Part shown: in pieces, positions 1 through 64,000 of the stretch
How positions within the stretch are numbered: the stretch's first letter is position 1
Layout of the letters: the number at the start of each line of letters is the position of its first letter
From: Thiomicrorhabdus marina
Lineage (GTDB): Bacteria; Pseudomonadota; Gammaproteobacteria; Thiomicrospirales; Thiomicrospiraceae
Length of the DNA stretch: 64,000 nt
Assembly (NCBI RefSeq): GCF_017571465.1
Contig: NZ_JAGETV010000014.1
Coordinates: forward strand, 1 to 64,000
Direction: 5' to 3'
The notes under the pieces: generated by a model
What the model saw: the letters and a program-made list of their open reading frames with translations, nothing else
Database searches by the model: none
What the model was told of the DNA's origin: nothing
Program-made: the position numbers and the translations under genes

Positions 1-160
1 AAAGCTGAGTTGAGTCATGAAACCTATCCCAAAATAGTCAAAAGAGTGCGAATTATCTCACAGAGACAAAAACGGCGGACTTGTTACGTGTTTCCTTAAC
101 GATTTTGATGTTAAGAGGTGATGATTTTAAGGTATGTATTACAAGAGAATAAAAATATAT

Positions 161-484
161 CTAGTACATAAAAGGTGGTGATCTAACCTTCATTCCCATT
201 ATTTTAAGCAGTCTGGTGAAGCTAACGGCATACTTTATAAATACAGAATGGGTCACGTATAATAAAGCAATAGTTATTGAAATTGCATAGACAGATAAAA
301 AGCTTAAAGCTCTTTTCAATAATGCGTCTTCACATACATCTTCATCGAGAAAATCCCCGAAAACCATGTGATGCAAAGTATTAAAGTCACAATCTGAAAT
401 AAACAGTCCAGGACGATTTACTACAGAATCCAACTGCATTAATATTTTTATACTTGAACTGTCATACAAAGTTTCATCAACCAT
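161..484 (-). CDS. hypothetical protein, possible membrane segment
   Basis: This open frame of 107 codons lies in AT-rich DNA and matches no family I recognise. The N-terminal half is acidic. Residues about 60-85 are hydrophobic and could form one membrane segment, followed by a basic tail. The ATG is preceded by AT-rich sequence without a convincing Shine-Dalgarno. It has no operon partner. It may be a real orphan gene of the tRNA-flanking region or a chance frame. Confidence 0.35.
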
Positions 485-704
485 ATTTCAATTACTTTTA
501 GCAAAAATGTGTTCTCACTGAAAAAAAGCACTGCATTGCATTTAATCAATTATATTGAAGGGCTTCTAGCTCCCTCAACTACTGTAGATGCTTAGCTAAA
601 TGCTAATACCATCATAATTTCCTTTATATAAAAAACTAACTTCTAAGAATTTAATAACTAGTAACTCATGGACTCATAGAAACACTCCTATTTCTAAAGA
701 CAAA

Positions 705-908
705 TTAAATTCCAATTAAAAGTACAACTAATTGATTTAATACCTCAAGACACTCCTTCAACAAACGAAGACTAGAATATAGTTTTATCTGCGCGTTAAC
801 TGCACATATAGTTAAGTTAATAAAACCATGAAGCCAAAACAGGCATAAATATGCTAGTTGCTGCTTGTTTTTTAATAGTTTTAAAAATCGCTGTTTAAGT
901 AACTTCAC
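705..908 (-). CDS. small hypothetical protein, hydrophobic
   Basis: The frame is open from 929, but that start would be TTG. A GTG at 908 has AAGGA six bases before it, so I prefer it, giving 67 residues. The product is a short, leucine-rich, basic-then-hydrophobic peptide with one likely membrane helix around the WLHGFINLTICAV stretch. I recognise no family. Isolation in AT-rich, gene-poor DNA makes it uncertain. Confidence 0.3.
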   Translation of the reverse strand: MKLLKQRFLKLLKNKQQLAYLCLFWLHGFINLTICAVNAQIKLYSSLRLLKECLEVLNQLVVLLIGI

Positions 909-1072
909 CTTATTTCCTTTTAGAAACAAGGGAGCACAAAAACATCTACAAAGGCTGCACGAACACTGAACAGCTAATTAATTTATATAGACTGCGATCT
1001 CTTTTTTCAACTAATAAATTTCCTAACGCTGCTCTGCGCAATACAAGACGCTCTCAGCCTCTAACGAGGCTT

Positions 1073-1425
1073 CATCAGCTCTTACCCTTTGTCTTTTGTT
1101 TACGCAGCTTCAGGAGTATTCCGCTTCGCTCCATACATCCTTCGCTACGACACAACGACACGGGTAAAAACTGACCACTGGATAAGGTGAAGGGAGGGAG
1201 AGGGTTGCTGACCGGCTAAATAGTTTCAAAATCCCATATAAAGTAAATAATGAGTTTGATATTGAAACTATGGGTATAACACCTTAGTTCTCCAAGCAAG
1301 CTATCTGAACTACCCTCCCTCCCTTTTATATTAAAGGTGGTCATCTTGTTCCCGTGCCTTGGAGAAGCCATGCAGCGCAGCGGAATGGTGCACTCCAGAA
1401 GGCTAAGGGATAAAAGATGATTAAA
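1073..1425. repeat. large fold-back (imperfect inverted repeat) element
   Basis: The left arm (about 1073-1204) and right arm (about 1311-1420) are imperfect reverse complements. Shared blocks in the same order include CTTCxGGAGT, ATTCCGCTxCGCT, CACGGG, TGACCAC and AAGGGAGGGAG. The arms flank a centre of about 105 bp that holds a perfect 10-bp inverted repeat, ATAGTTTCAA at 1220-1229 and TTGAAACTAT at 1262-1271. At the right edge a 9-bp stem (1421-1429 with 1434-1442, loop GTTA) follows. No coding frame spans it. It resembles a MITE or fold-back element. Arm boundaries are approximate because they were aligned by eye. Confidence 0.6.
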
Positions 1426-1586
1426 CTCCGTTAGGAGTTTAAAACCTATGGGCGTAGAGCAATCGTGTTGATGAATTTAATAAAACTTAAATAAATTATG
1501 TAAGTACTGAATAAAGATCAATTTTCATGCCTGAGAAGGATTTACAATTTAGGGTATTTTCTAGGGTATCATTTTCTTCAGGCAAT

Positions 1587-1620
1587 AAAAAACCCCAGGT
1601 TAATCAATAACCTAGGGTTT
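1587..1620 (-). terminator. intrinsic terminator of the tRNA-Phe/tRNA-Leu transcript
   Basis: Read on the minus strand, a stem of about 13 bp (AAACCCTAGGTTA paired with TAACCTGGGGTTT, one mismatch) with a short loop is followed by a T-run. It lies just downstream of the 3' end of tRNA-Leu, as expected for a short tRNA operon. Confidence 0.8.
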
Positions 1621-1625
1621 GAATA

Positions 1626-1709
<84 letters not shown>

Positions 1710-1713
1710 ATTG

Positions 1714-1789
1714 TGGTGGTCGCACCTGGAATCGAACCAGGGACACATGGATTTTCAATCCATTGCTCTACCAACTGAGCTATGCGACC
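1714..1789 (-). tRNA. tRNA-Phe (anticodon GAA)
   Basis: The reverse complement gives a 76-base tRNA with acceptor GGTCGCA/TGCGACC, D-arm TAGCTCAGTTGGTAGAGCA, anticodon loop TTGAAAA (GAA), T-arm TGGTTCGATTCCA and an encoded CCA end. It is first in a two-tRNA transcript ending at the terminator at 1587-1620. Only four bases separate it from tRNA-Leu. Confidence 0.96.
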
Positions 1790-2029
1790 TCAACTTGTGC
1801 GGCGTATTGTAGTGATGCGGTCTACAGCTGTCAAACATTTTTTCAGAAAAAATGGAATTTTTTAAATAGGAGGGGTTTTATCTATATTTTAGTTGAGGAT
1901 AAGAACTAAATTGGCTTGGTGATAAGTAATTTTACTATACTTTTGGCGACTGTTGCTCGTAAGGAATTTTTAGTAATATGTGTTTTGATAAAAAAAATTT
2001 ACATACAGGGTTTTACAGCAAGGATCGCT

Positions 2030-3613
2030 ATGCATAATCTGCCTGAGCAAGGTGTTAGACGAATTAAAGGTATTTCTTGGTTAGGTATCGTTGGCGCTTT
2101 TTTTTCACTTTTTGCTTTAATGTTTTTTAGTTACCAAATTATTTATCAGCAGCAAAAAGTCATTTATCTTGAAAGTGTTCAGCAAAATAAGTATGAAGAG
2201 TTTTTGAGAGCTAAGAGTGTTCTTGATGAACTTGCAAACTTGAGTGTTCAAACGCGAATCATGAATAATGATGTAGTTGGTTTGATGTATCAGGCCAAAT
2301 ATAGTGAGGGCGACGAAAGAAACAAAATAAGATCAAAACTTTACACTCAGTTGTATGACCAATATCAAATACTAAAACATCAATTTCACATACGCCAACT
2401 GCACTTTCATCTGCCAGGCCCAATAAGTTTTTTACGGTTTCATCGCCCCTCTAAATATGGTGATTCATTAAAAGGTATTCGTGCTTCGTTGGATTTAGTT
2501 AATGAAATCCATAAACCGGTCACTGGTTTTGAAGAAGGTCGGATTTTTAATGGGTTTAGACATGTTTATCCGTTATTTTTTCATGATGAATTTGTTGGAA
2601 GCGTTGAGGTGTCTTTTGGAATGGATGCCATTAGTAATGAGTTGAGATACGACCAAAATACGAATCAAATCTTCTTGATTTTAAAAAAACGAGTTGAACA
2701 GAAAGTATTTATAGGTGAGCGCACGAATTACATTGCCTCTCCTTTTGGTAGTGATTGGCTTATCGATAAAAAGGCTTTACAAGCAGGCCTGCAAGCTAAA
2801 TCACTGGACTACTCGATAATTGAAGGAATTAATGCCAAATTAAAGAGCATGGTTAATCTTAGTCCAATAGGCACGGAATTGGGTGGTTTTATTAAAGAAG
2901 TGGCTTTCGATAACTTGCCGTACACGGCAACGTTTATTCCTATAAATAATATTGAAGAAGAACGTTCTGGGTGGATAGTTTCTTATGAAAAAGACAATTT
3001 TTTAAGAATTATACGTACTAATTATTACGTCATTGTTTTTCTGATCATTTTATTAAGTGCTTTTCTGTCATTTTTACTGTTTTTATGGCAACAAAACCGC
3101 GAAAAGAAAATTGTCGCATTGGAATATATTTCGACACACGATACGCTAACCGGTGTTTATAACAGAAAGAGCCTCGATATGTACTTTGATAAGACTATTG
3201 AGCAAGGCCTTAGTGTCCAGCTGATTTTTTTTGACATTGACTACTTTAAGAACGTTAATGACGTTTATGGACACTTGACTGGCGATGAGGTATTACAGTC
3301 AATAGCACAGATTGTGAAAAATAGTATCCGTAAAAATGATGTTTTCGTTCGATGGGGCGGAGAAGAATTTGTGCTTGTTATTGAAGATCAAAGTCTAGAT
3401 ATAGCTGTAAATATCGCTGAAAAATTACGACTTTCTATACAAGACACTAAGTTTACGGACAAGAACTTAAAAATAACATGTAGCTTTGGGGTTGTTAGCT
3501 CAACACCAAACGATACATTAGAAACAATTACTCGACGAGCAGATGCTTTCCTTTATGAAGCCAAGGCTTCGGGCAGAAATAGAGTTATTTCAGGGATTAA
3601 CTTGGTCGAGTGA
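2030..3613 (+). CDS. membrane diguanylate cyclase with periplasmic dCache-like sensor
   Basis: The gene encodes an inner-membrane protein of 527 residues that should make cyclic di-GMP. I chose the ATG at 2030, which has AAGGA five bases upstream; the frame is open upstream to a TTG at 1916. A first membrane helix (about 16-37) and a second (about 335-357) bracket a periplasmic sensor of the dCache_3-like kind, marked by LHFHLPGPISFLRFHRP and GFEEGRIFNGF. The C-terminal GGDEF domain has FFDIDYFKNVND and an intact RWGGEEF active site. An RKND inhibitory I-site lies five residues before GGEEF, so product feedback inhibition is expected. The same sensor type recurs on the HD-GYP gene at 44323. 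The gene is monocistronic. Confidence 0.9.
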   Translation: MHNLPEQGVRRIKGISWLGIVGAFFSLFALMFFSYQIIYQQQKVIYLESVQQNKYEEFLRAKSVLDELANLSVQTRIMNNDVVGLMYQAKYSEGDERNKIRSKLYTQLYDQYQILKHQFHIRQLHFHLPGPISFLRFHRPSKYGDSLKGIRASLDLVNEIHKPVTGFEEGRIFNGFRHVYPLFFHDEFVGSVEVSFGMDAISNELRYDQNTNQIFLILKKRVEQKVFIGERTNYIASPFGSDWLIDKKALQAGLQAKSLDYSIIEGINAKLKSMVNLSPIGTELGGFIKEVAFDNLPYTATFIPINNIEEERSGWIVSYEKDNFLRIIRTNYYVIVFLIILLSAFLSFLLFLWQQNREKKIVALEYISTHDTLTGVYNRKSLDMYFDKTIEQGLSVQLIFFDIDYFKNVNDVYGHLTGDEVLQSIAQIVKNSIRKNDVFVRWGGEEFVLVIEDQSLDIAVNIAEKLRLSIQDTKFTDKNLKITCSFGVVSSTPNDTLETITRRADAFLYEAKASGRNRVISGINLVE

Positions 3614-3826
3614 TTTACCTTGTTCAGGACTTAATCTGATTGTTTCTGGATCGAGTATTTTGGCTGTATCGCGGTATAGAAAATCTCTAGATCAGCATTA
3701 AATGTATTTTTACTTATTTAGGAATAATTTTATTTCATGTTTTATAGAGTGTAATAAATACTTACTTGGTGCTGTAAATTTATTATATGGCATTGTGAAA
3801 AAGATTTAGAACAGAGAGGATTCGAC

Positions 3827-4135
3827 ATGAGATTAAATGCAATTTATTGGCAGAAAGGTTTTGAAGATGGTGTGAATCAGAATGAGTTTAAACCTTCGGG
3901 TGAATATGATAGGTTTAGCTATCATTTTGGTTTTAAGAATGGTTCGGCAGTTTCGCCCGCTTCATGGATGAAAGGGTTTATTGATTCCTGCATGTTAAAA
4001 GCGTATTCAGATGAAAACGTCCATTTTGAAAGTTATAGAGATGGATATGAACTAGCAAAAGAGCACTTTGAAGATATTTCTGATTTTTTACATTTTGAGA
4101 CGTTAAAGAAAAATCTTGCGTGGTTGAGAAGTTAA
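3827..4135 (+). CDS. hypothetical protein
   Basis: A 102-residue soluble protein begins at an ATG with AGAGAGGA upstream. It has short repeated motifs of the kind WxKGFxDG/YxxGFKNG/YRDGYELAKEHF, aromatic- and glycine-rich helices reminiscent of small uncharacterised bacterial proteins. There is no signal peptide or membrane segment. I do not recognise the family. It stands alone between the diguanylate cyclase and a convergent CheB-CheR pseudogene. Confidence 0.7.
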   Translation: MRLNAIYWQKGFEDGVNQNEFKPSGEYDRFSYHFGFKNGSAVSPASWMKGFIDSCMLKAYSDENVHFESYRDGYELAKEHFEDISDFLHFETLKKNLAWLRS

Positions 4136-4162
4136 AAGTTTATCTATGTGTATTAATTTTGA

Positions 4163-4211
4163 CTTGAGCTGACAGTTACTCATCCGCGACGAGGTTTGCT
4201 GTTAGCTCAAG
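4163..4211. terminator. hairpin between convergent genes
   Basis: CTTGAGCTGACAG (4163-4175) and CTGTTAGCTCAAG (4199-4211) form a 13-bp stem with one wobble position. It sits between the 102-aa gene and the convergent CheB-CheR gene, so it could end both transcripts. The flanking T-runs are weak, so termination is an inference. Confidence 0.5.
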
Positions 4212-4223
4212 CGCCAGAGTATT

Positions 4224-7200
4224 TTAGTTCTCGGTAATTTTTAAATCCCCATTTTCCACATCGCTAATTTCCATAAAAATGCCCATCATAGCATTTGGTT
4301 TTTTCGAGCTCGTTGCTGTGCTGAACAGCGTGTCTTTAGAGTGAACCATAATATAATCCTTGCTACTCTTGTGCTTGATTCGGTAGCGAATCACAAAAGT
4401 TTCTCCAACGTTACTCGCTTTCACCTTTTCAATATGCTGAAGCACTGAACTGAGATCATCTGGATGAAATAAGTCCATAAACGCTTTGCTGTCTAAGTTT
4501 TTTAAATCGTCGAGCGTATAGCCAAGTAATTTCGTGTAAGCAGGATTTATAAAGGAATTACAGCCTGTCTTAAAGTCATAGATGAAAACACCGCCGAGTG
4601 AATTGTTTAACAAAATATCGGTAAATGTTTGCTGACGATCTATTTCATCTCTCGCTTGCGCCATTTCAGACACATCCGTTAAGGTCCCCATTACATATTC
4701 GGCTTGTTTTAGGTTATTGAAAGACGCGGCAACTTCCAGTTTTAGCCAAAGTATTTCTTTTTCCGAGTTAAGTGCTCTAAAGGAAATTGTTTGAGGGTTT
4801 TTCATGGTGAGCACATTTTCAATGAATTCTTCAAAGGTACTTCTATCTTCGGGGTAGATTATTCCTACTAAAGCCTCGTAAGTTGGTTGGTATTTCTCTA
4901 TGTCTAACCCAAAAAGCTTAAAGACGCCCTGACTCCAAGCCATTGTATTTTTGGGAATATCCCAGCGAAAAGATCCCGTTTTGCCAAGTGACTCAGCATC
5001 GATTAGCAGTGTATTTGTTCTCTCGAGTTCATTTGCTAATTGCTCTAGTTCCGTTTGTTGATGGTCTTTATCTTCATAGGCAATTCGCAGTTCGGCATAG
5101 GCGGTTTGCAGTTCTTCATTGGTCGACTGGAGCTCTTCATTGGTAGTTTCAAGCTCTTCGTTTGAACTTTGTAACTCTTCATTGGAACTTTGCAATTCCT
5201 CATTCATGGATTGCATTTCTTCATTTGAGGTTTCAAGCTCTTCAATTACGGTCTGTAGCTGTTCCTTGGCTTTGATTAACTGGCGTTCTTGTTCCTGATA
5301 TAACGTTGAATCGGTATCATTGTCACTGGGCTTAGACAGGGGAAGATCCAAGACATCTTCTATCTGGCATAAAATAAGTACTAATCGTCCCATACCCGCT
5401 TGGTGTTCAATTTCGATTAAAATCAAACGCGTCCAATAAGTTTCTTTGTCAATGGTGAGTTTTTGGAAAGCCGTTTTTACAATCGATTGTTCAGAGCCAA
5501 GAACGTGAATAGCTGAGCGTAAATCAATTGATAGGCTTGGGTGTAAGTTCTGAAAAATGTTGTTTGTCGGCAAGCCTTCAGGACGCAGAAGCAACGGGTT
5601 TTTTCCTTTCGAATACACGATATCCATATTGTCATTGATTAATATGGAATGAGGAAGTATCAGCTCACGTGTTTTGAGAGTGACTAAATCGCCAAGCGTA
5701 TCCGTTATTTTATTTGCGTTAGAGGCAATGTTTTCTTTTTTGATTTTTGGCATATCTGCGGCAAAATCAACAAGGTGCGCTTTTGATTTTTTGGTTTCAG
5801 GCGGCGTTTTTTTGCCAATGAAGCTTGCTTCAAAAATCTTACCGTTTTTAGAGATAGTGCGGAATGTATCTTGATAAACCCCAATAGATTCAGATTGCCC
5901 TAGAAATAAGAGTCCCTGCGGGTTCAGCGCATAGTGAAATAATGGAATAACTTGGCGTTGTAATTCAAGATTAAAGTAAATTAAAAGATTACGACACGAC
6001 AATAAATCCAAACGCAAGAAAGGAGGGTCTACGGTTACATCGTGGACAGAGAAAATCACTGACATCTTTATCGGTTTGATAACTTGAAATTGTGCGCCGT
6101 TAACCGTGAAATACTTGCGTTTTATTTTATCTGGTAATTTGTGCAAAGCACTTTCAGGATAGATACCGTTACGGGCGAATTCAACCGCATGTTTATCGAT
6201 ATCAGTAGCAAAAATTTGTATTTTGTAATCTTCGAACTTTGCACCGAGGATTTCGGACAGAATGATGGCAATCGAATAGGGTTCTTCGCCTGTACAACAG
6301 CCAGGTGTCCAGACTCGAATCGTTGTATTGTCTTTTTTTTCTAAATAAAGGCTAAGTTCTTCTTGAAGCACATTGAAGGCTCTGGCATCACGGAAAAATG
6401 AGGTCACCCCTATTAACATGTCATTGAAAAGCAGCTCGACTTCATTTTTATGTTTCATCAAATGCTCAACATACTCTTCCACTTTGCTAATTTTTAAAGC
6501 GGTCATACGACGTTCGATTCGTCGCATGATGGTTGATTTTTTATAAAGAGTGAAGTCTATTTTGAAGCGTTTTTTTAGGATATTAAGGATCTTGAAGTAA
6601 GATTCTTTTGACAGGTTTGTCTCCAGTCCAAGAGAGGCTTGGAAAGGAAAGCTAGAAATATTTTTGAGCTCAGGACCAATCTCTTCAGGCGGTAAAATTA
6701 AGTCGACATTACCGGAATTTATTGCCGCGTTTGGCATGCCGTCATATTTGGCAGTGTTTGGATCTTGCACTATACCAAATCCGCCTTCCCCTTTAATGGC
6801 TCGAATTCCTCTTGATCCATCGGTACCTGTACCAGAAAGAATAATGCCGATTCCCCTTTTGCAACGGCAATGGACTCAAATAACATATCAACTGAAGGGC
6901 GCGGGATGTGGCGGTTTTCTCCCATTAATGACAGCAAAATTTTGTCGTCTTTGGTTACCTCAATATTATAGCTGGGTGGGCAAATATATAAGGTGTCAGG
7001 CACTAATTTATCTGCATTACGAGCAGCAACCACAGGAATGTTTGACCCTTTTTCCAGTAGGTCGACCATCATGCTCCGGTATGAAGGAGATAAATGCTGC
7101 GCAAGGATGAAACTCATTCCAGAATTGGGGGGGAGGTTAGCAACTAAAGCCTGAAGCGCTTCTAAGCCACCGGCGCTGGCGCCAATTCCAACGACAATAA

Positions 7201-7294
7201 GTTGACCAGATTCTGAGCCTTTTATTCCTTCAAGGTTTGTTATCTCTTTTTCCTGAGCTGTTGAAGGAGGCGATTGGTCTGAATGTTTGGTCAT
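4224..7294 (-). pseudogene. CheB-CheR-PAS chemotaxis/signalling fusion, frameshifted
   Basis: This would be a fusion of about 1020 residues: CheB methylesterase, CheR SAM methyltransferase, a long coiled coil and two PAS domains. The start at 7294 (MTKHSDQ) is preceded by GGAA. The CheB part has GIGASAGG and AQHL, but the frame changes near 6846-6852 before the third catalytic residue. The GTGTDGS block is read in the other frame, so no intact CheB is made. The downstream frame carries MRRIERRM, the SAM-binding VWTPGCCTGEEPYS, SCRNLLIYFN, a heptad coiled coil (repeated SNEELQS units) and PAS domains. The intact paralogue at 26933-30016 shows the break. Comparison suggests loss of one copy of a tandem 7-mer AATCGGC. 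A sequencing error is the alternative. Confidence 0.8.
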
Positions 7295-7692
7295 GAAGAT
7301 TCCGTTTTTACTGTAAATGGCGAGTATGGATGCGTTTCTTGAAGTTAATTTAAACTTTCTTAGCAAGCACCATAACATTCTCACCTATAAAACGTTCAGT
7401 GATTGGCCAGGGGTGATTGAAAAGTGTTAATACTCAATGCAAAAATTATATTTTTGAAAGCTCTTCATGGCAAGGAATGTCTATCTTAGAAGATCGCTAA
7501 GGAAGCGGAGAGCGGGTTGGTTTTTCTGTTTTTATGATAGTGCGGGGTTATTTCCATATTTTTTGTACGGAAAATTTAATATGGTTAGATAAAATTTATT
7601 CATATATTATTTGCAATAAGTAATATTTACACTTCCGAGTGATTGGGAGTAAAATATCTCTTACTTAAAAGATAACCGCAGAGGGCGCACTA
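7295..7692. other. intergenic region between divergent genes
   Basis: This AT-rich gap of about 400 bases must hold the promoters of the divergent CheB-CheR gene (minus) and the STAS-like gene (plus). A sequence at 7496-7512 weakly resembles the end of the TAAGGAAACGCAGAATAAG repeats. I see no gene, no strong promoter and no terminator. Confidence 0.4.
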
Positions 7693-8022
7693 ATGAGCCT
7701 CCGATTTCAAATATTGCCTTCAGGTCAAATTAAAATTGAATTTCCTGAAATGTCAGATTGCCCGAGTTTGAAAAACGAACTCAAGCAGTTTATTCAGACA
7801 AATGTCACTTCTAACACGACGGTTCAGTTGGACTTGAATAAGGTGCAAAGCGTTTTTTCACTGTTGATTTTCTGCATTATGGAGGTGTTCGCAAAGGTTG
7901 GAGATAGCCGAAAGGTTTATGTTCTAAATGCCTCGGATAAGGTCGTTGATGGAATGTTATTTTTGCGAATGGATAATTATGTGACATTTGAGACGGAGTT
8001 TTCATTTGTTGAGAGCGATTAA
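7693..8022 (+). CDS. STAS-domain-like protein
   Basis: A 109-residue soluble protein starts at an ATG preceded by GCAGAGGG. The pattern VQLDLNKVQSVFSLLIFCIM, then a helix, then KVYVLNASDKVVDGMLFLRMDNYVTF follows the beta-alpha layout of STAS anti-anti-sigma/phosphorelay proteins, where a conserved Ser/Thr after the central strand is normally phosphorylated. Here the serines in QSVFS are candidates. It lies between two signalling genes on the opposite strand. No partner anti-sigma kinase is visible. A role in signalling is inferred from fold resemblance only. Confidence 0.6.
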   Translation: MSLRFQILPSGQIKIEFPEMSDCPSLKNELKQFIQTNVTSNTTVQLDLNKVQSVFSLLIFCIMEVFAKVGDSRKVYVLNASDKVVDGMLFLRMDNYVTFETEFSFVESD

Positions 8023-8040
8023 ATGACTTCGATAAGTCTC

Positions 8041-8076
8041 TGCGGTAAGTTCATGGGCTTATTCTGCGTTTCCTTA
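8041..8076 (-). repeat. end of a dispersed short inverted-repeat element (copy a)
   Basis: On the minus strand this reads TAAGGAAACGCAGAATAAGC and continues inward for about 15 bases with similarity to the termini of the elements at 26859, 54643-54780 and 55506. Only one end is clear here, so the copy may be truncated. Confidence 0.55.
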
Positions 8077-8201
8077 ATTCCAGTGAGAATTCCGTCTTAA
8101 AAACTTTCCTCAACACAACTTTAAACCAACTGCTTTAGTGACATCACTTTCTTCTATCAGGTCTGAGAACTCCCCTGGTATCACTGCAAATGATCGCCTA
8201 G

Positions 8202-10934
8202 TTAAGACGCATTTTTGCGATGCTTAAAGCCATTTGGGCTTGTTCCGTATTTATCTAATAGTGCCTGAAATTCTGGTGCTTTCTTCGCGGGTGATTTGTA
8301 GAAACCTTGGTAGTAATGGCAGCCTTGTTGACGGAGAAAATCGATTTGATCTTGGTTTTCAACGCCTTCAGCGACCACTTTATATTGCAGTACGTTTGAC
8401 ATGGCAAGAATAGCGACCACGATGGCGGCATCGTCTTTCTCATAGGGAACATTGTCCATAAAAATTTTGTCGATTTTTAGAATATCGATAGGGAAGTACT
8501 TCATATAGCCATAAGAAGAATAACCGGTACCGAAGTCATCAATGGCAATCGATACGCCTTGCGCTTTTATTGCATGCAGCATATTGGCGAGAAGTTGTTT
8601 ATCGACTGAGAGTACGCTTTCGGTGATTTCTACTACAAGGCGTTCAGCTTGGAAGCCGGAGGTTTCCAGTGCGGTCTTAACGATTTGTGCGACATTTTGA
8701 TGTCGCAGTTGTTGCAAGGAAACATTTACGGAAATATGCAGATCATAGCCTTGATCTTGCCATCTTTTGCCTTGTCGGCATGCTTCATCAATTACCCAGG
8801 CACCAATGTCTGAAATTACCTCGCTTTCTTCAGCAATCGGTATGAATTTGTCTGGCGGGATATATCCTTCTACAGGATGCTTCCAACGCAGTAAGGCTTC
8901 AGCACCAATAATGCGGTCATTGTTTAAATAGGATTGCGGCTGGTAATGTAGCTCAAACTCATTTCTGTCTAAAGCCTGATGCAAAGCGTTGTGATAGCGA
9001 ACATGTTCATTCACTTCATTAACGTATTTGGCATGGTAAAAACGGTAGGTATTACGCCCTGCCTGTTTGGCACGGTATAGGGCGATGTCGGCAAACTGTA
9101 AGTAGTGCTTAGCACTTTCAACTTGCTGAAGTGGTGCGACAATGCCGATACTGGTACTTAAATGCAATATCGATTGCTCCAGAACCTCATAGGGCTTGGT
9201 GAGTACATCATTCATCTCCTGCGCCAAGTGTTCTAAATCGGATTTCTCTTGCACTGATTCAGTCACCAGAATGAACTCGTCACCGCCCAAATGAGAAATA
9301 AAGCCTAACTGTGCGAAGTTGTCCTGTAATCGTTTGGCGATTTCTTGTAAAACGGCATTACCGGTGTCATGTCCAAAGCTGTCATTGATATGTCGGAAAT
9401 GGTCTATGTTAAGGAAAAAAATCGCGCAGTCACAACCTTGTTTATGGTGCAGTTTCTCAGTGATATAGTGCAATAGAGAAGAACGGTTGGCGAGTCCGGT
9501 CATCGGGTCGTAATGTGCCAGTTGTTCTAAATCAGCCTCATACTGTTTTTGCTTAGTCGTATCGCGGATTATGCCAACCGCATGCCATTGTCCATCCTGA
9601 TGTAAAGTGCTTAAGGAAAGTGCAATATTGAACTCATGGCCATCTTTATGCTGAGCATGCGCATTGATTATTTCGCCGACAATATCGACAATTCCGTCTT
9701 GTGCAAATTTTGCAAAGCCAGCTTCAAACTGATTCAGGTAGCGTTTCGGCACAATCAGTTTATGTAGGTCTTGACCTAGCGCTTCACTTGCGGAGTAGCC
9801 AAACAGGCGTTCTGCTGCGGGATTCCAAAAAGAGGTTCTTCCATGGGCGTCTATTTGCACAATCGCATCCTGACTGGTGTCGGTAATGCCTTGCAATTTT
9901 GCTTCTTGGGCAATCAAAGCTCGGTTGGCTGCTTTTCCAAGTCGCACTGACTTTTCTAAGTCTTTCTGGTTTTTGAGGAGAAGTTGTACAAATAGATCGA
10001 TAATTTTGAAAACGCCGAGCATGCCAATAAGAATGATAGTAAAAGCGACCACCGACAAAGTAAGAATAGTCTGGTTAACGACTCGGTAAAACTCATCTTG
10101 TTGCATTCTTAAGAACATAAACCAATCGGTATTTTTGACTGATCTAAACGTTATTACGTAATTCTCTAAGACCGGTAAGGTATGCTTTTCCACTGAAGAT
10201 GTCGGATGAAATTGGCCGATTAACTCCGCTAACCCTAAATGACTATGCGGCCTTCTCGGTTCAAAGAAATGGGTGAAGGGATTCTGATTTGTCGGATAAA
10301 TGAGAGAAGCATCACCGGTTTCACCAAGGTTGTCATAGTTTTTGATAATGTTGCGTAACTCATCTGAATTGAACAGAACAATATCAACCCCGAGTTTATT
10401 GTTATTGCGGTCAAAGATCGGCGCAATCACGATGATTTTCAGTTGGTTGTTGATCGAGATAGGGTTTTGAACGGATATCTTCTCGCTATGTAGAGATGAT
10501 GTGCGTATAACGCTTTCGGGAATGTTTTCTCCGAGTGTTAAAACCACCTCTCCTTTTATATCCAGTCTTGTAATGCCCTCGATGCCGTCCGAGTAGGTGA
10601 TGGCATCATTTAATTTAGGCTTTGAAAAGTTCACCATTTCCTCAAGTGAAATTTTTCCTTGGTTGTACAGGCTGAGTTGATTGCGAATGGCCGAACGGCT
10701 GGTGATTTGGTCGGATATATCCATAATCTTTGAGACATATTGCTCAACGGCTACCGCCTTGTCATTCATCAGATGGCTGAAGTTTTTCTCTTGTTCTCCT
10801 CGGAGCAGTTGATGAAGAGGAAATATAACCGACGTCAGCAGAATAATACCGATTAGCGCTAACACAAAGAAGGTTTTGCGGTACGTTGAGTTACGGATAC
10901 GAATTATGTAGTTCGATTTCAGCTCTTCCTTCAT
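8202..10934 (-). CDS. membrane GGDEF-EAL protein with Cache-like and PAS sensors
   Basis: The 910-residue inner-membrane protein has a first helix (about 18-40), a periplasmic Cache-like region (about 45-285), a second helix (about 290-318), a PAS domain (about 345-455), GGDEF (about 465-630) and EAL (about 645-895). The GGDEF site HLGGDEF and the EAL signatures GAEALLRW, DDFGTGYSS and AEGVE are all intact. It could both make and degrade cyclic di-GMP, with the direction set by the sensors. The frame is open to its ATG at 10934. It is monocistronic and divergent from the methylamine operon; any regulatory link is untested. Confidence 0.9.
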   Translation of the reverse strand: MKEELKSNYIIRIRNSTYRKTFFVLALIGIILLTSVIFPLHQLLRGEQEKNFSHLMNDKAVAVEQYVSKIMDISDQITSRSAIRNQLSLYNQGKISLEEMVNFSKPKLNDAITYSDGIEGITRLDIKGEVVLTLGENIPESVIRTSSLHSEKISVQNPISINNQLKIIVIAPIFDRNNNKLGVDIVLFNSDELRNIIKNYDNLGETGDASLIYPTNQNPFTHFFEPRRPHSHLGLAELIGQFHPTSSVEKHTLPVLENYVITFRSVKNTDWFMFLRMQQDEFYRVVNQTILTLSVVAFTIILIGMLGVFKIIDLFVQLLLKNQKDLEKSVRLGKAANRALIAQEAKLQGITDTSQDAIVQIDAHGRTSFWNPAAERLFGYSASEALGQDLHKLIVPKRYLNQFEAGFAKFAQDGIVDIVGEIINAHAQHKDGHEFNIALSLSTLHQDGQWHAVGIIRDTTKQKQYEADLEQLAHYDPMTGLANRSSLLHYITEKLHHKQGCDCAIFFLNIDHFRHINDSFGHDTGNAVLQEIAKRLQDNFAQLGFISHLGGDEFILVTESVQEKSDLEHLAQEMNDVLTKPYEVLEQSILHLSTSIGIVAPLQQVESAKHYLQFADIALYRAKQAGRNTYRFYHAKYVNEVNEHVRYHNALHQALDRNEFELHYQPQSYLNNDRIIGAEALLRWKHPVEGYIPPDKFIPIAEESEVISDIGAWVIDEACRQGKRWQDQGYDLHISVNVSLQQLRHQNVAQIVKTALETSGFQAERLVVEITESVLSVDKQLLANMLHAIKAQGVSIAIDDFGTGYSSYGYMKYFPIDILKIDKIFMDNVPYEKDDAAIVVAILAMSNVLQYKVVAEGVENQDQIDFLRQQGCHYYQGFYKSPAKKAPEFQALLDKYGTSPNGFKHRKNAS

Positions 10935-11429
10935 AACTTGTTCCTCGCGCTCATTTTTGAAGGAGTCATTCTACAGCGGAATTCATACAATAAGTTGATA
11001 CAGAACACCTACCTTAGTCATCGGAAGCCGTACTGAAGAAGCGATCCTTGGCAATAACCCATTCTGCTAAAGCCTTATAAGCGCTTCTAAATCTAAAATG
11101 ATCAATGTAACTTGCGGTTATCAAGCGGCATTAATGTATTTTTAAAAGTAAGCCATTCTGAATTTTTCTACCGAGAATTTCTCTTTCTTGTTTGCAAGCA
11201 CTCTTATGGTGCCTTTTTGCATTGTTGTCGCCCTATATTGAAGCATTTTTTTGCTGCTTTAGGGTTTTTTTAGTGCTTTTTAATCAATGGCTTAAAGAAA
11301 AACTTTTCACAAAATCAGGGATTTTTTTAGGTTGTAAAAATATTCAATAATATTAAACATTATTTCTTGATATGAAACTTTTACTGAGTTATTATTTGAA
11401 TCAAAGTTTCATTAAAGGAAAATTTTAAG
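10935..11429. other. intergenic region with divergent promoters
   Basis: About 495 bases separate the GGDEF-EAL gene from purU. The right-hand 65 bases hold a sigma70-like promoter and inverted-repeat operator. The rest is AT-rich, with no coding frame that I can support and no terminator. Confidence 0.6.
11367..11412 (+). promoter_or_regulatory. methylamine operon promoter with flanking inverted-repeat operator
   Basis: TTGATA (11367-11372), a 17-base spacer and TATTAT (11390-11395) form a good sigma70 promoter with a start predicted near 11402. A perfect 10-bp inverted repeat flanks it: ATGAAACTTT (11372-11381) overlaps the end of the -35 and AAAGTTTCAT (11403-11412) covers the start point. 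The half-sites are 31 bp apart start to start, about three helical turns. An operator bound by a dimer of dimers, perhaps the XRE-cupin regulator at 25807, would fit but is inferred. Confidence 0.6.
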
Positions 11430-12281
11430 ATGAAAACTAACGCCTATGTCTTAACGATTTCTTGCCCGGATCGGGTTGGGATTGTCGCTAAGGTGTCTGC
11501 TTTTCTGGCCGAACATGACTGCATGATTGCCGAAGCAAATCATCATGCGGATACCCATTCAGGCATGTTCTTCATGCGCAATGAAATCACTGACATTAAG
11601 GTTTCAGACGAGGAGTTTCGTGCAGGTTTCTCAAAAATCGCTGAGGAGTTCGGGATGCAGTGGAAATTAAATTCCACTTGCGAAAAAAAGCGCGTGTTGT
11701 TGATGGTCAGTAAGCAAGATCACTGTTTACAGGATTTGCTGTATCGCTGGAGTAGCGGCGAGTTGGAGTACGACATTCCTTGCGTTATCTCTAACCATTT
11801 GGATATGAAAGCTTTGGTTGAGTGGTATGGCATTCCTTATATCCATGTCCCGGTGACGCCGGAGAATAAGCCGCAGGCGTTTGCCGAGGTGGTTAAGTGG
11901 GTCGATCACTATGAAGCCGATACCATCGTGTTGGCACGTTACATGCAAATTATTCCGCCGGAGCTTTGTCAAAAATATTCGGGTCAGATTATCAATATCC
12001 ATCACAGTTTCTTGCCGTCATTTATCGGCGCTAAACCCTATCACCAAGCATTTGAGCGCGGCGTGAAGTTAATCGGCGCGACCTGCCACTATGTCACCGA
12101 AGATTTGGATGCCGGACCGATTATCGAACAGGACGTAGTACGTGTTTCGCATAGTGAGTCGGCAGCTGAAATGGTGATTCTCGGTAAGGACGTTGAGAAA
12201 AACGTTTTGGCGCGCGGTTTGAAGTTCCATCTACAAGATCGTGTTTTGGTGTACGGCAATAAAACCGTCGTGTTTGCTTAG
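11430..12281 (+). CDS. purU: formyltetrahydrofolate deformylase
   Basis: PurU hydrolyses 10-formyl-THF to formate and THF. The 283-residue length is normal. An N-terminal ACT domain (about 5-85, SCPDRVGIVAKVSAFLAEH) precedes a formyltransferase-fold catalytic domain with IINIHHSFLPSF (Asn and His) and LDAGPIIEQDV (catalytic Asp). The ATG follows AAAGGAA. It is the first gene of the N-methylglutamate operon. There it probably ends the THF-linked oxidation of the methyl group by releasing formate and recycling THF, rather than serving purine balance. No formate dehydrogenase is encoded in the window. Confidence 0.93.
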   Translation: MKTNAYVLTISCPDRVGIVAKVSAFLAEHDCMIAEANHHADTHSGMFFMRNEITDIKVSDEEFRAGFSKIAEEFGMQWKLNSTCEKKRVLLMVSKQDHCLQDLLYRWSSGELEYDIPCVISNHLDMKALVEWYGIPYIHVPVTPENKPQAFAEVVKWVDHYEADTIVLARYMQIIPPELCQKYSGQIINIHHSFLPSFIGAKPYHQAFERGVKLIGATCHYVTEDLDAGPIIEQDVVRVSHSESAAEMVILGKDVEKNVLARGLKFHLQDRVLVYGNKTVVFA

Positions 12282-12290
12282 GAGATTTGG

Positions 12291-13532
12291 ATGCCGCTTA
12301 GATTGCTTAAATATGCGTGGAAAAAGTCGGAAGACGAGCCGCGTTTTTTCCCCGAAGAAAAGCCGTTAAAAACATCCTATGACGTGGTCATTATCGGTGG
12401 CGGTGGGCATGGTATGGCCTGCGCTTATTACCTTGCCAAAGAGCATGGCATTACCAATGTTGCGGTGCTTGAACAAGGCTATATCGGCGGCGGCAATACC
12501 GGCCGAAATACCACCATCGTGCGCTCTAATTATCTGACTTCGGAAGGAGTTAAGTTCTATGACGAGAGCTTAAAACTGTTTGAAGACCTGAGCACAGATT
12601 TTGACTTGAATATTTTCTATTCAACGCGCGGTCATTTCACGTTAGCACATACCGACAGTGCCATGCGAACCATGCGTTGGCGTGCCGAAGTCAATAAGCA
12701 TCACGGTATCGACAGCGAAGTGGTTGATGTGGACACCATTCAGAAAGAAGTGCCTTACATGGACATGAGTTGCAACGGTCAGCACCCGGTAATGGGCGCT
12801 CTATATCACGCTCCGGGTTCGGTAGCTCGGCATGATGCGGTGGCGTGGGGCTATGCTCGCGGTGCACAGATGCGCGGTGTGGAGATTCATCAGAAAACCA
12901 AAGTGAGCGACATTAAAACCAAAAGCGGCAAGGTGGTTGGTGTGCAGACTGATCGCGGTTTTATCGAAGCCAACAGTGTCGTGTCGATGGTGGCCGGCTC
13001 AACGCCACGCATTACCGAAATGTTAGAAATTGAAACGCCGATTGAAATTTTCCCTCTGCAAGCTTGCGTCACTGAACCGGTTAAACCGTTTATGGACACG
13101 ATTGTGGTGTCCGGTAGCTTGCATGTCTATGTCAGCCAGTCTTCGCGCGGCGAGTTGGTGATGGGGGCATCGGTCGATCCGGCGGAGTTGCATTCGACTC
13201 GTTCGACGTTGGATTTTGTCGAAGGTTTAACCGACCAGATGATGGATCTATTTCCGTTTACCAGTCGTCTGAAGATTATGCGCCAGTGGGCTGGCATGAG
13301 TGATATTACCCCGGACTTTGCGCCGATTATGGGCAAAACCGATGTCGACGGTTTTTATCTGGATGCCGGTTGGGGGACTTGGGGCTTTAAAGCGACGCCT
13401 ATCAGTGGCAAAACCATGGCTTACACGGTTGCCAATGACAGACCGCATGAGTTGATTAAACCGTTCAGTTTAGATCGCTATGCGAATTTTGAATTGGTTG
13501 GCGAAAAAGGCGCGGCTTCGGTCGGGCATTAA
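12291..13532 (+). CDS. mgdA: N-methylglutamate dehydrogenase subunit A (sarcosine oxidase beta-like)
   Basis: This is a flavoprotein subunit of N-methylglutamate dehydrogenase, homologous to SoxB of heterotetrameric sarcosine oxidase. The 413 residues begin with a leader and a Rossmann motif VVIIGGGGHGMACAYY for FAD. The RHDAVAWGYAR segment corresponds to the region that carries the covalent FMN histidine in SoxB (position from memory of the family). The C-terminal DGFYLDAGWGTWGFK closes the DAO fold. It starts 9 bases after purU with an AGGAG site. The assignment as MgdA rather than sarcosine oxidase rests on the neighbouring gmaS and mgsABC genes. Confidence 0.88.
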   Translation: MPLRLLKYAWKKSEDEPRFFPEEKPLKTSYDVVIIGGGGHGMACAYYLAKEHGITNVAVLEQGYIGGGNTGRNTTIVRSNYLTSEGVKFYDESLKLFEDLSTDFDLNIFYSTRGHFTLAHTDSAMRTMRWRAEVNKHHGIDSEVVDVDTIQKEVPYMDMSCNGQHPVMGALYHAPGSVARHDAVAWGYARGAQMRGVEIHQKTKVSDIKTKSGKVVGVQTDRGFIEANSVVSMVAGSTPRITEMLEIETPIEIFPLQACVTEPVKPFMDTIVVSGSLHVYVSQSSRGELVMGASVDPAELHSTRSTLDFVEGLTDQMMDLFPFTSRLKIMRQWAGMSDITPDFAPIMGKTDVDGFYLDAGWGTWGFKATPISGKTMAYTVANDRPHELIKPFSLDRYANFELVGEKGAASVGH

Positions 13533-13552
13533 TAAGGCATGGGAGAAGTCGT

Positions 13553-13822
13553 ATGAAATTTGTCACTTGTCCAAGTCTTGGACGCAGAGCCTTAAGCGAA
13601 TTTACTTTCGGTGGGCGAGTTGAAAAAGAAACTGATCAAGAAGCGGTTTCCGAAAGAGAGTGGGCGGAGTACGTGTTTTACCACAATGGCGCGCCGAAAA
13701 CTCAGCAGGAATGGTGGTATCACCGCCCGACCGGAATCTGGTTTCTGTTTCAACGTAATACCCTGACGGACTCGATTACTCAGGTTGATTTTGCCAATAA
13801 AGGATTAACCAATGATGCGTAG
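13553..13822 (+). CDS. mgdB: N-methylglutamate dehydrogenase subunit B (sarcosine oxidase delta-like)
   Basis: This small structural subunit of 89 residues is homologous to SoxD. SoxD normally binds zinc through three cysteines and a histidine (CPxC near the N terminus, HxxxC later). Here the N terminus is VTCPSLGRR, so Cys6 remains and the second Cys is Leu9. The later site reads WYHRPTGIWF, keeping the His but with Gly where the last Cys is expected. Zinc binding is therefore doubtful. The EFTFGG block and the WWYH...W block are otherwise typical. The stop overlaps the mgdC start by 11 bases, so translation is probably coupled. Confidence 0.85.
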   Translation: MKFVTCPSLGRRALSEFTFGGRVEKETDQEAVSEREWAEYVFYHNGAPKTQQEWWYHRPTGIWFLFQRNTLTDSITQVDFANKGLTNDA

Positions 13823-16697
13823 ACTTTCTCCACAACCACTGGAGTGGATTAATCGTAGCCAATCGGTCACTTTTGTTTTTGAGGGCGAAGAGATTAAGGG
13901 GTTCGATGGTGATGTTATAAGCAGTGCTTTGTGGGCGCAAGGTCATAAAGTGCTCGGGCGCAGTTTTAAATATCACCGTCGTCGCGGCCTGCTCAGCTTT
14001 GCCAATCATGATATTAATGTGATGTTGCAAACCGCAGATACGCCGAATGTGCGCGGTGATGTCGTACAACCGGAGCAAGGCCAAACCTACAAGGCGGTCA
14101 ATACCTTCGGTTCGCTGGCTCAAGATAAAGGCGCGCTGGTCGAGTGGATCAGTAAATTCCTACCGGTTGGCTTCTATTACAAGGCGTTCTATTCTCCGAA
14201 ATTCCTATTTCCTAAATGGGAACGTTTAATTCGTGAAATGGCTGGTTTAGGCACCGTCGATACCAGTTGGGGTGAACGTCGTCAGCCAAAACGTTATCGT
14301 CATTGCGATGTCGCCGTTATCGGTGCCGGCCCTTCCGGTATGGCTGCTGCAATCGCCGCCGCTAAACAAGGCGTAGATGTCTGTTTAATTGATGAAAACC
14401 CTTATATCGGCGGTTCTCTGGATTATCAATACGCCAATGAAGAAGCGCTGGAAGTCACGCGTGACGATTTAAAAACAACCATCGCTGAGATGGACAATAT
14501 CCAAGTGATTACATCCGCTTTTGTGGCCGGTTTTTACGGCGACAACTGGTTGGCAGTTAATAGCCAACAGGGTTTGATTAAGCTCTCGGCACAGTCGGTA
14601 GTGGTCGCAACCGGGGTATTTGAGCAGCCGGCGGTGTTCCGTAATAACGATTTGCCGGGGGTGATGAATGCCTCGGCGGCACAGCGTTTGATGGCGCGTT
14701 ATGCGGTTGCACCTTGTAAGGAAGCGGTGGTTCTGACCGCCAATCCGGAAGGCTATCGTGCGGCATTGGATTTAATCAAAAACGGTGTAGTGGTTAAGGC
14801 CATTTTAGATACCGGTTGCGGCGAAAATTCTTGGTCTGTACCGGTTAAACAGGCAGGCATTCCTGTGTTTGAAAACGCCGCGATTATTGAGGCGAAAGGA
14901 CGCAAGGCATTGCAAGGCGTGGTTTATGCCGTGAACGGTGTTCAGCAGTCCTTAGATTGCGATGGTTTATTGATGAGTGTCGGTTGGGCGCCTGCCGGAG
15001 CACCTTTGTATCAAGCCGGTAGTAAATTCGCCTATAACGCCATTCTTGAACAGCTCCTACCGCAAGAATTGCCGCAAGGTGTGTTTGCCTGCGGCCGTAT
15101 AAATGGCGTGTTTGAGATCGTGGATCAGATAAAAGACGGTCAACAAGCGGGGATGGCTGCCGCATTAGCTGTGCAAGACAAATCTGTACCGGACTTTACT
15201 GACTATACCGCAACGCGGGCGCACTCACATTCTTACCCGATTTGGCAACATCCGAAAGGCAAAGAATTTATCGACTTTGATGAAGATATTCAGATTAAAG
15301 ACCTAAAAGGTGCGATTGCACAAGGCTTTGACAATATCGAGTTAATGAAGCGTTTTTCGACCATCGGCATGGGGCCGAGCCAAGGCAAGCACAGCAATAT
15401 GAATGGTATTCGCTTACTTGCCAAACTGACCGGAAAAAGTATCGACCAAACCGGTTCGACTACGGCGCGCCCCATGTTTCACCCGACCGAAGTATCGCAT
15501 TTGGCAGGCATGCGTTTCCGTCCGGAGCGCCTAACACCAATGCACGCTTTTCATCAGCAGGCCAAAGCCAAGTTTATGGAAGCCGGTGTTTGGTTAAGGC
15601 CTGAATACTATGCAACTGAAAGCAGCCGTGAAGCTTCCATTGCTGCTGAAGTGGCGGCGGTTAGAAATGCAGTCGGTCTGATTGATGTATCGACGCTCGG
15701 CAAACTAGAGGTATTCGGTCGTGACTCGGCTGAATTAATGGATCGTCTGTATACCATGCGTATGTCGAATATGGCGGTCGGCGCAAGCCGTTATGCATTA
15801 ATGGTCGATGATTCCGGTGTAGTGATCGATGATGGTGTTGCGGTGCGCTATTCGGATGAGCATTTTTATGTCACGACAACAACCTCGACGTCGGATTCGG
15901 CTTACCGCATGATTCAGAAGAAGGTCATTGAATGGGGCTTAAAAGTCACGGTTTTGAATCGTACCGGACAGATCGGTGCCATGAATCTCGCCGGACCGAA
16001 CAGCCGTCAACTTTTGTCACAATTGACGGATTTAGATCTATCTAACGAGGCTTTCCCTTATCTGGCAATGCGTCAGGCGAAAGTCTGCGGGGTTGATGCG
16101 ACTTTCATTAGAGTCGGTTTCGTTGGTGAATTGGGTTATGAGATTCACGTCAGTGCGCAGGATGCGGAGCATGTTTGGCAGCAGATTATGTTGCTCGGCG
16201 AGTCTTTTGCGATTAAACCGTTTGGTGTCGAAGCCCAGCGCCAATTGCGTTTAGAGAAAGGACACATCATTGTCGGTCAAGACACCGATGGTCTGACCAA
16301 TCCGTTTGAAGCCAATATGCCTTGGGCGGTGCATTTCAAAAAAACCTATTTCTTAGGCAAACCAAGTTTAGTTCGATTGAAGACGCTACAGAAGCGAATT
16401 CTGGTCGGTTTTGAACTGCTTTCAGCGGCAGCGGACGATATGCCGCTTGAGTCCAATTTAATTATTGATGACGGTGAAATGGTCGGACGTGTGACCAGTA
16501 TCGGGCGTAGCGCTACTTTGCAGAAAGTCATTGGTCTGGCGATGGTCGAACTTGCCTGTAGCCAAGTTGATAGCGAATTAACGATTAAGTTGAGTGATGG
16601 TCGTATGGTTTCTGCCAAGGTGGTGAAAACGCCGTTTTATGACCCGCAGGGATTATTGCAAAAACCGCAAGAATCGGCACTAGGAGGCGCTGCATGA
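13812..16697 (+). CDS. mgdC: N-methylglutamate dehydrogenase subunit C (sarcosine oxidase alpha-like)
   Basis: The large 961-residue subunit has a Fer2-like N-terminal domain without iron-sulfur cysteines (about 15-90), an FAD/NAD domain with VAVIGAGPSGMAAAIAAAKQ (about 165-430), and a C-terminal aminomethyltransferase (GcvT-like) folate-binding region (about 570-950). The folate domain should pass the methyl-derived C1 unit to tetrahydrofolate as 5,10-methylene-THF, the substrate of FolD at the operon end. It overlaps mgdB (11 bases) and mgdD (ATGA). The paired ATGATG start leaves one codon of ambiguity. Confidence 0.9.
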   Translation: MMRRLSPQPLEWINRSQSVTFVFEGEEIKGFDGDVISSALWAQGHKVLGRSFKYHRRRGLLSFANHDINVMLQTADTPNVRGDVVQPEQGQTYKAVNTFGSLAQDKGALVEWISKFLPVGFYYKAFYSPKFLFPKWERLIREMAGLGTVDTSWGERRQPKRYRHCDVAVIGAGPSGMAAAIAAAKQGVDVCLIDENPYIGGSLDYQYANEEALEVTRDDLKTTIAEMDNIQVITSAFVAGFYGDNWLAVNSQQGLIKLSAQSVVVATGVFEQPAVFRNNDLPGVMNASAAQRLMARYAVAPCKEAVVLTANPEGYRAALDLIKNGVVVKAILDTGCGENSWSVPVKQAGIPVFENAAIIEAKGRKALQGVVYAVNGVQQSLDCDGLLMSVGWAPAGAPLYQAGSKFAYNAILEQLLPQELPQGVFACGRINGVFEIVDQIKDGQQAGMAAALAVQDKSVPDFTDYTATRAHSHSYPIWQHPKGKEFIDFDEDIQIKDLKGAIAQGFDNIELMKRFSTIGMGPSQGKHSNMNGIRLLAKLTGKSIDQTGSTTARPMFHPTEVSHLAGMRFRPERLTPMHAFHQQAKAKFMEAGVWLRPEYYATESSREASIAAEVAAVRNAVGLIDVSTLGKLEVFGRDSAELMDRLYTMRMSNMAVGASRYALMVDDSGVVIDDGVAVRYSDEHFYVTTTTSTSDSAYRMIQKKVIEWGLKVTVLNRTGQIGAMNLAGPNSRQLLSQLTDLDLSNEAFPYLAMRQAKVCGVDATFIRVGFVGELGYEIHVSAQDAEHVWQQIMLLGESFAIKPFGVEAQRQLRLEKGHIIVGQDTDGLTNPFEANMPWAVHFKKTYFLGKPSLVRLKTLQKRILVGFELLSAAADDMPLESNLIIDDGEMVGRVTSIGRSATLQKVIGLAMVELACSQVDSELTIKLSDGRMVSAKVVKTPFYDPQGLLQKPQESALGGAA

Positions 16698-17170
16698 GTA
16701 CGACACAAGCTTTACAAATTCACTGCAAGCCGCTGCCGGGATTAATGCATTTTCGTGGTGCGAATATGGCGTCAATTTTAGAAAAGAATGATGCCGCCGA
16801 CTTGCAAATTTTTCAATATCGCAAACTTAGCGATGATCGTTTTATTGCTAACCTCGGCGCCGAAGAAATTTATTTCTGTGTCGATGCGGCAGAATCGCTC
16901 GAATTGCAAGCCAATCAATATGCATTTCCGCGCGCAGATGCAACCTTTGAATTATCGGGAAACTGGAAAGCCTTAATGTCGGAAGTCTGTATCTATGATT
17001 TTCGTCAATCTCAGCCGGGGGATTTCCTGATGGTGTCAATTGCTGGGGTATCGGCATGGTTGCTGATTCCAGAAGCCGACGAACCACTTATTTTGGGGTG
17101 TGATCCGACCTTTGGACACTACTTTCAGGAAATTTTAATGAAACAGATAGAAGAGTCGCCTTTTCTATAA
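16694..17170 (+). CDS. mgdD: N-methylglutamate dehydrogenase subunit D (sarcosine oxidase gamma-like)
   Basis: The 158-residue subunit matches the SoxG type, a degenerate aminomethyltransferase-like fold that supports assembly of the alpha-beta-delta complex. It has no catalytic motif of its own. Its assignment rests on length, on a short conserved region GDFLMVSIAGVSAWLLIP, and mainly on its position after the alpha subunit. It starts inside the mgdC stop (ATGA overlap), so it is translationally coupled. Confidence 0.82.
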   Translation: MSTTQALQIHCKPLPGLMHFRGANMASILEKNDAADLQIFQYRKLSDDRFIANLGAEEIYFCVDAAESLELQANQYAFPRADATFELSGNWKALMSEVCIYDFRQSQPGDFLMVSIAGVSAWLLIPEADEPLILGCDPTFGHYFQEILMKQIEESPFL

Positions 17171-17182
17171 ACGGAGTATCAA

Positions 17183-18517
17183 ATGACCATTGATGAAGCG
17201 AAGCAATTTCTCGAAGAAAATCAGATCAAATATATCCTAGCGCAGTTTGTTGATATTCACGGTGTCGCTAAAACCAAATCGGTTCCGGCTAGCTGTTTGG
17301 AAGATATTGTTGAAGACGGTGCCGGATTCGCCGGGTTTGCTGTTTGGGGGCTCGGCATGGAACCCCACAGTGCCGACTATATGGCAAAAGCGGATTTGGA
17401 TACTTTAAGTATTGTTCCTTGGCAACCGGGCTATGCTCGTATTGCTTGTACCGGTCATGTGAATGACGAACCTTATGAATTTGATACACGCCATATTATG
17501 CTCAAACAGATTGAACGTCTAAGCACAAAAGGCTGGACGTTAAATACCGGAATCGAGCCGGAATTCAGCTTGTTGCGCCGTGGCGAGAATGGTCATCTAA
17601 TGCCGTATGACGAAAGCGATACCTTGGATAAGCCTTGTTATGACTATAAAGGGCTATCGCGCTCGCGTGCCTTTCTGGAAAAGTTTGTCGATTCTTTGCA
17701 GAAGGTCGGCTTTGATGTTTACCAGATTGATCACGAAGATGCCAACGGTCAGTTTGAAATCAACTACACCTATTCGGATGCGAAAACTTCCGCCGACCGT
17801 ATCACCTTCGTACGAATGGCCGGTAGCGAAATCGCCAATGAAATGGGCATGATCTGCTCGTTTATGCCAAAACCGAATGCCAACCGTACCGGTAACGGTT
17901 TCCACTTCCATCTATCGATTACCGATGATGCCGGCAATAACCTGTTTAAAGATGATTCCGACAGCAACAATATGGGGCTTTCCGAGCTAGCGTATCACTT
18001 TTTGGGTGGTTTGATGCAACATGCTAAAGCACTGTGTGCGATTGCTGCACCAACGGTTAACTCTTATAAACGCTTAGTTGTCGGGCGTTCGCTTTCCGGC
18101 GCAACATGGGCTCCGGCATTTATCAGTTATGGTGACAACAACCGCTCGGCAATGGTTCGCGTTCCTTACGGTCGTTTGGAATTCCGCTTGCCGGATACCG
18201 GCTGTAATCCTTATTTAGTAACCGCTGCGATTATCGCCGCAGGCTTGGATGGTATTGCCAAAAAGCTTAATCCGGGCGCACCGCACAATATTAATCACTA
18301 CGCCTTGTCGCTGGATGAGTTAAAGAATTTGGGCATTGATACTCTGCCGCAGTCGCTTTCCGAAGCGCTAGATGAGCTAGAAAAAGATCCTCTGTTTGCC
18401 GAACAGTTCGGCAGTAACTTTATGAAAGAATTTATTGAAATTAAACGCATGGAATGGGTTGAGTATCAACGCCATGTATCTGATTGGGAACTAAACCGTT
18501 ATGCGGAATATTTTTAA
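17183..18517 (+). CDS. gmaS: gamma-glutamylmethylamide synthetase (glutamine synthetase type III-like)
   Basis: GmaS ligates methylamine to the gamma-carboxyl of glutamate with ATP. The 444 residues have a glutamine-synthetase fold: a short beta-grasp N-terminal domain (about 1-105), then the catalytic barrel with EPEFSLL (metal Glu), [10 protein letters not shown] (ammonia/ATP site) and a late arginine-rich block [12 protein letters not shown]. It lies inside the mgd/mgs operon, which favours GmaS over a biosynthetic glutamine synthetase, since sequence alone does not fully separate the two. It starts 12 bases after mgdD with GGAG. Confidence 0.87.
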
Positions 18518-18529
18518 AGGAGAAGGCTC

Positions 18530-19429
18530 ATGTGTGGAATTGTAGGCTTGTATTTAAAGAATAGCGTACTGGAAAGTCAGTTAGGCGAGCTTTTTGAACC
18601 GATGTTGATTGCTATGACCGGACGCGGGCCGGACAGTGCCGGTTTCGCGATTTACGGTGATGAAGTCGGTGACGACATGATTAAGTTGACCTTGCAACAC
18701 GAAGACGAACATTACCCTTGGCATAGTCTGGCGGAAATTCTGGAAGAGGAATTTAACACTGCTGTTTCGGTAATGCATAACGCCAACGCCGCTGTATTGA
18801 AGCTTAGTGCCGAAGAGATGCCGGTGCGTGCAGCGATCACTGATTTCGATGACAGTATTCGCATTATGAGTGTCGGCCATTCGATTGAGATTCTTAAAGA
18901 AGTGGGTCTGCCGCAACAGATTGCCGAGCGTTTCACTTTGTCCGGCATGAAGGGGTCGCACATTATCGGCCATACTCGTATGGCAACGGAAAGTGGCGTG
19001 ACCATGGAGGGTTCACATCCTTTTACCACCGGCATGGATTTGTGCTTGGTGCACAACGGTTCGCTTTCAAATCACAACCGGTTGCGCGAAGAGTTGAAGA
19101 AAGAAGGTATTCAGTTTGAGACCGAAAATGATTCCGAAGTAGCGGCGGGCTATTTGACTTGGCGTCTGCGAGAGGGGGCGAGCGTTAAAGAGGCGCTAGA
19201 AGGCGCGATTGAAGATTTAGACGGTTTCTTCACTTTTACGGTCGGCACCAAAGACGGTTTTGCGGTGGTTCGCGATCCGATTGCCTGTAAACCGGCGGTT
19301 ATGGCAGAAACCGATGATTATGTGGCAATGGCGTCCGAATATCATGCCTTGTCAACGCTGCCGGGCATTGAGAATGCCAAACTGTGGGAGCCGGATCCAG
19401 GCAAGGTGTATTTCTGGGGCAAGGGTTAA
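18530..19429 (+). CDS. mgsA: N-methylglutamate synthase subunit A (class II glutamine amidotransferase)
   Basis: The protein starts MCGIVGLYL, so Cys2 becomes the N-terminal nucleophile of a class II amidotransferase. GHTRMATESG and HNGSLSNH are the other active-site blocks. At 299 residues it matches the GltB amidotransferase domain alone. In MgsABC it should release methylamine from gamma-glutamylmethylamide and channel it to the synthase subunit. It has an AGGAG site and follows gmaS by 12 bases. Confidence 0.88.
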   Translation: MCGIVGLYLKNSVLESQLGELFEPMLIAMTGRGPDSAGFAIYGDEVGDDMIKLTLQHEDEHYPWHSLAEILEEEFNTAVSVMHNANAAVLKLSAEEMPVRAAITDFDDSIRIMSVGHSIEILKEVGLPQQIAERFTLSGMKGSHIIGHTRMATESGVTMEGSHPFTTGMDLCLVHNGSLSNHNRLREELKKEGIQFETENDSEVAAGYLTWRLREGASVKEALEGAIEDLDGFFTFTVGTKDGFAVVRDPIACKPAVMAETDDYVAMASEYHALSTLPGIENAKLWEPDPGKVYFWGKG

Positions 19430-19477
19430 TTACCAACGTTAAACAGTCAGCGCAAATAAGAGAAGAAAGGATTTGCC

Positions 19478-20155
19478 ATGGAATTTGATTTAAAAACACA
19501 AACAGTGCGCGACGTGAACCAAGCACTGCATGATTTACCGAAAGACCAAGAAACTGAAGTTGTAGTCAATAACATTAGCGGTGATCACAATCTTGCGGTT
19601 GGTATGGATCAGCCGGCAAAAATTACCCTTAACGGTCATGCCGGTTACTACTGTGCCGGCATGAATAAGGAAGCGGAAATTGTGGTTAACGGTAATGTCG
19701 GGCAGGGGGTTGCCGAAAACATGATGTCCGGCAAGGTGCATATCAAAGGCAATGCCAGTCAGTCTGCAGCAGCAACCGCACACGGTGGTTTGCTGGTGGT
19801 TGACGGTGATGCGGCGGCGCGTTGCGGTATTTCGATGAAAGGGGTCAATATCGTAGTCAAAGGTTCGGTTGGTCATATGAGTGCCTTTATGGGGCAAGCA
19901 GGTTGCTTAGTTGTGTGTGGCGATGCAGGAGATGCGCTTGGCGATTCGCTGTATGAAGCGCATCTGTATGTCAAAGGGAAAGTTGAATCTCTGGGAGCGG
20001 ATTGTGTACAGAAAGAGATGCGAGCCGAGCATATCGAAGAGCTGTCGGCATTATTAAAACAAGCCGGATGTGACGATAATCCAGAAGATTTTACCCGTTA
20101 TGGTTCAGGCCGAAATCTATACAACTTTAAAGTTGATAACACCTCAGCTTACTAG
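19478..20155 (+). CDS. mgsB: N-methylglutamate synthase subunit B (GltB C-terminal/GlxC-like)
   Basis: The 225-residue protein is built of the right-handed beta-helix repeats of the glutamate synthase C-terminal domain (GXGXG pattern), for example the repeated VVNGNVGQG, IKGNASQS and VDGDAAARC turns. It is a structural partner linking MgsA and MgsC. It is preceded by GAAAGGA after a 48-base gap, the longest inside the operon. It has no catalytic residues, as is usual. Confidence 0.88.
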   Translation: MEFDLKTQTVRDVNQALHDLPKDQETEVVVNNISGDHNLAVGMDQPAKITLNGHAGYYCAGMNKEAEIVVNGNVGQGVAENMMSGKVHIKGNASQSAAATAHGGLLVVDGDAAARCGISMKGVNIVVKGSVGHMSAFMGQAGCLVVCGDAGDALGDSLYEAHLYVKGKVESLGADCVQKEMRAEHIEELSALLKQAGCDDNPEDFTRYGSGRNLYNFKVDNTSAY

Positions 20156-20180
20156 CCGCGCAAGAATAAAGGAGTCTGTT

Positions 20181-21503
20181 ATGACAATGGAAAAACCAGG
20201 ACTAATTGAATCGGCTACGTTTAGTCGAGATGTGATTAATGAAATTCAACGTGCCGCCGATACCGGCATCTACGATATTCGCGGCTTTGGTGCCAAACGA
20301 AAAGTACCGCATTTTGATGATCTACTTTTCCTCGGCGCGAGTATGTCGCGCTATCCGCTGGAAGGCTATCGGGAGAAATGCGGTACGGATGTGATCTTGG
20401 GAACGCGCTTCGCCAAAAAACCAATTAAATTGGATACGGTAGTCACGATTGCTGGTATGAGTTTTGGAGCGCTTTCGGCGAATGCCAAAGAAGCTTTGGG
20501 ACGCGGTGCGAATATCGCCGGAACTTCGACCACTACCGGTGATGGCGGTATGACACCGGAAGAACGCCAGAACTCTAAAACGCTGGTTTACCAGTACCTG
20601 CCGTCTCGTTATGGCATGAATCCAGACGATTTGCGTAAAGCGGATGCCATTGAAGTGGTGCTTGGACAAGGCGCTAAACCGGGCGGCGGCGGAATGCTGT
20701 TAGGGCAAAAGATTACCGACCGGGTTGCCAAAATGCGTACCCTGCCAAAAGGTATTGACCAGCGTAGTGCCTGTCGCCATCCAGACTGGACTGGGCCGGA
20801 TGACTTGGCAATCAAGATTCAAGAACTGCGTGAAATCACCGATTGGCAAGTGCCGATTTACATTAAAGTCGGTGCGACTCGTACTTACTATGATGTCAAA
20901 CTGGCGGTGAAAGCCGGTGCAGACGTGATCGTGGTAGACGGTATGCAGGGGGGTACTGCTGCCACCCAAGATGTCTTTATCGAGCATGTCGGGATTCCGA
21001 CCATGGCAGCGATTCCACAAGCGGTTCGCGCTTTGCAGGAAATGGGCATGCATCGTAAGGTTCAGCTGATTGTTTCCGGCGGTATTCGTAGCGGTGCCGA
21101 TGTAGCTAAGTGCATGGCGCTGGGTGCCGATGCGGTTGCGATAGGTACAGCGGCTTTAGTAGCGTTGGGTTGTAACCACCCGAAATGGGATGATGAGTAT
21201 CAAAAAATCGGCTCGGCAGCCGGTTTTTACGATGATTATCATGAAGGCAAGTGTCCGGCCGGTATCTCTACTCAAGATCCGGATTTGGCTTCGCGCTTGG
21301 ATCCTGTCGATGCTGGACGTCGTCTGGCGAATTATTTGAATGTATTGACCTTGGAAGCACAAACCTTGGCGCGTGCTTGCGGTAAATCGCATCTGCATAA
21401 TTTGGAACCGGAAGACTTGGTTGCCTTGAATGTTGAAGCTGCGGCAATGGCCGGTGTTCCTCTGGCCGGTACCGACTGGATTCCGGGTAAAAGCGGGTAC
21501 TAG
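20181..21503 (+). CDS. mgsC: N-methylglutamate synthase subunit C (FMN glutamate synthase domain)
   Basis: The subunit carries the FMN-binding (beta/alpha)8 domain of glutamate synthase and performs reductive condensation with 2-oxoglutarate to form N-methylglutamate. I prefer the ATG at 20181, with AAAGGAG seven bases ahead, giving 440 residues; the frame is open upstream into mgsB. Motifs include [36 protein letters not shown] and [12 protein letters not shown], typical of the glutamate synthase barrel. Cysteines around CNHP and [10 protein letters not shown] could be the iron-sulfur ligands seen in GltB-like proteins. Confidence 0.9.
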
Positions 21504-21508
21504 AGGCA

Positions 21509-22378
21509 ATGACAGCACAATTGATTGACGGTAAAAAAGTCTCCAAAGCAGTTCGTCAGAAGATTAAGAGTCAAGTGGATGAACGACTTTCGCAAGGTTT
21601 GCGAGCTCCGGGCTTGGCGGTGATTTTAATCGGTGATGATCCGGCATCATCGGTGTACGTCAATAATAAAAAACGTGCCTGTGAAGAGGTTGGTTTCGTT
21701 TCCAAGTCCTGGCACTGGCCGGCAACGACAACTCAGAGCGAGTTGTTGGCATTGATCAAGGAGTTGAATGAAGATCATTCGATTGATGGTATTTTGGTAC
21801 AGCTTCCTTTGCCGGAGCATATTGAAACGGAAACGGTGATCGAATCGATTCATCCTGACAAGGATGTAGATGGTTTTCATCCATACAATATTGGCCGTTT
21901 GACGGTGCGTATGCCGACTTTGCGTCCTTGCACACCTTACGGTTGCATGACCTTGCTAAAGCATTATGGTCTATCGGCTAAAGGGAAACATGCGGTGATT
22001 GTCGGCGCGTCCAATATTGTTGGGCGCCCTATGTCATTGGAATTGTTGCTTGCCGGTGCTACCACTACCGTTTGTCATCGTTTTACCGATGATTTGCAAA
22101 GCCATGTCGCTTTAGCAGATATTTTGGTGGTGGCGGTCGGCAAGCCCGGTTTCATTCCGGCGGAATGGCTCAAGCCGGGTTGTATTGTGATTGATGTCGG
22201 CATTAACCGGCTAGACGATGGCCGATTGACAGGGGATGTTGACCCAGCAGCGAGCGAAGTGGCTTCTTATGTGACTCCGGTGCCGGGCGGAGTCGGGCCT
22301 ATGACCATCGCGACTTTGCTGGAAAATACCTTGCTGGCTTGCGAAAGACATCAGCAAAGTCCCTATTTTTCTACCTGA
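21509..22378 (+). CDS. folD: bifunctional methylene-THF dehydrogenase/methenyl-THF cyclohydrolase
   Basis: FolD oxidises 5,10-methylene-THF with NADP and hydrolyses the methenyl product to 10-formyl-THF. At 289 residues it has normal length, with catalytic Tyr50 and Lys54 in the [13 protein letters not shown] block, [12 protein letters not shown] for NADP and the signature [17 protein letters not shown]. It starts 5 bases after mgsC, so it belongs to the operon. Between MgdC and PurU it completes the route from N-methylglutamate to formate. Whether this is the only folD in the genome is not visible. Confidence 0.95.
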
Positions 22379-22411
22379 TTTATATTTGTATTGTTTAACT
22401 CACCTAGATTT

Positions 22412-22447
22412 GCCATGCTGATCATTTAAGAAACGCATGGCTTTTTT
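22412..22447 (+). terminator. intrinsic terminator after folD
   Basis: GCCATGC (22412-22418) pairs perfectly with GCATGGC (22435-22441) and is followed by TTTTTT. It marks the end of the ten-gene operon. It lies only 17 bases before the next start codon on the same strand, so it may act as a partial stop or attenuator for the amidotransferase gene. Confidence 0.8.
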
Positions 22448-22464
22448 GTTTGGAGGTTTTATCT

Positions 22465-23154
22465 ATGAACGTTGTGGTATTGGTTCATGCACCTTTTGAA
22501 AGACTCGGTCAGATTGCGATTTGGCTGGAACAGCATTCAGCCAAGGTTATGGAAGTTACTTTGTTTCAATCCGAATATACTTTTCCCGATTTAACTGAAA
22601 AAGATTTGGTCATTGTTTTAGGCGGGCCGATGAGTGTTAATGAGGAGGATAAGTACCCCTGGTTAATCCCGGAAAAGGCTTATATTCGTGATGTAATTGC
22701 TGCCGATATCCCATTACTTGGCATCTGTCTTGGCGGTCAATTAATTGCCAATGCATTAGGCTATAAGGTCACAGCTAATCCCGAGGTTGAAATTGGCTGG
22801 CATAAGGTCGAGTCGGTGGCTGAATCTAGTGATGTTTTTCAGTTTCCCAAGCAGTTGGATATTTTTAATTGGCATGGTGAAACCTTTGAATTGCCAAAGG
22901 GGGCAACCCGCCTGTTAAAAAGTGAGGTCTGTGCTAATCAAGGTTTCCAACTTGGGCGGCGAATTATCGGTTTGCAATGTCATCCGGAAGTTCGCAAACA
23001 AGAAATCCAAGAGTGGATTGATGAAATCAGTGGACAGATGGTGGAAGGCGATTATGTGCATACACCGGAGCAGATGTTGAGTGTTGCTGAAGAGAAAATG
23101 TCAGCGGTCAGGCCGGTTCTTTTTGCTATGTTGGATTATCTTGTCGAGCCATAA
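22465..23154 (+). CDS. type 1 glutamine amidotransferase (GMP-synthase-like)
   Basis: The 229-residue protein has the class I amidotransferase triad: nucleophile Cys in LLGICLGGQL and His/Glu in LQCHPEV. The ATG at 22465 follows GGAGG by eight bases, which decides the start over an upstream TTG at 22450. It is a stand-alone GATase_1 domain of the kind also seen in gamma-glutamyl hydrolases. Given its place after the methylamine operon, it might act on a gamma-glutamyl amide, but that is speculation. A terminator lies immediately upstream, and no separate promoter is obvious. Confidence 0.82.
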   Translation: MNVVVLVHAPFERLGQIAIWLEQHSAKVMEVTLFQSEYTFPDLTEKDLVIVLGGPMSVNEEDKYPWLIPEKAYIRDVIAADIPLLGICLGGQLIANALGYKVTANPEVEIGWHKVESVAESSDVFQFPKQLDIFNWHGETFELPKGATRLLKSEVCANQGFQLGRRIIGLQCHPEVRKQEIQEWIDEISGQMVEGDYVHTPEQMLSVAEEKMSAVRPVLFAMLDYLVEP

Positions 23155-23222
23155 TCTAAAATTCATCTCAGACTTGGTATCGAGTTGCAATTATTCAGAC
23201 TAAGTCCTTAACTATTTCTTGG

Positions 23223-23669
23223 TTATAGTGTTTTACTGAAAACGCCTAAACGGGTACTTGAGAATGCTTGTTTTCGATAGAAATCGATTGCCGGTTGGTT
23301 GTCTAAATCATATACCAGTTGCGCTCGATTACAGCCGCTGTCTCGGCACCAAACCAATAATTCATCCATCATTTTGGTACCGATACCTTGACCGCGAAAA
23401 TCAGGGTGTAGCACCACATCTTCAATCCATGCAGATTTCTTTCCGCTGGCGGTGGAATAGACCCACTGTGCACTACACATGCCGATAATTTTTATGCCGT
23501 TGCTTGCCACCAATGCGCAACGCTCGCTATCGTCAATGATCTTTTGTAAGGCGCTTTGGCTCAGATCCGCATCAAATATAAAATCGGCTTCTATCGAAAA
23601 CAGCGTCTGCAATAAGGCGCTCATCTGATTGATGTCGGTAGCTTGCGCTTGGCGAATAGTAATGCTCAT
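23223..23669 (-). CDS. GNAT family N-acetyltransferase
   Basis: The 148-residue acetyltransferase has the acetyl-CoA motif A, VLHPDFRGQGIGTKMMDELL, and motif B, NQPAIDFYRKQAF. The ATG at 23669 has AGGAA nine bases before it, whereas the upstream ATG at 23678 would touch the ribosome site. The substrate is unknown. It follows amtB on the same strand, with a hairpin between, so it may share readthrough transcription. Confidence 0.85.
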   Translation of the reverse strand: MSITIRQAQATDINQMSALLQTLFSIEADFIFDADLSQSALQKIIDDSERCALVASNGIKIIGMCSAQWVYSTASGKKSAWIEDVVLHPDFRGQGIGTKMMDELLVWCRDSGCNRAQLVYDLDNQPAIDFYRKQAFSSTRLGVFSKTL

Positions 23670-23689
23670 AAATTTCATTTCCTAAAATG

Positions 23690-23716
23690 CATACGACCGC
23701 ATAGAGCGGCCGTATG
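23690..23716 (-). terminator. hairpin downstream of amtB
   Basis: An 11-bp stem with one wobble (CATACGACCGC at 23690-23700 and GCGGCCGTATG at 23706-23716) lies right after amtB. On the minus strand it is followed by GCATTTTAGG, a weak T-run. It probably reduces readthrough from glnK-amtB into the GNAT gene. Confidence 0.55.
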
Positions 23717-23736
23717 GTTTGTATAAAAAAGTGGGC

Positions 23737-24990
23737 TTATTGTTTGTGGTCAAACTCAGGGTAAGCTTCCATACCACATTCGTTATAGTCCATCCCTTCC
23801 ATCTCTTCTTCTTTGCTAGGACGCAATCCCATCGCTTTGTCGATAATGAAAAGAACGATTAGTGAAGCGATAAACATCCAAGCGAAAGTTGCGGCAGTAC
23901 CGATTAGCTGACCCATAAAGGTCGCATCGCCGTTGCTGAATAGCACCGCGAAGATCCCCCAGATACCAACGGTACCGTGTACAGAAATCGCGCCGACCGG
24001 ATCATCGATTTTGATTTTGTCCATAAACATAACCGAGAAGAACACAATCGCGCCGCCAACGGCACCGACGAACACTGCCAGTCCTGGAGACGGAGCAAGT
24101 GGCTCAGCAGTAATTGCTACCAGACCGGCCAGTGCGCCATTGATGACCATGGTCAAATCGGTTTTCCCGAACTTAAATTTGCTTAGAAGGGCGGCCACAA
24201 TCATCCCGGCCGCTGCCGCTGCGTTGGTGTTTACGAAGATTTTCGCAACGGCATTGGCTTCGTCGACATTGGCTACCTTAAGTTCAGAACCGCCGTTAAA
24301 GCCGAACCAACCCATCCATAGGATAAACATACCCAAGGTTGCCATCGGTAAGTTTGCTCCCGGAATAGCGCGGACTTGGCCGTTCGGCCCGTAGCGACCT
24401 AAGCGAGGGCCAACCATAATCACGGCTGCAAGCGCTGCTGCGGCACCGGCCATGTGAACCACAACCGAACCGGCAAAGTCTTGGAAGCCTAGCTGATCTA
24501 ACCAGCCGCCGCCCCATTTCCAATAACCTTCCATCGGATAGATAACGGCTGTCATCACCACCGCAAAGACGAGGAAAGGCCAAAGCTTCATACGCTCGGC
24601 AACCGCACCGGAAACAATCGACATGGTTGCTGCAGCGAATACTGCTTGGAAAATGAAGTCAGACATTGCTGAATAATAAGGCGCGTCATCACCGCCGGCA
24701 ATGACCGCTTCAACCGTATTGTCTGCACCTAGCAGGAAGCTTAGGTTTGGCAAGAACGAGCTGATTGGATCGCCAGGGTACATGACGTTGTAACCGACAA
24801 ATAGATAGGTTGTACAAGCAACACTATATAAAAGGGCATTTTTAGATAGGATTTCGACAGTGTTTTTGCTTCGCACCAATCCTGCTTCAAGCATGGCAAA
24901 ACCGGCGGCCATCCACATAACGAAGACAGCGCTAACTAAAAAATAGAATGTATCAAGTGCATAAGATAATTGTAAAAAGTTGCTTTCCAT
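23737..24990 (-). CDS. amtB: ammonium/methylammonium transporter
   Basis: The 417-residue Amt/Rh channel has about eleven membrane helices and the paired pore histidines in VVHMAGAAAAL and SVHGTVGIWG. The N terminus is a membrane helix without an obvious cleavable signal. AmtB imports ammonium and its analogue methylammonium, which makes it a plausible feeder for the nearby GmaS route. It follows glnK by about 50 bases on the same strand, the standard glnK-amtB pair in which GlnK blocks the pore when nitrogen is plentiful. Confidence 0.93.
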   Translation of the reverse strand: MESNFLQLSYALDTFYFLVSAVFVMWMAAGFAMLEAGLVRSKNTVEILSKNALLYSVACTTYLFVGYNVMYPGDPISSFLPNLSFLLGADNTVEAVIAGGDDAPYYSAMSDFIFQAVFAAATMSIVSGAVAERMKLWPFLVFAVVMTAVIYPMEGYWKWGGGWLDQLGFQDFAGSVVVHMAGAAAALAAVIMVGPRLGRYGPNGQVRAIPGANLPMATLGMFILWMGWFGFNGGSELKVANVDEANAVAKIFVNTNAAAAAGMIVAALLSKFKFGKTDLTMVINGALAGLVAITAEPLAPSPGLAVFVGAVGGAIVFFSVMFMDKIKIDDPVGAISVHGTVGIWGIFAVLFSNGDATFMGQLIGTAATFAWMFIASLIVLFIIDKAMGLRPSKEEEMEGMDYNECGMEAYPEFDHKQ

Positions 24991-25040
24991 AAAGTGTTAC
25001 CTCAAGTAGTTTCCCTCATAGCCAAAGTTAAAAAGTTAAG

Positions 25041-25379
25041 TTATAAAGCGTCTTGGTCAGACTCTCCTGTTCGGATTCGAACGGTTTTTTCGACAGGAAA
25101 GGTGAAAATCTTCCCATCTCCTGGTTTGCCGGTTTTAGCATGCGCTACGATGATGCTCATCGCATCTTCTAGCTTGTCTTGCGGAACGACGGTTTCAAGC
25201 ATTAATTTGGGTACAAAATGAATTTCATATTCCGTACCTCGGTAGATTTCCGTATGACCTTTTTGACGACCATACCCTTTGACTTCGGTTATGGTGACGC
25301 CGTTGACACCTATATCAATTAGCGCTTCACGAACATCATCCAATTTGTAAGGGTTTATGACCGCTTTGATCAGTTTCAT
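25041..25379 (-). CDS. glnK: PII nitrogen regulatory protein
   Basis: The 112-residue PII protein has a complete T-loop with Tyr51 in EIYRGTEYEIHF for uridylylation, the TGKPGDGKIF ATP-binding B-loop and the C-terminal VRIRTGESDQDAL block. Linkage to amtB identifies it as GlnK rather than GlnB. The start codon follows a strong GGAGGT that is part of a perfect palindrome. No sigma54 -24/-12 site was found upstream. Confidence 0.95.
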   Translation of the reverse strand: MKLIKAVINPYKLDDVREALIDIGVNGVTITEVKGYGRQKGHTEIYRGTEYEIHFVPKLMLETVVPQDKLEDAMSIIVAHAKTGKPGDGKIFTFPVEKTVRIRTGESDQDAL

Positions 25380-25384
25380 AAGCG

Positions 25385-25437
25385 ACCTCCGGAGGTGTAG
25401 GTTCTTAGTAAGAAGGGAGGCTCAAAATCAGCCTCCC
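25385..25437 (-). promoter_or_regulatory. glnK leader hairpin and palindromic Shine-Dalgarno
   Basis: On the minus strand, the leader first forms an 8-bp hairpin GGGAGGCT/AGCCTCCC (25415-25437, 7-base loop). About 18 bases later comes ACCTCCGGAGGT (25385-25396), whose second half is the glnK ribosome site. The pyrimidine arms of both elements can pair with the purine-rich ribosome site, so alternative folds could open or hide it. Function is inferred from complementarity only. Confidence 0.45.
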
Positions 25438-25550
25438 TAAAGGGTGGTATGGAACAAATACCGAAAGGCTACAAGGGAATTTCTTGCCATGAAAAGCAAA
25501 GTTTAGTTTTATCAATAGGTTAGGCTGTTTTTTCGGGGTTTTATTCCCTT

Positions 25551-25571
25551 GGTGAAACAAAGTTTCGCACC
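25551..25571. promoter_or_regulatory. GTGAAAC-AAA-GTTTC palindrome
   Basis: The site contains GAAAC and GTTTC around AAA (25554-25566), with GGTG and CACC outside. It shares AAAGTTTC with the right half-site of the methylamine promoter (11403-11412). It lies between glnK and the XRE-cupin gene. It may be an operator for that regulator, but this is a guess from shared motif and place. Confidence 0.35.
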
Positions 25572-25664
25572 AGTGACGGGTGAAATAATTCTTTTTTGGT
25601 GCGTATCAAGAGATGTTGCGAGAGAAGTAGAAAACGAGCAACGGACTGTGCTGTTCATAGAAGA

Positions 25665-25785
25665 TGCGTTTCACTTTGGAAATAAAAAGTGTTCGACTCG
25701 GTTCGCAATGACCGTCATTGCGAGGCCTTTTTTATGGGCCGTGGCAATCTCTTTTTTAACAAATAAATTTCCAAAGTGAACCGCA
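25665..25785. repeat. short inverted-repeat element containing a REP-like palindrome
   Basis: TGCGTTTCACTTTGGAAAT (25665-25683) and its reverse complement at 25767-25785 match at 18 of 19 bases and bound a 121-bp element. Inside are CAATGACCGTCATTG (a near-perfect palindrome), CATTGCGAGGCC, GGGCC and GTGGCAATCTC. The pair CATTGCGAGG / GTGGCAATCT resembles palindromic repeats common in many bacterial genomes. A frame running through it (25549-25779) is not credible as a gene. Confidence 0.7.
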
Positions 25786-25806
25786 TTGGTCGGTATGCGC
25801 AGGGAT

Positions 25807-26388
25807 TTATTTGCTGTCGTAAATAATAATATTGAGGAATTTAATCGGAACGTCGATCAGTTCTTCAGGGCCATGCGAAACTTTTGCATCATAGGTGAGC
25901 GAATCACCGGGTTTCATGTGGTAAGTCGATTTACCATGACGATAAATCATCTCACCTTCCAATAGATACATAAAAACTTTCCCTTCGTGGCTGAATGACG
26001 GGAATATTTCACTTTGGTTATCCAGCGAAATAAGGAAAGGTTCGAACTTTCTATTCTGCCCGGAATCGTAGTTAAGCAGATGATAAGTATGTCCTACCTT
26101 AGTGCCTCGACGTACTACTTCCAAGCGTGAATCGGCTCTGACCAGTTGTGCGGACTCACCTTCGGTCTCGAACTCTTTAAAGAAAGCGGAAATCGGAACG
26201 CCCAGTGCTTTGGAAATTCGCAATAACGAATCGAGACTTGGCGATGCCTGACCATTTTCGATTTTGCTAAACATTCCACGACTAATACTGGATTGCTCAG
26301 AAACTTCGGCGATGGTTAACCCTTGTTTTTTACGGTATTCATTGATCACTCGGCCAATGAAAGAGTCCAGTTTACTGTCTTTATCCAT
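25807..26388 (-). CDS. XRE-family transcriptional regulator with C-terminal cupin
   Basis: The 193-residue regulator has an N-terminal helix-turn-helix (about 8-63; LTIAEVSEQSSISRGMFSKIENG) and a cupin domain (about 110-190; GEMIYRHGKSTYHMKPGD). This architecture (PuuR/SutR-like) senses small ligands. Relatives often sit beside glutamine-synthetase-III-type and gamma-glutamyl pathways, so control of the methylamine operon or glnK-amtB is a reasonable inference. Its own upstream region has an ATGAAACT half-site at 26433-26440, the same as the left half of the operon operator. There is no operon partner. Confidence 0.85.
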   Translation of the reverse strand: MDKDSKLDSFIGRVINEYRKKQGLTIAEVSEQSSISRGMFSKIENGQASPSLDSLLRISKALGVPISAFFKEFETEGESAQLVRADSRLEVVRRGTKVGHTYHLLNYDSGQNRKFEPFLISLDNQSEIFPSFSHEGKVFMYLLEGEMIYRHGKSTYHMKPGDSLTYDAKVSHGPEELIDVPIKFLNIIIYDSK

Positions 26389-26629
26389 ATTTTCTTTTAA
26401 TGCTAGTCTGAAAATTAAGAAAGATATTTTAAATGAAACTGGCGATGACTAAAAATTTTCAACAGACCCTAAGTATTATCCATTGATTTTTTTGGCGGAA
26501 TTGGCTGAGATTTCGGCTATTTTATAGAGCAGCGATATGAAAAAAATTACGTTTATGGCTTTACTTTAACTGTAAAATATTTATATTAAGTACTTATACT
26601 TATTTTTTTCAGGTGATTTGGAGAGTGCC

Positions 26630-26767
26630 ATGTCTTACATTCAAATTCTTATCGAAATTAATCAATTGTTTGAAGAAAATGAACGCTACGCTGAACTGTG
26701 GGCCAAGGAAACGAGCTTACTCCTTTATGGCGAGTCGGTTGATAGCCGTTCAGAAAATTCAGAATAA
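26630..26767 (+). CDS. small acidic protein, 45 residues
   Basis: An ATG with GGAGAG six bases upstream opens a 45-codon frame. The product begins MSYIQILIEINQLFEENERY, is helical and acidic, and resembles nothing I recognise. Its last five codons and stop lie in the left arm of a perfect 15-bp inverted repeat (26753-26767), so the C terminus comes from repeat DNA. The ribosome site makes it credible, but it may be the truncated start of a longer gene. Confidence 0.45.
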   Translation: MSYIQILIEINQLFEENERYAELWAKETSLLLYGESVDSRSENSE

Positions 26768-26859
26768 GCTCCAGTGAGGATTTATTCTGAATTTTCAACA
26801 GGCTCTGTTTAGCCGTTGCTTTGTTTATTCATTCGTGGAACTTATTCTGCGCTTCCTTA
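26753..26859. repeat. dispersed short inverted-repeat element (copy b)
   Basis: A perfect 15-bp inverted repeat, GAAAATTCAGAATAA (26753-26767) and TTATTCTGAATTTTC (26782-26796), is followed by a terminal sequence that on the minus strand reads TAAGGAAGCGCAGAATAAG (26841-26859). The inner GGCTAAACA block matches copy c. A second ATTTTCAACAG copy lies outside it at about 26454, suggesting a rearranged or nested insertion. Confidence 0.6.
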
Positions 26860-26932
26860 AGTGAATATGCATTTTCAGAAATAAGTATTAGAATAAGGTT
26901 GTTTTAATACGTGGTCTCGTGGAGATGCTGAG

Positions 26933-29900
26933 ATGACCCAGCCCAAAAAGTCGGAGGATTCTTCTTCAACAGAAGAGAAAACGTTATTACAAGACACAGA
27001 AAGCGCCCCAATAGACCAAGAAGCAGAGTTTCCTCCCTCGTTGATTGTGGTTGGTATCGGTGCTAGCGCAGGCGGTCTTGAAGCTCTGCAAATATTATTC
27101 TCTAGCTTTCCGGCCGATACCGGCATGAGTTTTATTCTCGCTCAGCACCTTTCGCCTTCCTATAAAAGCATGATGGTTGATCTGCTGGAAAAAGATTCCA
27201 CTATCCCTGTCGTTGCCGCTCGTAATGGGGAAAAGTTGGAGCCGAATACCTTGTATATCGGTCCGCCTAGTTACAATATTGAAGTCTCCAAAAACGACAC
27301 CATTGTTCTCTCTATGATGGGCGAAAACCGCCATATCCCACGCCCGTCGGTGGATATGTTGTTTGAATCTCTGGCAATGGCTAAAGGTGAGTCAGCAATC
27401 GGTATTGTGCTTTCCGGCACCGGAACTGACGGTTCTCGCGGCATTCGTGCGATCAAAGGCGAGGGCGGCTTCGGCATAGTGCAAGATCCGAATACCGCTA
27501 AATATGATGGCATGCCGAATGCAGCCATCAATTCCGGCAATGTCGATTTGATTCTTGCGCCGGAAGAGATGGGGCCGGAGCTCAAAAATATTTCCAATTT
27601 CCCGCGTCAGACTCCGCTTGGGTCAAAGACTGTCCTGCCCCTCGACTCTTATTTGGGCATTCTCGGAGTCCTCAAAGAACGCTTTAACGTTGATTTTACG
27701 CTCTATAAAGAGAATACGATTATGCGTCGTATTGAGCGTAGAATGCGTGCCCTAAAGATTTTTGAGGTTGAAGAATACGTTGATTTTTTGAACCAAAAAA
27801 ATAATGAAGCGGAGTTGCTGTTCAATGATATGTTGATCGGCGTGACCGCTTTTTTCCGAGATGCGCGTGCCTTTAATCGTCTCCAGGAAGAACTCAATCA
27901 TTATCTGCATAATAAGAAAAATAAGGTAATGCGGATTTGGGTACCGGGATGTTCTACAGGAGAAGAGGCGTATTCGATTGCTATTATCCTTGCGGAGATT
28001 TTAGGTTCTCTGCTTGAAGATTACAAAATTCAGATTTTTGCGACTGATATTGATAAGAACGCCATAGACTTTGCCCGCAATGGTGTCTACCCGGAAAGTG
28101 CTCTACAGAATTTGCCGAATAAAATTAAACGCAAATACTTCACTGTAAAAGGCGAGCAATTTGAGGTCATCAAACCGATAAAAATGATGGTGATCTTCTC
28201 TGAGCATAATATGATTGTTGACCCGCCTTTTTTGCGTCTTGATTTGCTCTCTTGTCGCAATTTGCTTATTTATTTTAACTTGGAATTACAACGCCAGATT
28301 TGGCCGATTTTCCATTATGCGCTGAACCCTAAAGGGCTACTGTTCTTAGGGCAGTCTGAATCAATTGGGGCTTTTCAAGAAAGTTTTAGCGTGTTGTCTA
28401 AAGGCGGCAAAATTTTCGAAGCCACTTTCAATGGTAAGAAAGTTCTACCGGTACAACAAAAAACCAAGAACAATTTGGTGGATTTTGTTAAAGACATGCC
28501 GAAAAATCCTCAAGATAAAGGGCATGCAACTAAGAAAAAAATCGATGTATTAGGTGAATTAATCTCTCTTAAAATCCGCGATTTGATGTTGCCGTATTCG
28601 ATTTTAATCAATGACAATTTAGATATTGTCTATTCGCAAGGGCAAAACCCCTTGCTGATTCGTCCGGAAGGTTTGCCGACCAATAATATTTATCAGAATA
28701 TTCATCCGCACTTAGCGGTTGATTTACGTTCTGCATTGCATCTCTTGGAGTCTAAGCAAGAAACGGCTCGTACGGCTTTCCAAAAATTAGTGATTGAAAA
28801 GGAAACGGTTTGGGCGCGACTGATTGCCGTGAATGTTGGGCATCAATCCGGCATGGGCGCTCTGGTGCTGATTTTCGGACAAATCGAACATGTGTTGGAT
28901 TTACCCATTGCGCAGATTGAAGGGGATGAGAGCAATCAAAAAGTGTTTGAAGAGCAAGAGCGTTTGCTTTTGAAAACCAAACAGCAGTTGCAGATAGTCA
29001 TTGAAGAGTTGGAAACCTCCAATGAAGAAATGCAATCGATGAACGAAGAGTTGCAAAGCTCCAATGAAGAGTTGCAAAGCTCTAATGAGGAATTGGAAAC
29101 CACTAACGAAGAATTACAGTCAACCAATGAAGAATTACAAACCGCGTATTCAGAATTACGTGCGGCCTATGAAGACAAAGACCGACAACAAACCGAATTG
29201 GAGCGTTTAGCGACAGAATTAGAGACGACGAATTCTTTGCTTATGGATGCCGAGACACTTGGTAAGACAGGTTCCTTCCATTGGGAAGTTCCGGTTAATT
29301 TAATGGTTTGGAGTAAGGGAGTTTACCAGCTGTTTGGCGTCAATGCCGAGACCTACCAGCCAACCTATGAAGCTTTGATTGGCTTGGTTTATGCTCAAGA
29401 TCGGCATGCCTTTGAGAAGTTTATTGAAAACATTTTGACCCGAGGCAATGCTGAAGAAATTACCTTTCGTGCATTGGGTTCGAAACGGCAAATCATCTGG
29501 CTAAAGCTTGAGGTAGTCGTTTCTTTCAACTCTTTAAAACAAGCGCAGTATGTCATGGGAACCTTAACCAATATTACCGAGTTGAAAGAGGCAAAGAACG
29601 AGATAGAACGTCAGAATAAGCGAGTTGATGTTCTGTTGAATGGTAGTTTAGGCGGAGTCTACATTTATGATTTTAAACTCGGTCACAATTCCTATATCAA
29701 TGATGCTTATACCAGAATCTTAGGTTACACCTTAGAGGAGTTGAATAGTCTGAGTAGTGAGGCCTTCGCCGATTTATTCCATCCGGATGATTTGCCGGTA
29801 GTCTTAGAACATATGCAGACCGTTAAGAATAGTACGCCCGGAGAAACCTTTATCATTCGCTACCGATTCAAACATAAGATAACCGGCGATTATGTATTAC

Positions 29901-30016
29901 TACATACTAAAGACACTCTCTACAATGATTCCGATAGTGCCATGCCGCAGGCAATGATCGGTATGTTTATGGAATTAAGTAGTGTGGATAATGATTCTTT
30001 AGCGATACCAAAATGA
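26933..30016 (+). CDS. CheB-CheR-PAS fusion protein (intact)
   Basis: A soluble 1027-residue fusion starts at an ATG eight bases after GGAG. CheB methylesterase (about 35-215) has the full triad Ser45 (GIGASAGG), His72 (AQHLSPS) and Asp166 (GTGTDGS). CheR (about 235-490) has IMRRIERRM, the SAM motif VPGCSTGEEAYS and SCRNLLIYFN. A coiled coil (about 680-770) with repeated [13 protein letters not shown] heptads leads to two PAS domains (about 775-1025). Such fusions lack a receiver domain, so they are not classic chemotaxis adaptors and probably modify or sense through PAS input. It is the intact paralogue of the frameshifted gene at 4224-7294. Confidence 0.92.
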   Translation: MTQPKKSEDSSSTEEKTLLQDTESAPIDQEAEFPPSLIVVGIGASAGGLEALQILFSSFPADTGMSFILAQHLSPSYKSMMVDLLEKDSTIPVVAARNGEKLEPNTLYIGPPSYNIEVSKNDTIVLSMMGENRHIPRPSVDMLFESLAMAKGESAIGIVLSGTGTDGSRGIRAIKGEGGFGIVQDPNTAKYDGMPNAAINSGNVDLILAPEEMGPELKNISNFPRQTPLGSKTVLPLDSYLGILGVLKERFNVDFTLYKENTIMRRIERRMRALKIFEVEEYVDFLNQKNNEAELLFNDMLIGVTAFFRDARAFNRLQEELNHYLHNKKNKVMRIWVPGCSTGEEAYSIAIILAEILGSLLEDYKIQIFATDIDKNAIDFARNGVYPESALQNLPNKIKRKYFTVKGEQFEVIKPIKMMVIFSEHNMIVDPPFLRLDLLSCRNLLIYFNLELQRQIWPIFHYALNPKGLLFLGQSESIGAFQESFSVLSKGGKIFEATFNGKKVLPVQQKTKNNLVDFVKDMPKNPQDKGHATKKKIDVLGELISLKIRDLMLPYSILINDNLDIVYSQGQNPLLIRPEGLPTNNIYQNIHPHLAVDLRSALHLLESKQETARTAFQKLVIEKETVWARLIAVNVGHQSGMGALVLIFGQIEHVLDLPIAQIEGDESNQKVFEEQERLLLKTKQQLQIVIEELETSNEEMQSMNEELQSSNEELQSSNEELETTNEELQSTNEELQTAYSELRAAYEDKDRQQTELERLATELETTNSLLMDAETLGKTGSFHWEVPVNLMVWSKGVYQLFGVNAETYQPTYEALIGLVYAQDRHAFEKFIENILTRGNAEEITFRALGSKRQIIWLKLEVVVSFNSLKQAQYVMGTLTNITELKEAKNEIERQNKRVDVLLNGSLGGVYIYDFKLGHNSYINDAYTRILGYTLEELNSLSSEAFADLFHPDDLPVVLEHMQTVKNSTPGETFIIRYRFKHKITGDYVLLHTKDTLYNDSDSAMPQAMIGMFMELSSVDNDSLAIPK

Positions 30017-30362
30017 TGACTTAATAATCATTTTTATAAAATTTCGTAGATTGCCTCTGCTTTTATTGGTTTGTTAATAAAAGGCTCATCTGTGGTTCAA
30101 CATTTCTTAGCGCATTGCATTAGTGGTCATAATGCGGATTTCTGCCGCCTTGGTGATGAAATGAAAATGAACACTTTTCTAAAAAGCTTTTCAGAGCTAA
30201 AAAAGCTGTCTAGATTAACCGTGCGATGACTACAGTTAAGGCATTGTTTATGTTTGTAAATAATGCGTAGCAAAATTATCCGGCGTTAATTTGCGCTGTG
30301 AAAACTGTGTTAATGTAAAAAAATATTTACCAATATCTATTGTCTGCCAGGAGGCAAATCAA
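30017..30362. other. intergenic region, no gene
   Basis: The 346 bases between the CheB-CheR gene and the receptor gene are AT-rich. I see no coding frame, strong terminator or FliA-type promoter. The AGGAGG site at about 30350-30355 belongs to the receptor gene. Confidence 0.5.
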
Positions 30363-32087
30363 ATGTTTTTTAGTCTAAACAAACAAGAGCTTCAGCAGTG
30401 CCGAGAGCAATCTAATGATATGCAAGCTGAGTTAGATGCCATTGATAAAGTAATGGCAATTATCGAGTTCACTCCAGATGGCGATATTGTTAAGGCGAAC
30501 GAAAATTTTTTGGCGACGGTCGGTTATCAGTTGAACGAGATTGTCGGTAAGCATCACCGAATTTTTATGCCTCCGGAACAGATCAGCAGCAATGAATATG
30601 CGGTTTTATGGAAACGTTTAGCGAGTGGCGAAACCTTTAAGCAACGTTTTCCCAGAATCAATAAACAAGGCGACACGGTTTGGCTGGAGGCGTCTTATAA
30701 CCCAATCTACGATGTGCAGGGCAATGTTGCCCGTGTGGTCAAATATGCTACCGATATTACGGCTGCGGTTGAAGCCGAGCTGGAAAATAAGTCGAAATTA
30801 CAAGCGATTGACGGTGTTATGGCGGTGATAGAGTTTGATCCGCAGGGCAATATTCTTTGTGCCAATGATAATTTCCTACAAACCATGGGCTACTCGGAAC
30901 CTGAGCTTAAAGAAATGCATCACCGTATTTTTGTTACGCCGGAATATGCGGCTAGTGATGAGTACAAACAATTTTGGGCCAGTCTTGGAAGCGGTAAGCA
31001 CAATAAAGATATCTTCCTGCGTATTACCAAATCCGGTCAGACAGTCTGGTTGGATGCCAGTTACAACCCGATTTTCGATGTTAAAGGTCGAGTGGTCAAA
31101 GTAATCAAATACGCCAATGACATTACCGAACAAGAGAACAATCGTATTGAACTGCGCAAAGCGGTGCATGCTTTCAGCGATGTGATGAAATCGCAGCTGC
31201 AAGGGGATTTGACTCAAATTGTTGCCGGTTTCGATGCCAACAGCGACTTGAAAATGCTGCAAGATGCGATTAATCAGACCGAGGAAAAATTGCGTGAAAT
31301 CGTCAACACATCAATTCGAGCAGCGGAAACCGTCAATACTGCAGCCACCGAAGTGAGCCAAGGTTCGACCGATTTGAGTCAGCGTGTGCAGCAACAAGCG
31401 GCGGCGCTGGAACAGACCTCTGCGACGATGAACGAGATGAACAGCCAAGTACAATCCAACAGTGAAAACGCGAAGTTGGCTGCTGAAACCGCACAAAACG
31501 TGCGTGGTACGGCATCGAAGGGCGCAAAAATTATGAGTGAAACCATTGAAGCGATGGGCTCTATTCAGGAGTCGAGTTCAAAAATTGAGGAGATTGTCAC
31601 ACTCATCGATAGCATTGCTTTCCAAACCAATTTATTAGCGCTGAACGCGGCGGTGGAAGCGGCCAGAGCTGGTGAGCACGGTCGTGGTTTTGCTGTTGTT
31701 GCCAGTGAAGTGCGAAATCTAGCGCAGAAATCTGCGGATGCCGCTAAAGACATTAAGAAATTGATTGAGGAAACGGCCGAACGCGTTAGTTTAGGTTCTA
31801 AGCTAGCCAATACTTCCGGCGAGATGTTGAATGAGATTAATGCCTCGATCGGTTCCATGACCACCATGATTCAGGAGATTGCCGGAGCCTCGATTGAACA
31901 GGCGGAGGGAGTGACCCAAGTGCATCATGCAATTGCCGATATTGATGGCGTAACCCAGCAAAATGCCGCTTTGGTAGAAGAAACCACCGCAGCGGCGGAA
32001 AGTTTAAGTCACCAAGCGCAGATATTGAAAGACGAACTCGGTTTCTTCAATACCGGCGGTAATTCAATGCGAGCTTTGGGTCATTAA
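30363..32087 (+). CDS. soluble PAS-PAS methyl-accepting chemotaxis protein (BdlA-like)
   Basis: The 574-residue protein starts at the ATG at 30363, after AGGAGG; the upstream frame to 30291 has no ribosome site. Two PAS domains (about 20-140 and 145-265; [13 protein letters not shown] and [13 protein letters not shown]) precede a receptor signalling domain (about 320-560). The hairpin tip reads [20 protein letters not shown] and then [11 protein letters not shown]. There is no membrane helix, so it is a cytoplasmic receptor, as in BdlA, which links redox or energy state and cyclic di-GMP to dispersal. No CheW-binding adaptor is encoded nearby. Confidence 0.9.
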
Positions 32088-32539
32088 TCGGAGTTTTCCG
32101 GTTGTCGTATGCGAGCCTTGTTATTTTCCAGGGCTTCGACGATGACAGTCTGGCCGTTTTCTAAGGCAAAAGCATGTGGGTTAGCGATTGCCCAAGTGGT
32201 GCCTTTATAGCTGACTCGGTAATCGCCGTCGGCAGTCAATAATACTTCTCCGCTCTCGCCGGTTTGCATGGTTTCCAGATTGAGCGGTTTGGCGGCATAG
32301 ATGCGCTGGCGCAGGGTTTTTGCCAATAACAGCGTTAATATCAAGCCGACTGCGAAGGTCCAAATCAACTGAATTTCGCCGGACGGAAATTGATAAAACG
32401 CACCGACTAATCCGATTAAGATAAAAGCCAAGCCGAACAGGAATAGCACAAAGGTCGTGGTCAGCATCTCCAACGCCATCAGCACGATGCCGATAGCAAT
32501 CATGCTCCATAGCGGAATGACCGGAATATAACTTTCCAT
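32084..32539 (-). CDS. NfeD-like membrane protein
   Basis: The 151-residue protein has two to three N-terminal membrane helices (about 10-75) and a C-terminal OB-fold of the short NfeD type ([21 protein letters not shown]). It partners SPFH proteins in membrane microdomains. Its ATG overlaps the stop of the SPFH gene (TAATG), so the pair is translated as a unit. It overlaps the convergent receptor gene by 4 bases. Confidence 0.87.
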
Positions 32540-33486
32540 TATGACTCCTTAATCGGCGCGACTTTGCTTACCGAGTTAGTTGTGCCATCGCCAATATTTA
32601 GCGCCGACATCAGTGCGGTTAGGGAACCGACCATTTCCGATGTTTCAATCGGTACCACAACTTTGTTAGCCGAATCACTGGCTGCAATGCCGGAAAACGC
32701 TTGAATGCGGTCTTTCGCCAGCAAAAATTCCGAGGCGTTATGGTTTTCGCTCATCGCTTGGTTGATCATTTCCATCGCTTTCTGGTCACCTAATGCTAAT
32801 TGCTCTTTCTCGAAGCGTTTCGCTTCGGCAGTACGTTCCAGAGCTTCCGCTTCTAGAAAGGCTTTTTGACGCTCGCCTTCGGCAACACGGATGGTGGCGT
32901 TCTTTTGCCCTTGTGCTTCGGTTTCCACGGCACGACGTTTACGTTCCGCTTCCAGCATCAGTTCCATCGAGTCTTGCACTTTTTGCGGCACGATGATGTC
33001 GGCGACTTCTACACGACTGACTTTTGCCCCCCACGTTCCAGAGGCGTCATCCAGTGCCTTCAACAGAGCGGCGTTTAACTCGCTGCGTGAACTGAGCGTT
33101 TCGTCTAATTCCAGTCGCCCAATTTCTGAGCGAAGTGTGGTCTGCGCTAACTGGCTGACGGACTCTTTTAAATCCAAGATTTCATAGGTTGCCTTCTGAG
33201 CATCGTAAATGCGCATAAAGACCACCGCATCGATACCGATGGAAACGTTATCTTTGGTGATAACTTTCTGCTCAGGAATATCGATAATCTGTTCCTGAGT
33301 GTTGTATTTAGAACGGCGCTGGTCAACGAAAGGAATAATGAAGTTAATTCCGCCGTGCAGGGTTTTGTGATAACGACCAAGGCGTTCGACAACCCATTGC
33401 TCGGCCTGAGGGACAATTTTGACCGACAGAAACAGGAAGACACCGATTAGGATGATTAAGGCTAAAGTAAAGTTTAAGAAATCCAT
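32539..33486 (-). CDS. SPFH/band 7 (stomatin, QmcA-like) protein
   Basis: The 315-residue protein has one N-terminal membrane helix (about 3-25), an SPFH domain (QWVVERLGRYHKTLHGGINF through VADIIVPQKVQ) and an alanine/glutamate-rich coiled coil (about 190-245). It forms oligomeric membrane scaffolds with the NfeD partner encoded immediately downstream. The name QmcA/YbbK-like rests on this pairing, since the family is broad. Confidence 0.9.
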   Translation of the reverse strand: MDFLNFTLALIILIGVFLFLSVKIVPQAEQWVVERLGRYHKTLHGGINFIIPFVDQRRSKYNTQEQIIDIPEQKVITKDNVSIGIDAVVFMRIYDAQKATYEILDLKESVSQLAQTTLRSEIGRLELDETLSSRSELNAALLKALDDASGTWGAKVSRVEVADIIVPQKVQDSMELMLEAERKRRAVETEAQGQKNATIRVAEGERQKAFLEAEALERTAEAKRFEKEQLALGDQKAMEMINQAMSENHNASEFLLAKDRIQAFSGIAASDSANKVVVPIETSEMVGSLTALMSALNIGDGTTNSVSKVAPIKES

Positions 33487-33608
33487 GTTAGACCCTAAAG
33501 CTTGTTGAAAACTCTCTTAATATACGCTGAATTTTTCTGCGTTGCTGACAGAATCATTGAAGCAGCATACACCGTTGAGCTTGCGCAATTTTCTCTTTTG
33601 ATTGCGAT

Positions 33609-35987
33609 TTATGGTGTTACCCATTCGCCGTTATGGAATTTTAGAATTTGGCAAGATGGCCCGAATTCGCGCTGTTCCGCATTCCAGTGCACCGGGTGGT
33701 TAAGACCAATTTCCCAGATAGGGTTTTCCGCTAAATAATCATTTAATTCTCTTGGGCTGGTGGCACCGGAACGCATTAATAGCGTCAAGGTAAACTTCAT
33801 CGACATAAAGGCTTCCACCGAAATGGCATTGGCAATCTGTTTAGAGTTGCTTAATTCCGATTCCAGTAGCGCCAGTTTGAATTCGGTAATAATCGGCAAT
33901 GATGATTGCGCGATACTTGGAATTGAACTGGCGAAATATAGGTGTTTACTGTTTTCAGGGATAATGCCTTGAATCGCCGTCGGCGAAATTAAACTGACCG
34001 AGTAGAAGTGCGCTTCCGGATTGTATTGGCGATAGTTTAAATAGGTGTTGAGCAGGACTTTTTGCGAGCAGATAAAGATGACATTATGGGCTTCAATCGC
34101 TTGCAGTTTTTGCACGGTGTTTTCTAGGCTGCCTTCTGCTGTGGAACGTACATAAATAACATCGACTTCGTCAAAAAATTCAGCGATGTGTTCTTCGATT
34201 TCAAACGCCATTTGTGTTGGTGCCATCACCAATGCCGTTCGTCCGCCACGATGTTCAGAGATGTAGCGCATAATCGTCAACAACTCTTCGTAATAGGAAC
34301 TTTTGAAGTTGAAAATATTTTTATTGTGTTTCTGCCGGAATTGGTGACTGCCGATATAGGGGGCGAGCAGAATTTCTTTCATTTCTTTGGCGTAGCGAAT
34401 CAGCGGTTTGATGTCGGAAATCGGGCAGATGGTGCCGAGCCAATAATGAATATGCGCCAAATCCGGGTTTTCATAGAGGTGGATGATCTCCTTAGATGAG
34501 GAGCCGGAATCATAGATGCTGATGGCAAAATACTGATCGATTTCGGGATGCTTTTCGCGCAGCCAATTCAGTGCCAAATTGACACCAAGGTAATAGCTTT
34601 TACCAATCGCCGAAAGGTTGCCGGTCAGCGGTAAAGCCAGACCGAGGTTGTGGCGTCGTTGCTGGTTAGTCTGTTGTCGAATCTGTTGCTCAATCAGCTT
34701 AGAAATGGTCAAATTCGCGAGTCGGTCTTCATGACTCAGTGGCTTGACATCAATAGCGTGTAAGTCGTCATCGGCAATACTCTGGTTCGACTCAACCACC
34801 GAATCTTTCAAGAAATTCTGCAACTCGGCAGCGGGCATCGGTTTACCGAAATAGTTGCCTTGCACGCTGTCGCAGTTAAGCACCTTTAAAGTACTGGCGG
34901 TTTCGATGTCTTCGACGCATTTGGCGACCGTCTCCAACTTTAGTCCGATACACAAATTGATAATGTTTTTTACCAGACTGTAAGCTCGCGGGTCGAGGTT
35001 GATTTGCTCAATCAGATTAGGATCGATTTTCAATTCATCGAGTGGAATTTTTTTCAGATGATCCAGTTGTTCTGCACCATTACCGAAGTTATCGACCGAA
35101 AGTTTGAACCCCTTGATGCGTAAGCGTGTTAACACATCCAGGCTGACGCGAAAATTGCGCAAGCGGTGGGTGTTATTGATTTCCAAAGAGATAATCGAGG
35201 TCGGGATTTTGTGCTCTCGGAACTGCTGTTCTAAGGTTTCCGGTAGCTCCAAGTTTTCCAGATCGGCGGCACTTAAATTGAAAGAGTAGGTAAATGCTTC
35301 GAATTCTTTGAAATAGGCGTGGTAATCGGCAGCGAACTTTTCGACGACCATCGGTAAGAGATCAATTTCTAGTTGGTGATTGTCGATAAGTTGCCGGAAA
35401 TGCTGCGGATAGATATGTTTGCCATTTTTATCGACTAAGCGGACAAAGCTTTCCAGCGCATGCACTTGGTAGGTTTTTAACGACAGTAGCGGTTGATAAT
35501 CCAAAGCCAGTCGTTTTTCGTTAATCGCCTGCTTGATTTCCTGTTGAGATAACTGAACGGCACCGCTCTGTTCATGACAAAGATCGTCACTGGCTTCACT
35601 CTGCCGGCTTGCGGGTTGCAGGGCTTTTACAATCGAGCTGCGAATTTGCTCTAGAGTAAGCGGCTTTTGTAGTGGCGGCAGGGTTTTTAATTCATATTCG
35701 TGTGCCAGATTGTCGGCCGCGGTCAGCAATTTAGTGGCCGCCTGACTGACAAATAAAAGGGTTCCTTGGAAGCCGGCTTGAGCGAGATCGCGTACCACTT
35801 CGATGCCGTCGTATTCCGGCATCATCAGTTCGATAATAATCAGTTCAATGGTTGGATGGGTCATCAGTTCATGAGCCGCTTTTTGTGGATTGGAGACACT
35901 TAGCACATGATAGCCATTCATTTCCGCCACTTCTTCAATTAGCAAGCTGTGGTTAGGATCATTGTCGACAACAAGAATTTTTTTCAC
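33609..35987 (-). CDS. REC - degenerate EAL - periplasmic-binding-protein-like fusion
   Basis: I chose the GTG at 35987, which has GGAAG five bases ahead, giving 792 residues; an upstream TTG at 36026 is possible. A receiver domain (about 1-125, ILVVDNDPN) has Glu where the phosphorylated Asp belongs (IIIELMMPEYDG). An EAL fold (about 160-400) is degenerate: ESF for EAL, DNFGNG for DDFGTG and AKCVE for AEGVE. The last 350 residues look like a branched-chain-amino-acid-type binding protein (Peripla_BP_6; LGLALPLTGNLSAIGKSYY). There is no signal peptide, so this binding domain should be cytoplasmic. It probably acts as a ligand and cyclic-di-GMP sensor without phosphorylation. It is divergent from an HD-GYP gene. 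Confidence 0.82.
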   Translation of the reverse strand: MKKILVVDNDPNHSLLIEEVAEMNGYHVLSVSNPQKAAHELMTHPTIELIIIELMMPEYDGIEVVRDLAQAGFQGTLLFVSQAATKLLTAADNLAHEYELKTLPPLQKPLTLEQIRSSIVKALQPASRQSEASDDLCHEQSGAVQLSQQEIKQAINEKRLALDYQPLLSLKTYQVHALESFVRLVDKNGKHIYPQHFRQLIDNHQLEIDLLPMVVEKFAADYHAYFKEFEAFTYSFNLSAADLENLELPETLEQQFREHKIPTSIISLEINNTHRLRNFRVSLDVLTRLRIKGFKLSVDNFGNGAEQLDHLKKIPLDELKIDPNLIEQINLDPRAYSLVKNIINLCIGLKLETVAKCVEDIETASTLKVLNCDSVQGNYFGKPMPAAELQNFLKDSVVESNQSIADDDLHAIDVKPLSHEDRLANLTISKLIEQQIRQQTNQQRRHNLGLALPLTGNLSAIGKSYYLGVNLALNWLREKHPEIDQYFAISIYDSGSSSKEIIHLYENPDLAHIHYWLGTICPISDIKPLIRYAKEMKEILLAPYIGSHQFRQKHNKNIFNFKSSYYEELLTIMRYISEHRGGRTALVMAPTQMAFEIEEHIAEFFDEVDVIYVRSTAEGSLENTVQKLQAIEAHNVIFICSQKVLLNTYLNYRQYNPEAHFYSVSLISPTAIQGIIPENSKHLYFASSIPSIAQSSLPIITEFKLALLESELSNSKQIANAISVEAFMSMKFTLTLLMRSGATSPRELNDYLAENPIWEIGLNHPVHWNAEQREFGPSCQILKFHNGEWVTP

Positions 35988-36154
35988 GCAAACTTCCAAC
36001 AATTGCTTAGGTGATAAGAATAGCAAAATTCCCTATTGAGCAGATTGAATTTGTTTCCCTTGAGGTTGTTGATTCCTGGTAGATTTATTTTACTCCCCAT
36101 AAAAGGGTTCTGCGTATAATCGAATTTACAATAAAGCCTTAGAGTACTGCTTCT

Positions 36155-37240
36155 ATGAGACACCGTTTTAGTTCGATTACCGAAGATTTGTTACAGTTAC
36201 ATGAAGCGATGCGTAAGCGTTGGCCTGGGTTGTTGCGAGTTGCTATTGCCTTGTATGACGAGCAAAAGGAAATGTTGCACACTTTTATTAAATCGAGCCC
36301 GGATACGGGGTTACTGAATCACTACTCTATTAAACTGCAAGAAGTGCCATCTTTAGTAAAGCTTGCCGAAAGCGGCGAAGCGCGCTTGATTCAAGATTTG
36401 GAAATTTTGAAGGATCACCATACGGTGCACTCCGATGCGATTGCCGAACATTTTAAATCCAGTTATACCGAACCGTTTTATATGGCTGAAAAGCTACTCG
36501 GCTTTATCTTTTATGATGCCGATGAAGTCGGTTATTTTGATGATGATTTACTGGAGCAGATCCAAAACTACTCTCGATTGATTGAATCTTTGATTGTTTC
36601 GGAGATGTTGCCGGTCAAAGCTTTAATCGGCATGATTGACACAGCCAAAGAACTCACTAATTTACGCGATTCGGAAACCGGTAAGCATCTGATTCGAGTA
36701 GCACGCTTTACGGAAATTATCGCTTTGCAAATTGCCGATAAATACGATTTAAGTGATGAAATAATCGAGTATATGTATCACTATGCACCTTTGCACGACA
36801 TAGGAAAAATTGCTATTCCCGACAATATTCTTCTAAAGCCGGGGCCACTGGAAGATGCAGAGTATGACATTATGAAAACGCATGTTGACGAAGGCCTGAA
36901 AATGGTTGATCGCATGGTTAATCACTTTAGTTTTCAACAGATTCATCATCTGCAAATGTTAAAAGACATTATTGGTGATCATCATGAACACTATGACGGC
37001 GCCGGTTATCCAAAGGGTAAAAAAGGCAACGAGATTTCTTTGGTTGGACGCATCACTGCGGTGGCGGATGTGTTCGATGCGTTGACTTCTGACCGCATTT
37101 ATCGCAAAGCGATGCCAGTGGACGAAGTGATCGCTTATATGAAAGCGCAGAAAGGTAAGCAGTTTGATTCGGAGTGTGTTGATGCCTTGCTAGTGAATCT
37201 CGATACAGTATTGGAGATTATTGATAAATTCAAGGAATAA
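36155..37240 (+). CDS. GAF-HD-GYP cyclic-di-GMP phosphodiesterase
   Basis: The 361-residue cytoplasmic protein has a GAF-like N-terminal domain (about 5-150) and an HD-GYP domain (about 155-355). The latter carries the metal motifs HDIGKIAIPD and DHHEHYDGAGYP, so it should hydrolyse cyclic di-GMP to GMP. A -10-like TATAAT at 36115-36120 lies 35 bases upstream, without a good -35. It shares its promoter region with the divergent REC-EAL-binding-protein gene, which suggests a joint pathway. Confidence 0.9.
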   Translation: MRHRFSSITEDLLQLHEAMRKRWPGLLRVAIALYDEQKEMLHTFIKSSPDTGLLNHYSIKLQEVPSLVKLAESGEARLIQDLEILKDHHTVHSDAIAEHFKSSYTEPFYMAEKLLGFIFYDADEVGYFDDDLLEQIQNYSRLIESLIVSEMLPVKALIGMIDTAKELTNLRDSETGKHLIRVARFTEIIALQIADKYDLSDEIIEYMYHYAPLHDIGKIAIPDNILLKPGPLEDAEYDIMKTHVDEGLKMVDRMVNHFSFQQIHHLQMLKDIIGDHHEHYDGAGYPKGKKGNEISLVGRITAVADVFDALTSDRIYRKAMPVDEVIAYMKAQKGKQFDSECVDALLVNLDTVLEIIDKFKE

Positions 37241-37394
37241 AGCGCTTTAAATAGAGTGTTAAATATCTGTTGTTAATAAAATCGATTGGTTAGTTTTTCT
37301 GCAACATTCTTCCAATTTCTCTCGTACGACCTGCGTGCAGGCTTTAATAGCAACACAGGTTAAACGGCACCTCATTTCCTATTTACATTGAGCC

Positions 37395-40235
37395 TTACTT
37401 AATGAACTCACAAATCTCTTGTAAAGGCATCGGTTTGGCAAAATAGTAGCCTTGAATAAAATCGCATTTGAGGCGCCGTAGAGCGCGAAATTGTTGTTCT
37501 GTTTCGACGCCTTCGGCGATCACTTTTTTGCCGAGACCGTGTGCCATCAGAATGGTTGCGGAAACAATGGCAAAATCGTCTTTTTTACGATGGATTTCGT
37601 CAATGAATGCTTTGTCTATTTTTAGATGGTTGGCTTGAAATTGACGCAGTGAAATCAGTGAAGAATAGCCCGTACCAAAATCGTCGATGCTCAGTGCTAA
37701 ACCATTGCTTTGTGCACTTTCCAGTATCGCACTAACCGACGCTGACATCTTGCTGTAGGCAGTTTCGGTAATTTCAAAATCGAGTTGTTCGAAGCTCAGT
37801 TCGCTGTGTTCGATGACTTCCAAGAACTCAACGAGATTTTCGATATGGCTGAGTAGTTCGCCGGAAATATTAATCGATACTCGGTCATGAAATCCGTTCT
37901 CCTGTAAGGTTTGAATGTCCTGTACCAATTGGCCGACCTGCCATAAGGTGATTTCACGGATCAAGCCGCGCGATTCAGCAATTGGAATGAACACCGCAGG
38001 TGAACTCATACTTTGTGCTTGTTCACTCTGTGGGAACCAACGAATTAAGGCTTCCAAGCCAACCACTCGCTCGCTCAGGGTATCGATTTTAGGTTGGTAA
38101 AAAATTTGAAACGATTTCTCAGAAATGGCTTGATTAAGTTCGCTGAGAATTTGCACTTCATGTTTGACGCGATTGGACATTTCACTTTCATAGAACACGT
38201 AGTTATTGCGGCCGCTGTCTTTTGCTTGGTACAAGGCAATATCGGCTTGGGTAACGACTTCTTCTTTGCTGAAAATCGGTTCGCAAAAAACGATGCCGAT
38301 ACTGGTACTGACAGAAATTTGGATGTCTTGTATTTCAAAAGGTGTCTTGAAAAGCTCCAAGATGCGTTCTGCAATTTGCACTGCCTCGACACCACTCGTT
38401 TCATGAGTAATCAGAATCCCGAATTCATCGCCGCCAAGACGAGCAAAAGTATCGCTGTCACGCAAGACTTCGATGATGCGATGGGTAATCTCCTTTAGAA
38501 GATGATCGCCAATTGGGTGACCGAAGGTGTCGTTAATATCTTTGAAGTGATCGACATCCAGCATCATGAGCATCGCGCGATTGCTGGTTCTCTTTTCGCG
38601 TTTTAACTCTTCTTCCAAACGGTCATTAAATAAACGGCGATTCGGTAAGCCGGTTAATTCATCATGAAATGCCAGGTGTTGGATTTTCTGCTCTTGCTCT
38701 CGACGATATGAAATATCGTGGAAAGTCACTACGGTGCCAATAATATCGTTTTTACGGAAAATTGGAGTGCTGCGGTATTCCACCGGAAAGTTTGAACCGT
38801 CTTTACGCCAAAGTACTTCGTCGCTGACAAATTCATCGTTTCCGGTTTTAATCGGTAGCATCATCCGACACTGGTGAGTTGGAATAGGCTCGCCGGATTC
38901 TTTGGAATGGTGAATTAGCGCATGATTTGGATGGCCGATTAAATCTTCTTCCCGATAACCAAGCATTTTCGCTCCGGCCGGATTGATAAAGGTCGTCGTG
39001 CCGTTCTTATCAATTCCGAAAATGCCTTCACTGGTACTGTTTAAAAGTAGCGTACTAATCTCTTGAGCCTGAAGATAATCGGTCATATCTTGCAAATAGC
39101 CGTACCAACTTTTCACTGCGCCTTGGGCATCGTAAACGACTTGATTAAAGTCATAAATATAGCGGTAGTTACCGGATTTACTTCGTATTTGATAAGACTG
39201 CTCAAAGTTGGTGGTTTGTTCGGAAAAATGTTGTTTGGCTTCCTGTATGACGCGCTCTTTATCGTCTGGATGGAGCAGGTCATAAAAACCGAATTGTGCG
39301 TTGTTCAGTAATTCGTATTGCGTATAGCCGAGCACATTAACAATATTGGCGGAGACAAAATCGACAGGCCAATTTTTTTCCGCCCGCCATTGGATAACTA
39401 CGGTTGGGCCGTTTTTGAAGAGATCACGTTCTTGTTGTATCGCTTCTTGAGCCGTTTTTATATCGGAGATATCGTCGACTACCCAAATCACGCCTTTGGC
39501 CAAATTGGCTGGAGTATTTTTATCTAAAGCCTTGCCGCTGATTCGACACCAGACGGTATCGCCATTTTTTTTACGTAGCGGATATTCGATGTGCATGTTT
39601 TTATGATAGGAGAGCGTTTGGTAGTTCTCTATGCCAAAGGTTTCAAAGTGATTTTCAGATAGGTGTAGTTCGCGCATAGAAATGCCAAACATGGCGTCAG
39701 CGGATGGGTAGCCGAAAATATCCGCCAGATGTTGATTTGCCAGATGTAAGATTTGATCCTCTTTGAGGAGCATAATTCCGATTTGCGAGTTTTCGAAAAG
39801 CGCTGCAAATTCGTTGGATTTTCGTTGCAAAGCCTGCTGTGCCTGAAAACGTTTTTCGGTATTGCTGAAAACGCCGACCATGTAACGTTCGCCGCCAATC
39901 ATAATTAAGTTGGTGGTGATTTCGACATGCAATGTACTTCCGTCCGGCCGCAAAATACTATTTTCAATGCTTTCAATTCGACCTTCTTGTTCGAGAATTT
40001 TTTGGTGTTGTAAGAAGGTGTTCGGCGTTTCGCTGGTCAGCGGCGGGTGAATGATGCTTTGATGTTTGCCAATAAGTTGTTGCTGTTCACGCGCAAACAG
40101 TTGCTCGGCTAACGGGTTGACGTATTTGATTATTCCAGTGTCAAAATACGCCACTGCGATAGCGGTCGGAAGCGAGGAGAGAAATTGATAGTATTCTTCC
40201 TCCTCGGCAACTTGTGGCAGTTGTTTGGTGTGCAT
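37395..40235 (-). CDS. multi-PAS GGDEF-EAL protein
   Basis: The cytoplasmic protein of 946 residues has four PAS domains (about 12-130, 135-255, 265-390 and 395-510), then GGDEF (about 515-680; RLGGDEFGI) and EAL (about 690-940; GLEALIRW, DDFGTGYSSL, AEGVE). All main catalytic motifs are present, so both synthesis and breakdown of cyclic di-GMP are possible. There is no membrane helix. The start is the ATG at 40235. It is a lone gene, and the PAS ligands cannot be told from sequence. Confidence 0.9.
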   Translation of the reverse strand: MHTKQLPQVAEEEEYYQFLSSLPTAIAVAYFDTGIIKYVNPLAEQLFAREQQQLIGKHQSIIHPPLTSETPNTFLQHQKILEQEGRIESIENSILRPDGSTLHVEITTNLIMIGGERYMVGVFSNTEKRFQAQQALQRKSNEFAALFENSQIGIMLLKEDQILHLANQHLADIFGYPSADAMFGISMRELHLSENHFETFGIENYQTLSYHKNMHIEYPLRKKNGDTVWCRISGKALDKNTPANLAKGVIWVVDDISDIKTAQEAIQQERDLFKNGPTVVIQWRAEKNWPVDFVSANIVNVLGYTQYELLNNAQFGFYDLLHPDDKERVIQEAKQHFSEQTTNFEQSYQIRSKSGNYRYIYDFNQVVYDAQGAVKSWYGYLQDMTDYLQAQEISTLLLNSTSEGIFGIDKNGTTTFINPAGAKMLGYREEDLIGHPNHALIHHSKESGEPIPTHQCRMMLPIKTGNDEFVSDEVLWRKDGSNFPVEYRSTPIFRKNDIIGTVVTFHDISYRREQEQKIQHLAFHDELTGLPNRRLFNDRLEEELKREKRTSNRAMLMMLDVDHFKDINDTFGHPIGDHLLKEITHRIIEVLRDSDTFARLGGDEFGILITHETSGVEAVQIAERILELFKTPFEIQDIQISVSTSIGIVFCEPIFSKEEVVTQADIALYQAKDSGRNNYVFYESEMSNRVKHEVQILSELNQAISEKSFQIFYQPKIDTLSERVVGLEALIRWFPQSEQAQSMSSPAVFIPIAESRGLIREITLWQVGQLVQDIQTLQENGFHDRVSINISGELLSHIENLVEFLEVIEHSELSFEQLDFEITETAYSKMSASVSAILESAQSNGLALSIDDFGTGYSSLISLRQFQANHLKIDKAFIDEIHRKKDDFAIVSATILMAHGLGKKVIAEGVETEQQFRALRRLKCDFIQGYYFAKPMPLQEICEFIK

Positions 40236-40368
40236 AGCGGTTCGGCAACTCGGTTGTTGATAAGGACTTGAAAAAAATGTGTCCGAACTTTAATCATAAT
40301 CTCGGAAAGCGTGTTCGGTGCGGTTTTTTACTTGATGGGCTGCAAGAAGTGGTCGTTTTCTGTCTTGT

Positions 40369-41211
40369 CTAGACTTTTCGCGGTAGGTAGATAAATGACA
40401 ACATCGACACCGAGCTCATATCAATCACATTGTTGAAAAAATGGATTTCGTCTTGTTGGCTGCGTAACCCCAAAGCATACAGTAACGGTAAATAGTGATC
40501 GTAACTCGGATGTGCCATTTTCCCCAGAGCGCCGAAATTGGAAAAGTTCACCAGTCTCTGGTCGTCAAAGTCGGCCAGCGCTTCTTTTACGATTTGGTTA
40601 AACTCCAAAGCCCAATCGAAGGGTTCAGCATTATTCCACTGCAGTTTTTGTAAGTTGTGCACCAAATTGCCACTGGCGATGACCAGTACGCCGCGTTTAC
40701 GCAAATCTTGCAGACGTTGAGCTAATTGATAATGAAATGGCGGCGCTTTGCGGTAATCGATACTGATCTGATATACCGGAACATCGGCGTCCGGAAACAT
40801 TGACAGCAATACCGACCAAGTGCCGTGATCTAAGCCCCATTCGTCGGTTTCGCTAATGATGTCCGGGGCTAATTTTTGCGTCTGGTGAGCCTGTTCAGGT
40901 GAGCCGGAACAAGGATACTTCTGGGCAAAAAGTTCTTCAGGAAAACCGTAAAAATCGTGGATGGTTTGTGGCTGTTTGGAAGCATGTACCAGCGTGTTGC
41001 CATGGGTTAACCAGTGCGCTGAAACGGATAGAATCGCTTTGGGTTTTGGTAAAGCATTGCCGATGCTGTGCCAGCTTTGGGTAAAAGGGTTATCACTGAT
41101 CGCGTTCATCGGATTGCCGTGACCGACAAACAACACTGGCATTTGTTCCGGTAATCTTGGTAGTTGTTGTAGTTGGTTCACCAGCTTTTGTAAGTTGAGT
41201 TCTGCATTCAT
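40369..41211 (-). CDS. ygiD: 4,5-DOPA dioxygenase extradiol-like protein (YgiD)
   Basis: The 280-residue protein belongs to the LigB-like extradiol dioxygenases. Metal and catalytic histidines appear in VLFVGHGNPMNAI, AHWLTHGN and LDHGTWSVL. Homologues open the ring of DOPA or other catechols, but the natural substrate in most bacteria is uncertain. The ATG at 41211 is the first in the frame. It is divergent from the Aer-like gene and has no pathway partner nearby. Confidence 0.88.
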   Translation of the reverse strand: MNAELNLQKLVNQLQQLPRLPEQMPVLFVGHGNPMNAISDNPFTQSWHSIGNALPKPKAILSVSAHWLTHGNTLVHASKQPQTIHDFYGFPEELFAQKYPCSGSPEQAHQTQKLAPDIISETDEWGLDHGTWSVLLSMFPDADVPVYQISIDYRKAPPFHYQLAQRLQDLRKRGVLVIASGNLVHNLQKLQWNNAEPFDWALEFNQIVKEALADFDDQRLVNFSNFGALGKMAHPSYDHYLPLLYALGLRSQQDEIHFFNNVIDMSSVSMLSFIYLPRKV

Positions 41212-41549
41212 TGAGTCTTTCTCGTTCTCTATTGTGGTTATTAGGCAATATCGATAGAGATTGATAAAGAGGCTTTTTAGATTTTAAGTTTTTCCATTTG
41301 GGTTGTGCTGGCGCCTTTTGTCTTTTGAATGAATTTTCGATTCGCGATAGAAAAGCGGTTTTTTACATTCTAAGAATAGATTTATTTAATCAATAACCCT
41401 ACCTTAATAAGTAATTGTAATTATTTTATGACTTGCTAAATGCTTCTTGTGGGTATAGTGTATTTACCTAGGTTTTTGTACTTAGTTTACTGGTAAAGAT
41501 AATAAGATTTAACTGGTTAACTATGATGAGCATGTACGAGGTTAGAACG
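41212..41549. other. divergent intergenic region
   Basis: This AT-rich gap must hold promoters for ygiD (minus) and the Aer-like receptor (plus). TTGCTA (41433-41438) and TATAGT (41454-41459) are promoter-like, but the spacing is only 15 bases. No gene or FliA-type consensus is visible. Confidence 0.35.
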
Positions 41550-44183
41550 ATGCGCCAGAATTTACCCGTCACCAATGAAGAATATTTAATTCCAAACGGT
41601 GTCTCTCTTGTTTCACAAACAGATTTGCACGGTACTATTACCGATTGTAATGATGCTTTTCAAATTGCCAGTGGTTATGAACGCGATGAATTGATTGGTC
41701 AGCCGCATAATATGATTCGCCATCCAGATGTTCCGGAAGTCGTTTTTGCGGATATGTGGCGAACTTTGCAGAAAGGTCATCCCTGGTCGCAGTTAGTCAA
41801 GAATCGTCGCGCCGATGGCGGTTTTTATTGGGTGAAAGCGAATGTCACTCCTCTATTCAATGAGGGGGAAATCTATGGTTATATGTCGGTGCGAAGCACG
41901 ATCAATGCTGAAGAAAAGGCTGCCGGTACTTTGATTTATGATGATTTGCGCAATGGTAAAGGCACATTGAAATTCGGTAATTACCGACACGGTTTTGATT
42001 GGAGTAAGTTTAATCCAATGTCTTCATTCAAGCCGGTTACGCAAGTGATGTTATTGATGTCGATGCTCTATTTGCTACCAACTCAAGTGTTTGCGTGGGC
42101 CAATGATATTAGTCCGTCAACGCCGTTAATGTATGCGCTGATGGGATTGATTCCGACCTTGCTGTTTATGTGGTGGTATATGCAACGTAACGAATTCGGG
42201 CGCGTGTTGATGCATAGGATTGCTAACCACGAAGAGGTTGATTTTGGCGAATTCAATCCGGATTCGATTTCCGGTAAGCTTTTGGGCGCGATGCGCTCGG
42301 TGTCGGTGGCAACACGTGCTAAAAGCGAGCAAGCACTGCATGAATTGGATCAGCATAAACAACTCAAAGTAGCGATTGATCAAATCAGTACCAATATTAT
42401 GATTGCCAATCGCAAGCTGGAAATCTCTTATATGAATGAACATATGCAGAAGTTTCTGAAAGCACGTGAAGCCAAGTTGAAAGAAGCCTTGCCGAATTTT
42501 GATGCCGACAACCTGATTGGCGTCAATATTGATATTTTTCATAAGAATCCGGCGCATAACCGCCAGATGATTCAGAGTTTCAAAGAATCGACCTACACCG
42601 AAATCAAGGTCGCCGGTTTGTATCTCGGTTTACAGATTATTCCCGTATTTAACCGCAACGGCGATCATGTCAATACGGTGGTTGAGTGGCAAGATAAAAC
42701 GGCAGAAAAACAGTTGGTCGAGCACGTTGGTTCAGTGGTGCAGTCTGCTAAAGAGGGGCTGCTTGATCAGCGCATAGACCTTTCTGAACTAGAAGGTGTT
42801 GCACAGATTCTAGGTGAAAAAATTAATCAATTGTTGGATTCTATTGAACCGCCGATGAATGATGCCATCTCTTTGGCTGCCGCATTGGAGCAAGGCGATT
42901 TGACCTATTCGATTGAGGCGCCTTATCAAGGACGATTTGCGCTACTGAAAGAGAGTTTGAACGTCGCTGTTGAGAACCTTAATTCGATGATGTTGCAGAC
43001 TAAAAATGCGGCGCAGGGTGTCGAAAATGGCGCGGTGCATATCTCGCAAGGCAGCCGAGATTTGAATGATCGAACTCAGCAGCAGGCGGCTTCTCTGGAA
43101 GAAACGGCGGCGAGTATGGAGCAGATGACTGCCGGTGTAAAACAGAGTGCTGAACATGCACGTGAAGCAGCAAAATTAACCAAAGAAACCGTACAATCGG
43201 CGATTGGTAGCTCTGATGTCATGCAGGAAGGTATTTCCTCGATGGAGGCGATTCGCGAGTCCAGTCAGAAAATCCATAACATTATTGAATTGATCGATTC
43301 GATTGCTTTTCAGACCAATCTTTTGGCTTTAAATGCGGCTGTTGAAGCAGCTCGTGCTGGGGAACATGGACGAGGTTTTGCTGTTGTTGCCGGCGAAGTG
43401 AGAAGTTTGGCTCAGAAGTCAGCCACTGCTGCGAATGATATTCGTGTCTTGATTGATGATACCGTCAATAAAATCTCCACAGGAACCGAGAATATTGAGA
43501 TGGCCGGTAAATCGATGCAAGAGATGATTGAGTCGATTCATGAAGTTAGTCGTTTTGTCGAGCAAATTGCCGATTCTAGCGCTGAGCAAAGTTCTGGTAT
43601 TGTACAAGTTAATCAGGCGATTGCGGCGATGGATTCCAATGTTCAGCAGAATGCGGCGATGGTCGAACAAACGTCTTCTACCGCTGAAGAGTTGGAGCGT
43701 TCCGCGGAATTATTAATCGGTAATGTGGGTAATTTCACCTTAGTCGGCAGTGAAAATAGTTCTTTAGCAGGTATGGAATTAGGTTTTGATTTTGAGGCGG
43801 CCAAGCGAGCGCACCGCTCTAATCGTGTCAAGATTCGCAGTCTGATCAGTGATGCGCACACCACCAATTTGGATAAGCGTATGACTGATCCAAAAGTCTG
43901 TGAACTCGGTAAATGGTTAGCAAGTGCCGGCCAGCAGTACTCAAGTAATCCGGTGTTCCACTCCTTGCAACAGTCGCATGATAATTACCACGCCTATATT
44001 GGAAAAATTTTCCAACATAAAGAAATTGGCGATCATGATGGTGCTAATCAAATGGCCGATAAGATTGAAGAAATGGTCAATCAAGTCATCAGTTTAATCG
44101 ACCAGTTCCAAGCGGAGGTGGTTAAAGGTTCGCAAGCTTCTGGAAGTGGTCGCGCCTTGCTGGATATGCGAGTGGCCAGTTAA
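41550..44183 (+). CDS. Aer-like aerotaxis receptor with C-terminal CZB domain
   Basis: The 877-residue receptor starts at the ATG at 41550 (MRQNLPVTNEEY), eight bases after GAGG; an in-frame ATG at 41523 is less likely. The N-terminal PAS (about 20-125) has the Aer motifs GQPHNMIRHPDVP and KNRRADGGFYWV, so FAD and redox sensing are expected. Two membrane helices (about 165-215) follow, then a HAMP-like and second PAS-like region. The signalling domain reads [20 protein letters not shown]. The end is a zinc-binding CZB domain (H...CELGKWLASAG...H). It is longer than E. coli Aer (506 residues) and adds the extra sensors. Confidence 0.9.
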   Translation: MRQNLPVTNEEYLIPNGVSLVSQTDLHGTITDCNDAFQIASGYERDELIGQPHNMIRHPDVPEVVFADMWRTLQKGHPWSQLVKNRRADGGFYWVKANVTPLFNEGEIYGYMSVRSTINAEEKAAGTLIYDDLRNGKGTLKFGNYRHGFDWSKFNPMSSFKPVTQVMLLMSMLYLLPTQVFAWANDISPSTPLMYALMGLIPTLLFMWWYMQRNEFGRVLMHRIANHEEVDFGEFNPDSISGKLLGAMRSVSVATRAKSEQALHELDQHKQLKVAIDQISTNIMIANRKLEISYMNEHMQKFLKAREAKLKEALPNFDADNLIGVNIDIFHKNPAHNRQMIQSFKESTYTEIKVAGLYLGLQIIPVFNRNGDHVNTVVEWQDKTAEKQLVEHVGSVVQSAKEGLLDQRIDLSELEGVAQILGEKINQLLDSIEPPMNDAISLAAALEQGDLTYSIEAPYQGRFALLKESLNVAVENLNSMMLQTKNAAQGVENGAVHISQGSRDLNDRTQQQAASLEETAASMEQMTAGVKQSAEHAREAAKLTKETVQSAIGSSDVMQEGISSMEAIRESSQKIHNIIELIDSIAFQTNLLALNAAVEAARAGEHGRGFAVVAGEVRSLAQKSATAANDIRVLIDDTVNKISTGTENIEMAGKSMQEMIESIHEVSRFVEQIADSSAEQSSGIVQVNQAIAAMDSNVQQNAAMVEQTSSTAEELERSAELLIGNVGNFTLVGSENSSLAGMELGFDFEAAKRAHRSNRVKIRSLISDAHTTNLDKRMTDPKVCELGKWLASAGQQYSSNPVFHSLQQSHDNYHAYIGKIFQHKEIGDHDGANQMADKIEEMVNQVISLIDQFQAEVVKGSQASGSGRALLDMRVAS

Positions 44184-44322
44184 TTTTTACATCAAAGTTG
44201 ATAAAAATAACATTTATTCTGAATCATTAATTCAATTCATAATTTCGGCAAAGTAAAAAAACATCACTTTTGCTGTGGTATAAATGGATAGTTATCTAAT
44301 GTTCTAAATTAGGTGATTATTG

Positions 44323-46995
44323 ATGATTCGTATCGCATTGGTTTTTGTGCTTTTGTTAAGTTCGGCCGTTGCCTATCTGGGTAGTGGTTTCCAGAAGGAT
44401 GTGCGAAATGAATTGAGCAAAAATTTTCAGCTTGAGAAGAAGCATCTAAATGAAGTGATTCTCGGTTATCAAATTAACAGTCAGATAACCTTTAAGAATA
44501 CAATCATGCAGGCTGATGTACTGAATATCCTCAGGCAAGTTGAGGGGGCTGATCAGCAGCAATTCGAACAACTCCATGATCAACTTTATCTTCTATTGAT
44601 TGACGAATATCGTAATTTGCAACAAGTTGCCAATGTTCGCCAGCTCCATTTCCATTTACCGGATGGCCGAAGTTTCTTGCGTATGCATCGCCCGAACAAG
44701 TATGGCGACCCATTATTTGATGTACGCCATTCGGTGCAAAAAGCCAATCAGAAAAAAGTCACTGTGCAAGGTTTTGAAGAAGGCAGAATCTTTAATGGCT
44801 ATCGTTTCGTTTACCCTATTATCGACAATGGCCGACACTTAGGCAGTGTAGAAATCAGTGTTTCCATGGCTGCATTAATAGACTCTTTGAAAGATGTCTA
44901 TGGGGGCATCTACTGCTTTATTCTTGATAGCGAAGTAATCGGTAAAAAGCTTTTTGCGGACGAGCGGGGTAATTATATGAGCAGTCCGTTTGGTGAAAAA
45001 TTCGCCATCGATAAAGGCTTGCAGAATGACTCCTGTCAACTGGATAACCCTTATGTCTCCGAACTGGTCAAGAACAAGGAATTGAATAAAAAACTTGAAT
45101 TTCGTCAGCCTGTTAGCGAAGTGATAGGTCATTTTTAGCAGTCCAGTTTCAATGCTACGGTGGCACAATTTATTCCGATTGAAAATGTTGCCGGCAAAAA
45201 GTTGGCTTACATCTACAGCATTCACCAAGATAAAGCGTTATTGGCGCTCTATAGCCGTTTAACTTACAACGTGATACTCACCACGTTGATCCTGACCGTG
45301 TTGCTTGCGGTTGCTTTGTTTCTTCGTCAACATCACGCTTGGCTTAATAAACAGAAACTGTTGCTGGAAGAGAAGGTTATCGAGCGTACCAAGCAAATTG
45401 AATTTTCGCTGCAAAAAGAACTTTATATCAAACGGGTTTTGGAAACCATTTTTACGGTCAGCGAGCATCTGAATGTCGCCGAGAAGATTGATAATCTTTT
45501 GTATGAGAGCTGCGAGCGCCTAACCTTGCATGAACATTACCATTTTGCGCACATCAAAACCTTTAACGATGATTTACAGGTTGCCTTGTCGCGTTCGGTC
45601 ATTCGTCAGGGAATGCAAATCCAAAACATTCAGCGCTTTTATGAACTCATGGAGAAAAGCAATGGTATAGAAGAGCGAATCCATAACGGTGACATTGTGA
45701 TTATCAAAAATATCGATGAACATGCTTATGCCCAACCGATTATTGAGTTTATCCGCCGCAATCATATTAATACTGCCGTGTTGATTCCGCTCAGCTCAGA
45801 AGCGAGCGTTATTGATATTTTTGGTTATTTGACGATCCTAACTTCGCATGAACAAAATCTCGCTGAAGAGCGAATTCTCTTTAAGGAATTAGGGCAAACC
45901 ATTTCGCAGGCGATTTTGTCATTAAAGCGCAAAGAAAAATACGAGCAAGTATTGCAAGAGAAAGTCTCAAATTATAAAGAGATGATTTTTGCGATGGTTG
46001 AGCTGATGGAGAAACGTGATGCCTATACTGCAGGCCACACTCGTCGGGTGTCGGCGTATTCGCGTTTAATTGCTGAAAAGATGGGCTTGGATCAGAAAGC
46101 CATCAGTGACATCACCGAAGCGGCAATGTTGCACGATATTGGCAAAATTGTCACGCCGGATTCGATTTTGCTCAAACCGGGGCGTTTGAACGATGAAGAG
46201 TTCGCCATTATCAAAGATCATGTCACTGTTGGCGCAGAGGTGCTTGATAAGTTGGAGTTCTTTAAAGAATTGAAAGAAATCATGCTCTATCATCACGAGA
46301 AATACGACGGTTCCGGTTATCCGTTCGGACTGAAAGGTGAAGAAATTCCTTTACTGGCGCGGATTATGACAGTGGCCGATGCATTTGATGCCATGACTTC
46401 GCACCGTATTTACAAATCTAAGCTAAACATACAGCAAGCAATTCAGGAATTAGAGCGTGGTAAAGGCAGTCATTTTGATCCGAGCGTCGTTAATGTCGCG
46501 AAGAAAGTCCTGCAAGAGGTTTCGTTAGAGGCTACCGAATCGCAGCTGCCTGTCAGTGGGCCGGATTACGAACGCATGGCTTATTACTTTAAAGACCAGC
46601 TTACCGGTCTGCTGAACGAAAGCTATTTGGCAATCCTATTGGAGAATCATTTTGTCGGTCAAAGCATTAAAGCTTTACAGGTGTTGACTATTCAGGCTGA
46701 AGGCATGCAAGCTGCGGAGTTAGAAAAACGCTATACAAATTTAGGCACTTTGATTAAACCGGCCTATCCTACTTCACTCTGTTTCTTTATTAAGAGCGGT
46801 GTCTTTATTTTGATCCATCGAGATTCGATTCATCTCAAGCAGCAAGAACAGTTATTGGCCGAGTTTGAGGCGCAAAACGGAGTTGTCATTCATATCGAAA
46901 ATCTGAATATGATTGACGAAGAGCAATGCGTGCAACGGTTGGAAGCAATTGCCGGACTGGAACCGGTTAGCGAAACTCCTGTTCAAGAAAATTGA
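44323..46995 (+). pseudogene. dCache-HD-GYP-degenerate GGDEF protein interrupted by an amber codon
   Basis: Two frames in the same phase, separated only by TAG at 45136-45138, together encode a protein of about 890 residues. A membrane helix (about 4-22) and a dCache_3-like sensor (LHFHLPDGRSFLRMHRPNKY, GFEEGRIFNGY) match the diguanylate cyclase at 2030. After the stop come a second helix, a coiled coil, a GAF-like segment, HD-GYP (HDIGKIVTPD, HHEKYDGSGYP) and a degenerate GGDEF remnant (DQLTGLLNESYL). TAG may come from CAG, since the next codon is CAG. Readthrough, a sequencing error or recent inactivation are all possible. The downstream piece has no good start. Confidence 0.78.
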
Positions 46996-47863
46996 TAAAA
47001 GCACGGCTTTTGGCGGGCACATACTCACGATTCGGATAGGTAATCCAAATCTTTGCTTCCGACTGCTGGTAAAAGCCTTGATAGTCGCTTAATACTTCTT
47101 GTAATTTGCCGTCGTGAATTTCTTGTTCAACGAGCCAGTGTGGCAACAGCGCCACGCCTTGTCCTGCCAGACACAGTTGTTTGGCAGCTTGTTCATGGGT
47201 TGCCAAGAGCTCTTGGTTGACCCAGATTTCTTCGAGTAAAGTGTCGGTTTGCGTTTTTTTGAAACACCAGTGTTGCGCATTTGGGTGAGGGATTAAACCG
47301 ATGCAAGGGACAGTCTGCAAATCTTGCGGCTGTTCGATTCGGTGATTGTGTAAAAACTCCACAGAGGCACAAGCAATAAAACAGAGCTCTAATAACGGTT
47401 TGGCGACCCAATTGTCCTCTTCGATATTACCGATGCGGATACCGACATCGATTTTTTGTTGTAGCAGATCTAAACATTCGTCGGTAATCAATAGCTCCAG
47501 TTTCAACTCTGGATGTTGCTTGCGAAACTTCGGTATCAACGGGACTAACTGACTCTCGGCAAAGCCTATCGGAGTAGTTACGCGTAAAGTTCCCTGTAAG
47601 GTCTGTTTAATATCCTGCGCTTGCTGCTGCGCTTGATTGAGACGCTGTAAAATTGGTTGTACTTGTTGAAAATAAATTTCTCCTGCCTCGGTTAAGGTCA
47701 GCTTGCGGGTACTGCGTTGCAATAGTTTTATGCCTAACTGTTTTTCCAGATTCTGCACGCTACGAGATACAGAGGTCGCATTCAGTCGGCGTTTCTCGGC
47801 CACAGCGGCAAAACTTCCCAACTGTATGGTTTCGACAAAAATTTCCAGCTGTTCAACGTGCAT
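46967..47863 (-). CDS. LysR-family transcriptional regulator
   Basis: The 298-residue regulator has an N-terminal winged helix-turn-helix (about 1-60; GSFAAVAEKRRLNATSVSRSVQNLE) and a type 2 binding-protein effector domain (about 90-295). It is divergent from azoR and pirin, the usual arrangement for a LysR regulator and its targets, so response to quinones or electrophiles is a reasonable inference. Its 3' end overlaps the convergent HD-GYP gene by 29 bases. Confidence 0.9.
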   Translation of the reverse strand: MHVEQLEIFVETIQLGSFAAVAEKRRLNATSVSRSVQNLEKQLGIKLLQRSTRKLTLTEAGEIYFQQVQPILQRLNQAQQQAQDIKQTLQGTLRVTTPIGFAESQLVPLIPKFRKQHPELKLELLITDECLDLLQQKIDVGIRIGNIEEDNWVAKPLLELCFIACASVEFLHNHRIEQPQDLQTVPCIGLIPHPNAQHWCFKKTQTDTLLEEIWVNQELLATHEQAAKQLCLAGQGVALLPHWLVEQEIHDGKLQEVLSDYQGFYQQSEAKIWITYPNREYVPAKSRAFINFLEQEFR

Positions 47864-47890
47864 TTACAATCCTTTTTGAAATGGTTATTC

Positions 47891-47905
47891 CTGCATTTAT
47901 TGCAG
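47891..47905. promoter_or_regulatory. LysR-type operator (T-N11-A palindrome)
   Basis: CTGCATTTATTGCAG is a perfect 5+5+5 palindrome with the T-N11-A layout of LysR boxes. It lies in the 130-base region between the LysR gene and azoR, so it is a good candidate site for that regulator. Confidence 0.55.
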
Positions 47906-47993
47906 TTTAATTATGCGCTAAAACGGCTTTTTAGTCATGACTGTTTTTTTTAAACTATCAACGTCTAAGGAAACACTAAAAAGAGATAATTTT

Positions 47994-48611
47994 ATGAATA
48001 CCCCAATTTCTAATAAACAAATCGGTACTTTGTTGAGAGTGGATGCCAGTTTACAGTCTTCGGAAAATTCCAGCTCGCGACAGCTAGCAGAGTATCTATT
48101 AGCGCAATTGGTGCCGCAAAATGTTGAACAGATTGACTTGGCGAAAATTAATCCGCAACCGATTGACGGAGCCTTTTTACAAGCCTCTATCGGTGATAAG
48201 CAGCAACAGCAAGATAATGCCAATGTTGCCTTAGCGAATAGTTGGATTGAAAAGGTGCAACAGGCGGATGCTATCGCCATCAGTGTGCCGATGTATAACT
48301 TCGGTATGCCGGCGCAATTGAAAACCTTTTTTGACTATATTTTGCGTGCCGGTGTGACTTTCCGTTATACCGAAAACGGCCCGCAAGGATTGGTGGCCGA
48401 CAAGCCGGTTTATCTGCTGTTGGCTTCCGGCGGTGATTATCGCGAAGGTGAAGCAGCTAAGCTAAATTATTTGGATGGGCATTTACAAACCATGTTGAAT
48501 TTTATTGGTTTGACCGATTTGCATTTTATTCACGCAGCCGGTTTGGCAAGCGGTCAAGCTGAGCAGATAATGCAAAAGGCGCAACAGTCTATTGACGCTT
48601 TGGTTGCATAA
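47994..48611 (+). CDS. azoR: FMN-dependent NADH-azoreductase
   Basis: The 205-residue flavodoxin-fold enzyme (Flavodoxin_2) has LLRVDASLQSSENSSSRQLAE for the FMN phosphate, SVPMYNFGMPAQLKTFFDY and a glycine-rich LLLASGGDYREG loop. It reduces quinones and azo dyes with NADH. The ATG at 47994 gives the expected AzoR length (about 201 in E. coli); the frame is open upstream without a ribosome site. It is probably cotranscribed with the pirin gene and controlled by the divergent LysR protein. Confidence 0.9.
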   Translation: MNTPISNKQIGTLLRVDASLQSSENSSSRQLAEYLLAQLVPQNVEQIDLAKINPQPIDGAFLQASIGDKQQQQDNANVALANSWIEKVQQADAIAISVPMYNFGMPAQLKTFFDYILRAGVTFRYTENGPQGLVADKPVYLLLASGGDYREGEAAKLNYLDGHLQTMLNFIGLTDLHFIHAAGLASGQAEQIMQKAQQSIDALVA

Positions 48612-48636
48612 TCCGTTAGCGCGGAAAGGAGGCGTT

Positions 48637-49467
48637 ATGTTAAGAGAAATCGCATTTATCCGGCAGGCGCAAGCGGCGATGGACGGTGACGGTGTTGCCT
48701 TGCAGCGCAATGCTTTGTTCGGCGGCGAACTAGACCCGTTTTTAATGTTGGACGAGCTTAAGGCCAATCCTGACGATCAGGTCGGCGCTTTTCCGGTACA
48801 TCCGCATCGCGGTATTCAGACTTTTAGTTACCTGATTAACGGCGGCATGGCGCATCAAGATTCAATGGGCAATGCCTCGCAAGTTAGCGCCGGCGGTTTG
48901 CAATGGATGCATACTGCGCGCGGTATCGAGCATGCCGAAAAACCGTTTATTGATGAGCAGGGTCTATGGGGCTTCCAGTTCTGGCTGAATGTGCCGCACG
49001 AGGAGAAGTTTATCGAGCCGAGTTATCAGGATGTTTCGGCAGACGAATTGACTTGGCAGTCAATTGCCGGTGTGCAGATCAAAGTGCTGGCCGGTCAATT
49101 ACAGGTCGAACAGCAGTCGTTACAATCTTCGTTTAATCGTTTGAGTAATGCAGCGACCGTTGCCGATTTGGATTGGCAACAAGACAGTACTATCCGTTTG
49201 CAAACGTCGGACAGCAGTTTAGCGATTTTCGTTTTGACGGGAACGGTGAAAATTAACGATCAGAATGAAGTTAAAGCCGGGCAGTTAGTAAAGTTTGATG
49301 AAGGGGATGAAGTTCAACTACAGGGTTCCGCTGGAAGTCGTTTACTGGTTTTTTCCGGTGAACCGATTGGCGAGCCGATTGTACATCGCGGCCCATTTGT
49401 GATGACCACTGAAGAGGAGATGCGCCAGACATTACAAGACTATCGCGAAGGTCGTTTGATTTATTAA
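48637..49467 (+). CDS. pirin family protein
   Basis: The 276-residue bicupin has the pirin metal ligands in FPVHPHRGIQTFSYL and HTARGIEHAEKP (three His and one Glu). Pirins are iron-binding, and some have quercetinase activity. The ATG at 48637 follows AAAGGAGG closely. It lies 25 bases after azoR, so an azoR-pirin operon is likely, with a redox-stress role inferred from context. Confidence 0.9.
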   Translation: MLREIAFIRQAQAAMDGDGVALQRNALFGGELDPFLMLDELKANPDDQVGAFPVHPHRGIQTFSYLINGGMAHQDSMGNASQVSAGGLQWMHTARGIEHAEKPFIDEQGLWGFQFWLNVPHEEKFIEPSYQDVSADELTWQSIAGVQIKVLAGQLQVEQQSLQSSFNRLSNAATVADLDWQQDSTIRLQTSDSSLAIFVLTGTVKINDQNEVKAGQLVKFDEGDEVQLQGSAGSRLLVFSGEPIGEPIVHRGPFVMTTEEEMRQTLQDYREGRLIY

Positions 49468-49497
49468 CTTGTCGGGCAAGACTATAATTATCGATAA

Positions 49498-49799
49498 GGA
49501 ACCTCTGATTGAATCAAATTGAAATTCTGCGAGACTTCTAGCTCGATTATTTTAGGCGTGGCACGCCGGCCTTAGTTACTCTAAGGTCAAGGGTCATAAC
49601 AACAAAGAATCGGGCTACCCCCTGCCCACAAAACTTTAAAAAGCCAGGGGACATGGAAGCCTCGCCCATAGGGGCTTAGCCAAATTTGTCATCTCTGCGT
49701 TGCGAAGTTTTGCAAGGTCTAGACATTCCTGCAACTTCACGCCTTGACCTGAAAAATTTGGCGTTGCCAGAAATTTAATTTGATTCAATCAGAGGTTCC
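49498..49799. mobile_element. MITE, 302 bp, with 23-bp terminal inverted repeats and ATAA target duplication
   Basis: GGAACCTCTGATTGAATCAA plus ATT at the left end (49498-49520) is the exact reverse complement of the right end (49777-49799), and similarity extends further inward. ATAA flanks both sides (49494-49497 and 49800-49803) as a target-site duplication. The interior has no coding frame. The termini recall IS5-type ends, but the parental transposase is not in the window. The right end lies 25 bases before the next gene's start codon. Confidence 0.85.
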
Positions 49800-49824
49800 A
49801 TAAGGTAATTGTTGAGTCGACCCG

Positions 49825-51060
49825 ATGACAGAATCCACTGCTAATTTATCCGCTGATAGCGCTCTGCAAATGCAGGTGCTGTCGGCGATTGCTGATATTC
49901 CCGCCGAGCAATGGAACGCGCTACACGCTTCCAAAAATCCCTTTATCCAACATCAATTTCTTAATGCTTTAGAACGCCACGGTTGCGTCAGTGAACGCTA
50001 TGGCTGGATTCCGAAACACCTGCTTTTTCATCAGGGCGAGGAGCTCGTTGCCGCTATGGTTTTGTATGAGAAGCATAATAATTATGGCGAATTTGTGTTT
50101 GACCACGCTTGGCAGCAGGCTTGGGATAGCGTCGGTCTTAATTATTATCCAAAGTTGGTTAGTGCAGCGCCCTACACACCGGCTAGCGGGCCGCGAATTC
50201 TGTTAGCTGGTAGCCTTACCGCTGATCCTAAACAGGCGCAACAGGTTTACGCCGAGATTGTCGAGAACCTACAAAATTTCGCTACTGAGAATGGCTATAG
50301 CGGCGCTCATATTTTATTCAGTGACGAGCAGCAACAGTTAGCGCAGCAGTCAGAGGTGATTTTGCGGCATGATGTGCAATTTCAATGGTTTAATCAAAAC
50401 TACCGAAGTTTTGATGACTTCCTTGCTACGTTAAAACCGAAAAAGCGCAAGAACATCAGCCAAGAGCGCCGTAAGCTTGCCGAGCATGATATTACTTTTC
50501 GGGTTATGTCCGGTACTGAGGCGAGTGAGCAAGATTGGCAGGATTTCGATTTTTTCTATCAAAAAACCTTCCTAGAGAAATGGTCGACACCGACCCTGAA
50601 TTTGGCATTTTTTCAAGAAATTGCCCAGACCATGCCAGAGCATATTGTGTTAGTGATGGCGCAACGCGACGGCAAAAATATCGCGGGCGCTTTAATGTTT
50701 CGTTCCAACAATGTGTTGTACGGACGTCATTGGGGTTGCGCTGAGCAAGTCAAGCATTTACATTTTGAAGCCTGTTTCTATCAAGGTATTGAGTACGCCA
50801 TTCAGCATGGTTTGCAACGTTTTGAACCGGGAGCCGGTGGCGAGCATAAAATCTCGCGTGGTTTTATTCCGGTGCCGATGCAGTCCTCGCATTGGCTGAC
50901 CGTTAATCCGTTTGTTCAGGGCATTGCCGACTTTGTACAACAGGAACAGCAGATGATTGGCGACTATATGCAAGAAATTTGGCAGGCCAGCCCTTACAGA
51001 GAAAACGAAAAATTGCAGCAATTGGTGAGCGAGCTTAAGGAAATACAGAATAAGACCTGA
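49825..51060 (+). CDS. GNAT/FemAB-like protein (COG3146/DUF482 type)
   Basis: The 411-residue cytoplasmic protein has two acetyltransferase-like halves: FDDFLATLKPKKRKNISQERR, then MAQRDGKNIAGALMFRSNN and GAGGEHKISRGFIP. This pattern fits the DUF482/COG3146 family, related to GNAT and FemAB peptidyltransferases and of unproven function. The start codon has only a weak ribosome site. The MITE ends 25 bases upstream, so its promoter may have been replaced or altered. Confidence 0.8.
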   Translation: MTESTANLSADSALQMQVLSAIADIPAEQWNALHASKNPFIQHQFLNALERHGCVSERYGWIPKHLLFHQGEELVAAMVLYEKHNNYGEFVFDHAWQQAWDSVGLNYYPKLVSAAPYTPASGPRILLAGSLTADPKQAQQVYAEIVENLQNFATENGYSGAHILFSDEQQQLAQQSEVILRHDVQFQWFNQNYRSFDDFLATLKPKKRKNISQERRKLAEHDITFRVMSGTEASEQDWQDFDFFYQKTFLEKWSTPTLNLAFFQEIAQTMPEHIVLVMAQRDGKNIAGALMFRSNNVLYGRHWGCAEQVKHLHFEACFYQGIEYAIQHGLQRFEPGAGGEHKISRGFIPVPMQSSHWLTVNPFVQGIADFVQQEQQMIGDYMQEIWQASPYRENEKLQQLVSELKEIQNKT

Positions 51061-51147
51061 TTTGTGGTTTTCGAGAGAGTATTTTCAGTAGAATTGAATT
51101 TCTCGAGTGTTCTGTACTCTTCTCTCTATGATTAAGTGAATTGATTT

Positions 51148-54100
51148 ATGCCGATTTCTACCGTGCTGCCGGATAGGTTTGCGCAATCGCAAAAACAGGT
51201 TTTAACCCGTCTTTTGGGTATCTTGGTGGCGGCAGCGCTGCTTTTAGTACCGCTTTCTTGGTTACGCATTGAGGAAACCGGCTTTCATTCAACGATGGTC
51301 TTGCATAGCGTCATGTTGGCGGTGTTATTAGCGGCATGGGTTGGGAACAAGTATCTGTCTCCGACCCTTATCGCCAGTTTACTGCTGATTTTATTGACGG
51401 CTTTGGGGGTTGTCGCCAGTTTTGAGTCCGCTAGCACACTATATGCGGTCGGCTTTTTCGTCACGGCTTTGATGATCAGCGGTCTTTACTTCAATAGCCT
51501 TATGTTGCTGTTGATTGGTGTGGCACAAGCCGCTTATATCGGTTATTTCTATAGTATCCAAGCGGGGACGGTTGTGGATGCTTTGGTCTCTGCGGTTATT
51601 GTTTTTACGCTTGCGTTAATTACGATTTTTATCAGCCGCACCAGTCAACAAAACCTATTTGCCAGTAACCAAATGCTGATTGAACAGAAAGAAAAATTAG
51701 CGCAACAAAGTCAGCAGTTAGAAAAGGAACACCACATACTGGAGGCGGCCTTTAATATCAGTATGGACGGTCTGATTGAGGTTGATTTCGAGCAGGAACG
51801 CGCTCAGCTGTCGGAGCATACTTTTGCGATTTTAGGTATTAGTGGCCAGCGCCGTAATCTGCATTTTTCCGAGTTTGTCGAATTGATTGACCAGCGTGAC
51901 CGCTTTCAGGTGCAACAGGCGTTCTCGGAGTTTTCGAAAGGCGGTACTTCGTTGGAAAATTTGCAATATCGGGTACTCCGTTCCGGCGAGAAACCGAGTT
52001 GGGTGCAGGAGAATTGCCAAGTAACTGAGTTTGACCACTTAGGTAATCCGAAAAAAGCGCTTTGTGTCATTAAGGATATTAGTCAACAGAAAAAAGCCGA
52101 AGAGGTCATTAGCGCTAAGGAACAAGTTTTGTCGCGAGTGGTTGAAGCTGCCGGACAGGGAATTTGGCAAGCAAAGCGCTTCGGAGACTATTGGGATTTT
52201 GAGTTTTCGCCGTCCTTCTATCAGATTATCGGTCATGTCAAACCTATCGATGGACACTTTTCGCTATTGCAGTTTATTGAACTCATTCATCCAGCCGACC
52301 AGAACAGCTGTATGCAAGCTTTTTACCTGCATATGGCCTCAAATAAGCCGTATCAAATTGAGTTTCGAGTATTGACCGAACAGGGTCAAACGCGTTGGGT
52401 CAGTGCCAGCGGTTTGTTTTTGGAGCCGGATGCAAAAGGCAATCCAAGGCGGAATATCGGTTCGCTGCGCGATATTACTTTGGCTAAGGAGTTGCAAGCA
52501 GAGCTAGTTCGCTCTAAAGAGTATGCCGAGTCGGAACGCGTTCGTTTACATACGTTGATGGATACCGTCAGTAACGGTATTCATCTGGTTGATGAGAGCG
52601 CTACGGTGATTGAAGCTAACCATTATTTCCTTGATATGCTCGGCTATGAACAGAATGATGTCGGCCATTTGAATGTTGCCGATTTTGAAATGAATTTCGA
52701 CGCCAAAGGCATTCAGAAAGTGTTACATAACCTGCGCGAACGTCCAAATAATACCCTTGTTTTCGACTCAAAAAACCGTCGTAAAGACGGCTCGATTCTC
52801 GATGTACAAGTGACACTGAAATTAGTTGATATCTCCGGTAAACAGGTGTTTTTCGCGATGTCGCGAGACATCACTGAACGAAAGATTTATGAACAGGAAT
52901 TGCTGCAAGCTAAGCAGGAGGCCGAACAAGCGGCAGCGGCGAAAAGCCAGTTCTTAGCAAATATGTCGCACGAGATTCGTACGCCGTTAAACGCAACGAT
53001 GAACTTTTTACAATTTGTCGAGGATTCAGCACTGAATGCAGAGCAACGTAATTACGTGTATAAGGCGCAACAGGCTTCGCACCACCTGCTGGACTTATTA
53101 GTCGATATTCTTGATTTTTCTAAAATTGACGCCGGTACTGTCGAGCTTTTGAAAAAACCGTTTGATGTGCTACATCTTGCTTCGCAACTGAAGTCGCAGT
53201 TGCAACATAAGGCGGAGAAGAAAGGCTTGTCGTTTCAGGTCCATTTAGACTCCTCGCTGCCGCATTATCTAGTCGGCGATTCTAAGCGGTTATTGCAGGT
53301 TTTGCTGAACATTACTTCAAATGCGATTAAGTACACCAAAAAGGGTTCGGTCGAAGTGCAATTGAATTTGCTGAGCAAAAAAGATCGAGAGGTCTCGCTG
53401 GAATGTTGTGTGAAGGATACCGGTGTTGGAATCGACGAATCGATTTTGCCGACCTTGTTTGATCCGTTTACTCAGGTTGACAATTCTCATACCCGAGCCG
53501 AATCTGGCGTCGGTTTGGGGTTAAGCATCAGTAAGCAATTATTGATGATGATGGATTCCCAGTTGCAGGTCAACTCTGCGGTCGGGCAGGGGAGTACCTT
53601 TAGTTTCCAAGTTACTTTGCCGAAAGCGGATAGTCTCGAACAAATTGGCGATTCGTCAAAACAGTTAGAGCATAAAGCAGCCTTAATTTTGCCCTCAGAT
53701 GATGAGAACTTACCGGCACCAGCCAAGGATTTGAACGGCTTTAATATTTTGGTGGCCGAAGACAATTTGCTCAATCAGGAGAGCATGCAAATTATGCTCA
53801 GCAAAATGGGAGCGACGGTTGATTTGGTTGAGGATGGTGTTGAAGCGGTTCAGGTCATGCAAGAGCGGGGGACACAGTTCGATTTGGTATTGATGGATAT
53901 TCAGATGCCGGTCTTAGATGGGATCGCCGCCACGAAACAGATTCGTAATTTATTCGAACTGCCGCATATTCCGATTATTGCCTTAACCGCCAGTTCGCAA
54001 CAGTCTGACCGTAAAGCTGCTGAACAGGCAGGAATGGATGCTTATTTACTGAAACCTTTTGACAGAGCCGCGCTATTGCAACTGGTGAGTAGTCTGTCGA

Positions 54101-54534
54101 TTACTCCGAGTATTAAGGTTGATTCTGAGCATGCAGAGGAGCCGAAAACCTTGCCAAAAGGTCATTTCTCTCTACCCGGTTTTGATATTGAGCAGGCGTT
54201 GTATCGCTTGGATGGTTCACAAGAAACCTTGCAACGAATGTTCGATCTCTTTGTCAATTCAATACAGGACACTGTGCCGAAATTGCATGAACTCTTTGAT
54301 GATCTTGAAGATGAACGTAACCGGCAAGAATTACGTAAGATTTTGCATCGTGTTATCGGCTCTTCTTCGGTGGTTGGTGCGACTGAGTTGATTGAGAAAT
54401 TGAAAAACATTCAGCAGCAGTTAAAAGAAACCGATGATGTCTCGGAAATCCCGTGGTCAGAGGTACGAGAACAGTTATTTTCGAGTCTGGAAAAAGCTCA
54501 AAAGCAACTTCAAAATTTTCAATTTCGTGCATAA
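51148..54534 (+). CDS. hybrid sensor histidine kinase with PAS, REC and Hpt domains
   Basis: The inner-membrane protein of 1128 residues has about six N-terminal membrane helices (about 20-165), a coiled linker and three PAS domains (about 195-315, 325-450, 455-590). HisKA (FLANMSHEIRTPLN) and HATPase (DTGVGID, GVGLGLSISKQL) follow, then a receiver domain (VLMDIQMPVLDG) and a C-terminal Hpt domain (LHRVIGSSSVVGA). It has all parts of a phosphorelay. The OmpR-like regulator downstream at 54801 is the probable target, though a 138-bp repeat separates them. Confidence 0.92.
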   Translation: MPISTVLPDRFAQSQKQVLTRLLGILVAAALLLVPLSWLRIEETGFHSTMVLHSVMLAVLLAAWVGNKYLSPTLIASLLLILLTALGVVASFESASTLYAVGFFVTALMISGLYFNSLMLLLIGVAQAAYIGYFYSIQAGTVVDALVSAVIVFTLALITIFISRTSQQNLFASNQMLIEQKEKLAQQSQQLEKEHHILEAAFNISMDGLIEVDFEQERAQLSEHTFAILGISGQRRNLHFSEFVELIDQRDRFQVQQAFSEFSKGGTSLENLQYRVLRSGEKPSWVQENCQVTEFDHLGNPKKALCVIKDISQQKKAEEVISAKEQVLSRVVEAAGQGIWQAKRFGDYWDFEFSPSFYQIIGHVKPIDGHFSLLQFIELIHPADQNSCMQAFYLHMASNKPYQIEFRVLTEQGQTRWVSASGLFLEPDAKGNPRRNIGSLRDITLAKELQAELVRSKEYAESERVRLHTLMDTVSNGIHLVDESATVIEANHYFLDMLGYEQNDVGHLNVADFEMNFDAKGIQKVLHNLRERPNNTLVFDSKNRRKDGSILDVQVTLKLVDISGKQVFFAMSRDITERKIYEQELLQAKQEAEQAAAAKSQFLANMSHEIRTPLNATMNFLQFVEDSALNAEQRNYVYKAQQASHHLLDLLVDILDFSKIDAGTVELLKKPFDVLHLASQLKSQLQHKAEKKGLSFQVHLDSSLPHYLVGDSKRLLQVLLNITSNAIKYTKKGSVEVQLNLLSKKDREVSLECCVKDTGVGIDESILPTLFDPFTQVDNSHTRAESGVGLGLSISKQLLMMMDSQLQVNSAVGQGSTFSFQVTLPKADSLEQIGDSSKQLEHKAALILPSDDENLPAPAKDLNGFNILVAEDNLLNQESMQIMLSKMGATVDLVEDGVEAVQVMQERGTQFDLVLMDIQMPVLDGIAATKQIRNLFELPHIPIIALTASSQQSDRKAAEQAGMDAYLLKPFDRAALLQLVSSLSITPSIKVDSEHAEEPKTLPKGHFSLPGFDIEQALYRLDGSQETLQRMFDLFVNSIQDTVPKLHELFDDLEDERNRQELRKILHRVIGSSSVVGATELIEKLKNIQQQLKETDDVSEIPWSEVREQLFSSLEKAQKQLQNFQFRA

Positions 54535-54642
54535 AATTTATTGGCGGCAAGCAAACTTTTCGACTCGAACTTATTCAACTGTTACTTTGTAAATTAGCTT
54601 GTATAATCAACGCCGATAAAAATAAAAAATCTATTTGATAAC

Positions 54643-54780
54643 TAAGGAAACACAGAATAAGTCCCCATTGACTTCAGTGAGGTGTTTGAAGAGATAAATT
54701 CTAGGCAGCGTTTGAGACGCCTTGTTTAGCCTAAATTTTACTTTGCCTGAAGCCATTTGGACTTGTTCTGCGTTTCCCTA
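54643..54780. repeat. dispersed short inverted-repeat element (copy c, complete)
   Basis: TAAGGAAACACAGAATAAGT at the left and a matching reverse complement at the right (GGACTTGTTCTGCGTTTCCC) bound a 138-bp element. Similarity of the ends continues to CTTCAG, about 35 bases each. It has no coding frame and lies between a histidine kinase gene and its likely response regulator. I saw no clear target-site duplication. Confidence 0.7.
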
Positions 54781-54800
54781 AGAGCGGGAATTGAGTCAGT

Positions 54801-55508
54801 ATGTCATTACAAAAAAACTGCATTGCAATTTTGGAAGATGACCCCTTAGCTGCGGAAGTGTTGAAGAGTGCTTTTCAAAGTGCTGGTATGGAATATCAGT
54901 ATTTTTCTAATCTTACCGATTTAAAAGCAGTCTTGCCGGCGAAAAATTTTTCGTTATTGATGTTGGATTGGCAGTTACCGGATGGTACTGCTGACGAAGT
55001 GATTCATCTGGTGCGCGACGAAATGCAGTGGCAGGTGCCGATTATTGTACAGAGCATCTATGAAGACGAAGATAAAGTTGTTAATGCACTTTCATTGGGG
55101 GCTGATGAGTATTTGATTAAGCCGTTGCGTCAGTCTGAGACAGTCGCACGCGCGCAAGCTATGATTCGTCGTGCCGGAATAGATGTTCAGCAACAGCTAT
55201 GGGTTAAGGCCGGTGATTTGGAAGTGGATACCCTGAATCAGAAGGTCTTTATGAACGGCGAACAGCTGGAGATGACTCGAATTCAGATCAAACTGATTGC
55301 CTACCTGCTGCAACATATTGATGTTCCCTTGTCGCGCGAGCATCTTTTGCGTAATGTTTGGGATAAGAAGAGCCTGCCGGAAACCCGAACCGTTGATGCG
55401 CATATCAACCAGCTTCGCAAACGTTTGAATTTAGACAGTCATTCCGTACTTAAAATCGATTCGGTGCATGGTTACGGTTATTGTTGTCGTTTACAACAAG
55501 AAGCGTAA
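54801..55508 (+). CDS. OmpR/PhoB-family response regulator
   Basis: The 235-residue protein has a receiver domain (about 8-120; acidic pair EDD, phosphorylated Asp in LLMLDWQLPDG, switch Lys in YLIKPL) and a winged-helix DNA-binding domain (about 135-230; ETRTVDAHINQLRKRL). It is the likely partner of the upstream hybrid kinase. Its stop codon TAA is the first three bases of repeat copy d, so the natural C terminus may have been changed by that insertion. Confidence 0.92.
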   Translation: MSLQKNCIAILEDDPLAAEVLKSAFQSAGMEYQYFSNLTDLKAVLPAKNFSLLMLDWQLPDGTADEVIHLVRDEMQWQVPIIVQSIYEDEDKVVNALSLGADEYLIKPLRQSETVARAQAMIRRAGIDVQQQLWVKAGDLEVDTLNQKVFMNGEQLEMTRIQIKLIAYLLQHIDVPLSREHLLRNVWDKKSLPETRTVDAHINQLRKRLNLDSHSVLKIDSVHGYGYCCRLQQEA

Positions 55509-55600
55509 GAAAACGCAGAACAAGCCTAAATAGCTTCAGGCACAGTCAAATTTTGGCTAAGTAAGGCGACGGTTTGTTGGCATGCCTAGAGCGGACAAAA
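55506..55600 (+). repeat. dispersed short inverted-repeat element (copy d, partial)
   Basis: TAAGAAAACGCAGAACAAGC at 55506 begins a stretch that follows the reverse complement of copy c for about 75 bases (CTTCAGGCA, AAATTT, GGCTAA, AAGGCG, GCCTAGA). The second end is not recognisable. The right-hand boundary is approximate. The element overlaps the response regulator stop codon. Confidence 0.6.
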
Positions 55601-55662
55601 CATTTCCTGAATCAAAAACTATCGCAGCGCCAATCTCTGGCGCGGCTGATTCCATGACTTTC

Positions 55663-56319
55663 TTACGGTGCCAGACGACTGATTTGCCACGTCCCATCTT
55701 CGCTATGACGGTATTGCACGCGGTCATGCAAGCGGTTATCGCCGCCTTGCCAGAATTCGATATTTAACGGTTTGATGCGATAACCACCCCAAAAATCCGG
55801 AAACGGCACTTCGCCATGTTTGAATTTATCGAGCATTTTCTGATATTGATTCAACAGCAACTGCTTGCTGGAAATCACTTCACTTTGATTACTGACCCAG
55901 GCACCGATTTGACTGCCTTTCGGACGACTACTGAAATACTTGAGTGACTCGGCTGTCGAAACTTTTTCGGCAATCCCTTGGATTTTCACTTGGCGTTCCA
56001 AACCGAGCCATAAAAATTGCAAACTCACCTTCGGGTTCTCGCTAATGTGCTTGGCCTTTTCACTGCTGAAATTGGTGTAAAAGACAAAGCCGCTTTCATC
56101 GAAATACTTCAATAGAACGGTACGAGTTGACGGCATGCCATCGCTATCGACGGTTGCCACCACCATTGCATTCGGCTCGATTAATCCGGCTTCTTCGGCT
56201 TGCGAGAACCATTCACCGAATAGCTCAAACGGGTTATTCGGCACTTCGTTTTCGTCCAACCCTCCCTGCAAATACCTTTGGCGGTAGCTACTTAAATCGC
56301 GTTTGGTTTGCTCAGTCAT
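55663..56319 (-). CDS. pdxH: pyridoxamine 5'-phosphate oxidase
   Basis: PdxH uses FMN and oxygen to make pyridoxal 5'-phosphate. The ATG at 56319 (MTEQTKRDLSSYRQRY) has GAGG nine bases before it and gives 218 residues, the length of the E. coli enzyme; the frame is open upstream. Typical blocks are SRTVLLKYFDESGFVFYTN, VSLQFLW and the C-terminal WQGGDNRLHDR with R/H residues at the substrate site. It overlaps the CPXCG gene by 8 bases, so the two are cotranscribed. Confidence 0.95.
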   Translation of the reverse strand: MTEQTKRDLSSYRQRYLQGGLDENEVPNNPFELFGEWFSQAEEAGLIEPNAMVVATVDSDGMPSTRTVLLKYFDESGFVFYTNFSSEKAKHISENPKVSLQFLWLGLERQVKIQGIAEKVSTAESLKYFSSRPKGSQIGAWVSNQSEVISSKQLLLNQYQKMLDKFKHGEVPFPDFWGGYRIKPLNIEFWQGGDNRLHDRVQYRHSEDGTWQISRLAP

Positions 56320-56509
56320 AGGCTTCGTCCTCATGGATGGCTTGCAGTTCGATGCTGCCGTCAAAATTCATTATTTTATGAAAATGAATCGGCCGACAGC
56401 AGACAAAACAGTCTTCGACAAACTCGCTCGATTCGTCGCTCGGGTCAAGCACGATTTCGATTTCACTCCAGCAGTATGGACATTGCACGGTTTCGGTTTG
56501 CAGCAGCAT
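56312..56509 (-). CDS. CPXCG-type cysteine-rich protein
   Basis: The 65-residue protein has two Cys pairs (QCPYCWSEIEI and DCFVCCRPI), the zinc-ribbon pattern of the Cys_rich_CPXG family, and an acidic C terminus. Its role is unknown. Its ATG has AGGA seven bases ahead, lying in the remnant of an upstream hydrolase gene. It overlaps the pdxH start. Confidence 0.85.
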   Translation of the reverse strand: MLLQTETVQCPYCWSEIEIVLDPSDESSEFVEDCFVCCRPIHFHKIMNFDGSIELQAIHEDEAYD

Positions 56510-56512
56510 ATT

Positions 56513-56617
56513 TTAGTCCTGTAGGCATTGCTGTAAATGGTCGGCAAATTCGGTTGGCTGTTCAATCCAGAGGAAATGCCTCAGCCTTTGATAATCTGCC
56601 CCTGTTTTAGGGGCATT
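56513..56617 (-). pseudogene. C-terminal remnant of an alpha/beta-hydrolase
   Basis: In the frame ending with TAA at 56513-56515, about 34 codons read RLRHFLWIEQPTEFADHL near the end. This looks like the last helix of an alpha/beta-hydrolase, including the catalytic His followed by E-P-x-x-F. A stop lies just upstream in frame and no further hydrolase sequence is visible. The remnant keeps the operon spacing (3 bases to the CPXCG start), so it probably records a deletion. Confidence 0.4.
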
Positions 56618-57069
56618 TTAGACTGCATCGCCTGCAAATTAAACGGCATCGGGTAACCTTGCTCGTATTCCTGAAAATAATTGTGATTTTACCAAGGGGG
56701 AATTTGTTTAAGGTGAATTTGGTTGGCTCATCTTTGCATTCCCTTTCACATTCAAAACGATATTGAAATTAAGCGTCTGGAGAGAATAGACCGATACAAC
56801 AGATCGTCTAAAAATATCGTAAAAAGCCCCAAGTGCCGAGGGTATTGGGTGAGAGAAGTCGGCAGGCGGATAGCGGGACGTAAAACCACTATCGGGTTTG
56901 AGTTTGTAACGCTCAAACTTTGTGCGCACGCTTGGGGAACATTGTGGACGAGTTTTACGATGCTCCACAGAGCAAATTATTCATAGTTGTATAACTGTTG
57001 TCAAATATTTGTGGGTTAAATCTTAAATTTGTATAATTTGTGCCAACAGATTAGAGAGAAACTTATGCA
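56618..57069. other. intergenic region with nested palindromes
   Basis: The 450-base gap holds GC-richer, highly palindromic DNA at 56816-56961 between AT-rich flanks. Frames on both strands through it (56708-56968 minus, 56723-56986 plus) have no ribosome site and mirror the palindromes, so I do not call them. The photolyase promoter should lie in the last 100 bases. Confidence 0.5.
56816..56961. ncRNA. candidate structured RNA or palindromic element, cloverleaf-like
   Basis: Nested stems visible directly are: outer ATCGTAAAA/TTTTACGAT (56816-56824, 56953-56961); CCCCAAG/CTTGGGG (56827-56833, 56931-56937); and inside, TGCCGA/TCGGCA (56834-56839, 56859-56864), GATAGcGG/CCaCTATC (56869-56876, 56886-56893) and GTTTGAG/CTCAAAC (56896-56902, 56912-56918). 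Together they form a three-arm junction closed by two stems. On the minus strand the CTTGGGGC arm is followed by TTTTT, as in a terminator. It may be a small RNA or a mobile palindromic unit; strand and function are open. Confidence 0.4.
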
Positions 57070-58680
57070 ATGTCCCGCTACTCTACCGATACAAAAGTAG
57101 TTATCTTATGGTTTAAACGCGATTTGCGTTTGGTTGACCATGCGGCTTTGTGGCAGGCGTTAGAATTATGCGAACAGCAGCAAGCGGAATTATTGCTGTT
57201 GTATGTACTAGAGGCTGAATATTGGCAGCAAGCGGACGCTTCCGCTCGGCAATGGCGCTTTATCGCCGACTGTTTGCGTGATTTGAACTACCAGTTACAA
57301 CAGAAGTGCAGTGCCTTGAACTTTGCGCAAGGCGATATGTTGCAGGCTTTACAGGTTCTTGCTGATAACTATCAAATTGTCGCACTCTGTTCGCATCAAG
57401 AGACGGCCAATGGTTGGACTTTCCAACGCGATTTGACGATCAAAAAATGGTGCGCGAAGCAAGGTGTGCCTTGGCATGAAGCTTTACAGCAGCCGGTAAA
57501 ACGTGCCGGATTAAATCGCGACCATTATGCGCAGTTGGTGCAAAATTTTTTTCAGCAAGAGACCTTGCCGGAACCGCAACAATTGCCGGAAAGTCGCTTA
57601 CATCAAGGTTGGCAGTTACCGAGTAGGTTGGACAATCCGTTTATTCGCCCTGATAGCTATATCGCCGGTGAGCAGACGCAAAAGGGTGGCCGTGTTCTCG
57701 GCTTGGCGCTACTGGAAAGTTTTCTCCAGCATCGCGAACAGAATTATTTGAAGACCCTCGCTAAACCGCTTGCCGGTGCAAAATTCAGTTCGCGCCTCAG
57801 TCCACATATCGCGTGGGGCAGTTTGTCGATTCGTGAAGTGATGCACGCTACATGGGATGCCTTGCCGCACAAAACTTACAAGCGCAATCTGCGCGCCTTT
57901 AACGAGCGTCTATTTTGGCAGAGTCACTTTATTCAGAAATTGGAAACCGAACCGGATATCGAATTTTTGGAAATGCATCCGTTGTTGCGCGATGTGCGTA
58001 AATGGGACGAAGCGGCGCGACAGCGTTATCAAGCGTGGGCAAATGGCCAGACCGGCTTCCCGATGGTCGACGCCTGTATGCGCTGTTTGCGTTTGCGTGG
58101 TTGGTTGCCGTTTCGGATGCGCGCCATGTTGGTTTCTTTTGCCAGTTATCAACTGTGGTTACCGTGGCAGAAGTTTGCACCTTATTTAGGCGCGCTGTTT
58201 ACCGACTATGAGCCGGGCATCCACTACTCGCAAATTCAAATGCAATCGGGTGTTACCGGCATTAATCAGATGCGAGTCTATAATCCGGTCAAACAGTCGC
58301 AAGACCAAGACCCGAGCGGTGAATTTATCCGTAAATGGTGTCCGGAACTGGCCGCTTTGGACGAGAGCATGATTCATCAGCCGTGGGAGTTTGCCGACGA
58401 TGTTTTGGCGCAATTCGACGTCAAACTCGGTGAGGATTACCCTTTACCCATTGTCGAGCACCAGCAGGCGGCGCGCGAGGCCAAACAGCGTTTGCATAGC
58501 TTGCGGCAAACGCCGGAAGCCAAGGCATTGAAGCAAGAAGTGTTTAGCAAACACGGAAGCCGAAAGCGCCCGAATCAACGTATATCACGGGCTCGAAAAC
58601 CGAGCGAAGCGGCACAACGAAAGGCGTTACAAAAAGCACATGAGCAAGCCCAACGCGATAAACAAATGGCGCTGTTCTAG
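57070..58680 (+). CDS. cryptochrome/DNA photolyase family protein
   Basis: The 536-residue flavoprotein has the photolyase N-terminal antenna domain ([18 protein letters not shown]) and a C-terminal FAD domain with [23 protein letters not shown] and [18 protein letters not shown]. It repairs UV pyrimidine dimers or acts as a blue-light sensor; sequence by eye does not decide which. A basic tail of about 50 residues follows the FAD domain. The ATG at 57070 comes after GAGAGAAA. It is first in a four-gene repair operon. Confidence 0.9.
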
Positions 58681-58688
58681 GAAAGCAT

Positions 58689-58850
58689 ATGGCACATAAA
58701 AAAGCACATCTACCTGAGAAAATCTGCCAAACCTGCGGTAAGCCATTCGCATGGCGTAAGAAATGGGCGAAAGACTGGGAGTCAGTTAAATACTGCTCCG
58801 AACGCTGCCGTCGTAATAAAGCCCCACTACGAGAAACCCATGCCGATTGA
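58689..58850 (+). CDS. DUF2256 zinc-finger-like small protein
   Basis: The 53-residue basic protein has [15 protein letters not shown] and YCSERCRR, four cysteines in a zinc-ribbon-like arrangement typical of DUF2256. Homologues usually sit next to photolyase/cryptochrome genes, as here. Its stop overlaps the next start by 11 bases, and it begins 8 bases after the photolyase stop. Its role is unknown, perhaps DNA binding or a repair accessory. Confidence 0.88.
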
Positions 58851-60360
58851 TTTAAATCCCGACCTCTTTACCGATTTAGCCATTGGCTTGGCTGAACAGC
58901 CCCTGCAAGGTTTTCCGGAACGATTCTATATTCTTGATTGCGAAACCACTGGCGGTAAAGCCTTGCGCGACCACATGACCGAACTGGCGTGGATTAAAAT
59001 CGAGCACGGCAAAATCGCCGGTCATTGGCACAGTCTGTTTGACCCACAAACCACTATTCCGCCGTGGATTACCAATATTACCGGCATTCACAATTCGATG
59101 GTGCATGATGCGCCGACATTTGCGCAGATGGCCGAGGAAATCGCCGAGCAGTTGGATGGCGAAATTATTGTCGCGCACAATGCACGTTTCGATTACGGCT
59201 TTCTGAAAAACGAATTCAAACGCTGTGGCAAAGCGTTTAATGCTCGTACTTTATGTTCGGTGAAAATCAGTCGTAAACTCTATCCGCAGGTTAAAGGGCA
59301 TGGGCTGGACAAGGTTCTGCAAAGGCTTCGTTTGACTCTGCAAAACCGCCACAGAGCCATGAGTGATGTGCTCGCGGTATTGGCGTTTTTCCGCAAAATA
59401 TCGCAGCAGTTCGATGGCGAGGAGATTGAGGCGGTCTGTCAGTCATTGCTGAAAACAGCCGCCTTGCCGAGCCATCTGCCACATGAAGAAGTGCAGAAGT
59501 TGCCGAATTTGGCTGGTGTGTATTACTTCTATGACGAAGCCGGAAAGCTATTGTATGTCGGTAAGTCGGTCGATTTGAAAACCCGTGTGCTCAGCCATTT
59601 TTATCAAGACCATCAAACCGCTACCGATTTGCGATTGAGCAAGACTTTGCATCATATCGACTATCAAATCACGCCGTCCGATTTCGGTGCGCAGTTGCTG
59701 GAATCGCAAGAGGTGAAACGACTGCGTCCGAGCCTGAATAAACGTTTAAAAAAGGCCACACATCTTTATCAACTTCGCTTGCAAGAAGATGAGTACGGAT
59801 ATTACCAAACCAAGATTGTGCCGGTCAAAGAAGATGCTGACAGCGGCGAACAACGTTTTGGACTGTTCCGCAGTCAGCGACAGGCCAAAGGGCAGCTGGA
59901 AAAGTTGGTTAAGAATCATCTGCTCTGCCAGCGTCTATCCGGTTTGGAAGGTCAGAAAAGCGGCAGTTGCTTTGCATTTCAACTAAAGAAATGTCTTGGC
60001 GCTTGTTGCCAGAAAGAACCGGTCGCCAGTTACAATCTTCGTGTACTGGAGGCATTGCAACACCTGCAAAAACAGGTCTGGCCGTGGAGTGGACCGATTC
60101 TGGTTGGTGAGCGAGTGAGCGGCCAAGATATTGACGAAAACGATGAATCGCAAGTGGCGAATCACTTAGTTGACCAGTGGTGTTATTTCGGCAAGGTGCG
60201 CAGTGAAGACGAGGTCGCCGAGCGTTTGCAAAGCGGCCTGCCGGAGTTTGATTTGGATATCTATTTTATTCTGCTGCGTTTCTTATTGGAGGAGCAGAGC
60301 ATTAAAGACAATGGCTTACAGATTCGCCAGCTTGACCAGCAATTAAGGAGAATGGCATGA
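58840..60360 (+). CDS. DnaQ-like exonuclease fused to GIY-YIG (UvrC/Cho-like) nuclease
   Basis: The 506-residue protein joins a DEDDh 3'-5' exonuclease (about 20-190; [29 protein letters not shown]) to a GIY-YIG endonuclease domain (about 205-285; [19 protein letters not shown]) and a C-terminal region with cysteines ([14 protein letters not shown]) like that of UvrC/Cho-type proteins. It probably incises and trims DNA during repair. It overlaps DUF2256 (11 bases) and the following photolyase gene (ATGA), so the operon is tightly coupled. Confidence 0.9.
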
Positions 60361-61904
60361 GTCAAAACCAAGCCAAGGCGATTCGAAACTTGTGTTTAGT
60401 GTTTGGCGATCAACTGGATCAGCAGTCCAATCTTTTTACGGATTTCGACCCACAGCAGGATGCATTGTGGATGGCAGAGGTTAGCGATGAATCAAGCAAT
60501 CCGGCATCCAGCAAACAGCGCACGGTTCTGTTTTTGTCGGCGATGCGCCATTTCGCACAATGGATTGAGCGCCAAGATTGGCCGTTGGTTTATTACTCGA
60601 TTATTGAACAGTTCGGCAGTTTTTCTGATGTTTTGGCGCAAACATTACAAGACTATTCAGTCCAGCAAATACGCTGTGTTTTGCCCGGCGATTATCGGGT
60701 TTTGCAGGCGTTACAAAATTTCTGTAAACAGCAACAAATCGAGTTGATAGTTTTGCCGGATAGCCACTTTATTGCCGAGCAGGGCGAGTTTCAGAATTGG
60801 GCGAATAACCGTCAGCAGTTGCGGATGGAATATTGGTATAGGCAGTTGCGCAAGCGCTGTAATATCCTGATGAATAACGGCAAGCCGGAAGGCGGTAAAT
60901 GGAATTACGATGCTGATAATCGTAAGGCGTTCGGTAAGGCCGGACCGCCGCAGATTCCAATACCGTGTGATTTTTTGGAGGATGACATCGTTCAGCAGGT
61001 GCGTAAAGACGTCGAGCAGTATTTACCGAATCTGCCTGGCAATTTGCCGCGTTTTTTCTGGCCGGTTGATCGCCAGCAGGCATTACAGGCTTTGCAGGAT
61101 TTTATCGACCGGCGCTTGCCAACCTTCGGCGATTATCAGGATGCGATGTGGAAAGGCGAGCCATGGCTGTTCCATAGTCGAATTTCCATGGCGATAAATC
61201 TGAAATTACTGCATCCGATGGAAGTGATTCAAGCTGCCGAAAATGCTTATCGACAAGGCAGAGCGCCGCTGAATGCAGTGGAAGGTTTTATCCGCCAGAT
61301 TCTCGGTTGGCGTGAATATATCCGCGGTATCTATTGGTTGCAACGCGAGCAGTGGAGCCAATTCAATGCGCTCGATAATCAGCGTGATTTACCGCAGATG
61401 TATTGGGACGGCAAGACGCAGATGAACTGCATGCAGCAGTCGCTGAAGCAGGTGCTAGATTACGGCTACGGGCATCATATTCAGCGTTTGATGATTACTG
61501 GCTTGTATGCATTATTAGCTGAGGTCGAACCGCAACAAATCGAAGCGTGGTATCTGGCGATGTATGTCGATGCCGTGGCGTGGGTGGAGGTGCCGAATAC
61601 CTTGGGGATGAGTCAGTTTGCCGACGGCGGTATCTTGGCATCCAAGCCGTATATCGCCAGCGGCAATTACATTAAGAAAATGTCCAATTACTGCGACGGT
61701 TGCGCCTTTAATCCGAAAAATGCCAGTGGCGATAAAGCTTGCCCGATGACGACTTTGTATTGGCATTTTATCTATCGTCATCAAGATTGGTTGCAGGAGC
61801 ATCCGCGCTTAGCGATGCAGGTTAAACATTGGCATAATAAATCCGCCGAGGAGCAGGCCGCGATTTTGCAGAAAGCCGCGCAGATTTTTCAGAATCAAGT
61901 GTAG
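60357..61904 (+). CDS. FeS-type bacterial cryptochrome/(6-4) photolyase
   Basis: The 515-residue protein has the N-terminal DPRP domain of FeS-BCP photolyases (LCLVFGDQLDQQSNLF) and a catalytic FAD domain. It has the four cysteines expected for a 4Fe-4S cluster: MNCMQQSLKQVLDYGYGHH, then YCDGCAFNP and KACPMTTLYW. Relatives such as PhrB repair (6-4) photoproducts. It ends the repair operon and starts inside the stop of the nuclease gene. Confidence 0.92.
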   Translation: MSQNQAKAIRNLCLVFGDQLDQQSNLFTDFDPQQDALWMAEVSDESSNPASSKQRTVLFLSAMRHFAQWIERQDWPLVYYSIIEQFGSFSDVLAQTLQDYSVQQIRCVLPGDYRVLQALQNFCKQQQIELIVLPDSHFIAEQGEFQNWANNRQQLRMEYWYRQLRKRCNILMNNGKPEGGKWNYDADNRKAFGKAGPPQIPIPCDFLEDDIVQQVRKDVEQYLPNLPGNLPRFFWPVDRQQALQALQDFIDRRLPTFGDYQDAMWKGEPWLFHSRISMAINLKLLHPMEVIQAAENAYRQGRAPLNAVEGFIRQILGWREYIRGIYWLQREQWSQFNALDNQRDLPQMYWDGKTQMNCMQQSLKQVLDYGYGHHIQRLMITGLYALLAEVEPQQIEAWYLAMYVDAVAWVEVPNTLGMSQFADGGILASKPYIASGNYIKKMSNYCDGCAFNPKNASGDKACPMTTLYWHFIYRHQDWLQEHPRLAMQVKHWHNKSAEEQAAILQKAAQIFQNQV

Positions 61905-61991
61905 TGTTCTTCTGAGGAAAATTACGCTTTATGGTATCCTTGGCTTTTTGCTAATGGGTGTTGTGCAAGACATTCAGCATGGAGAAAAACG

Positions 61992-62444
61992 ATGATGAAA
62001 AAACTGTCTATATTCAGCCTGCTGTTTGCGGCTTTGCTGCTCTCCGGCTGTTTGGGATTAACCCAGCCGACCGATAGCGATATCGAAGCAATGGCCAAGG
62101 ATAAATTCAACCAAGAATTTAGAGGCTTGTTTTTGGCCGATACCGTGGTCAAGGATAACGGCTATAAAAAGAACGACACCAATTATGTCGCCGAACTAAC
62201 CATTACTGGCACTGCGCAACGTTCGCTGGATGAATATGCGCGTGAGATTATGCAGGACTCCAGTATTTCGCCGATGGATAGAATGAAACAAACCTTTGGT
62301 ATTGGCGTCTTGAAAATGACGCTGCCGGAATTTGAACAAGGCGACCGCATCGATTTCACCCGCAATTACCTGTTTATCAAAACCGACAACGGTTGGATGA
62401 TAAAAGGTACGCTTGAAGAAAAAGAATCTGAATCATTAATTTAA
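61992..62444 (+). CDS. hypothetical lipoprotein
   Basis: The 150-residue protein has a lipoprotein signal (MKKLSIFSLLFAALLLSGC), with LSGC as the lipobox, then a soluble domain with EMAKDKFNQE-like helices and a beta-rich centre. I recognise no family. GGAG upstream supports the start. It is 26 bases before luxS, but a separate promoter cannot be excluded. Outer-membrane location is inferred, since the residue after Cys is Leu, not Asp. Confidence 0.8.
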   Translation: MMKKLSIFSLLFAALLLSGCLGLTQPTDSDIEAMAKDKFNQEFRGLFLADTVVKDNGYKKNDTNYVAELTITGTAQRSLDEYAREIMQDSSISPMDRMKQTFGIGVLKMTLPEFEQGDRIDFTRNYLFIKTDNGWMIKGTLEEKESESLI

Positions 62445-62470
62445 AAAGATAACAAATTTAAGGAATTATT

Positions 62471-62992
62471 ATGCCATTACTAGACAGCTTTACGGTTGAC
62501 CATACCATTATGAATGCGCCGGCAGTGCGTATCGCTAAGAGCATGACCTCTCCGTCTGGCGATACCATCACGGTATTCGATTTGCGTTTCAATAAGCCGA
62601 ACAAAGCGATTATGGGCGAGCGTGGAATTCATACGCTTGAGCATCTTTTCGCCGGTTTTATGCGTGACCACCTAAACGGTGACGGTGTAGAAATTATCGA
62701 CGTGTCGCCAATGGGTTGCCGTACCGGTTTCTATATGAGCCTGCTTGGTGCGCCGGATGAAGGTCGAGTTGCCGATGCGTGGATGGCTTCAATGAACGAC
62801 GTAATGAAAGTCGAGCGTTTGGAAGATATTCCTGAGCTAAACGAATACCAGTGCGGAACTTATACCATGCACTCGTTGGACGAAGCGCATGCTATTGCCA
62901 AAGAAATCATCGATAACGGTATCGGCGTTAATAAGAACGAAGATCTGAAAATGAGCGCTGAAGTGCTTCGCGAATTAGGTAATGAGGTTTAA
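62471..62992 (+). CDS. luxS: S-ribosylhomocysteine lyase
   Basis: LuxS cleaves S-ribosylhomocysteine to homocysteine and the AI-2 precursor. The 173 residues include the metal ligands His54 and His58 in HTLEHLFAG and a cysteine in [11 protein letters not shown]. The catalytic Cys83 lies in MGCRTGF. Length is normal. It ends 3 bases before mtnN, so the two enzymes of the same pathway are cotranscribed. Here they follow a lipoprotein gene. Confidence 0.97.
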
Positions 62993-62995
62993 TCG

Positions 62996-63688
62996 ATGAA
63001 AGTTGCCATTATCGGCGCAATGGAAGAAGAGGTTAAATTACTGCGCAGTAAATTGACCGACTTAACCACTGAAACTCATGCTGGATTTGAGTATTATTTA
63101 GGCAAAATTGATGGTCTTGATGTGGCGCTATTGCGTTCCGGTATTGGTAAGGTCAATGCTGCTATCAGCACGACTTTATTGTTACAGCAATATCAGCCGG
63201 ATTTTGTCATTAATACCGGATCGGCCGGCGGTTTCCATGTCGAACTGAATGTTGGCGATATTGTTATTAGTCAAAGTGTTTGCCACCACGATGTGGATGT
63301 TACACCATTTGGCTACGAGCTAGGCCAAGTACCGGGAATGCCGGCTTGTTTCGTTCCAGATGCTAAGCTGGTCGAGGCCGCGCAAGCTTCGATTGAAGAA
63401 TTGGGCGAAGTCGTGCATATGCATGGCATGATCGCAACGGGTGACCGCTTTATGCATAACCCGGAAGATGTGGATAGCACTCGTAAAGCGTTTCCGCAAA
63501 TGATCGCCTGTGAAATGGAAGCAGCTGCCGTGGCGCAGGTTTGTCACACTTTTGGTAAGCCGTTTGTGATTATTCGTTCCTTGTCAGACATTGCCGGTAA
63601 GGAAAACAAAGTGACTTTCGAGCAATATCTAGAGAAAGCGGCGACGCATTCGGCGAAAGTAATTTTAGGGATGTTAAAGCATCTTTAA
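62996..63688 (+). CDS. mtnN: 5'-methylthioadenosine/S-adenosylhomocysteine nucleosidase
   Basis: The 230-residue nucleosidase (Pfs) has AIIGAMEEEVKLL, VINTGSAGGFH, CEMEAAAVAQV and RSLSDIAGKENK, with the catalytic Asp in the last block. It removes adenine from S-adenosylhomocysteine, giving the LuxS substrate, and from methylthioadenosine. The gene follows luxS by 3 bases and ends at a strong terminator. Confidence 0.97.
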   Translation: MKVAIIGAMEEEVKLLRSKLTDLTTETHAGFEYYLGKIDGLDVALLRSGIGKVNAAISTTLLLQQYQPDFVINTGSAGGFHVELNVGDIVISQSVCHHDVDVTPFGYELGQVPGMPACFVPDAKLVEAAQASIEELGEVVHMHGMIATGDRFMHNPEDVDSTRKAFPQMIACEMEAAAVAQVCHTFGKPFVIIRSLSDIAGKENKVTFEQYLEKAATHSAKVILGMLKHL

Positions 63689-63718
63689 GTCGTTACTTTA
63701 GAAGGGCAAAATAAAAAG

Positions 63719-63750
63719 GGCTTGGTGGAAATTCACCAAGCCTTTTTTTT
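63719..63750. terminator. bidirectional intrinsic terminator
   Basis: A perfect 9-bp stem, GGCTTGGTG and CACCAAGCC, with a 6-base loop is followed by eight T on the plus strand and preceded by AAAAA, so it can also serve the convergent minus-strand gene. It ends the luxS-mtnN transcript. Confidence 0.88.
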
Positions 63751-63776
63751 GGAAATGGATTTTAGATATCGGCTGT

Positions 63777-64000
63777 TTACTTAACGAGCGATTTAACCCA
63801 AGCTTCCATTGTATCGTTGGCAACCGGATTAGGCGCTTCCATAAAGTTAACAATAAATTGTTCGGCTTTTTCGGTTACGCCAATCGAACGTGGACGCACT
63901 GCCACTGGATCTGCAGACGGCAGTTGCATTCCAAAACAGAGAATCAAGTTCTGTGCATCGAGAATATCCTCGGCAATTTCACCGCCAACCGATTGAGTGT
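63777..64000 (-). CDS. C-terminal part of an unidentified protein (partial)
   Basis: A minus-strand frame enters at the window end and runs 74 codons to a TAA at 63777-63779. Readable parts include GGEIAEDILDAQNLILCFGMQ, then RPRSIGVTEKAEQFIVNF, and it ends EAWVKSLVK. I do not recognise the family from this piece. The bidirectional terminator immediately downstream supports a real gene. Confidence 0.7.
   Translation of the reverse strand, partial: TQSVGGEIAEDILDAQNLILCFGMQLPSADPVAVRPRSIGVTEKAEQFIVNFMEAPNPVANDTMEAWVKSLVK

Follow-up and report, generated by a model that had tools for sequence, protein, structure and literature searches.

A gene of the window (the whole stretch of 64,000 nucleotides analysed here) appears, from its sequence, to encode a cytoplasmic signalling protein: a defective phosphate switch is joined to a probably inactive c-di-GMP-cleaving EAL domain and to a binding-protein domain of a type that usually resides outside the cytoplasm (Table 1). 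Its anatomy, its residue losses and the kinase linkage pattern of its family can be seen directly in the sequences. The reading that we tentatively put forward, and to which we give slightly less than an even chance, is that of a two-component c-di-GMP regulator that is no longer served by a kinase and would answer a cytosolic ligand instead, like AmiC-AmiR in one chain, with the EAL domain as a c-di-GMP-dependent binding module.

Anatomy, surroundings and the C-terminal domain

Pfam recognized a Response_reg domain (43 bits; gathering score 30.2), an EAL domain (173.3 bits; 31.3) and, 0.1 below its gathering score of 31.7, a Peripla_BP_6 domain (31.6 bits). This order of receiver (REC), EAL and binding protein had been proposed in an initial annotation made from the letters alone, and it was borne out by Pfam, by homologues and by a family profile. 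The motif GGAAG lies five bases 5' of the GTG start. An ANTAR output domain was not found in the protein by the Pfam scan.

Table 1 Features of the gene and the encoded protein (positions in the window).
Feature	Position	Strand	Basis or remark
Whole gene, 792 aa	33609..35987	(-)	GTG start at 35987, stop at 33609
Alternative start TTG	36026	(-)	+13 residues if used
Receiver domain, residues 1-120	35628..35987	(-)	Response_reg match 4-86; aligned with RocR receiver
Codon of N9, replaces second acidic pocket Asp	35961..35963	(-)	Residue table
Codon of E53, replaces phosphorylated Asp	35829..35831	(-)	Alignment, residue table
EAL domain, residues 149-383	34839..35543	(-)	Pfam EAL 6.9e-51
Codon of N272 = RocR E268 position	35172..35174	(-)	RocR alignment
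Codon of N300 = RocR D296 position, metal ligand	35088..35090	(-)	RocR alignment
Codon of K356 = RocR E352 position, catalytic Glu	34920..34922	(-)	RocR alignment
Linker, residues 384-447	34647..34838	(-)	Differs among homologues
Type I binding-protein domain (Peripla_BP_6), residues 448-774	33666..34646	(-)	Pfam and family profile

The hydropathy maximum of the window protein is 1.14 (19-residue Kyte-Doolittle mean), and a membrane segment is therefore unlikely; among the homologues the maximum is 1.82, at residue 40 of the G022 protein, within the receiver. Hydropathy and the position of the binding domain C-terminal to REC-EAL revealed neither a signal peptide nor a membrane segment in the window protein, in agreement with the intracellular location given in the initial annotation, and on these same grounds an exported protein was ruled out. 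A fusion made during assembly was likewise ruled out, since the identical domain order occurs in six homologues from other genomes.

The gene lies in a dense stretch of signalling genes (26933-44183), which holds genes for a CheB-CheR-PAS protein (26933-30016), a PAS-PAS chemoreceptor (30291-32087), an HD_5 protein that also matches GAF weakly (36155-37240) and a PAS-GGDEF-EAL protein (37395-40235), as well as a chemoreceptor-like ORF (41523-44183). Just 3' of the window gene, positions 32084-33486 of the same strand hold an SPFH/Band 7 gene and an NfeD-like one (24.3 bits, a score under the cut-off). The window gene is divergent from the HD_5 gene across a 167-base gap (35988-36154), and one control region may serve both of these c-di-GMP-related genes; a simple promoter scan found no site in this gap.

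A seven-row profile of the C-terminal domain matched solved binding proteins (4kv7, E 4.6e-24; 3lop, 6.8e-13), and the match to 4kv7 spans both lobes (positions 11-333 of 342). Taken on its own, the window domain had 3lkb as its sole structure match (E 0.017), and a single-sequence AlphaFold2 model of residues 440-792 reached a mean pLDDT of 40.5, too low for use. Peripla_BP_6 was scanned in five homologues, L014, a near copy of L013, being left out: it scored above the cut-off in L011 (70.5 bits) and L015 (78.4 bits) and below it in L012 (22.3 bits) and L016 (31.6 bits), and L013 gave no match at E<=0.01. By this family evidence we assign the C-terminal domain to the type I solute-binding fold, Peripla_BP_6. 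The profile match to 4kv7 is thus the opposite of what the initial annotation had named as counting against it, namely a C-terminal part without a binding-protein fold. Its term 'amino-acid-type' is suggested by family resemblance.

Both lobes were found in all seven members, with 24 invariant columns in the binding domain, which argues against the idea that the domain has lost ligand binding and is used for dimerisation or docking. We consider this idea improbable, even though several members score under the Peripla_BP_6 cut-off or give no match, and close kinase-linked REC-EAL relatives persist without the domain.

The C-terminal profile, the window gene included, had matches in 10 of 369 class genomes (E<=1e-10, 12 rows) and in 21 of 398 phylum genomes (E<=1e-15, 29 rows); at most five best candidates per genome were scored, and each sample covers a small fraction of its group. 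Among the matches listed for the 369 class and 398 phylum genomes there was no further fusion, all frames except the window gene having 380-553 aa, a length insufficient for the fusion, and plasmids gave no match at E<=1e-3. Ten of the 11 rows with free relatives in the class were taken with their surroundings (G152 was left out). In four of these ten regions a receptor-type gene adjoins the free binding protein: a TorS-type kinase (L068:7374-10813), a hybrid kinase (L075:6422-10600), a chemoreceptor together with a PAS-GGDEF-EAL protein (L076:224-5479), and a Cache-domain protein in which no output domain was found (L077:4435-7843). One neighbour was domain-scanned among the other six regions, a purine-synthesis enzyme in L073. 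The adjoining sensor kinases, chemoreceptor or Cache-domain protein suggest a sensor-associated branch of Peripla_BP_6. Five of seven free forms checked have, by hydropathy, a strongly hydrophobic N-terminus resembling a signal peptide.

Receiver and EAL residues

The receiver carries E53, within IELMMPEYDG, at the position of the phospho-Asp of RocR, which confirms the Glu given for this site in the initial annotation. According to the residue table, D8, S81 and K108 are kept and E53 and N9 are substitutions, so that a phosphorylatable Asp with its acidic pair is not present. With its phospho-Asp replaced, the domain falls under the definition of aspartate-less receivers in PMC4395418. There, Glu is the commonest substitute (26%), the first triad position and the Lys are mostly kept, and the second triad position is acidic in only 29%; D8, N9 and K108 of the window protein correspond to this pattern.

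The initial annotation took the Glu as a built-in active mimic. The residue is indeed present, and Glu mimics phospho-Asp in some regulators (PMC4395418); however, a mimic is one option only. A constitutively 'on' receiver, and with it a permanently switched-on regulator, seems to us rather unlikely, given that an Asp-to-Glu change alone is often insufficient for constitutive activity (PMC4395418) and that the second acidic residue of the window receiver is lost as well; such a receiver would also be compatible with control by a ligand rather than exclusive of it. Because of the same two points, the insufficiency of Glu alone and N9, it is safer to read the sequence as that of a receiver to which phosphorylation no longer has access.

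RocR (3sy8) matched residues 4-393 of the window protein (E 2e-24), with the window numbering being that of RocR plus four. PMC7911125 names eight residues of RocR. Six of these are kept (Q165, R183, E179, N237, E269 and D299 in the window protein) and two are lost (D296 to N300 and E352 to K356). In addition, the alignment places N272 at RocR E268, and K320, E359 and Q376 are likewise kept. RocR E175, N233, E265, D295, D296 and E352 are metal-coordinating (PMC7911125), and Glu352 is named among the catalytic residues in PMC12943098, where mutating the first Glu of the ExxE motif of TBD1265 abolished activity. The phosphodiesterase catalytic set is thus incomplete in the window protein (N300, K356). 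The lack of several catalytic residues noted in the initial annotation is therefore real (N272, N300, K356), and hydrolysis of c-di-GMP by this EAL domain is unlikely because the positions of E268, D296 and E352 are all replaced.

Binding of c-di-GMP is possible, and the read-out through such binding proposed in the initial annotation is compatible with the retained EAL residues. The loss of the catalytic Glu and of a metal ligand would also fit an EAL domain that is blind to c-di-GMP and acts as a protein-binding module, as YdiV does for FlhDC, the binding domain setting its grip on a partner; EAL roles independent of phosphodiesterase activity are known (PMC5579053; PMC3510510). Since E179, R183, Q165, N237, E269, D299, K320 and Q376 are all kept, and since c-di-GMP is bound even by FimX, in which four of ten key residues are left (PMC3527489), we regard this explanation as doubtful.

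Kinase linkage and phylogeny of the family

Of the 62 family genomes, 12 matched a REC-EAL profile at E<=1e-70, with 21 rows in all: seven with the binding domain, seven close ones without it (396-421 aa) and seven more distant ones. The fusion with the binding domain was found in six of the 62 genomes, that of the window included, with six further copies in the five others. These six homologues have 767-843 aa and share the order REC, EAL, binding domain. The initial annotation knew of no described system with this order; we too found no report in the open-licence literature, but the order is not solitary.

Five of the seven binding-domain copies directly follow a hybrid kinase of one family, the exceptions being the window gene and G022 (L015), and all seven close copies without the binding domain directly follow a kinase of that same family. 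Five of the kinases were scanned and contain HK_sensor_dom_bact/dCache, PAS, HisKA, HATPase_c and REC domains. Asp53 is present in all 12 kinase-linked rows and Glu in both kinase-less rows (Fisher p 0.011, with rows that are related and a contrast picked after seeing the data). This 14-row count includes the near copies G026 and G049 and leaves out five distant rows, all with Asp (G000_C66, G022b_HK, G054, G029b and G029c); the last two distant rows, G054:C46 and G057, were left out of the residue comparison.

Both Glu rows have also lost the second acidic residue (N9 in the window protein, V9 in G022) and the EAL catalytic Glu (K356 and Q356, respectively). At the EAL positions compared (179, 237, 269, 272, 299, 300, 320, 356, 359 and 376), catalytic residues are altered in three of the seven binding-domain rows, namely the window protein, G022 and the kinase-linked G005 (Y300, I356), and the seven close rows that lack the domain show no such change. 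Since G005 is still linked to its kinase, the loss of EAL residues is more than a plain consequence of losing the kinase.

The Pfam scan revealed no kinase among the eight genes covered, the window gene and those around it. A kinase profile built from 12 kinases was run on five genomes at E<=1e-40. In G022 it gave one partial match (175.5 bits) and no full-length kinase of the family. The window genome yielded a single full-length match (956.7 bits), already adjoined by a REC-EAL of its own on contig 55, as well as three partial matches (168-242 bits). The window genome also encodes another REC-EAL protein, of 419 aa, and the adjoining protein, of 1043 aa, matches the kinase profile weakly (4.3e-15; L063:4971-9362). 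A 1365-aa protein of G022 (L064:1664-5761) combines a related C-terminal REC-EAL with a kinase-profile match (3.8e-45) and is possibly kinase and output regulator fused. In G046 (L011:115-3019), a gene that by eye putatively encodes a solute-binding lipoprotein of 293 aa lies directly against a gene for a 673-aa protein with a REC-EAL-profile match; the two are divergent from the hybrid kinase and REC-EAL-binding-protein pair of that genome and might be an NspS-MbaA-type pair.

In the class sample, the REC-EAL profile matched 57 of 369 genomes at E<=1e-70, with at most five best candidates per genome scored. Four rows with longer frames were opened (G359, G113, G355 and G361). In two of them (767 and 672 aa) a weak additional match resembling a receiver lies towards the N-terminus; the remaining two, of 397 and 428 aa, are REC-EAL proteins that adjoin kinase-profile matches. 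The binding-domain profile, which was also run on a class sample of equal size (369), matched none of these four. A scan of genome contigs had as its sole locus a Mesorhizobium EAL match (L003), which was left unused.

The binding-domain tree groups the window protein with G046a (100/99) and rejects a clade of the window protein and G022 (AU p 0.003), which is why the losses of kinase input in the two look independent. In the REC-EAL tree, one clade of all binding-domain rows is rejected (p 0.0002), and the clade of the window protein and G022 falls short of rejection (AU p 0.059), so that independence is unsecured there. The kinase tree splits the binding-domain rows, too. The kinase-less rows are only two, both on long branches; that of the window protein is long in both its trees and the longest REC-EAL branch among the 14 close rows. 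A single gain of the binding domain followed by losses would be the simple story, and the counts fit gain or loss alike. The trees and residue losses may be put together as follows, a scenario that we hold with somewhat less confidence than the mechanism favored above: a two-component lineage would have internalised a solute-binding domain, as a rule exported, as a second input and at least twice dropped its kinase, each time with an Asp-to-Glu change and loss of the second acidic residue and the EAL Glu, leading to a one-component metabolite sensor that reads rather than cuts c-di-GMP.

Taking as invariant the columns that do not vary in the other members compared, the window protein keeps 17 of 25 in the receiver, 37 of 53 in the EAL domain and 24 of 32 in the binding domain, in each case the smallest share among the seven. 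This lowest retention also fits relaxed constraint and counts against the favored mechanism. Together with the long REC-EAL branch, the several losses at key residues and the lack of a kinase among the eight genes scanned, it could point to a decaying duplicate, in which receiver and EAL drifted after kinase loss and little function is left. Such decay is unlikely in our view: the reading frame is open over 792 codons, most of the otherwise invariant columns are still present in each domain, the Asp-to-Glu change and the loss of the second acidic residue recur in G022, and the substitute found is the commonest one in aspartate-less receivers (PMC4395418).

Proposed mechanism and known systems

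In the mechanism that we favor, the window protein is a REC-EAL response regulator of the RocR/PvrR architecture whose C-terminal type I solute-binding domain stays in the cytoplasm. In most relatives, encoded after a hybrid kinase, this domain would bring in a second signal, one from the cytosol. The kinase input appears to be gone in the window genome because the phospho-Asp is absent and a different REC-EAL is the partner of the one full-length kinase that the family has there. A cytosolic small molecule, amino-acid-like to judge by the family, would close the binding domain, and the closure would be relayed through the REC-EAL body, much as AmiC controls AmiR. The EAL domain would then act as a c-di-GMP-dependent module that binds a partner, not as a phosphodiesterase. 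Ligand binding, its coupling to the REC-EAL body, c-di-GMP binding and the target are predictions of this scheme.

Each of the domains is already known, as are REC-EAL proteins beside hybrid kinases and periplasmic binding-protein sensors in c-di-GMP proteins. RocR and PvrR share the REC-EAL order over about 400 residues; the PvrR model NF052596 is the best NCBIfam model for the window protein (179.5 bits, far below its cut-off of 580), and relatives of the window protein adjoin a hybrid kinase as rocR adjoins the kinase gene rocS1 (PMC12051241). In contrast to both, the window protein has a C-terminal binding domain and lacks the phospho-Asp, the catalytic Glu and an adjoining kinase. The nearest working parallel is AmiC-AmiR, which is cited for cytosolic proteins with this type of binding domain (PMC9602780): AmiC, a binding protein that senses an amide, controls AmiR, whose receiver is aspartate-less (PMC3369931, PMC4395418). 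However, AmiC and AmiR are two proteins, with an ANTAR RNA-binding output, and AmiC was not among the 16 structures matched by the domain profile at E<=1.

In NspS-MbaA, a binding protein controls an EAL protein across the membrane (PMC8079147); there, NspS is periplasmic, MbaA is a membrane GGDEF-EAL protein, and the genes are separate. RmcA has a binding-fold sensor that we take to be N-terminal, in a protein that presumably has an EAL domain. It resembles the window protein in carrying a binding-protein-fold sensor in a c-di-GMP protein (PMC8846402), but this sensor is of the SBP_bac_3 type and periplasmic. PBP-clan domains are prevalent in c-di-GMP proteins and called periplasmic in PMC8846402, where SBP_bac_3 is the only one studied and a LacI-type Periplas_BP domain is listed separately among sensory domains of unknown function. 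Like the window protein, FimX has a degenerate EAL domain, there binding c-di-GMP (PMC3527489). FimX and LapD have no binding-protein domain, and c-di-GMP binding was shown for them, whereas it is predicted for the window protein. The LIV-type solute-binding proteins (4kv7, 3lop) have a homologous domain by profile but are free-standing and were deposited as periplasmic or amino-acid-binding. LapD, for its part, has a degenerate EAL domain and binds c-di-GMP. In the open-licence literature we found no report of a binding domain placed C-terminally in the cytosol, nor of such a placement going with the loss of a kinase.

Overall, a cytosolic PBP-clan sensor fused to an EAL response regulator would, if true, give c-di-GMP control a sensory input by a new route. 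The seven proteins, five with a kinase and two without, may provide a natural series from a two-component to a ligand-gated one-component regulator.
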